Position numbers and translations under genes: made by a program. The notes beneath the pieces were generated by a model, which saw nothing but the letters and a program-made list of their open reading frames with translations, ran no database searches and had not been told where the DNA came from. From a virus, in the IMG/VR virus record IMGVR_UViG_3300046007_009718, positions 1-27,071 of that record: a stretch of 27,071 nucleotides of DNA; one strand, written 5' to 3'. The first letter of the stretch is position 1. Each line of letters begins with the position of its first letter. Below, piece by piece: positions 1-27,071 of the stretch.

Positions 1-83
<83 letters not shown>

Positions 84-300
84 CTTTGGATGGCTCAACG
101 TGTCCATGGGCGATGTCGTAGGCCTTGGCGCGGGAATTCCAGTTGTTGGACAAGGCCAACTTGCTTACAGCCTGCTGCGAAAGCCCAAGGCGCTGAGCAA
201 GCTCAGTCGCGGTGCGGCGAGGGCCAAGCCCCAGATACTGCTGAAACTTCCGGTAGCTGCTGTCGCGCTCGTTCGGCTGCTGGTCCCAAGGTTGTGACAC
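84..300 (-). CDS. Terminase small subunit-like HTH protein, C-terminus cut off
   Basis: Read from a GTG at 300, the minus strand gives about 72 residues without a stop until the poly-G tract. The N-terminus reads SQPWDQQPNERDSSYRKF, followed by LGLGPRRTATELAQRLGLSQ (a helix-turn-helix) and NNWNSRAKAYD. A 'W-x-x-x-P-x-E-x-x-x-x-Y/F' opening, an HTH and a 'W-x-x-R-A-x-A-Y-D' end are typical of phage terminase small subunit-like or HTH packaging proteins. That assignment is from family memory, not a search. The gene points left, off the window. On a circular map it would lead into the late minus-strand genes that enter from the right edge. A TTG at 321 in the same frame could be an alternative start. 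Confidence 0.6.
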
Positions 301-310
301 GGAAAAAGCC

Positions 311-326
311 GATCCTGACAAGGATC
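311..326. repeat. 6-bp inverted repeat GATCCT-gaca-AGGATC
   Basis: Perfect 6-bp arms with a 4-nt loop lie 11 bases upstream of the GTG start of the minus-strand HTH gene. It could be an operator or a leader hairpin. No U-run follows it, so it is not a convincing terminator. Confidence 0.4.
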
Positions 327-346
327 TTAGCCACCCTACAACGGAT

Positions 347-423
347 GGCACAACTTTTGGCACAACTTTTGGCGCATGGGCACAACCTTTGCGACCCTTG
401 AAACCTTAAAAGGTTGTACAACC
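347..423. promoter_or_regulatory. Operator-like cluster of CACAACTTTT sites plus 12-bp palindrome
   Basis: GGCACAACTTTT occurs twice in tandem (347-358 and 359-370), then as GGCACAACCTTT (379-390). The inverse of that last site, AAAGGTTGT, follows at 409-417 and runs into the perfect palindrome GGTTGTACAACC (412-423). The cluster lies between the leftward HTH gene and the rightward initiator gene, so it is well placed as a divergent control region. On the minus strand a TAAGAT box with a weak TTGTGC box 18 nt upstream might form a promoter. Which protein binds is unknown; the phage cyAbrB is one candidate. Confidence 0.55.
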
Positions 424-429
424 CACCAA

Positions 430-477
430 AAAACACTAAAAACCCCTGCAGTGACAGGGATCTGCCAGTTGCAGGGG
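430..477 (-). terminator. Possible leftward terminator hairpin
   Basis: CCCCTGCA (443-450) and TGCAGGGG (470-477) are perfect 8-bp arms around a 19-nt loop. Read on the minus strand, the stem is followed by TTTTTAGTGTTTTTT. It would stop leftward transcription before the HTH gene. The long loop makes it less than certain. Confidence 0.4.
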
Positions 478-610
478 CTGTTGAGCGTCGAGGGCTTAGC
501 TGCTGAACCGCGCCCTAGACTCGAAAAGGACGGGGCCAATCTACCAGCCCTGATCCGCAATGGTTGCCCGGCGGCACTGACCTGGCACGCGCAGGGCTTA
601 AGCTGGCACC

Positions 611-652
611 GGAGGCCCGACAGCAGAAAGCCCGGCTTTTGACCGGGCCTCC
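611..652. terminator. Compound hairpin with two alternative stems
   Basis: GGAGGCCCG (611-619) pairs perfectly with CGGGCCTCC (644-652). An inner pair, GCCCGG (630-635) with CCGGGC (643-648), competes for the same right arm. Only one of the two stems can form at a time. On the minus strand the inner stem is followed by TTTCTG, which resembles a weak terminator. It lies upstream of the initiator gene and could act as an attenuator-like element; that role is inference. Confidence 0.45.
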
Positions 653-738
653 TGGATTCCACTCCCAGATGCCACCAAGCGAAGGGAGGAGGAATCAGTT
701 AATTCACCGCTTAGATCAACTCAACCCATCAATCCTAC

Positions 739-1839
739 ATGAAGACCGAATACGGCGCACAAGCGCCAACATTCACAGCCCTCCCGAACTGGCTCAGGGG
801 ACAAACAACGCCTCTCGAAGGCTGGCTGCTGTGGACCCTGCAGAGCCACTACCCGAACATCTTCCCCAGTTTGAGCCTGCTCGCCAAAGAGGCGTGCATG
901 TCCAGGCGTGCGGTTTGCAACGTGCTTGCGGACATGGAAAGGAAGGGCTGGGTGGTGAGAGAGCGCACCGTCGGCAATCACGGCCGCAAGGTTTCAACTC
1001 GGTATTCACTGACGATTTGGGATGCCCGATGGGGGGTTGTGACTAGTGCAGGAGATGCACTAGTGCATGAGGTGCACCAAGCGACTAGTGCATCAGGTGC
1101 ACTAGGGCTAGTGCATGAGGTGCACGGGGCTAGTGCACCTGATGCACTTAAAGAAGATCAAGAGAAGAAGAACAAGAAGAAGAAAGAAGAAGAACCCCCC
1201 TTACCCCCCGTGACGGGGGAAGCGCTCGATCCCTGGGCAACGGATGGCATGTGCCATGATCGGGACGGCTTCCTGATCCGGCCATGCCCATCGCCCCCTC
1301 CAGCAGCCGCACAGCCCCAGCCGCAACAGCCGGTGCCGCCGTGGGGGCCAGTGCCACAGCCGGAACCCACGCCAGAGCCCGTGCAGCCGGCAGCCAAGAC
1401 CACGCGAACAGCCAAACCCAGGGCAACCCGCTTCAACCCAACCGCTGACGACATCCCGGCGGCCCTCCTGCCGGTGCAGGCGGAAATCCTCGCCTTCTGG
1501 CCCGAAAGCAGCGGCAGGAAAACACAGACCGCCTGGAACCGCCTCATAGGCCAGCTCCAAAAAATTCAGGACGACAGCCAGGGAGGCACTGAAGTCTTGA
1601 GAGATCAACTCGAGGCCGGGGCGGCAGCCGGCTGGAAATCCATCAACCACTCGAAGTGGGAGCTGTTTGGCAAGAAGGCCTCAGCAACTCCAATCAGCGG
1701 GTCAGGCTTCAGCCGCAAGCCCACCACCACAGAAAGAATTCAGGGGGCGCTTGAGATCATTCGGCGCAACGAAGCAGCCAAGGCCGCGCAAGCGGCTGCA
1801 CAACAAAGCGGCTTAATTCTCGCGGAGGCGACCTCATGA
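739..1839 (+). CDS. O-like replication initiator with internal origin
   Basis: A 366-residue protein. The N-terminus has a winged-helix pattern: FPSLSLLAKEACMSRRAV at about residues 42-59, then VLADMERKGWVVRERTV, as in lambda O and other phage replication proteins that bind iterons. Residues about 100-137 are encoded by five 18-bp iterons and are rich in VHEVH and SASGAL repeats. A charged K/E-rich segment (residues about 138-154) and a Pro-rich linker follow, then a C-terminal domain (residues about 230-366) that could contact the helicase or its loader. The layout matches lambda O, where the origin lies inside the initiator gene. The ATG at 739 has no good ribosome binding site. The gene overlaps the next by ATGA. 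The precise family was not checked by search. Confidence 0.65.
   Translation: MKTEYGAQAPTFTALPNWLRGQTTPLEGWLLWTLQSHYPNIFPSLSLLAKEACMSRRAVCNVLADMERKGWVVRERTVGNHGRKVSTRYSLTIWDARWGVVTSAGDALVHEVHQATSASGALGLVHEVHGASAPDALKEDQEKKNKKKKEEEPPLPPVTGEALDPWATDGMCHDRDGFLIRPCPSPPPAAAQPQPQQPVPPWGPVPQPEPTPEPVQPAAKTTRTAKPRATRFNPTADDIPAALLPVQAEILAFWPESSGRKTQTAWNRLIGQLQKIQDDSQGGTEVLRDQLEAGAAAGWKSINHSKWELFGKKASATPISGSGFSRKPTTTERIQGALEIIRRNEAAKAAQAAAQQSGLILAEATS
1043..1147 (+). repeat. Five 18-bp iterons, putative replication origin
   Basis: Iterons start at 1043, 1060, 1085, 1108 and 1130, each 18 bp. The consensus is CTAGTGCATGAGGTGCAC, and all five contain a perfect dyad GTGCA-N5-TGCAC. Start-to-start distances are 17, 25, 23 and 22 bp. 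In lambda, four 18-19 bp dyad iterons sit inside gene O next to an easily melted A/T-rich region. Here a purine-rich tract follows immediately. That the repeats are the origin is inference from this parallel. Confidence 0.7.
1148..1194 (+). other. Purine tract beside iterons, candidate unwinding element
   Basis: Directly after the fifth iteron, the top strand is almost only A and G (AAG/GAA triplets) for about 47 bases. It encodes the K/E run of the initiator. It is the least GC-rich stretch of the gene and lies where the lambda origin has its unwinding region. It might also form a triplex or act as a pause site. Confidence 0.45.
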
Positions 1840-2576
1840 TCAGCGACCTTGACTTCACGGCCTCAATGGGCTTCTTGGCTGAGATGCTCCCGATGCAACG
1901 GGCGCTGACCCCGGAAGCACTGGCCATGGCATGGGAGACCTTGCCACCTGCGGCAAAAAGCAGACTGACCCCAGCATCCCTGGCGTTCGCGGTGAAGCAG
2001 CGCTTGCTGGACCCTCAGCCGCCAAACGACGTGGCCTTGCATATCGGCCTGTTGCGGTACGTGTTCCCCGTTGAGCGCGCAACCAGGCGCGAGCGCGGGG
2101 AGGAGGTGAACGCCGACCTGGTGATCCTTGAGCACGGCCCGCGCCATGACCTTCCCCAGCGGATGTCCCAGCCCGACCGTTTCCACGATTCAGGGCCTGC
2201 AAGGCAGACACCGCCAGCGCCTGCTACGGCAAGGCGGTTGACGGCCAGCGGCTTTTGGCACCCGTCAATGCTGAGCCCGGAAGAGCTTCGCGCTCACGCC
2301 CAGAAAGTCGCGGAGCAGGTGGAGCGGGTGCGGGCCAAGGGTGATCCGGGAACCACCATGACGGCAGCCCAGTCCGCATCAGGCCGCGTCTTGTTCGAGC
2401 GAGCGCTTCAGGGCTTCTGGCCCCTTCATCACGACAACATTGCGGCGCTGTGGGTGCTCCGCAACCGCAAGTTGGCGGATGAGCTGATTCAGATCGCGCT
2501 GGCAGGCAACACACCAGCCCCTCCCCCCGGTGAAGCCGTGGTGGCCCAACTCCTTGGAGGCTCCTCCCGATGGTGA
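1836..2576 (+). CDS. Early protein of unknown function (helicase-loader position)
   Basis: A 246-residue protein whose ATG overlaps the stop of the initiator gene by ATGA, so the two are probably translationally coupled. The first 85 residues are mostly helical and begin MISDLDFTASMGFL. The middle (about 100-150) is Pro/Ala-rich and looks disordered. The C-terminus has more helices (RVLFERALQGFWPLHHDNI). I do not recognise the family. In lambdoid phages this slot holds the helicase loader P, so a replication accessory role is possible, but no Walker motif or other catalytic signature is visible. Confidence 0.6.
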   Translation: MISDLDFTASMGFLAEMLPMQRALTPEALAMAWETLPPAAKSRLTPASLAFAVKQRLLDPQPPNDVALHIGLLRYVFPVERATRRERGEEVNADLVILEHGPRHDLPQRMSQPDRFHDSGPARQTPPAPATARRLTASGFWHPSMLSPEELRAHAQKVAEQVERVRAKGDPGTTMTAAQSASGRVLFERALQGFWPLHHDNIAALWVLRNRKLADELIQIALAGNTPAPPPGEAVVAQLLGGSSRW

Positions 2577-3262
2577 CCACTGAAAACGGCTGGATCGTTG
2601 GCGACGCCTCCCCACCGTCGGGCGGGATGTACTCATGCCGCAAGCCAGCCTGGCTGACCGACTGGGAGGGCGAGGAATACCCGCTCGAACCCGTCAAGCT
2701 GCTGATCGACCTGGCCTTCCCCTCCCCCGGTGCGCCGGCACGGTGCCAGCTCACCCGGCTGGCCGCGGCCAGCTATGTGCAGAGCGTCTGGGGACCGAAA
2801 CGGCGCGAGACGCCATGGAAGCCCTCGGCAAGCCGCTGGGATCCGGCAAGGACTGGGATTGAAACACTGCTTGCCCACCCGATGTGGGGCGGGCTTGACG
2901 TGGTTGGCTCGCTGATCCATCTGGCACTGCCTCGGCACCAGGCTGCGGTGACATTGGATCTGCTCACCCGCTCGCGGAAGGACGGCCTTTTGAGTGCGGT
3001 TTCGATTTGGAAAGCACACCCGCAAACCAACCCCAAGGCTCCGTGGTCTGACTTGGGGGCCTCCGTGGCCGCCCTGGCGGATGCGGGGATCCCGATCGAG
3101 CGGGCAGGCCTGATCTGGGTCAGCGCGGAGCGCGTGGCCTTTGAGGTTCGCCAAGGGAGGGAGGTGGATGACGTGGTGGCCTGCTGGCTGGACGTGGTCA
3201 ACAACCAGCCTGGCGCCATCGGGGCCCGCCACCGCCAAGCGGCAGGGCTTCGGGCAGCATGA
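2570..3262 (+). CDS. Early protein of unknown function
   Basis: A 230-residue protein starting at an ATG that overlaps the preceding gene by 7 bases, with GGAGG (2556-2560) a usable distance upstream. It is rich in Trp and has motifs such as KPAWLTDWEGEEYPLEP and LLAHPMWGGLDVVGSLIHLA. No catalytic motif or membrane segment stands out. Its coding character is supported by tight packing between two overlapping neighbours. It belongs to the replication/recombination operon; its function is unknown. Confidence 0.6.
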   Translation: MVTTENGWIVGDASPPSGGMYSCRKPAWLTDWEGEEYPLEPVKLLIDLAFPSPGAPARCQLTRLAAASYVQSVWGPKRRETPWKPSASRWDPARTGIETLLAHPMWGGLDVVGSLIHLALPRHQAAVTLDLLTRSRKDGLLSAVSIWKAHPQTNPKAPWSDLGASVAALADAGIPIERAGLIWVSAERVAFEVRQGREVDDVVACWLDVVNNQPGAIGARHRQAAGLRAA

Positions 3263-3840
3263 AAGTACCAACACAAAGCCGAACAATGCGCCAGCAACGC
3301 CAGGATGGCCCTGTGAGCGGCGGGAGGGGGGCCCGTGGCGTGGGTGGCGGCAGCTGCCCCTCTCCAGGGGCACAGGATTGTCCGTGCGTGCTTGCGCTGG
3401 ACCTGGGCATTAACACTGGCTGGGCCATGCGGTTATCGAGTGGCGTGATCGTCAGCGGCAGCCAGAACTTCAAGCATGGGCGGTTCGATGGCGGTGGGAT
3501 GCGATTCCTTCGGTTCCAAGGATGGCTGCAGGAGATCCGCTCGCACGGAATCACTCAGGTCGCTTACGAGGAAGTTAGGAAGCACAAAGGCGTTGACGCA
3601 TCACATGTTTATGGTGGTTTCCAAGCTCATCTTACCGCATTTTGTGAACAATATCAAATACCTTACGAGGGAGTGCCAGTTGGCACAATTAAGCTTCACG
3701 CAACCGGCAAAGGCAATGCCTCAAAAAATCTTGTGATTGCCGCAATGCGACTTCGTGGTTACAACCCAGTGAACGACGATGAAGCAGATGCGCTAGCACT
3801 GCTTCATTGCGTCCTTGGTCAATTGAAAACTATTAGGTAG
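3259..3840 (+). CDS. RuvC-fold Holliday junction resolvase
   Basis: A 193-residue protein starting with an ATGA overlap. After a Gly-rich N-terminal extension of about 40 residues, the RNase H-like fold appears: CVLALDLGINTGWA (Asp48), VAYEEV (Glu104/105) and NDDEADALALL (Asp173/174 and Asp177). These match the four acidic metal-binding residues of RuvC. It probably cleaves branched DNA made during replication and recombination before packaging. The last third of the gene has clearly lower GC than its first third, which suggests mosaic exchange. The N-terminal extension is unusual, and the true start could lie further in. Confidence 0.8.
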   Translation: MKVPTQSRTMRQQRQDGPVSGGRGARGVGGGSCPSPGAQDCPCVLALDLGINTGWAMRLSSGVIVSGSQNFKHGRFDGGGMRFLRFQGWLQEIRSHGITQVAYEEVRKHKGVDASHVYGGFQAHLTAFCEQYQIPYEGVPVGTIKLHATGKGNASKNLVIAAMRLRGYNPVNDDEADALALLHCVLGQLKTIR

Positions 3841-4093
3841 TAGTGCTGTCGCTGGCGTCGGTTGGTTTACTTGAATCAAACACATCAGCATTTGGCCAGA
3901 CAAAGCCAATAAGGCGCCGGCGAATTGCTTGCAGTTTGCCCAAATCGCTTGAGGTAAAACTTATCCCACACTCGCTTTTCGTATTTACGCAGAAAGAATA
4001 AAAGTCTGAGTGATATTCCTTGATTTCCGAGACATGAGAAACCTTGCTAGCATCAATCGTCCCGTTTACAGAATGAATAATTCGCGGCCTCAT
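3833..4093 (-). CDS. Small minus-strand protein of unknown function
   Basis: An 86-residue protein on the strand opposite to its neighbours, with its 3' end overlapping the end of the resolvase gene by 8 bases. The sequence (VSEIKEYHSDFYSFCV, FTSSDLGKLQAIRRRLIGFV) looks like a folded protein, with a Ser/Thr-rich tail. AAGGA lies 6 bases before the ATG on the minus strand. Base composition is lower in GC than the surrounding early genes. The family is not recognised. Confidence 0.5.
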   Translation of the reverse strand: MRPRIIHSVNGTIDASKVSHVSEIKEYHSDFYSFCVNTKSECGISFTSSDLGKLQAIRRRLIGFVWPNADVFDSSKPTDASDSTTT

Positions 4094-4139
4094 GGTGTCC
4101 TTCGTGAAAGAAGTAAGTTAATGGCTAAAAATCAAATCA

Positions 4140-4514
4140 TCAGCCCGTCAAGTCCTCTTCATCAAATTCACCATCTTCCTCTTCGCCATCTTCAACCTCC
4201 ACAGTGCTCAGGGTTTCACTGACCACGCGAAGTCGTTCAATGACCTGGGACGTGTTGGCGACGATGAAAGGATCGACTTCCGCCGCAGGCGTTTCCTCCA
4301 CGTAGGTCAAAATGTCTTGCTCAAATCCTTGAATGACGTCGCCGATCAAGGCGCTTGCGATGTCGAGCCTTTCGTGATAAGCAAGGGGTTGTTCATCGCA
4401 AAAATCAAGAACAGCAAGAACCGCTTCCGAAGCAGGTTCCGCGTTTTCCAGCTCCCCCTCAAACGGAATGAGGCATTCCGCTCCAGTCGCAGGAGTTTCA
4501 GGTGTGGCTTCCAT
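4140..4514 (-). CDS. Acidic minus-strand protein of unknown function
   Basis: A 124-residue, strongly acidic protein (many Glu and Asp; ends EDGEEEDGEFDEEDLTG). The start at 4514 (MEATPETPATG) is preferred because an extended -10 box, TGCTATACT, lies about 25-35 bases upstream and would place the transcript start inside a longer reading from 4550. No good ribosome binding site is visible. Small acidic phage proteins often mimic DNA or bind host enzymes, but nothing here proves that. It lies upstream of the other minus-strand small gene and may be transcribed with it. Confidence 0.5.
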   Translation of the reverse strand: MEATPETPATGAECLIPFEGELENAEPASEAVLAVLDFCDEQPLAYHERLDIASALIGDVIQGFEQDILTYVEETPAAEVDPFIVANTSQVIERLRVVSETLSTVEVEDGEEEDGEFDEEDLTG

Positions 4515-4534
4515 GGTGTGATTGCTGGTCGTTG

Positions 4535-4548
4535 CCAGTATAGCAATC
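4535..4548 (-). promoter_or_regulatory. Extended -10 promoter for the acidic protein gene
   Basis: The minus strand reads TTGCTATACTGG here: a TGN extension followed by TATACT (5 of 6 with TATAAT). It lies upstream of the ATG at 4514. No well-spaced -35 box is visible, which is acceptable for an extended -10 promoter. Confidence 0.4.
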
Positions 4549-4605
4549 AATACGCGCCCTGGCTACCACAAGCCAGCGTATGCCCGAATCGCAACATTCT
4601 GTAAC

Positions 4606-4622
4606 ACACTAAAGGCTAGTGT
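4606..4622. promoter_or_regulatory. Inverted repeat ACACTA-N5-TAGTGT between divergent genes
   Basis: Perfect 6-bp arms around AAGGC in the intergenic stretch between the leftward acidic gene and the rightward membrane protein gene. The position fits an operator for one or both. GCAACATT just upstream (4591-4598) equals one half-site of the palindrome at 7493-7514. Confidence 0.4.
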
Positions 4623-4744
4623 TTGCAGTGCTTTTGAGCGAAACCAGCCCTGATCGCTCGACAGATCGCCAGGTTGGCCTTACTGTGTGGAGGTGGCAGA
4701 GGCCTGAGCGCCCACCACCAAACCATTCACAATCGAGCTTCCCA

Positions 4745-5125
4745 ATGAAACCCGTTCTGACTGCGCGCGACTTGATTTCCCTTGTTGCCTTCCTGATCAC
4801 AGCAGCCGAATTCACCTACTGGCTCGGGCGTCGCACGCGCCAAGCAATCAACAGCGCCAGCGACACCCTTGCCGCCCTGTGGGCCATTTCCTGGGGCGTA
4901 GGCGAACAACCGCACTACGAGGCTCTCAGTGAGGCGATTGACGCGGTTATCGCCGCCCTTGCACTCGCCAAGCCCGCCGAGATGCTTTCGCTGAATGGCA
5001 CCTGCGTCATTGGCGGTGTGACCCCTGCCACGCTCCCCCTGCCTTCTGCCCCTCCAGCCCCTCCAGCACCCCGCAAGCCTCGCCCGGCGCGGCGCCGTCG
5101 GTCGCCTGCAAAGACCCAGGGTTGA
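4745..5125 (+). CDS. Small membrane protein of unknown function
   Basis: A 126-residue protein from the ATG at 4745. The open frame extends further upstream, but that part looks non-coding and contains the inverted repeat at 4606-4622. Residues about 8-24 (LISLVAFLITAAEFTYWL) form one hydrophobic segment. The middle is helical, and the last 35 residues are Pro/Ala/Arg-rich and strongly basic. Such a layout fits a membrane-anchored protein with a nucleic-acid-binding tail, but no family is recognised. Confidence 0.5.
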   Translation: MKPVLTARDLISLVAFLITAAEFTYWLGRRTRQAINSASDTLAALWAISWGVGEQPHYEALSEAIDAVIAALALAKPAEMLSLNGTCVIGGVTPATLPLPSAPPAPPAPRKPRPARRRRSPAKTQG

Positions 5126-5170
5126 TCCTGCGCAGCCTGACCGCTCACTACTCACATCACCAAAAGCATC

Positions 5171-5335
5171 ATGGATCCGAAAGCCCAAAAACAAGGAATC
5201 ATCTGCTGGGTATCTACCGTGACCGGCAAGACCGGACGTGGTCAGCCACTGCCTTTTGAAGAGGCCAGGCAAAAGGCCAGCGAAGCCAGCTCGAGGCACC
5301 CGCTGATTGTTCCCACAGTTGAAGAAGTGCAATGA
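5171..5335 (+). CDS. 54-residue small protein
   Basis: ATG at 5171, stop at 5333-5335. The protein begins MDPKAQKQGIICWVST and ends HPLIVPTVEEVQ, and reads like a small folded domain. Its stop overlaps the ATG of the next short ORF (ATGA at 5332). No function is recognised. Confidence 0.5.
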   Translation: MDPKAQKQGIICWVSTVTGKTGRGQPLPFEEARQKASEASSRHPLIVPTVEEVQ

Positions 5336-5409
5336 CAACCCACCCCATACCCCCGGCCCTGTGCCGGTTCGCCAAGGGCCGCATGGTGCGAAAGGGGGTG
5401 ACCCCATGA
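5332..5409 (+). CDS. 25-residue leader-like ORF before the Pol X gene
   Basis: ATG at 5332 overlaps the preceding stop (ATGA), and its own stop overlaps the ATG of the Pol X-like gene (ATGA at 5406). It encodes MTTHPIPPALCRFAKGRM then VRKGVTP. The double overlap suggests translational coupling. It ends with VTP-stop, exactly as the Pol X-like gene does. Confidence 0.4.
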   Translation: MTTHPIPPALCRFAKGRMVRKGVTP

Positions 5410-5431
5410 GCACCGGCGCCCGCATCCCCTT
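5397..5431 (+). repeat. 35-bp direct repeat, left copy, over the Pol X gene start
   Basis: This copy covers the last codons of the 25-residue ORF and the first codons of the Pol X-like gene (VTP-stop and MSTGARIPL in two frames). It matches 5912-5946 at 30 of 35 positions. Confidence 0.7.
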
Positions 5432-5924
5432 GGAGGAGGCACAGCACATCGTTGTTGGTGCAATGCTGCGGCTGGAGCCGCATTGCGAGGTCATCAGCCT
5501 GGCCGGCAGTATCCGCCGCGAACGGCCCACGATCGGTGACGGTGAGATCGTTTGCGTGCCAAAGCCGTACGACGCCTCGCCGCTGTTTCAGTCTGGCATC
5601 GCCACGGTTGTGAACCAGTGGGAAAAGGTCCGGGGCGAGCTGCCCTGCCGCTACACCCAACGGATCTTGCCTGAGGGGATGAAGTTAGACCTTTTCATGG
5701 TCCACCCCGACGGCTACGGTCTTCAGCGGGCGATCCGCACCGGCTCGTCGGAATGGTGCCGCACGGTCTTGGCCCCGGCCTGGGTGCAGGCTGGCTACCG
5801 CTCTGAGGGCGGTCTACTCCGCCGCGCCGATGGAACAGTTGTTCCCGCCAGGACCGAGCCGGAGCTGTTCAGGTTGATCGGCCTGCGCTGGGTGGATCCA
5901 CGGGACCGGGAGGTGACCCCATAA
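5406..5924 (+). CDS. DNA polymerase beta (Pol X)-like nucleotidyltransferase
   Basis: A 172-residue protein from the ATG at 5406, chosen because of the ATGA overlap with the preceding ORF and the G-rich stretch upstream. LAGSIRRERPTIGDGEIVCV (residues about 34-53) matches the nucleotidyltransferase 'GS-x-R-R ... x-G-D-x-[DE]' signature with the metal-binding acidic pair. LDLFMVHPDGYGLQRAIRTG (about 97-116) supplies the third acidic residue and the RTGS motif of phage Pol X relatives. Length is about that of a catalytic domain without the 8-kDa lyase domain, so gap filling or a non-polymerase transferase role are both possible. A relic of a second start lies just after its stop. Confidence 0.7.
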   Translation: MSTGARIPLEEAQHIVVGAMLRLEPHCEVISLAGSIRRERPTIGDGEIVCVPKPYDASPLFQSGIATVVNQWEKVRGELPCRYTQRILPEGMKLDLFMVHPDGYGLQRAIRTGSSEWCRTVLAPAWVQAGYRSEGGLLRRADGTVVPARTEPELFRLIGLRWVDPRDREVTP

Positions 5925-5946
5925 GCGCTGGCGCACGCATTCCCTT
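5912..5946 (+). repeat. 35-bp direct repeat, right copy, relic gene start
   Basis: Matches 5397-5431 at 30 of 35 positions. The ATG of the left copy has become ATA, which creates the TAA stop of the Pol X-like gene. In that frame the copy would read xSAGARIPL, compared with MSTGARIPL in the left copy. This looks like the remains of a duplicated gene start. Confidence 0.65.
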
Positions 5947-5963
5947 ATCCACCACTCATCACC

Positions 5964-6542
5964 ATGCCAATTAAAGACCCAACCGTCGCCGAAAGATTCT
6001 CTCGCGACGTCAAAGAACATCAAATTGAGATCATTAAAGATGACGGCTTGTATCGACACATCAGGCTAGCCAAGCCCGGAACATTTGTAATGGGATTCGA
6101 CCTAATCACTTGGCCCGGTCATTTGTGCTACACGGGCGACATGGGAAGTTTTCTGTTTAGCCGCACACCAGATATGTTTAATTTCTTTCGCGGTCATTCT
6201 CCCAATTTGTCTTACTGGGGGGGAAAGGTTTTAGCGTCAGACAAAAACGGCGGAATACGGCGATACTCTGCTGATGCCTTCAGTGCTCGGATTAAAGAAT
6301 ACTTTGAAAGTTGCACTTATGATTGGGACGAAAATAAAAAGGAAGCTCTTTGGCTTGAAGTTGTGGAGCAAGTTCTTTCTGCTGCCCACGACGGAGAATA
6401 CGCCGCAAGGGAAGCCGCTGCACAGTTTTCGGTGTTTGCTGACTTTTGGGAAGCCGACTGCACGGAGTACGATTTCCACTTTGAATGGTGTTGCCACGCC
6501 ATCCCTTGGGGAATTGATCAATATGACAAGCAACAATTCTGA
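5964..6542 (+). CDS. Conserved-looking phage protein of unknown function
   Basis: A 192-residue protein that begins MPIKDPTVAERFSRDVKEH. Motifs such as YRHIRLAKPGTFVMGFDLIT, WPGHLCYTGDMGSFLFSRT and DMFNFFRG recall a family found widely in phages ('hypothetical protein', from memory). It is rich in aromatic residues, with no membrane segment. Its base composition is lower in GC than its neighbours, consistent with separate acquisition. A strong terminator hairpin follows directly. Confidence 0.65.
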   Translation: MPIKDPTVAERFSRDVKEHQIEIIKDDGLYRHIRLAKPGTFVMGFDLITWPGHLCYTGDMGSFLFSRTPDMFNFFRGHSPNLSYWGGKVLASDKNGGIRRYSADAFSARIKEYFESCTYDWDENKKEALWLEVVEQVLSAAHDGEYAAREAAAQFSVFADFWEADCTEYDFHFEWCCHAIPWGIDQYDKQQF

Positions 6543-6556
6543 TCACCCCACACACT

Positions 6557-6599
6557 GCGCAAGGTCTCCCCTCCCAAAATGCGGAGGCCTTGCGCTTTT
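6557..6599 (+). terminator. Rho-independent terminator
   Basis: GCGCAAGGTCTCC (6557-6569) pairs with GGAGGCCTTGCGC (6583-6595) through 13 positions with one G-U pair, followed by TTTT. It closes the transcript of the preceding gene. The GGAGG in the right arm is also the only ribosome binding site for the small ORF starting just after, so the stem could hide it. Confidence 0.65.
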
Positions 6600-6601
6600 G
6601 C

Positions 6602-6754
6602 GTGATTTCCGAAATCGACCTGAGCCAGATCACAGCCGATCTCACGGCCCTGATGACAGAGGTTGACCGCATCGAAGCCATCGCAGCGGGGAAAACTCCT
6701 GCAGATGCTGATGAGCCATGGCCAAGCGACCGGCCAAGGGGCAGAAAGCCGTGA
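6602..6754 (+). CDS. 50-residue protein, GTG start
   Basis: From GTG at 6602 the frame reads xISEIDLSQITADLTALM then TEVDRIEAIAAGKTPADADEP, a plausible helical small protein. A TTG at 6590 is an alternative start nearer the GGAGG at 6583-6587. The 3' end overlaps the next gene by 37 bases. The start lies right after a terminator hairpin, so expression is uncertain. Function is unknown. Confidence 0.4.
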   Translation: MISEIDLSQITADLTALMTEVDRIEAIAAGKTPADADEPWPSDRPRGRKP

Positions 6755-6903
6755 AGGCTGCGATGTCCGAATACAAAAGAGGTGAGCTGCGCAGTGGCAA
6801 GGGCGGCCCAGTGGTGACGAGCCGACAGCAAGCCATCGCCATCGCCCTCAGCAAAAAGGCCAAGGCATCTAAGCCTGGCCGCAAGAAAACCAAAAAGAGC
6901 TGA
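6718..6903 (+). CDS. DUF6496-like small basic protein
   Basis: A 61-residue, Lys/Arg-rich protein: MAKRPAKGQKAVKAAMSEYK, then GELRSGKGGPVVTSRQQAIA and IALSKKAKASKPGRKKTKKS. The pattern 'E-[FY]-K-x-G-x-L-x-S-G ... G-P-V-V-x-S-R-x-Q-A-I-A-I-A-L' is that of the DUF6496 family found in phages and bacteria. Its role is unknown; the charge suggests nucleic acid binding. Confidence 0.65.
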   Translation: MAKRPAKGQKAVKAAMSEYKRGELRSGKGGPVVTSRQQAIAIALSKKAKASKPGRKKTKKS

Positions 6904-6941
6904 CACAACCCCGAAAAGTGCAGGCCATGCCTTATATTGCT

Positions 6942-6959
6942 ATTGTCTATCACGATAAT
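6942..6959. promoter_or_regulatory. Imperfect dyad ATTGTC-N6-GATAAT before cyAbrB
   Basis: ATTGTC (6942-6947) and GATAAT (6954-6959) are inverted copies with one mismatch, ending 5 bases before the cyAbrB ATG. GATAAT also resembles a -10 box; if used, the transcript would be nearly leaderless. Autoregulation of cyAbrB through this dyad is possible but not shown. Confidence 0.35.
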
Positions 6960-6964
6960 TTGGC

Positions 6965-7378
6965 ATGACCGCCACACTTTCCGCCCCATCCCTCGCCCTT
7001 GAGGGAGCTGAACTCCTGGCCAAGGTCAAGGAGCTGGGCGACGTCAGCAAATCCGACCTTGTGCGTGCCTGCGGCTACGTCAGCACCAAAAAGGACGGCA
7101 CGGAGCGCCTCAACTTCACCGCCTTCTACGAAGCCCTTCTCGGCGCCAAAGGCCTCGACCTGGGCGGCGGCGGGTCTGAGCCGGGCAAGGCCGGTCGCAA
7201 GCTCAGCTTCAACACGAAGGTGCAGTTCAACGGCAATCTCATGGTGGGCAAGGCCTACACCGCCTTGCTCGACCTCAAGCCTGGCGATGAATTTGAGATC
7301 AAGCTGGGGCGCGGCGGGATCCGCCTGGTGCCGATTGCTGGAGGCGATGCCAGCGAGGATAGTGAAGGCGACGAATGA
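6965..7378 (+). CDS. cyAbrB-type transition-state regulator
   Basis: A 137-residue protein. GAELLAKVKELGDVSKSDLV (about 14-33), ACGYVSTKKDGTERLNFTAF and YEALLGAKGLDLG match the N-terminal half of cyanobacterial AbrB-like (cyAbrB) proteins, and the C-terminal half, KLSFNTKVQFNGNLMVGKAY then LKPGDEFEIKLGRGGIRLV, matches the AbrB-like DNA-binding swapped-hairpin part. In cyanobacteria cyAbrBs control nitrogen, carbon and stress genes. A phage copy may bind host promoters or its own operators. It is followed by a terminator, so it is probably its own transcription unit. This gene is the best evidence for a cyanobacterial host. Confidence 0.85.
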   Translation: MTATLSAPSLALEGAELLAKVKELGDVSKSDLVRACGYVSTKKDGTERLNFTAFYEALLGAKGLDLGGGGSEPGKAGRKLSFNTKVQFNGNLMVGKAYTALLDLKPGDEFEIKLGRGGIRLVPIAGGDASEDSEGDE

Positions 7379-7421
7379 TCGCATCGCGGTGATGTAAGAT
7401 CCACCTGATGGCTTGCCATCC

Positions 7422-7456
7422 AAAAAGCCCCCGTTGCTGGTTGCAGGGGGCTTTTT
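7422..7456 (+). terminator. Rho-independent terminator after cyAbrB
   Basis: AAAAAGCCCCC (7422-7432) and GGGGGCTTTTT (7446-7456) form a strong stem around a 13-nt loop, with A-run before and T-run after, so it can work in both directions. Confidence 0.85.
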
Positions 7457-7492
7457 GCTGTGCACATCCGCCCCGTGGCCGTTATGTTACGG

Positions 7493-7514
7493 AATGTTGC
7501 AAGCGTGCAACATT
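7493..7514. promoter_or_regulatory. Perfect 9-bp-arm palindrome before the recombination operon
   Basis: AATGTTGCA (7493-7501) and TGCAACATT (7506-7514) are perfect inverted arms around AGCG. The symmetry and A/T-rich ends resemble an operator for a dimeric repressor or activator. It lies 64 bases upstream of the next gene start and after the cyAbrB terminator, so it could control the annealing protein, sigma factor and exonuclease operon. Confidence 0.55.
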
Positions 7515-7577
7515 GGCGTGTCTGGTCGAAGTAAGCTGTGGGAGCCCCAAAAGGGCAATCAATCATTGGTCAAGTTT

Positions 7578-8744
7578 ATGACAAATTCAATCGTGCGGCG
7601 CGACACCGCGTCCGTAGCAAAATCTGCTGCTCAACCATTGGCGGTCATTCCTCAAGCTACCGCATCAGCGCTTGAAGCAGCCGCTACGCAAGCTGTGACA
7701 GGCTTTACGGCTGCCAGTAGTGGGTCTATTTTGGCCCAACTTGAAGTCGCCGCAAACATCGAGCAACTGCGAACTTTGTTTGACGATCCCCAAATCAAGG
7801 CGCGTATCATCGCGCTTCAAGATGCGCCAATCGGATTCAGGACCGACAAAGACCCTAAAATCAAGAATTTCAAAACTAACCAATACAATGCACCATATCC
7901 TTATGAAATTGTCAAAGATATTGTCATCGAAGCGTCTCTTCGTGGTCTTCAGCTTGTCGGCAATCAATTCAACATTATTGCAGGGCGTTTTTACTGCACC
8001 AAAGAAGGCTTTGAAGGCTTAATCCGAAAGCTTGACTTTGTGGCTGATTTCCGCCCAATCATTGGTGTTCCAATGGCAAAAAGCGGCGGAGTAATCGTCG
8101 AATGCAGCGCAACATGGAAACAACATGGAAGCGAGCGAAACATTCAAGCATCAATCCCAATCAAGGAAAACAGCACAGGCACGGCTGATCAGTACATCGG
8201 AAAAGCAACGCGAAAACTTCTGAAGCGTTGCTACGAAATGATGACCGGCAATTCCATCAGCGACGGTGACGCCGAGGATTCTCAGCCGCTGTTGCCTGCT
8301 AGCCCAGCTCACGCAAACACGGGGCAGGCAGGCCACGAGCAAGCTCCCGTAGCGCCCGCCGTTGCCGCCGCCGCTGCCCCAGTCGCTGGTTTGACACCCC
8401 AACAGATTCAGGTGATCATGACGGCCGCCGAACGGCAGTTGTCTCCCGTCGGTGTTGCGGCTTTCACGGCCGACGTGCTCACGACGTTTGGGGCTTCCGA
8501 ACTGCAGGGGATCCCCGCAGACCAGCAACGGACGATCATGAGTGGCCTGGCAAGGCCAGCCAGCAAGGCGCAATGGGACCAAGGCAACAGCCAAGCTGGC
8601 GACCAAATCCTCAGCGACGAAGAGATCGCGCAGCTGCAAAGCAAGCCCGAACCCGTCGCAACCCCTGAGCCTGAGCCAGCTGCTGAAGCCTCAACGGCGG
8701 AAGAGGCTGAAGATGACGGCATTGGCCAAATGGAGCTGGGTTAA
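7578..8744 (+). CDS. Candidate single-strand annealing protein (RecT-like role)
   Basis: A 388-residue protein from the ATG at 7578 (MTNSIVRRDTASVAKSA); in-frame starts upstream would run through the palindrome and terminator. The conserved-looking core (about 75-230) has ALQDAPIGFRTDKD, YPYEIVKDIVIEASLRGLQL, VGNQFNIIAGRFYCTKEGFE and ADQYIGKATRKLLKRCYEMM. The C-terminus is Ala/Pro/Glu-rich, linker-like, and ends acidic. The core pattern recalls phage recombination proteins, and the PD-(D/E)XK exonuclease downstream fits a RecE/RecT-type pair. I am not sure of the exact family. The next ORF starts inside its stop (TAATG). Confidence 0.5.
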   Translation: MTNSIVRRDTASVAKSAAQPLAVIPQATASALEAAATQAVTGFTAASSGSILAQLEVAANIEQLRTLFDDPQIKARIIALQDAPIGFRTDKDPKIKNFKTNQYNAPYPYEIVKDIVIEASLRGLQLVGNQFNIIAGRFYCTKEGFEGLIRKLDFVADFRPIIGVPMAKSGGVIVECSATWKQHGSERNIQASIPIKENSTGTADQYIGKATRKLLKRCYEMMTGNSISDGDAEDSQPLLPASPAHANTGQAGHEQAPVAPAVAAAAAPVAGLTPQQIQVIMTAAERQLSPVGVAAFTADVLTTFGASELQGIPADQQRTIMSGLARPASKAQWDQGNSQAGDQILSDEEIAQLQSKPEPVATPEPEPAAEASTAEEAEDDGIGQMELG

Positions 8745-8908
8745 TGCAAGTTCTTCGTGATCTTGATGTTCCAATCGCTGCAATAATTGAGCAGGCGAAA
8801 GGCGACAAAAACCTTGAATTGAGGCTTGCAGCATCGTTCGGATTCCGGCAAGCCTGCCAAGATCTAGCCAACAAAGACCACTTTGCAATTAAAGACGATG
8901 ACCACTAA
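8744..8908 (+). CDS. 54-residue small protein
   Basis: ATG at 8744 overlaps the preceding TAA by one base, and the end overlaps the next gene by 11 bases. It begins MQVLRDLDVPIAAIIEQAKG and continues with LRLAASFGFRQACQDLANKD. The tight coupling supports a real gene. Function is unknown. Confidence 0.6.
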   Translation: MQVLRDLDVPIAAIIEQAKGDKNLELRLAASFGFRQACQDLANKDHFAIKDDDH

Positions 8909-9143
8909 TTTTGCTTTTTTGATCATCTGGACAGCATTGTCGTTCACTGCTGCGTTTTTAATTGGTCGAAGACTTGGCCGCACATCCGCTCGCCTCTCCC
9001 CCGGCAAAACGGCTCAAAGCCCTTTGATCAAGAAAGAGGTGGACAGTCTCTTGCGTCTTGCTTCTGCCCTTAAGCGCGACAACGACCGCCTCCAGCGCGA
9101 CAATGCCCGCCTGGAGCAAGAACTGCGGAGAATTGAGCGATGA
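8898..9143 (+). CDS. Small membrane coiled-coil protein
   Basis: An 81-residue protein from the ATG at 8898 (MTTNFAFLIIWTALSFTAAF). Residues 4-23 form one transmembrane helix. After a basic stretch, residues about 45-81 (LLRLASALKRDNDRLQRDNA) form a coiled coil with heptad leucines. The topology resembles i-spanin-like or membrane anchor proteins, but it lies in an early recombination/regulation operon rather than a lysis cassette, so its role is open. It overlaps the sigma gene by ATGA. Confidence 0.6.
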   Translation: MTTNFAFLIIWTALSFTAAFLIGRRLGRTSARLSPGKTAQSPLIKKEVDSLLRLASALKRDNDRLQRDNARLEQELRRIER

Positions 9144-10072
9144 CGCCAGATTCAATCCGCGACTATCTCCGGGACATCGGCAGTGTTCCACTCCTGACAA
9201 GCCGCGAAGAGATCGAGCTGGGACGGCTCGTGCAGCGGCGACAGAGGCTTATCGAGGCCTTTCCAGGCCTTGAAGACAGCACAGACGCCGCAGCCGCTGC
9301 AATGGCCGCAGAAGGCCTCAGCAAGGCAAAGCTGAGAGCAATTCTGCGAAGTGGCAAAAAGGCTAAGGATCGAATGGTGGCCGCCAACATGCGACTGTGC
9401 GTCAATTTGGCAACCAAAAACACCCGTAGGGCAGGGCCATCCCTTGACATGGTTGACCTAGCACAGGAGGGAGCGCTAGGCCTGAATCGAGCGGTTGAGC
9501 TGTTTGATCCCGAAAGGGGTTACAAGTTCTCCACCTTTGCCTATTGGCACGTTAACCAGCGCATTAAGGTGGCAATAGCGGACAAATCGACCGCTATTCG
9601 CATCCCGCGCCACATGAGAGAAAGTATTGCAAAAATCAAAAAAATTCAGGCGAATGCTGCTTCCAATGACTTGCCATTGACAATGGCAGAAGCCGCAAAA
9701 GAAGCTGGCGTCAATTCTGCGCTGGTTGACCTTGCGCTCAGAACACGCACACTGAGTCTGGATGCTTTGTTGCACTGCAGCACAGATACAGAGCTTCAGC
9801 ACATGCTGCCAGCCCCACAAGAAGAGCCCTCCCTGCTTGGGGAGGAGCAGATCAGCCTCATCCGTGCCTGCGTTGACGCATTGCCTGGCGAGCGACCACA
9901 AGTCCTCAGGGCTGCCTATGCGATCACCGGCAATGATGAAGCTGTGGCGGAATGCAGCAATACAGAAATTGCTGCCAGAATGAACTTCGCCCGTTCGCGT
10001 GTATGGGAGCTGCGCGGTGACAGCTTGAAAAAGCTTCGCGTGCAGCTTGAAATCCTTAGGGGTGTCTTATGA
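9140..10072 (+). CDS. RpoD-like group 2 sigma factor
   Basis: A 310-residue protein. Region 1.2: SIRDYLRDIGSVPLLTSREE (5-24). Region 2: MVAANMRLCVNLATKN (79-94), DLAQEGALGLNRAVELFDPE (106-125) and RGYKFSTFAYWHVNQ (126-140), with a His-Val replacing the usual Trp-Ile of 'YAYWWIRQ'. RIPRHMRESIAKIKKIQ (154-170) starts region 3. Region 4 (about 270-300) is poorly conserved. It would direct RNA polymerase, probably to late or phage-specific promoters with altered -10 and -35 preference. The closest resemblance is to cyanobacterial group 2 sigmas. Confidence 0.85.
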   Translation: MTPDSIRDYLRDIGSVPLLTSREEIELGRLVQRRQRLIEAFPGLEDSTDAAAAAMAAEGLSKAKLRAILRSGKKAKDRMVAANMRLCVNLATKNTRRAGPSLDMVDLAQEGALGLNRAVELFDPERGYKFSTFAYWHVNQRIKVAIADKSTAIRIPRHMRESIAKIKKIQANAASNDLPLTMAEAAKEAGVNSALVDLALRTRTLSLDALLHCSTDTELQHMLPAPQEEPSLLGEEQISLIRACVDALPGERPQVLRAAYAITGNDEAVAECSNTEIAARMNFARSRVWELRGDSLKKLRVQLEILRGVL

Positions 10073-10236
10073 TGTCACCAATGAACTTGTGTCGACTTAA
10101 CCTTGACTGCACAAGCATAGAAGAAACAATTAAGCGCATAAACGGTCAAGACCTTGTTGCCGTTCAAAAAGAGCAACTGCATCAGCTAGTTTGCCGACTT
10201 GAGACCATTGCAACTTCCCTGAGAAACCTCACATGA
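10069..10236 (+). CDS. 55-residue small protein
   Basis: ATG at 10069 overlaps the sigma stop (ATGA), and the stop overlaps the exonuclease ATG (ATGA). The protein starts MMSPMNLCRLNLDCTSIEET and has a helical C-terminus (VQKEQLHQLVCRLETIATSL). It is supported by coupling on both sides. Function is unknown. Confidence 0.6.
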   Translation: MMSPMNLCRLNLDCTSIEETIKRINGQDLVAVQKEQLHQLVCRLETIATSLRNLT

Positions 10237-11510
10237 CAACCACTCCCGCAGACGCATCACTCCTCACCGAAGCGCAATGGACAGAGCGCTGGGGAATCGA
10301 ACTGACCGACGCCCCTCAAGCCTTTGCGGAGCTTCCGCGTGAAGCCTACGATCAGCTTCCGGCCTACAACTACAGCCTTCTCAAGGTGGTTTGGTCGCAT
10401 TGCCCCTTCAAAGCGTGGCTGGAATTCCGCGATCCCAACAGGCCCGCAAGGGAGCGCAAAGAGCATTTTTTGCACGGCGACCTTCACCACTGCCACCTGC
10501 TGGAGCCTGAAAAGTATGGCGATCGTTACGCCATCTTTCCCGAAGACGCGCCAAAGCGGCCAACAGAAGCGCAGCTTGCAAAATTGGCTGGCGTTGACAT
10601 AAAGAATCTTGGCGTCATCCCGGATGACATGCCAAAGCGCCCAACTCAAAAGCAGGTCGAAGCGCCCAAGCCAAAAAATGAAACATCTGCCACCTATGAA
10701 AAGTGGCTTGATGTGCAAGAAAGATGGCAAAAGTGGGCGGATTGGGAGGCGTCGAATCCAGGCAAAAAGCCTGTCACGGCAGAAGAAGCCGCTGACTTGA
10801 CATCCATCAGCGTTGCGGCTGAATTCTGGTCACAGTTTGACGCCGAGAATGCCGGCAAAGAGCTGATCAGCGCAAAAGATGCGGGATTTGGTGCAGCGCT
10901 GGCTAATTCAGTTCTGAATCACCCACGGTTCGGGCCACTGTTTACCGACGCCCCGGAGAATCGCCGCGGGAATGAGCTGACCCTGACCTACATCCACCCC
11001 GCCTTGGGCGTTCGGATCAAGGCCAGGATCGACGCCCTGCGCCTCCTGGCCAGCCCATACCTGCGCCTGTGGATTGGTGATCTCAAGGGAACCAAGGACG
11101 CACGGCCGGGCGCCCAAGGGTTTGGGAAGGAGGTGGCCAACTTCGGCTACCTCATGCAGGCCGCCCTCTACCACGATGCGGTGTTTATGTGCCGCGCTGC
11201 GGTGGAGTTGATTCTGGGGCTCTCCGAGGGGGCGCTTGTTGCGGTCCCGCTGGAATTCGAGTTCATCGCCTCGGAGAAGGCTGTCCCCCTGCCTGAGTTT
11301 GTGAGCGGCCACACCATCAGCGAGGTCACCCACCCCCGCGAAATGAACCTCGGTCGCCAGGCGGCTTATGCCGCACTGCGACAGGTCGTGGACTGCGACG
11401 CCTCAGGCTATTGGCCCGGTTATGACGTGGCATCGCAGCCGCTGGAGCTGCCTGAGTGGTCATTGCGGCAGATGGAGGCCAGGCTGGCGGCACTGGGGGA
11501 GGTGGAGTGA
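10233..11510 (+). CDS. PD-(D/E)XK exonuclease, RecE/exonuclease VIII-like
   Basis: A 425-residue protein. YNYSLLKVVWSHCPFKAW (about 45-62) is the N-terminal 'S-x-L-K' region that precedes the substrate-binding helix in exonuclease VIII-like proteins. HPALGVRIKARIDAL (about 254-268) with the catalytic Asp, LWIGDLKGTKDA (about 278-290) with the D-x-K pair, and FGYLMQAALYHDAV (about 301-315) with the Gln motif give the expected active site order. It would digest duplex ends 5' to 3' to give the single strands used by the annealing protein. A charged insertion (about 105-190) with repeated PKRPT motifs is unusual. Confidence 0.75.
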   Translation: MTTTPADASLLTEAQWTERWGIELTDAPQAFAELPREAYDQLPAYNYSLLKVVWSHCPFKAWLEFRDPNRPARERKEHFLHGDLHHCHLLEPEKYGDRYAIFPEDAPKRPTEAQLAKLAGVDIKNLGVIPDDMPKRPTQKQVEAPKPKNETSATYEKWLDVQERWQKWADWEASNPGKKPVTAEEAADLTSISVAAEFWSQFDAENAGKELISAKDAGFGAALANSVLNHPRFGPLFTDAPENRRGNELTLTYIHPALGVRIKARIDALRLLASPYLRLWIGDLKGTKDARPGAQGFGKEVANFGYLMQAALYHDAVFMCRAAVELILGLSEGALVAVPLEFEFIASEKAVPLPEFVSGHTISEVTHPREMNLGRQAAYAALRQVVDCDASGYWPGYDVASQPLELPEWSLRQMEARLAALGEVE

Positions 11511-11525
11511 TCGACGGCTAATTGT

Positions 11526-11566
11526 CCTGTAAATGCGCCGGGGTTTTGCTCCGGCAACCCTGTAAA
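11526..11566. repeat. Hairpin flanked by CCTGTAAA direct repeats
   Basis: GCCGGGG (11537-11543) pairs with CTCCGGC (11549-11555) with one G-T pair. Identical CCTGTAAA copies lie at 11526-11533 and 11559-11566. The element is between the exonuclease stop and the FGE-domain gene. No T-run follows, so it is not a standard terminator; it may be a leader structure. Confidence 0.4.
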
Positions 11567-11593
11567 CAATCGCCCTACACCAAAACCAATCCA

Positions 11594-12673
11594 ATGACAA
11601 GCCTTCAAGATCTAATTGATCAGATCAGTTCAGCCTGGCCCACACCGCTTAACCCCGATGCAATCAAGCAGGAGGAGCGAGCCAGGCTTGCCGCCGCCCT
11701 GGTTGCGGCCGGATACGGAACCCATGCCACGCATACCGGGGCTTACCTCCCTGCCTGGATTCGCGCAGGCTGCCCCGTGCCTTCTCCCACCCAGCCCCTC
11801 AGAGAAGCGCAGTGGGAATATGGGTTAGCAATGGTGCCGATCCCTGGCGGTAGCTTCCTGATGGGGTCGCCGGAGGAGGAGGAAGGGCGTGATTCCGATG
11901 AAGGCCCTCAGCACGAGGTGACCTTAGAGGCCTTTTGGCTTGGGGAGACCCCGATCACTCAGGCTCAGTGGCGGAAGGTGGCCGGCTGGCCGAAGGTGGA
12001 GCGGGATCTGAATCCTGACCCCTCCCACTTCAAAGGCGACGATCGCCCGGTGGAGCAAGTGAACTGGCATGAAGCCATCGAATTCTGCCGCCGCCTCAGT
12101 GCACGCACTGGCAAAAATTACACCCTGCCCAGTGAAGCGCAATGGGAATATGCCTGCCGTGCGGGTACCACAACGCCGTTTCACTTTGGCGACACGATTA
12201 GCACGGAGCTGGCGAACTACTGCGCGGCGTATAAGTATCGGAAGCAAACAACGGATGTGGCCAGCTTTCCGGCAAACCCATGGGGCCTCCATGACATGCA
12301 CGGCAATGTATGGGAATGGTGCCTGGATGGCTGGCACCACGGTTACGAGGGCGCACCGACGGATGGCAGCGCTGAGGGAGCACCGCAGGATGGCAGCGCT
12401 TGGGCGGCGGGAGAGGAGCGCCTGGGAAAGTCCAGCGCGGCGGATCCCGGCTTAGTGGACCCCACGAGTGCCGCTCGGCCTGCCGCGGCGGGGGCCACCC
12501 GGGCTTCCGCGGCAACAACGTCGGTTTCCGCGTCTGCTGCAGCTGATCAGCGCAAAGTCCAGCGCGGCGGATCCCGGCTTAGTGGACCCCACGAGTGCCG
12601 CTCGGCCTGCCGCGGCGGGGGCCACCCGGGCTTCCGCGGCAACAACGTCGGTTTCCGCGTCTGCTGCAGCTGA
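11594..12673 (+). CDS. FGE-sulfatase-domain protein, probable DGR target
   Basis: A 359-residue protein from the ATG at 11594 (MTSLQDLIDQ); the open frame reaches further up but crosses the hairpin at 11537-11555. The formylglycine-generating-enzyme-like (C-type lectin fold) domain shows as MVPIPGGSFLMGSPEEE (about 79-95), VNWHEAIEFCRRLSARTG (about 156), LPSEAQWEYACRAG (about 178) and GNVWEWCLDGW (about 237). Near residue 252 an EGAP-x-DGSA unit is repeated. From about residue 278 the protein enters the first 127-bp unit in the wrong frame, giving a 42-residue Ala/Ser/Thr-rich stretch. It then reads the second unit in frame (RGGSRLSGPHECRSAC ... GFRVCCS). DGR targets commonly end in such a domain, where the variable part acts as a ligand-binding surface. 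It may be displayed or a receptor/adhesin; enzymatic activity is unlikely. Confidence 0.7.
   Translation: MTSLQDLIDQISSAWPTPLNPDAIKQEERARLAAALVAAGYGTHATHTGAYLPAWIRAGCPVPSPTQPLREAQWEYGLAMVPIPGGSFLMGSPEEEEGRDSDEGPQHEVTLEAFWLGETPITQAQWRKVAGWPKVERDLNPDPSHFKGDDRPVEQVNWHEAIEFCRRLSARTGKNYTLPSEAQWEYACRAGTTTPFHFGDTISTELANYCAAYKYRKQTTDVASFPANPWGLHDMHGNVWEWCLDGWHHGYEGAPTDGSAEGAPQDGSAWAAGEERLGKSSAADPGLVDPTSAARPAAAGATRASAATTSVSASAAADQRKVQRGGSRLSGPHECRSACRGGGHPGFRGNNVGFRVCCS
12347..12400 (+). repeat. 27-bp imperfect tandem duplication in the FGE gene
   Basis: Two in-frame 27-bp units (12347-12373 and 12374-12400) differ at 3 positions and encode EGAPTDGSA and EGAPQDGSA. They lie just before the 127-bp repeats, so this stretch has been duplicated at two different scales. 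Confidence 0.75.
12427..12553 (+). repeat. 127-bp unit, copy 1 (variable-region-like, read out of frame)
   Basis: Begins AAAGTCCAGCGCGGCGG and is identical over 127 bp to copy 2. In the reading frame of the FGE gene it is out of phase, because the junction GCGCCTGGGAAAG has one base too few relative to the frame of copy 2. The out-of-phase reading is nevertheless open. Confidence 0.85.
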
Positions 12674-12680
12674 TCAGCGC
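12554..12680 (+). repeat. 127-bp unit, copy 2 (variable-region-like, read in frame)
   Basis: Identical to copy 1. Here the FGE gene is in the correct phase: KVQRGGSRLSGPHECRSA, then FRGNNVGFRVCCS and a TGA (12671-12673) within the unit's 3' end. Confidence 0.85.
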
Positions 12681-12803
12681 AAAGTTCTGCGCGGCGGCTC
12701 TTGGGTCAACCATCCCCGGTTCTGCCGCTCGGCCTACCGCTACAGGGACCTCCCGGACTTCTGCGACTGCCTCGGGGGTTTCCGCGTCTGCTTGACCAGC
12801 AAC
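12681..12803 (+). repeat. Third, diverged variable-region-like unit
   Basis: Aligned with copies 1 and 2, this unit shares its ends (AAAGT, CGCGGCGG, TGCCGCTCGGCCT, GGTTTCCGCGTCTGC) but differs at many internal codons. It encodes KVLRGGSWVNHPRFCRSA, then YRYRDLPDFCDCLGGFRVC, close to the usual FGE-type C-terminus. It lies after the stop of the current FGE reading frame and in a different phase. No stop separates it from the gene at 12831. Confidence 0.75.
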
Positions 12804-12830
12804 CCCGCCCCTGCCGCATCAAAGGAGGCC

Positions 12831-13193
12831 ATGGCAGACGCGAGGGAGGAGTCGCAAGCCGCTGCCTGGGATGGCATGAAACCCGAGCAGGTGTTGCCGG
12901 CTGTCGAGTCGCTGGCCGCCGCGATCGAGCCCACCCCCTCCGCGCCAGCCCTGCCTCCAGCCACCGCCTATGACTGCGGTGCTTACGTGGTGATCCAGGC
13001 CACCAGTCTTGAACCAAAGAGATGGGCGGTTCGGGATGGCAGCCTCTGCCTCAACTTCAGCGGGGAATGGGAGCCTGAGCCTCATCCGTCTAACCGCTCC
13101 GCCGACTTCCTGGCCCGCACCCGCTGGCCCTCGGCCGAGGCCGCTTGGGCTGCGCTGCTGGCCCACCGCGCCGCCAAGGGAGTGCAATCATGA
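12831..13193 (+). CDS. Protein of unknown function, possible C-terminal extension of unit 3
   Basis: A 120-residue protein from the ATG at 12831, which has a strong Shine-Dalgarno (AAAGGAGG at 12821-12828). The same frame continues upstream through the third variable unit without a stop, so a loss of one 127-bp copy would fuse it to the FGE protein. It begins MADAREESQAAAWDGMKPEQ. The N-terminal part is Ala/Pro-rich. The second half (YVVIQATSLEPKRWAVRDGS, ARTRWPSAEAAWAALLAHRA) looks folded. No family is recognised. It overlaps the next gene by ATGA. Confidence 0.6.
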   Translation: MADAREESQAAAWDGMKPEQVLPAVESLAAAIEPTPSAPALPPATAYDCGAYVVIQATSLEPKRWAVRDGSLCLNFSGEWEPEPHPSNRSADFLARTRWPSAEAAWAALLAHRAAKGVQS

Positions 13194-13660
13194 GCCGTCT
13201 CTACGAAGGCGACGACGACTGGGAGCCGTGGATGGATGGCCAGTGGGCTGGCGCCCTTCGCTCCGCCATCCGGGGCCGCCGGGGCCAGCAGTTCTTGCGG
13301 GATCTGGTCAACGCTTTGGATGCCTTGCCAGAACCTGAGCTGTCGGCTGGTGCACTGGAGGACGAGGAGACGGGCTGCTGCTGTGCGTTTGGCGCAGTGC
13401 GGCGGTTCCGGGGGGCAGAGAGCGTTCCTCTCTACTTCCACCCTATGGAGGAGGATGTGACTCCTGATCACTTGACAGAACCGTTTGACGTTTCGCGGGC
13501 GTTGGCTTGGGAAGTTGTCGAAGCCAACGAAGGGTGGTGCAAAAGCAACTCACCCGAAACGCGGCGTCAGCGGTTCAAGGAGGTGCGGCGCTGGGCCGTT
13601 GGTGCCCTGTTGTCGCCCCCGATCGAGGGGAGCCCTGCCCCGATCGAGGGGAGCTGCTGA
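13190..13660 (+). CDS. Conserved-looking phage protein of unknown function
   Basis: A 156-residue protein, ATGA-coupled to the preceding gene. YEGDDDWEPWMDGQWAGALR then SAIRGRRGQQFLRDLVNALD (about 5-44) recalls a small hypothetical phage protein family seen in many siphophages (from memory). Two CysCys-rich and acidic stretches follow. The last residues (PPIEGSPAPIEGSC) come from 21-bp direct repeats that run past the stop. It is the last rightward gene before the convergent late region. Confidence 0.6.
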   Translation: MSRLYEGDDDWEPWMDGQWAGALRSAIRGRRGQQFLRDLVNALDALPEPELSAGALEDEETGCCCAFGAVRRFRGAESVPLYFHPMEEDVTPDHLTEPFDVSRALAWEVVEANEGWCKSNSPETRRQRFKEVRRWAVGALLSPPIEGSPAPIEGSC

Positions 13661-13674
13661 CGGATCGAGGGGAG
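13621..13674 (+). repeat. Three 21-bp-spaced GATCGAGGGGAG repeats over a stop codon
   Basis: GATCGAGGGGAG occurs at 13621-13632, 13642-13653 and 13663-13674, exactly 21 bp apart (two turns of the helix). The stop codon at 13658-13660 is inside the array. The site lies between convergent gene blocks. It may bind a protein or simply be a slippage product. Confidence 0.6.
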
Positions 13675-13693
13675 TCCCTCCACCCCATCAGCC

Positions 13694-13900
13694 CTACTCA
13701 GCCCCGGCATCACCAAACCTGGCCAGAGCCGTAGAAAGCGCACCAGCGGCGGCCAGGGCCACCTTGCCGCCTTGGTCCCACTGCTCCCGACAATCTGGCC
13801 GCTGGCGCAGCTCGCAACTGAACCCCACGGCAAGGCCGGTTCCAGCGGCCATGAGGCAGCAGCCAACAAACCCACGTTGCAGTAGTTGGCGGCAGTTCAT
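13694..13900 (-). CDS. Small membrane protein, possible lysis accessory
   Basis: A 68-residue protein, ATGA-coupled to the upstream minus-strand gene. MNCRQLLQRGFVGCCLMAAG then TGLAVGFSC form one hydrophobic segment (about 8-28); a second, weaker one is at 46-61 (ALAAAGALSTALARFG). The Cys residues and position at the end of the late operon, next to another membrane protein, fit a lysis or spanin-like accessory, but no lipobox of standard form is visible. Confidence 0.5.
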   Translation of the reverse strand: MNCRQLLQRGFVGCCLMAAGTGLAVGFSCELRQRPDCREQWDQGGKVALAAAGALSTALARFGDAGAE

Positions 13901-14211
13901 CGAGACAGCTTCCTTTGTATTTCTAAAATTGCAAGATCCTGTCTTAAATCTGTTTCAATGTTTTTTTGCTGTAGCTGGCTTTGCGTCTCGTTAACGTCCT
14001 CTCCTTTCTGCACTTTTTTTTCAAGCTCGTTAAACATAAGCTCCATCCTAATCTGGCCATCTCTCAATGAAACTATTACGCCTGTTATTCCAATAAGAAT
14101 AAAAAGACTAAATCCGCTGCAGAGAGTGCCAACCCATCGCAGGTATCCGGTTAGCCGCTCGTCCTGAAGCGGCCGCTTGATAGGTGCTGGCTGTTGCCCC
14201 CAAAATCCCAC
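13897..14211 (-). CDS. Membrane protein with C-terminal coiled coil, GTG start
   Basis: A 104-residue protein from a GTG at 14211, with AGGTGA 7 bases upstream. Residues about 25-49 (LRWVGTLCSGFSLFILIGIT GVIVS) form a transmembrane segment. The rest is helical and charged (ELEKKVQKGEDVNETQSQLQ). One TM plus a coiled coil is the layout of i-spanin or related lysis proteins, but no holin or endolysin gene is visible nearby. The gene is lower in GC than its neighbours. Confidence 0.55.
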   Translation of the reverse strand: MGFWGQQPAPIKRPLQDERLTGYLRWVGTLCSGFSLFILIGITGVIVSLRDGQIRMELMFNELEKKVQKGEDVNETQSQLQQKNIETDLRQDLAILEIQRKLSR

Positions 14212-14346
14212 GGTGGTTCACCTACTCGGATGGAGATGATGCGGGTCCGGCGTTGAAGGCGGCCTGCGCTTCACGTTTGCGAACATGTTTCATGGTTGCT
14301 TAGGTATTGAAGCCGCAATGAAATTTCCAGGGGAATCGCGTTGTTG

Positions 14347-15177
14347 TCATGTCAAATTCAGCAATTGAAGAGCGTTAAAATAAGTTAGAACAATAGCTCT
14401 CAAGCCTGGCAGGCTTAAGCCTACTCCCGTGCCAATGGAGTAAAAAGTATGCGGCGCTGTACTAAAGAAAGTTGGCGAACCGTTAGCGTTTCTGCATAAT
14501 ACAAAATGCGAGAGATTTTCTCTTGTTGTGCTAGCGGCCGTTACTGTAGTATCGCTGCCTCCGCTGTTTATTGTATAGTTTGCAGAGTTGTTTCTTGCGG
14601 TTGCAAAGAAACCCGCTCCAGCCGCATGAGCCGCGGCCGCCGTGGTCCGATTTCGCACAAACCCGTTTGCCATCACTGTTCCATTTGTCACAATCACCCC
14701 CATTGCTGGCACCCCACTTGACGTATGCGTAGCCAGGTGTACATCGTTAAGCCCCATCGCCGAATCATTCAGGTTTGTGTTGATATAGCCTGCTCCGCCG
14801 CCAGAAGTGCCCGTTTTGCGGTTATACGTGAAACTAGCCAAAGTGCCAGCCCTGACGGGGGTTGGCATTGTTGGCAGCAAAGGTACAATCGTGGTCATTG
14901 TTCTAGGGCCAGCCAAAAGAGCTGCTGACTGCATTTTTTGCAGATATGCCCCTGCCTTTAGACTCACAAACAAATCATTTATGATTTTTTTCAAATCCTC
15001 CTCTATGTCTTGGCCGCTTGCAACTGCAAGACGGTCTATATAGTTTTGTGCGTCCGAATCATAATTAGACGTTTTGCGCCGTGGCACGATAATCACTGGC
15101 CGAACCTCCCGAGCCACTTTCCCGGCGGCTGGTGGGATCCATGGCGGGGGCAGTCGCAGGTCATTGCGCGATTCCAT
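14347..15177 (-). CDS. Tail-associated protein of unknown fold
   Basis: A 276-residue protein from the ATG at 15177 (MESRNDLRLPPPW), with GAGGG 8 bases upstream; a start at 15225 is also open. It overlaps the preceding gene by 17 bases. The N-terminus is Pro-rich, residues about 50-90 are helical, and the second half is Thr/Asn/Gly-rich (RNNSANYTINSGGSDTTV, STAPHTFYSIGTGVGLSL), typical of beta-structured phage fibre tips. A receptor-binding role is inference from position and composition. Confidence 0.5.
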   Translation of the reverse strand: MESRNDLRLPPPWIPPAAGKVAREVRPVIIVPRRKTSNYDSDAQNYIDRLAVASGQDIEEDLKKIINDLFVSLKAGAYLQKMQSAALLAGPRTMTTIVPLLPTMPTPVRAGTLASFTYNRKTGTSGGGAGYINTNLNDSAMGLNDVHLATHTSSGVPAMGVIVTNGTVMANGFVRNRTTAAAAHAAGAGFFATARNNSANYTINSGGSDTTVTAASTTRENLSHFVLCRNANGSPTFFSTAPHTFYSIGTGVGLSLPGLRAIVLTYFNALQLLNLT

Positions 15178-15802
15178 TGACCCAGCCCTCGGGAAACTGT
15201 TCTGTGGCCATTTGACTGACGACAAAATCTATCACGCCATCCGGGCCGGCCGCATCAATTTCGTCATAAAGCTGGCGCAATCTGGCGTCATTGTGAAATG
15301 ATGCCTGGATCAGTCTTTCATGCCGTGCAACTAGGTCCGTAAATTGCGGCAAGCGATTGTTTGCGGCAATCTGTTCTTTGGCGTAGGCCAGCTTTTCGGT
15401 ATATCCGTTTTCTTGTGGCCAAAGTTCTGAATTATAGCGGTCAGCATATCCTTTAGCAAGTGCCTTCAGTTCATCCACGTTGCGACGCTTGATTGTTTCG
15501 GTGTATTCATACGTTCCCTGCGGGTGGCCTACGGGTGCACCACCGACTTTTGGCTTCAGGCTCCAGCCGCTATTTTCGCTGTCAACAATGAACAGCTCGG
15601 AGTCGTATGGAGCCGAAACAAACGGCACCAGCTCGTAGTAGCTGTACGGCTGCGTGTGGGGCAAGCCATCACCATAAGGCCATTTGTCACCAGCCGGGTT
15701 TCTGATTGTTCCGTCAGCTTCTACTGCGACATATCGCTTTGTGCTGTCTCCCGAAGCCTCGTAGTATTCGACGCCGGTAACAGGGTTGACAATGGTGGAC
15801 AT
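15161..15802 (-). CDS. Tail fibre-associated protein of unknown function
   Basis: A 213-residue protein that begins MSTIVNPVTGVEYYEASGDS, starting 3 bases after the fibre gene stop. The first 90 residues are beta-rich and aromatic (HTQPYSYYELVPFVSAPYDS); the second half is helical (ELKALAKGYADRYNSELWPQ). Position directly after a large fibre gene suggests a fibre subunit or assembly protein. No catalytic residues stand out. Confidence 0.5.
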   Translation of the reverse strand: MSTIVNPVTGVEYYEASGDSTKRYVAVEADGTIRNPAGDKWPYGDGLPHTQPYSYYELVPFVSAPYDSELFIVDSENSGWSLKPKVGGAPVGHPQGTYEYTETIKRRNVDELKALAKGYADRYNSELWPQENGYTEKLAYAKEQIAANNRLPQFTDLVARHERLIQASFHNDARLRQLYDEIDAAGPDGVIDFVVSQMATEQFPEGWVNGIAQ

Positions 15803-15804
15803 GG

Positions 15805-17334
15805 TCAGGAATAGCGAAGGATGAAAGTTAGAAAATGCCCGGATGATCCGGTGCCCACGGACATCAGATCAGCGCCAAGCCAATCTCCAGCAGAGCCAGA
15901 GATCTCGCCGCCGTTGATACTTGATGTTGCATCTACTGTGTGAACAGAAGTTGCAAGGGAGGCGATGCTGTTTGTGGTGGTCAAGATGTTTGTCTTGGTA
16001 CCAACAGACGTAGTGCCCGCGCCAGTGCGGATATATGGGCGAGCGTCGCTAGTGCTGGCGCTACCCATCGCGGTGGGGTGGCAATTCCACCAAAGGCCAA
16101 GCAGTGTGAATGGTCGATCTATCCGAGTCTCATTTTTGAAGTTGCCGGTCGTTATGCCTGTCTCGCCTATGTTTGACACAACCAGTTTAACAATCTCACC
16201 TGGCACCAGATTCCCGCCAATGAGCACCATTCCGCCAGCAGGAGTCACCTCCTCTACTGTTCCAACACCCGCCGAAATGCGCCCAGCGAGGCGGTTGGGA
16301 TTCATCGTCAGACCAGAGGAAGCTATGAGGCCTGTCAGCGCCCTGTCGGCAATGTTGCCGACTATTTTGTTAATTGCTTGAAGAATTGAATCCGTAGCTG
16401 CAACAGTGCCCGCCCCAGCAGCAAAGCCCGTCAACACCGAGCCAATCGCTCGCGCTGCTGTAAAGAACAGGTTGCCGCCTGTCTCTCCGAGATCCCCGGT
16501 CCCCAACGTGACAACCCCGGTCTGCCCGTTGATTGAACTGACAAGCGTGGGCCGCCCCGAGAGGTCGCCATAGGCCCCGGAGAACGCTGCCAGGGCCAGT
16601 GCAGGGCCGGGGCCGACGACGACCGTGCCGGTGATCGCGTGGACTCTCCCGACGACGGCCACCACCTGGACCAGGCCAGTCGTTGGACGGGTGGCCGTAA
16701 TGCCGCCCGCTGGGGCCACAAACAGCGGCGCTCCTGACGTGAAGCCCGCTGTGTTGACGCCAGCAATCACACCCGCCCCCACCAGGTGGCCATTCGCCGC
16801 ACTGCCGCTCGTGCCCAGGGCCGCCAGGGCTAGTCCCGCCGCAGGCATCAGGCCGGGGGTGTCGCCCTGGGCGGCAACCACCTCCAGGATGGTGGTATCG
16901 CCCTGGGAGCCAGTCACGCAGAGAGGGGTCAGGGCCGCCAGCGCGACACCCGAGACATTGCGACAGTGGCTGCCGACCGCCCCGGTCAGGTTGCCGTCAA
17001 ACTGGGCGGCTATGGCCGTGCCGGTGACCGTGAGGCCGGCGAACGTGGGCGAATCGTCTTCGCCAAGCTGCGCCACCCTGGATGCAGCCGCATCCCAGGC
17101 GATCTTGTCCGTCGCCGCCAGCAGGGTTTGGCCGGCGGGTAGCGCGTGTTCATGGTCGGCTCGACTAGCCTCCCCTGAGTCCCCCGGATTGGCCACGGTA
17201 GCCACTGGGAGCGGGTCTGCGTCACTGAGGTCCGCGCCGCCACCAGTGGATGTACCGGGAGGGCCTGGCGTTACCACGCGCACGACGGCAGGGCCTCCCG
17301 GCACCAAAACACGCACGACGACAGGGCAGCTCAT
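15805..17334 (-). CDS. Tail fibre protein
   Basis: A 509-residue protein, ATGA-coupled to the upstream gene. The N-terminus is Val/Pro/Gly-rich. DADPLPVATVANPGDSGEAS RADHEHALP (about 38-66) is a segment often seen in phage fibres. FSGAYGDLSGRPTLVSSING QTGVVTLGTGDLGET (about 250-285) is a typical fibre shaft motif. The C-terminal third is Thr/Ser/Gly-rich and may be the receptor-binding part. It would be trimeric at the tail tip. Confidence 0.7.
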   Translation of the reverse strand: MSCPVVVRVLVPGGPAVVRVVTPGPPGTSTGGGADLSDADPLPVATVANPGDSGEASRADHEHALPAGQTLLAATDKIAWDAAASRVAQLGEDDSPTFAGLTVTGTAIAAQFDGNLTGAVGSHCRNVSGVALAALTPLCVTGSQGDTTILEVVAAQGDTPGLMPAAGLALAALGTSGSAANGHLVGAGVIAGVNTAGFTSGAPLFVAPAGGITATRPTTGLVQVVAVVGRVHAITGTVVVGPGPALALAAFSGAYGDLSGRPTLVSSINGQTGVVTLGTGDLGETGGNLFFTAARAIGSVLTGFAAGAGTVAATDSILQAINKIVGNIADRALTGLIASSGLTMNPNRLAGRISAGVGTVEEVTPAGGMVLIGGNLVPGEIVKLVVSNIGETGITTGNFKNETRIDRPFTLLGLWWNCHPTAMGSASTSDARPYIRTGAGTTSVGTKTNILTTTNSIASLATSVHTVDATSSINGGEISGSAGDWLGADLMSVGTGSSGHFLTFILRYS

Positions 17335-17690
17335 GTATCTCTCCTGCTGGCACGCAAGGCCACGGTGAATGAGCCGGTGGCCAGGAAATTATCGTCAGCC
17401 AAGGCACTTCCTGGTGGAATCATCAGGCAATCGTACCGATATGACCCGCCAACCTTTAGCGTATTAACAATTGCCTCAGGAAGAATTAAGCGTACGGTTC
17501 CAAGTGTGGCATTAGCAACAACTGTGACCGGATATTTGACGCGGCCTTTATCATCGTAGACGGTGGCGTTTACGTCATATCCAGTGAATTGCCATGGCTC
17601 ATTGGTTGTTGCATTTGCGATTAACTCAAAAATCTTGAGCGCATCAATGCCCTGCTCTGCGTCCCATGTTTCGTTTTCGACCCAGGCCAT
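17331..17690 (-). CDS. Ig-like baseplate or fibre attachment protein
   Basis: A 119-residue protein from the ATG at 17690 with GAGGAG upstream. It is beta-rich: GYDVNATVYDDKGRVKYPVT, GTVRLILPEAIVNTL and SYRYDCLMIPPG look like the N-terminal Ig-like domain of baseplate upper (BppU-type) proteins. It lies immediately before the fibre gene, so it may join the fibre to the tail. The assignment is tentative. Confidence 0.5.
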   Translation of the reverse strand: MAWVENETWDAEQGIDALKIFELIANATTNEPWQFTGYDVNATVYDDKGRVKYPVTVVANATLGTVRLILPEAIVNTLKVGGSYRYDCLMIPPGSALADDNFLATGSFTVALRASRRDT

Positions 17691-17708
17691 CGGCCAATCT
17701 CCTCTGCT

Positions 17709-17966
17709 TCAGTTTTCCCGACCTGGCTTGGCCTCAGCACGGAGATCCGGCGCCCCCTCGTAGGCCTCGTTCACGGCTGGCGTGGCAGGGTCGTCCGCCT
17801 GGAAGGTGCCGCGACCGGTGTGGGCTCGGCGCCGGAGCCTGACTTGAGGCACCTTTGCTGTCGCCTGAGGCGCAGCCTCCTCGGGCTCCCGCTGACCGCT
17901 GATCAGGGCTTGCTGCTGCTCCGGCGTCATACCCGGCGAGAAGCTGTAAAGCGCAAGGTGGGCCAT
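17709..17966 (-). CDS. Small structural-region protein
   Basis: An 85-residue protein from the ATG at 17966. The start has no Shine-Dalgarno. The pattern RRRAHTGRGTFQADDPATPA VNEAYEG recalls short phage proteins found between capsid and connector genes ('G-x-F-x-A-D-D-P-x-T-P-x-x-N-E-A-[YW]'). Its Glu/Ala/Arg-rich N-terminal half is probably disordered. Its stop codon is the TGA of the recurrent GGGAAAACTGA motif. Confidence 0.5.
   Translation of the reverse strand: MAHLALYSFSPGMTPEQQQALISGQREPEEAAPQATAKVPQVRLRRRAHTGRGTFQADDPATPAVNEAYEGAPDLRAEAKPGREN
17710..17720 (-). promoter_or_regulatory. CGGGAAAACTG motif, copy 1 (variant)
   Basis: The minus strand reads TCGGGAAAACTGA, where the TGA is the stop of the 85-residue gene. 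It precedes the 119-residue Ig-like gene, whose GAGGAG ribosome binding site follows. Confidence 0.5.
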
Positions 17967-18025
17967 GGGTTGGGTTCTAATAGGAAAAGGGAGGCCTCGG
18001 CCTCCCCGTGGACACAGCAGGGCGA

Positions 18026-18511
18026 TCAGCCGCGCTGAATGTGGATCGTTGCACCGGTGGCGTTCGCAGGGGCGGCCAGGTTGCCGGCACCGCCAGCGCC
18101 AGCGACCAGTCGAAGGGCGACAACGCGAACATCTCCGGTAATGGAGGGAGAAGCCGCAGCTTTCACCAAGGCTTCAACCTGGGCACCGGAGAAGCCGACC
18201 TCGGTTTGATCGGTGCCACTGAACACGATGCTGCCGATCCTGGAATAACCGGACGGATTGGCATCGCCAACAGCACCGCCGGCAGCCACATGGGCCACCT
18301 CAATGTGATAACCACCAGCGGCATTGCTGAGGGCGCCCACGGCCACGATCTTGAAGAAGTCGCAGGTGTTAAGCTTGAACGGCAGGAGCCGGGCGGCCCC
18401 GGTGCGGGTTTCGGCCGCAACCCCCTCGCCAGCACGCACGGCGCCGAGGAGAACGGAATCGCGATCGATGAAATACGCCTTGCGGGCTGCAAGGCCAGTT
18501 GCCTTAGGCAT
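18026..18511 (-). CDS. Capsid accessory (decoration-like) protein
   Basis: A 161-residue protein, rich in Ala, Gly and Val and largely beta: MPKATGLAARKAYFIDRDSV, FKLNTCDFFKIVAVGALSNA and EVAHVAAGGAVGDAN. It directly follows the capsid gene in the transcript, where decoration or capsid-stabilising proteins usually lie. The start at 18511 has no Shine-Dalgarno but shares the TTTTGACCC sequence with the capsid start. The family is not recognised. Confidence 0.5.
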   Translation of the reverse strand: MPKATGLAARKAYFIDRDSVLLGAVRAGEGVAAETRTGAARLLPFKLNTCDFFKIVAVGALSNAAGGYHIEVAHVAAGGAVGDANPSGYSRIGSIVFSGTDQTEVGFSGAQVEALVKAAASPSITGDVRVVALRLVAGAGGAGNLAAPANATGATIHIQRG

Positions 18512-18547
18512 GGGTCAAAAGGGGAATGAAGGACGAAGGTAAACCAA

Positions 18548-19516
18548 TTAGGCAGTGATTGCAGTGTTGGTGATGTTGTAAAGACGGGCGGCGGCCCGCT
18601 TGTTCTCAATCACCATGGCGGCGTGCCAAGAGATCCGGGTGATCCGGGTTGGGGTGTTAGGGGACTCGCCCACGTCGTAAATGGTCAGGCCGGGCTGAAT
18701 TGAGCCATCAGCGGTCAGGGACGGACCCTGAACACCGGATACGAGCCCTTCGCCCATGGAGACGCAGTACACGCTGGTGGTATTAGAGCTGGAGCCCTCA
18801 TCAAAGCCCTGAATTGCGACGTTCTTGCTGTCTACGTCGGTGCGGATGATCTCCACGTCTCCGTAGAACATGACCGAACGGCCCAGTTCGTTGAGCCTGA
18901 AATCAACGGTGCCCGAAATACCAACGGCGCGAGAAGCGGCGTTAAACTTGAGGGCCATCTTCTTGCCCATTACCAGGCGCTTCATGCTGTTGGGGCCGTC
19001 CACAGCATCAATCAGGTCATCCAAAGCGGCAAAGCTCAAGCCAGCGCCGGTGGCGTGGTTGGCAATAGCCTGGGAGGATCCGACGGTGATCTTCTTGCGA
19101 AGGCCGTCCATTTCGCGGCCGTTGTTCTGGCTGGCGTCACCCTTCACGAAATCGCGCTCAATCCGCATGCGCAGGGCACGGGCCGAGGCTTCGATTTGGC
19201 GAGCGTGAGCATTAGCGCCGAATAGAGCGATTTTGCTGGAGTCCGTCTTGACGTCCTTGCCGTAAATCTTGAGGACCTCGGCTTCAGTGACGGTGCTGCC
19301 CTGGGTGTCGTCGTTGGCCTCATCAAACAGGCGAGGCTGCGAATCGGGCAGCTCGTCATCCATCGCGTAGACGTAGGCACCGCCCTGGGTGTCAACCCAG
19401 GGGATCACCGGGGCCAGTTCGCCGGTATTGAGGATGGCGCGAACGCCAAGCTCCAAGCCGGAGGCGTTGGCTTGGGTGCGGAGCGCAAACTGCTCCCAAA
19501 GAGTTGTGGATGCCAC
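18548..19516 (-). CDS. Major capsid protein
   Basis: A 322-residue protein from a GTG at 19516 (xASTTLWEQFALRTQANASG). RALRMRIERDFVKGDASQNN (about 115-134), LDDLIDAVDGPNSMKRLVMG (about 165-184), GDVEIIRTDV (about 220) and RITRISWHAAMVIENKRAAA RLYNI at the C-terminus match the HK97-fold major capsid pattern, where the C-terminal 'R-I-x-W-x-x-x-x-V-x-x-x-R-A-A-A-R-L' motif is typical. It is preceded by a scaffold-like gene. Length is normal for capsids without a fused scaffold. Confidence 0.75.
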   Translation of the reverse strand: MASTTLWEQFALRTQANASGLELGVRAILNTGELAPVIPWVDTQGGAYVYAMDDELPDSQPRLFDEANDDTQGSTVTEAEVLKIYGKDVKTDSSKIALFGANAHARQIEASARALRMRIERDFVKGDASQNNGREMDGLRKKITVGSSQAIANHATGAGLSFAALDDLIDAVDGPNSMKRLVMGKKMALKFNAASRAVGISGTVDFRLNELGRSVMFYGDVEIIRTDVDSKNVAIQGFDEGSSSNTTSVYCVSMGEGLVSGVQGPSLTADGSIQPGLTIYDVGESPNTPTRITRISWHAAMVIENKRAAARLYNITNTAITA

Positions 19517-19701
19517 GGGTCAAAAATGCGGAAGGGTTGAAGGAAGTTGCAGGTCCAGACAGGGGCAGGTCCTTGGCTTGGCATCGCGCCTTGCGTTGGT
19601 GGTCGTCCGCGCTGGTGATGGTCAGTGCCCTGGCATCGCGCCGGTGGCAAGTGATCTGCAGGCATCGCGCCATGGATCACTTGCAGTTTTCCCGGTCCGA
19701 C
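19517..19701 (-). promoter_or_regulatory. Capsid gene leader with repeats and stem-loop
   Basis: A 185-base gap in an otherwise compact operon. It contains GGCATCGCGCC three times on the plus strand (19580-19590, 19632-19642, 19661-19671). CAAGTGATC (19648-19656) and GATCACTTG (19675-19683) form a perfect 9-bp stem with one repeat copy in the loop. It may be a structured leader controlling capsid translation, or hold an unrecognised promoter. No gene fits here. Confidence 0.55.
19684..19695 (-). promoter_or_regulatory. CCGGGAAAACTG motif, copy 2
   Basis: Just after the scaffold stop and at the start of the capsid leader region. Confidence 0.55.
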
Positions 19702-20511
19702 TCAGTTGCCGTAGTGCTCGGACAGGAACGCGCTGCCAGAGGTGGCGCGGGCTGCCTCCACGGAGCGGGACTGCACCCCGCGCACCCCGCGAGCGCCTTG
19801 AAGCCCGCCCCCACCTGATCCACCCTTGGCCTTGAAAAAGTTCCCGATGACGCTCGACTTGTCAGCCTGCTCGTTGAGCCACTTGACGGGATCAATGTTT
19901 TGTTCGCCGTCTTTCACCGGATCACCGTCGGTGTCAACGATGTAGTGCCTACCGGTGGCCGGATCAACCCGGATATGGCGAGAGCCATGGAAAGCAAACC
20001 AGGCATCGAAATAGGTCAGGCCGCTTCCATCGCCGCCGTCGCGGCCCTCCGTGGCGATGAACAGGTTTTGCGCGGCAGTCTTGACCAGCAAGGCAACCCG
20101 ATCATTTTCGGCCTTTTGAGCGCGGGCCTCAGCCTTGCTTACCCGTTCGTCGGCCTTTAACTCAAGCCGCTTGCGCTCGGCTTCGCTCGCTTGCCTTTGC
20201 TCGGCCACTTGCTGCTGCGCCGCCGCCGCCGCCGCTTGTGCCTGTTGGTAAACCTCAGGCGGAACAAGGCCTTTCATTGACGCAAGCTCCGCCCTGAGTT
20301 TCGCCAGCTCAGCATCCTGAGATTTCCGCAGCGCCCGCTCATCTCGAAGGGTTTTCTCCCCGATGGGTCCTAGAGGGGTGTCATCGCCCTCGCCCTCGCC
20401 GCTACCCCCACCCCCTTCGCCATCCCCAGCGGGATCAGGTTCCACGCTTGCCCATGGCTGCTGCCATTCATCAGCGGCGCCAAGGAGCTGATCAAACCAA
20501 TTCGTTTTCAT
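19702..20511 (-). CDS. Scaffold-like protein
   Basis: A 269-residue protein. The N-terminus has a Gly/Glu/Asp-rich segment (about 25-45). Residues about 55-145 are an Ala/Glu/Gln/Lys-rich coiled coil (AQAAAAAAQQQVAEQRQASE, ELKADERVSKAEARAQKAEN). A GLTYFDAWFAFHGSRHIRVD region and a Gly-rich tail follow. A long coiled coil immediately before the capsid gene is the usual layout for phage scaffolds. The family was not searched. Confidence 0.65.
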   Translation of the reverse strand: MKTNWFDQLLGAADEWQQPWASVEPDPAGDGEGGGGSGEGEGDDTPLGPIGEKTLRDERALRKSQDAELAKLRAELASMKGLVPPEVYQQAQAAAAAAQQQVAEQRQASEAERKRLELKADERVSKAEARAQKAENDRVALLVKTAAQNLFIATEGRDGGDGSGLTYFDAWFAFHGSRHIRVDPATGRHYIVDTDGDPVKDGEQNIDPVKWLNEQADKSSVIGNFFKAKGGSGGGGLQGARGVRGVQSRSVEAARATSGSAFLSEHYGN

Positions 20512-20551
20512 GCGGTGCCGGCGGATCGCCCGTCCGGTGCAAGTTGCTCTG

Positions 20552-20563
20552 CAGTTTTCCCGG
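20552..20563 (-). promoter_or_regulatory. CCGGGAAAACTG motif, copy 3
   Basis: Starts directly after the stop of the 43-residue gene and lies in the leader of the scaffold gene. It continues CAGAGCAA, similar to the AGAGCAA that follows copy 4. Confidence 0.55.
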
Positions 20564-20695
20564 TCAGCCCTTCAGCGCTTCCCGCACGGCCTTGGTGATG
20601 ACCCGCTCTTCCGCCTGCCGCTGGAGGAGACGCTGTCGATTGGCGAGCTGCACAAGCGCCGCCATGTCCTGTGCTTCGGTCGGCCGAGTGTTCAC
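20564..20695 (-). CDS. 43-residue protein, GTG start, coupled
   Basis: GTG at 20695 overlaps the upstream stop by GTGA. The protein reads xNTRPTEAQDMAALVQLANR then QRLLQRQAEERVITKAVREA, a single amphipathic helix rich in Gln and Arg. Its stop is directly followed by the CCGGGAAAACTG motif. Function is unknown; the position before the scaffold suggests a structural or assembly role. Confidence 0.55.
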   Translation of the reverse strand: MNTRPTEAQDMAALVQLANRQRLLQRQAEERVITKAVREALKG

Positions 20696-21744
20696 GCTAG
20701 ATCCGTGATTGAGGTTGGCGGGGTAAAGGAATCGCCCGCGTAAAGGGCTTGCCCAGGTGTAAACCGGTAACAGCGGAAGCCTGACCTTGGCGTGTCAGCA
20801 TAATAAAAACGGCTAATTGGTGCTGAACCTCCCTGGTATCGCAAAGTTTCAACTCGAAACGATGCGGCAGAAAATTCAGACTCTAAAGATGCTCCTACAG
20901 GCAAATTGTAAGCAGTTTCAGATTGATATGTACGCACAAGGTTGCCGTCAAAATAAATGCGGAAGGTATTTCCAGATTGCGTCATGGCGACGTGGTATTC
21001 TCCGCCGCCTTGCGTCAGCAGTGTATCTTGGTTCGATCCGACGAGACCCCACGACTGCCCCAAGCCCCCGTTCCAGCCTTGTTCGGTGTTTAAGCGCTTG
21101 CTAAAGTTTATGTTTGGCAGAATCGTAGATCCCTGGTTGAAAAAAAACAGAAAGACAGAGTCGTATGTTGTAAGTTTTTCGGTTCCATTTCCCATATCTT
21201 GAATTATGGGGTTTTGTTGTGCTCCAGCATCAAGCGAAACAAAAAATTCAGCAGTAAAAACAGAGAACGCTTCTTCTGTCGGCGGGGTAGCATAACTCAG
21301 CTGACTAGAAAAGAGATTCCCTTCGGCGGGGCCTATGGCGTCTGGCACAGCTGGATGCGACTTTGCCATGAGCTTGCCATTTACCAACTCAAACGGGATA
21401 TTGTTTGGGGTGACTGCATACTGCTGCCCCCCGTACTCGGTCAACACGGGGAGCCTGAGCTGATTGTCATAATCAGCACTCGGAATCAACAGGAAGCCAA
21501 GCCGTGGCCGCCTGCGTCTTGCCTCAATCTTTCGCTTCTTCCTTTTTGTGAATTCAAGCTGGCCACCAACAAGATCATCTGGCAGTGGCTCAGCACGCTT
21601 TGCGGAATCTACCCGCTGTTTCACGGTTTTGATGATCTCCGCCTCAAGATCCCGCGCCGCAAGCCGCCTCCTGTTGGCATACTGCACGGACCTGGCCGAT
21701 TCAATCAGCTCAGGAGGGATGCGTACAGTGACCCTGGAAGTCAT
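20692..21744 (-). CDS. RHH-like N-terminus fused to a lectin-like C-terminus
   Basis: A 350-residue protein, ATGA-coupled to the upstream gene. The first 50 residues (MTSRVTVRIPPELIESARSV, DLEAEIIKTVKQR) look like a ribbon-helix-helix DNA-binding domain; a basic KRKKRKIEARRRR stretch follows (about 68-80). The C-terminal 200 residues (FTAEFFVSLDAGAQ, YHVAMTQSGNTFRIYFDGNL VRTYQSETAYNLPVGASLES) match the LamG/concanavalin-A-like lectin pattern. The C-terminal half is lower in GC. DNA-binding plus glycan-binding in one structural-region protein is odd; the N-terminus may instead be a structural anchor. Confidence 0.6.
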   Translation of the reverse strand: MTSRVTVRIPPELIESARSVQYANRRRLAARDLEAEIIKTVKQRVDSAKRAEPLPDDLVGGQLEFTKRKKRKIEARRRRPRLGFLLIPSADYDNQLRLPVLTEYGGQQYAVTPNNIPFELVNGKLMAKSHPAVPDAIGPAEGNLFSSQLSYATPPTEEAFSVFTAEFFVSLDAGAQQNPIIQDMGNGTEKLTTYDSVFLFFFNQGSTILPNINFSKRLNTEQGWNGGLGQSWGLVGSNQDTLLTQGGGEYHVAMTQSGNTFRIYFDGNLVRTYQSETAYNLPVGASLESEFSAASFRVETLRYQGGSAPISRFYYADTPRSGFRCYRFTPGQALYAGDSFTPPTSITDLA

Positions 21745-22190
21745 GATGTGACTTCAAAACCGTTTGTAAAATAATCAAGATCGTATGACATCGGCGGAGC
21801 GCCAGGAAGAACAATCACGCTAGACGCTTCAACGATGATACCAAAAACACCCGTGTCCCACGTTGTAACGTTATTACTAATCGTTCCGAGAACGATATAA
21901 GCAGTGTTCCACGTCAGGCCCTGACCATTGGCCGAGGCAGAGAACTCGCACAGCCGGCCGGGGGCCTCAAAGCGCCCCGTGGTGTTGTTGTAGGAGCCGC
22001 TGGGGATTGTCCATTCATGGCGTGCGTATCCGTTGCCAGACAGCTCCACCGCGTCCCATTGCGCCGTGGTTGACGCAATGCCAAGGGATCCTGAGTTGAC
22101 GGCCAGGCACATCCGTGCACGCTTGCCGGCAAGGATGCTGTTGTAGATCTTTTCGTCGGTGAAGGGCGTGATCTGAACCGCTTGAGCCAT
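21741..22190 (-). CDS. Tail-associated structural protein
   Basis: A 149-residue, beta-rich protein that begins MAQAVQITPFTDEKIYNSIL. ARHEWTIPSGSYNNTTGRFE and NTAYIVLGTISNNVTTWDTG suggest a beta-sandwich tail or baseplate component. It lies between the hub-like gene and the lectin-like gene. The CCGGGAAAACTG motif is in its leader. No family is recognised. Confidence 0.5.
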   Translation of the reverse strand: MAQAVQITPFTDEKIYNSILAGKRARMCLAVNSGSLGIASTTAQWDAVELSGNGYARHEWTIPSGSYNNTTGRFEAPGRLCEFSASANGQGLTWNTAYIVLGTISNNVTTWDTGVFGIIVEASSVIVLPGAPPMSYDLDYFTNGFEVTS

Positions 22191-22209
22191 GGCTTGCCAT
22201 CTTTGCTCT

Positions 22210-22221
22210 CAGTTTTCCCGG
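22210..22221 (-). promoter_or_regulatory. CCGGGAAAACTG motif, copy 4
   Basis: One base after the hub gene stop codon, in the leader of the 149-residue gene. It continues AGAGCAA. Confidence 0.55.
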
Positions 22222-22222
22222 A

Positions 22223-24907
22223 TCAGGTGGCTTTGGTTGCTGTGACGATGATGGTGAACGTTTGCGGGTTGGTCACTTCAGGGAATCCTCCATTCACAAA
22301 AAGCTCTAGGATTGGCGTCTGCGGGGAGCCTTGTACCGGGAAGCTGCCAGACAGGCTGAAGCCAACCACGTCGGGATAGGATTGCCCATTGATCAGGCAC
22401 TGAACCGACATGCTGCTAATCGAGCCGTTATAGATAAGTGTGAAAGTAGAGCCATAAAACCCTAATTCTTCTATCAGTGCTCCATCATAGTAGAGCGTCA
22501 TCGTGCTTGTGGTTGCTGTTGAAGCAAATGTTGGCGACTGCAAAATATATTTAGGATCCACGTCATCCGTGTTTGTCCATGTCACTTCAAAATTGGATGA
22601 CGCCTGCGACCGCTCCGCAAAGGCACCAACGCCAATGCCGGCAAGCACGCTCTTGGCGTTTCGGCGCTGAGCAAAGGCGCCCACGCCCACCCCCGCGATG
22701 ACCTGTCGCGGCTGGCTAGTTCCATAATTCACGCGGTTGGCAACGGCACCCACGCCCACCCCCGCGAGCACTGAGACCCGCGCCTGGTAGGGGGGCAGCA
22801 ATGAGCCCGGAGAGATTGTCACGTCGTGGACTGGCGCCTGCCCTGTTGGCAGCGATGCAAAAAGGGTGGTCAGGTTTGGGTTGCTGAAGTTGAAGCCGTT
22901 TGGGATGGCAATGGCGTTGGCCGGTGCCGGGTTGGCATTGGTCGTGGTTGCGGTCGTTGCGGGCAGGGACGTGGCGCCAGGTGGCAGGGGGAACCATGCG
23001 TTTGCGGCGACGCCATCAACAGCGCCCCAGAACAGCGCGTCGCATGTGGCCGTAACCCCGGATGGGGCGATGTTCCAGGTGACGCCATCAACCAAAAAAG
23101 CGCCCGTGCAACCCTTCAGCCTGATGTAGACCAGGGCAAGCGGCTGAAGGGGCAGTGTTTCAGGTAGAACCTGGATCCCGACGCCATTGCGATAGCCGAG
23201 GCGCAGCCTGTTTTCGTTTTGCGCGTAGAGCATTGCCTTGCTGCTGGCGTCGCTCTTGACAACGGTGTAAGTATTGTTTGCATAGACTATTCTGTCATCT
23301 GATGTATATGGCGGGCTTAGTTCTACAGATGTTTGCGAAGCTGCGGACCCAATCAGCCAGACCGTTTCGGCATAGTCAACAGCGCTAGGTAGTGCCCGGT
23401 TCGCGTCTGCCGTGCGATCAGCTTCCAGTGGCCGCCGCTGTACGCCGAACTCACGTTCCGTCCTGATCCGCACCTCTGGCGCCTCTGGTACCAGGCGTGT
23501 TGCAATGGGGATCAGGCCTTCCACCGACTCCCACGGCTGGCGCCCGTTGCGAAGCCTTGAGATAACTTCACCGCCATCCGGTGTGTCGATGAACGCCACA
23601 TACGTCTTCGTCACGGTGCGCGTAATGCCCGAGTTTTCATTCTTGTAATAGAAAACTTCTCTTATGAGTGATTGATAACTGCCACTTGTGCGCAGCTCGT
23701 AGTAATTGGCTTGAGCCCCAAGCGACATTTTGAGCGGTCCAAGCGGTGAATACTCAACCGTTCGCTCGGAAACAATCTGCCCGTAATCAATCCGATTTTC
23801 TCTTGCCGTAGAAAATTGCCCACCAGAAGTTGCGTCAACATAGGTGTAGTAATTCTCAGTACGCGACTCTCCCCATTGATCGTTATTTGATGTAACACGC
23901 TTTACTACTCGGTCCTTAGTGTCATAACTGGTAAGAGTAAGTGAAGATCTGATGTAATTGATTTCCTGCTCCCTGGGGAAAGCCTTCACCTCTGACACTG
24001 GTTCCAGTATTGGATCTCCAGTGGCAACCCAAAATAAGGGATACCCGTAAGGATCGCGCACTTGCTTTGTTGTGCCAGTATCAACCCTTTGATAATCTGT
24101 CCAGGTGTGTGTATAAACACCGGCCGAAGCGGAAGACTCTCGCTCCCAGTTGCGCTTTTCGCGCTCAAACTCGTCACCTGGACTTGCTGGAGGATTCAGG
24201 ATGGTGCTTGTGTATTTTGCAAAGACTGCCTCCCCTGGCAACTCCCCTGTGTTAATCGGGTTAAGCTCAATCAAATGATCCTCTGTGAACAGCCTTGCAG
24301 CGCCGAGGGGTGTCGCCTTTTTTATGAACTGCACCCTTCCATCTTCCGTCATCCGTGCGATGTACTGCTCTGATGCGCAAAGCTTGCTTAATTCTTCGAC
24401 ATAACCTGCTGTCATATCAAATTCATCGGCGCTCAGGTGGTTGGTGAGTGGTATCGGCCCGATATAATCAAGGCCAAGGGCGGAGAGGATATTTTCGACT
24501 AGCTTGGCGGCGGAGATTGCTGGGACGGCAACACGCCAGACGAATTCAGGCTCCAAGGGGTTGAGATCCCGGGCGGTGAGTGCGCGGGGAGGTTCCTTCC
24601 GGTCTTCGTAGTAGGCCAGGTCACAGCCCACAGAAACGGCAGTGACGGGATCACGTTGCAGCGGATTGCAGACGCTCGACAACACCCTGAGGCGCACGGG
24701 AAGGCGTGCCAGCCAGTTTTGGCCATCGCTGTAGGCCAGCTCAACCACGGCGCCTGGGGCGGGGCGGAAGACGCCGGCCAGGTTGATCGTGCCTCGGAGC
24801 TTCACCACGCCGGCCCCACCCGTGGCATGGTCCGATGCGACGGATGAATCGGAGGCGAGAGGGCCTAGGTTGCAGTAGGTGTAGGCGCGTGTGTCAAGAT
24901 CATTCAT
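22223..24907 (-). CDS. Baseplate hub-like tail protein
   Basis: An 894-residue protein, ATGA-coupled to the upstream gene. The first 300 residues (VVKLRGTINLAGVFRPAPGA, KLVENILSALGLDYIGPIPL, LSKLCASEQYIARMTEDGRV) resemble the hub/tail-tip gp27-like fold. SYDTKDRVVKRVTSNNDQW and VTKTYVAFIDTPDGGEVIS follow. Residues about 700-765 contain three copies of an AGVGVGA-type repeat. The C-terminal 130 residues look like a beta domain. It probably joins the tail tube to the fibres. The closest family was not checked. Confidence 0.65.
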   Translation of the reverse strand: MNDLDTRAYTYCNLGPLASDSSVASDHATGGAGVVKLRGTINLAGVFRPAPGAVVELAYSDGQNWLARLPVRLRVLSSVCNPLQRDPVTAVSVGCDLAYYEDRKEPPRALTARDLNPLEPEFVWRVAVPAISAAKLVENILSALGLDYIGPIPLTNHLSADEFDMTAGYVEELSKLCASEQYIARMTEDGRVQFIKKATPLGAARLFTEDHLIELNPINTGELPGEAVFAKYTSTILNPPASPGDEFEREKRNWERESSASAGVYTHTWTDYQRVDTGTTKQVRDPYGYPLFWVATGDPILEPVSEVKAFPREQEINYIRSSLTLTSYDTKDRVVKRVTSNNDQWGESRTENYYTYVDATSGGQFSTARENRIDYGQIVSERTVEYSPLGPLKMSLGAQANYYELRTSGSYQSLIREVFYYKNENSGITRTVTKTYVAFIDTPDGGEVISRLRNGRQPWESVEGLIPIATRLVPEAPEVRIRTEREFGVQRRPLEADRTADANRALPSAVDYAETVWLIGSAASQTSVELSPPYTSDDRIVYANNTYTVVKSDASSKAMLYAQNENRLRLGYRNGVGIQVLPETLPLQPLALVYIRLKGCTGAFLVDGVTWNIAPSGVTATCDALFWGAVDGVAANAWFPLPPGATSLPATTATTTNANPAPANAIAIPNGFNFSNPNLTTLFASLPTGQAPVHDVTISPGSLLPPYQARVSVLAGVGVGAVANRVNYGTSQPRQVIAGVGVGAFAQRRNAKSVLAGIGVGAFAERSQASSNFEVTWTNTDDVDPKYILQSPTFASTATTSTMTLYYDGALIEELGFYGSTFTLIYNGSISSMSVQCLINGQSYPDVVGFSLSGSFPVQGSPQTPILELFVNGGFPEVTNPQTFTIIVTATKAT
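22617..22775 (-). repeat. Three AGVGVGA-type repeats in the hub gene
   Basis: The protein reads VLAGVGVGAVANR, VIAGVGVGAFAQR and VLAGIGVGAFAER. On the plus strand the units begin at about 22617, 22671 and 22740, so spacings are 54 and 69 bases, both whole codons. The repeats are hydrophobic and Gly-rich. Confidence 0.75.
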
Positions 24908-25659
24908 CGTTTTTTCACTACAGTAAAGGCTACATCATAGAAGTTTGCAATTGTTCCGCTATTGCTTCGCCTTCGGATTGCAGGTTGTGTCCATTCAATC
25001 GGGAACCATGCGCCAGTGGATGGAGTTGTTGCGATGGTGTTTTTCAGCCAGGTTTCAAGCGTCACCTTGTTGGCGGCGGTGACATAGCCCTGAATGCGCT
25101 CGACTTCGGTTGGCGCCAGCGGCCCCGTGATGATGTGGCGACCGCCAGGGGACAGGCTGGCGCCTGGCAGGTCGGTAAAGTCCGAGGGATCAGCCGTCAG
25201 GTTGACAACAGCGCCACCAAATGTCCTCGTGCCCAGACCCAGCGCGTCAAACTGCTCCGCTTCCTCCTCCCCCTGGCGCAGGAGCACGGCAAGGCTTTGC
25301 GCCGCGTCCGCAAGGGCGAAGCTGAGACGCACGTAGGCGCCGGCCAGGGGGAGGGATGGGGCGCCCACGAACCAACAGGGCACAGGCGTAGACCACGAAT
25401 AGCCGGGCGAGGATCCCGAGAATGCGACGGTGGCGCCAACGGCCCCGGTGCGGATGGGGTCATCCTCCAGAAATTTTGCGGCGTTCCACGCTTCAAAGAT
25501 TCCGGTGACCACCGCCGCATCAGCCGGCCTGACGATGCCGGTCACCTGCCAGCGCCTCACCGATCGCCCGCGCCGGACGTCGCCCTCCTCGTAACCGTAG
25601 GGGTGCTCTGTGAGGTTGGGGAATGTGAAGCTGGCGTTGCCGTAGGAAATGGTGATCAT
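24904..25659 (-). CDS. Minor tail protein
   Basis: A 251-residue protein. The start at 25659 (MITISYGNASFTFPNLTEHP) shares one base with the stop of the tape measure gene (TGATG); a longer open frame exists but overlaps that gene for nearly 400 bases. GYEEGDVRRGRSVRRWQVTG IVRPADAAVVTGIFEAW and a beta-rich middle suggest a distal tail or minor tail component, which usually follows the tape measure. The family is not certain. Confidence 0.6.
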   Translation of the reverse strand: MITISYGNASFTFPNLTEHPYGYEEGDVRRGRSVRRWQVTGIVRPADAAVVTGIFEAWNAAKFLEDDPIRTGAVGATVAFSGSSPGYSWSTPVPCWFVGAPSLPLAGAYVRLSFALADAAQSLAVLLRQGEEEAEQFDALGLGTRTFGGAVVNLTADPSDFTDLPGASLSPGGRHIITGPLAPTEVERIQGYVTAANKVTLETWLKNTIATTPSTGAWFPIEWTQPAIRRRSNSGTIANFYDVAFTVVKKR

Positions 25660-27071
25660 CAGAGGCCCTGGAGAGTGCGGAGAAGGCCCGCGTTGGATGG
25701 CGTGTGAACCTGGACGTCCATGGGGCGGTAGGTCCGCATAGCGTCCTCCAAGCTGGCCATGCGCCGTTCGAGGCGATCGGCTACACCCGTGAAACCACCT
25801 CCCACCCCTGGAGAGAGTGGCATCGCGCCGGCCAAGGCTGGCCCGACCCGCGAGCCCCCGCGATCGAAGGCGCCCATGGCGTCGAGCCGAGAGGTGATCC
25901 CAGCTGGTAGCACCATGCCGGGGGATGGTGGCGCCCAAGTGCCGAATCGCGGGGCTCGGATCAATGAGAGCACGCCGGATTGAGAGAGGAAGGATTCGGT
26001 CCCCAGCTCGTTCACGACGGCGGATTGCCCCGCGTCCAAGAAGCCTCCAGCCCATCGGGTTGTGGGCGGTGCCGAGTAGACCTTCAGGGCATCAGCGGAA
26101 TTCAGGATGGCATCGTAAACGCTTTCCCATGATGCGGAAAGGTCTTGTGTTTTTTGGATGGCATCATCCAGGCCAGTGTTCACCGCCTCTTGTCCGTCTG
26201 CAGCGGCCTGTGCGCCTTGATCGCCTCCACCCAAGGCCTTGTAGGCGTCTGCAAGCTTTTGAGCCTCTGAGCCGTAAACCTTCAGCGAGGACGTAGATCC
26301 CAGGATTTGATCATGCAAAGCTTCCCAGTTTTTGGCCGATAAAGGATTACTGTCATCGATCACAACATTGCCAACACTGTCTCTGACACCATCGATGCTT
26401 CCCCTGAGGTTTCTTGCGAAGGCATCAGCATCTGCAAGCTCGGCGGCCAGTTGGTCAATAGCGCCCTCTGCACCAGCCCATCCGCTAAACACGTCGAGAG
26501 ATTGCTTGTTTGCAAGCCTCCGTGCGTCATCCATATAATCAGCGGGCGGGCGTTGTGGCCCTTCGTCAAGGCTTATCAGCTTTGTGTTGTAATCAAGCGA
26601 CCCACGGGGGCCGGAGGAGGCCATGGAGAGCGCTTCCGCGTACCACTTCATTTTTTCGGCCTGGCTCGCCTGCTTACCGATAGCGGACAGTGTGCGTTCA
26701 AGATAAGTTGCCTTTTCAGATGCTTCAAAGAAGGCATCTGCGGACATATTGGTAGCGTTTTCAATCTTCATAATGCCGGCAAGCTCTTCGTCGCTATACC
26801 ACGACCGGATCTTGTTGTCTGCTTCTTGAGTGCCGGAGCTGTAGATCATTCCATTTTCGGAAAATGCGTATGAGAATTGTTCGCCAAATTTCTTGGCCTG
26901 CTTTTGCGCTTCATCTACAACACCCTTGTAATAGCGCTCGGCCTGCGAGCCTATGCCCTGCGGCTGGGGCGCGTTCATCGCGGTAACAGCACTTCCCGCC
27001 TTCAGGTAAGCCTTTGCAAGCTCCTTGGCGGAATCAATCGCTTTCTGTGTAACGCTTACCTGCTGACCCGT
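25659..27071 (-). CDS. Tape measure protein, C-terminal part
   Basis: About 470 residues are in the window; the frame continues past the right edge without a start being required. It is mostly helical (GVVDEAQKQAKKFGEQFSYA, YLERTLSAIGKQASQAEKMK). WAGGFLDAGQSAVVNELGTE SFLSQSG and PPSPGMVLPAGITSR (about 130 residues from the end) match the C-terminal domain of many siphophage tape measures. Two internal repeats share LSA-x-x-W-E and LKVY motifs (plus-strand 26061-26145 and 26270-26345). It sets tail length and leads DNA injection. Confidence 0.75.
   Translation of the reverse strand, partial: TGQQVSVTQKAIDSAKELAKAYLKAGSAVTAMNAPQPQGIGSQAERYYKGVVDEAQKQAKKFGEQFSYAFSENGMIYSSGTQEADNKIRSWYSDEELAGIMKIENATNMSADAFFEASEKATYLERTLSAIGKQASQAEKMKWYAEALSMASSGPRGSLDYNTKLISLDEGPQRPPADYMDDARRLANKQSLDVFSGWAGAEGAIDQLAAELADADAFARNLRGSIDGVRDSVGNVVIDDSNPLSAKNWEALHDQILGSTSSLKVYGSEAQKLADAYKALGGGDQGAQAAADGQEAVNTGLDDAIQKTQDLSASWESVYDAILNSADALKVYSAPPTTRWAGGFLDAGQSAVVNELGTESFLSQSGVLSLIRAPRFGTWAPPSPGMVLPAGITSRLDAMGAFDRGGSRVGPALAGAMPLSPGVGGGFTGVADRLERRMASLEDAMRTYRPMDVQVHTPSNAGLLRTLQGL

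Follow-up and report, generated by a model that had tools for sequence, protein, structure and literature searches.

The closest described system is the O/ori region of phage lambda, with which lambdoid relatives such as P22 are grouped. In lambda, an N-terminal winged-helix-like region of the initiator is followed by four iterons inside the gene, CCCTC-N5-GAGGG dyads spaced 20-24-23, and an A/T-rich tract comes directly after the last of them (PMC7466680). Nearly all purines of this region lie on one strand (PMC5043065, citing Schnos 1988), and the gene for a partner protein, P, is located directly downstream of the initiator gene. Further points of comparison are the RepA_N-type plasmid initiators (pSK41 RepA) and DnaD, which resemble the protein described here in the fold of their winged-helix N domains. 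RepA_N replicons carry iterons inside the initiator gene. The stretch of DNA analyzed here (the window; all 27,071 nucleotides of IMG/VR virus record IMGVR_UViG_3300046007_009718, classed as linear) very probably belongs to a virus of cyanobacteria whose replication start site lies within the gene of the very protein recognizing it. A lambda-type in-gene origin is a known kind of system; this member of it is new. The features of the locus are collected in Table 1.

Table 1. Coordinates of the candidate origin and neighboring features in the window
Feature	Position	Strand	Basis or remarks
Replication initiator gene, 366 aa, contains candidate origin	739..1839	+	Profile matches, homologues
Winged-helix DNA-binding domain, residues ~12-94	772..1020	+	AlphaFold2 model
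Recognition helix, residues 56-69 (RRAVCNVLADMERK)	904..945	+	Model; covaries with iteron half-site
Iteron 1	1043..1060	+	CTAGTGCAGGAGATGCAC
Iteron 2	1060..1077	+	CTAGTGCATGAGGTGCAC
Iteron 3	1085..1102	+	CTAGTGCATCAGGTGCAC
Iteron 4	1108..1125	+	CTAGTGCATGAGGTGCAC, same as iteron 2
Iteron 5	1130..1147	+	CTAGTGCACCTGATGCAC
A-rich, purine-biased tract, candidate DNA unwinding element	1148..1194	+	Purine content, A+T content, and stability
Tract repeat 1	1150..1161	+	AAAGAAGATCAA; at +2 after last iteron in relatives
Tract repeat 2	1164..1175	+	GAAGAAGAACAA; 14 bp on, other codon phase
Helical C-terminal domain, residues ~241-314	1459..1680	+	Confident helices in model; conserved FW motif
Next gene, candidate helicase loader by position only	1836..2576	+	Overlaps initiator stop

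Five perfect GTGCA-N5-TGCAC dyads were identified in gene 739-1839, starting at positions 1046, 1063, 1088, 1111, and 1133, one more than the four iterons of lambda. Each of them follows a CTA, so that the full units, of the form CTAGTGCA-N5-TGCAC, are 18 bp long and make up an array from 1043 to 1147; the coordinates and description of these units in the initial annotation were correct. Units 1 and 2 overlap by one base (position 1060), and the start-to-start spacing of the five iterons is 17-25-23-22. Dinucleotide shuffles of the window gave a mean of 0.04 copies of the dyad and never five, and synonymous recoding of the gene gave a mean of 0.34 copies and a maximum of two (2,000 trials). 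The dyad is absent from the rest of the 27,071-base record. GC skew, which had been proposed as a check, marks no origin in the window. No sigma-70-like promoter was found upstream, so that transcriptional activation of the kind known from lambda is unsupported here. A direct repeat, TGGCACAACTTT (2.3 copies; 346 to 373), is present upstream of the initiator gene and is a possible operator.

The iteron units alternate between two codon phases, which identifies the array as a repeat of DNA and not of protein and points to selection on the DNA. It is true that a linker predicted to be disordered is encoded by the iterons and a Lys/Glu-rich stretch by the tract, as would be seen if the repeats merely provided such segments to the protein and had no function as DNA. 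However, the iterons and the 12-mers of the tract stand in different codon phases, coding does not explain dyad symmetry, and the pattern is lost on synonymous recoding. For the iterons, the codon phase and recoding data rule out a protein-level repeat, and for the locus we consider such an explanation extremely improbable.

The product of gene 739-1839 matches the PHROGs family phrog_270 (replication initiation protein; E value, 2.8e-9) and also the O-like phrogs 391, 8540, 678, and 345. In the AlphaFold2 model, the winged helix consists of helices 25-36, 45-52, and 56-69 and strands 72-78 and 84-91, and residues 100 to ~230 are mostly of low confidence, the first part of this region being encoded by the iterons and the tract. 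The array thus lies inside the initiator gene and 3' of the predicted winged-helix part, as had been proposed, where the protein is predicted to be disordered. The best fold neighbors of the winged helix include the DnaD N domain (2v79; Z score, 9.4), plasmid initiator domains (Z scores, 8.8 to 8.9; the RepA initiator 4pt7, 8.8), and MarR-type regulators; at these Z scores, a shared fold does not establish function. The protein differs from RepA_N-type initiators and DnaD in that neither Pfam family matched it at E values of up to 1. By analogy, the C-terminal domain may have a role in helicase or primosome contact.

The description of the gene as O-like is right for its architecture; membership in the family of lambda O itself is not supported. 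Lambda O matches its own family, phrog_277, with an E value of 1.2e-152, whereas the initiator gave no match to it at E values of up to 1. Phrogs 391, 678, and 345 are common to both proteins; phrogs 678 and 345 match both N-terminally, and phrog_391 matches the two in different parts. Profile-profile comparison with seven lambdoid O proteins aligned only the helix-turn-helix (36 columns; probability, 18.5%; E value, 0.0013), and no lambda O sequence was found in the PDB. Homology to lambda O appears to be weak and limited to the winged helix.

About 150 related loci were obtained from scans of viral contigs and genomes. A tblastn search of a phage collection recovered Prochlorococcus phages MED4-117 and MED4-184, and the genome scan recovered one contig of a cyanobacterial metagenome-assembled genome (MAG; L214). 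These relatives bear out the earlier suggestion of a probable cyanophage, and the cyanobacterial link is drawn also from two other genes of the window, those for an AbrB-like regulator (6965 to 7378; PF14250; E value, 2.5e-24) and a sigma factor (9140 to 10072; regions 1.2 and 2; phrog_351; E value, 7.5e-52). AbrB-like proteins of the PF14250 kind are known mainly from cyanobacteria. A search of the open-access literature yielded no paper that describes iterons belonging to cyanophages themselves.

In-gene dyads were identified in 101 loci (66 distinct), including the cultured phages MED4-117 and MED4-184, and they represent 14 half-sites. The exact 17-25-23-22 spacing recurs at the same place in L134, L135, L136/L005, L137/L006, L143/L007, L214, and L298, and the spacing in L009/L146 is 18-24-23-22. 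Among the relatives with the same spacing, the half-site is GTGCA, GGGCA, or GTGCG, and L298 has five iteron copies with one mismatch in each. Other clades use GTCCG, GTGCC, GTGTC, GTATC, GTTCA, GTACA, and other half-sites, mostly 22 to 23 bp apart, and in some marine relatives, clear dyads number just one or two, or the rule applied finds none. Spacers other than 5 were scored in one scan, in which most of the shorter or longer spacers that won represented the same palindrome in nested or extended form; the spacer was fixed at 5 in the later scans. In virus records of 20 to 76 kb, perfect dyads of the tested half-site are confined to the in-gene cluster, and the 2-Mb MAG contains isolated single copies outside the cluster as well.

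The initiators of MED4-117 and MED4-184 have a homologous winged helix (34 to 37% identity), and their genes contain GTTCA-N5-TGAAC dyads, after which comes an A-rich tract containing ACTAAAACAA repeats. They differ from the window in that the protein is shorter, the downstream gene is different, and two clear dyads lie 45 bp apart with degenerate ones between them. The records of both phages lack an annotated origin, and the GC skew of MED4-184 marks none. In MED4-117 (L132:4004-4772), the initiator ORF stops at 161 amino acids and the remainder is in another frame, and that of MED4-184 reads to 255 amino acids.

The two arms of the dyad change together among the relatives (GTGCA/TGCAC to GGGCA/TGCCC). 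Such paired changes would also be seen if the dyads were mRNA stem-loops that regulate translation or stability, and each dyad could indeed give a 5-bp stem with a 5-base loop. Hairpins, however, need neither a common stem sequence in five copies nor the fixed 17-25-23-22 spacing, nor would they covary with a recognition helix, and we regard a role as RNA structures as very improbable. The iterons could instead be operator or copy-control sites through which the protein regulates its own gene or replication, the true origin being elsewhere. The likeness of the winged helix to MarR-type regulators fits this explanation, and dyads within a gene could serve as a roadblock. Nevertheless, the sites are located 300 bp into the gene rather than at a promoter, the tract directly after the five phased copies is the least stable in the gene, the profile matches are to replication initiators, and no second dyad cluster was seen in the virus records. 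Operator or copy-control sites are therefore an improbable explanation, and the array is better read as part of an origin.

The relation between half-site and recognition helix was analyzed in 25 units (distinct half-site or less than 80% domain identity), with the distance in the rest of the domain removed. The windows best correlated with half-site distance were five overlapping ones at the start of the recognition helix (window 55-61: partial r, 0.29; permutation P, 0.003). Among single residues, the association was strongest between R61 and a C at the innermost position of the half-site (six of six versus 1 of 19; family-wise permutation P, 0.035, a value that ignores phylogeny). Where closely similar domains have different targets, the positions at which they differ include some in the helix: (i) two that are 90.5% identical have T57 with GTTCA versus S57 with GTGTA; (ii) two that are 87% identical have SRDKVIK with GTCGT versus SRSSVIR with GTGTC; and (iii) two that are 86% identical have SRRKVIK with GTGCA versus SRSTVIR with GTGTC. 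The 14 half-sites require 19 changes (minimum possible, 13) on a tree from which the helix columns were left out. To judge by the relatives, initiator and DNA target seem to have changed in concert more than a dozen times. Of the 3 independent pairs on supported branches, 2.9 were concordant for R61 and the final C, and none ran in the opposite direction; the tree-aware sign test was not significant, and with only three such pairs it cannot reach significance. The covariation supports, but does not prove, the idea that the gene product binds these sites.

Immediately 3' of iteron 5, the 50-mer at 1148 to 1197 is 84% purine, in agreement with the purine tract first described at this place, and 66% A+T (39% in the whole gene). 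The least stable 50-mer of gene 739-1839 starts at 1146, and only 0.4% of the 50-mers of the record are less stable than that of the tract. The initial annotation had considered a polypurine melting region in place of an A/T-rich one to be unusual with respect to lambda. The tract is both purine rich and A+T rich, so the distinction is one of wording, and the lambda tract, measured alongside, is 70% purine and 72% A+T. Since the purines of lambda are likewise on one strand (PMC5043065), the tract is not unusual, and the contrast with lambda was rejected. In the relatives, the 50 bases 3' of the last iteron are 56 to 84% purine and 58 to 86% A+T; low stability and A-richness are kept, while the purine content varies.

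In 12 of 14 close relatives, a 12-mer close to AAAGAAGATCAA occurs at +2 and again at +16, and the 14-bp distance places the two copies in different codon phases. The tract of L135 has three copies in all three codon phases, that of the marine clade has ACTAAAACAA in two codon phases, and that of lambda has ACAAAAGA at +2 and +17. The tract has more order than a simple run of purines and contains candidate 12-mer repeats within A-rich sequence, which we treat as a lead. Plasmid Rep proteins are reported to bind the A+T-rich region in single-stranded form and in a sequence-specific manner (PMC4081077, PMC5043065). The sequence CCCCCCTTACCCCCC at 1195 to 1209, directly 3' of the purine tract, encodes Pro-Pro-Leu-Pro-Pro and gives two G6 runs on the opposite strand; it is intact or nearly so in L134, L136, L137, L140, L142, L145, and L214, and L298 has it with TTG.

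As in lambda, a possible partner gene lies directly downstream of the initiator gene, although here it is not recognizably lambda P: gene 1836-2576 gave no match to the P-like phrog_109 at E values of up to 1, no PDB fold match, and no Pfam match, and its only PHROGs match is a weak one to phrog_2514 (E value, 0.056). It is kept beside the initiator gene in close relatives, and its position makes it a candidate helicase loader. Elsewhere in the record, the protein encoded at 5307 to 5924 has a match to the DNA polymerase beta thumb (PF14791; E value, 7.9e-7), and the gene at 11522 to 12807 encodes an FGE-sulfatase domain (PF03781; E value, 4.2e-49). The latter gene ends in three tandem 127-bp copies (starting at 12427, 12554, and 12681), the first two identical and the third 66% identical; they resemble what duplication of the variable region in the target of a diversity-generating retroelement would give, yet the mismatches are not limited to A, nor was a reverse transcriptase noted. 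The contig starts with a nearly pure G run (1 to 83) that is probably a sequencing or assembly artifact, and the first ORFs in it are unreliable.

Taken together, the locus is most probably a lambda-type replication origin inside the gene of its own initiator and bound by the product of that gene. This reading is based on an array far above chance expectation, set in two codon phases, with a spacing that is conserved despite differing half-sites and with dyads confined to the cluster, and on the initiator profiles, the winged helix, the covariation of half-site and helix, and a low-stability tract like that of lambda. The lambda-style in-gene origin of the initial annotation is well supported by the conserved spacing, the covariation, and the confinement of the dyads to the gene. 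By analogy with lambda (PMC7466680, PMC5043065), origin firing would begin with binding of the winged-helix domain to each of the five iterons as a dimer, one recognition helix per GTGCA half-site, a step to which the covariation lends indirect support. The bound array would fold into a nucleoprotein complex like the O-some of lambda, strain from which would open the adjoining A-rich tract, and the C-terminal domain, perhaps together with the product of gene 1836-2576, would then recruit the replicative helicase of the host to the strand so opened.

A wider proposal, to which we give somewhat less than an even chance, is that these initiators form a large protein family, present in cyanophages and other aquatic phages, in which the iterons have been retargeted at least 13 times by substitutions at a few helix positions, 57 and 61 foremost, while the dyad and the array geometry were kept; these positions would then constitute a natural recognition code. 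In the same proposal, the unwinding tract would be a short array of 14- to 15-bp repeats read as a single strand by the initiator or a partner. The 13-mers of plasmid RK2 are the model for such single-strand reading.

These results place lambda-type in-gene origins in cyanobacterial phages, including cultured Prochlorococcus phages without an annotated origin, and make the array of gene 739-1839 a candidate origin that is open to direct test. The phased repeats of the tract make it possible to test concretely whether lambda-type origins involve sequence-specific recognition of a single strand. The 101 relatives with their 14 half-sites are a natural experiment in which an initiator and its site array change specificity together, and the same experiment bears on whether a change of specificity separates replicons that meet in one cell.
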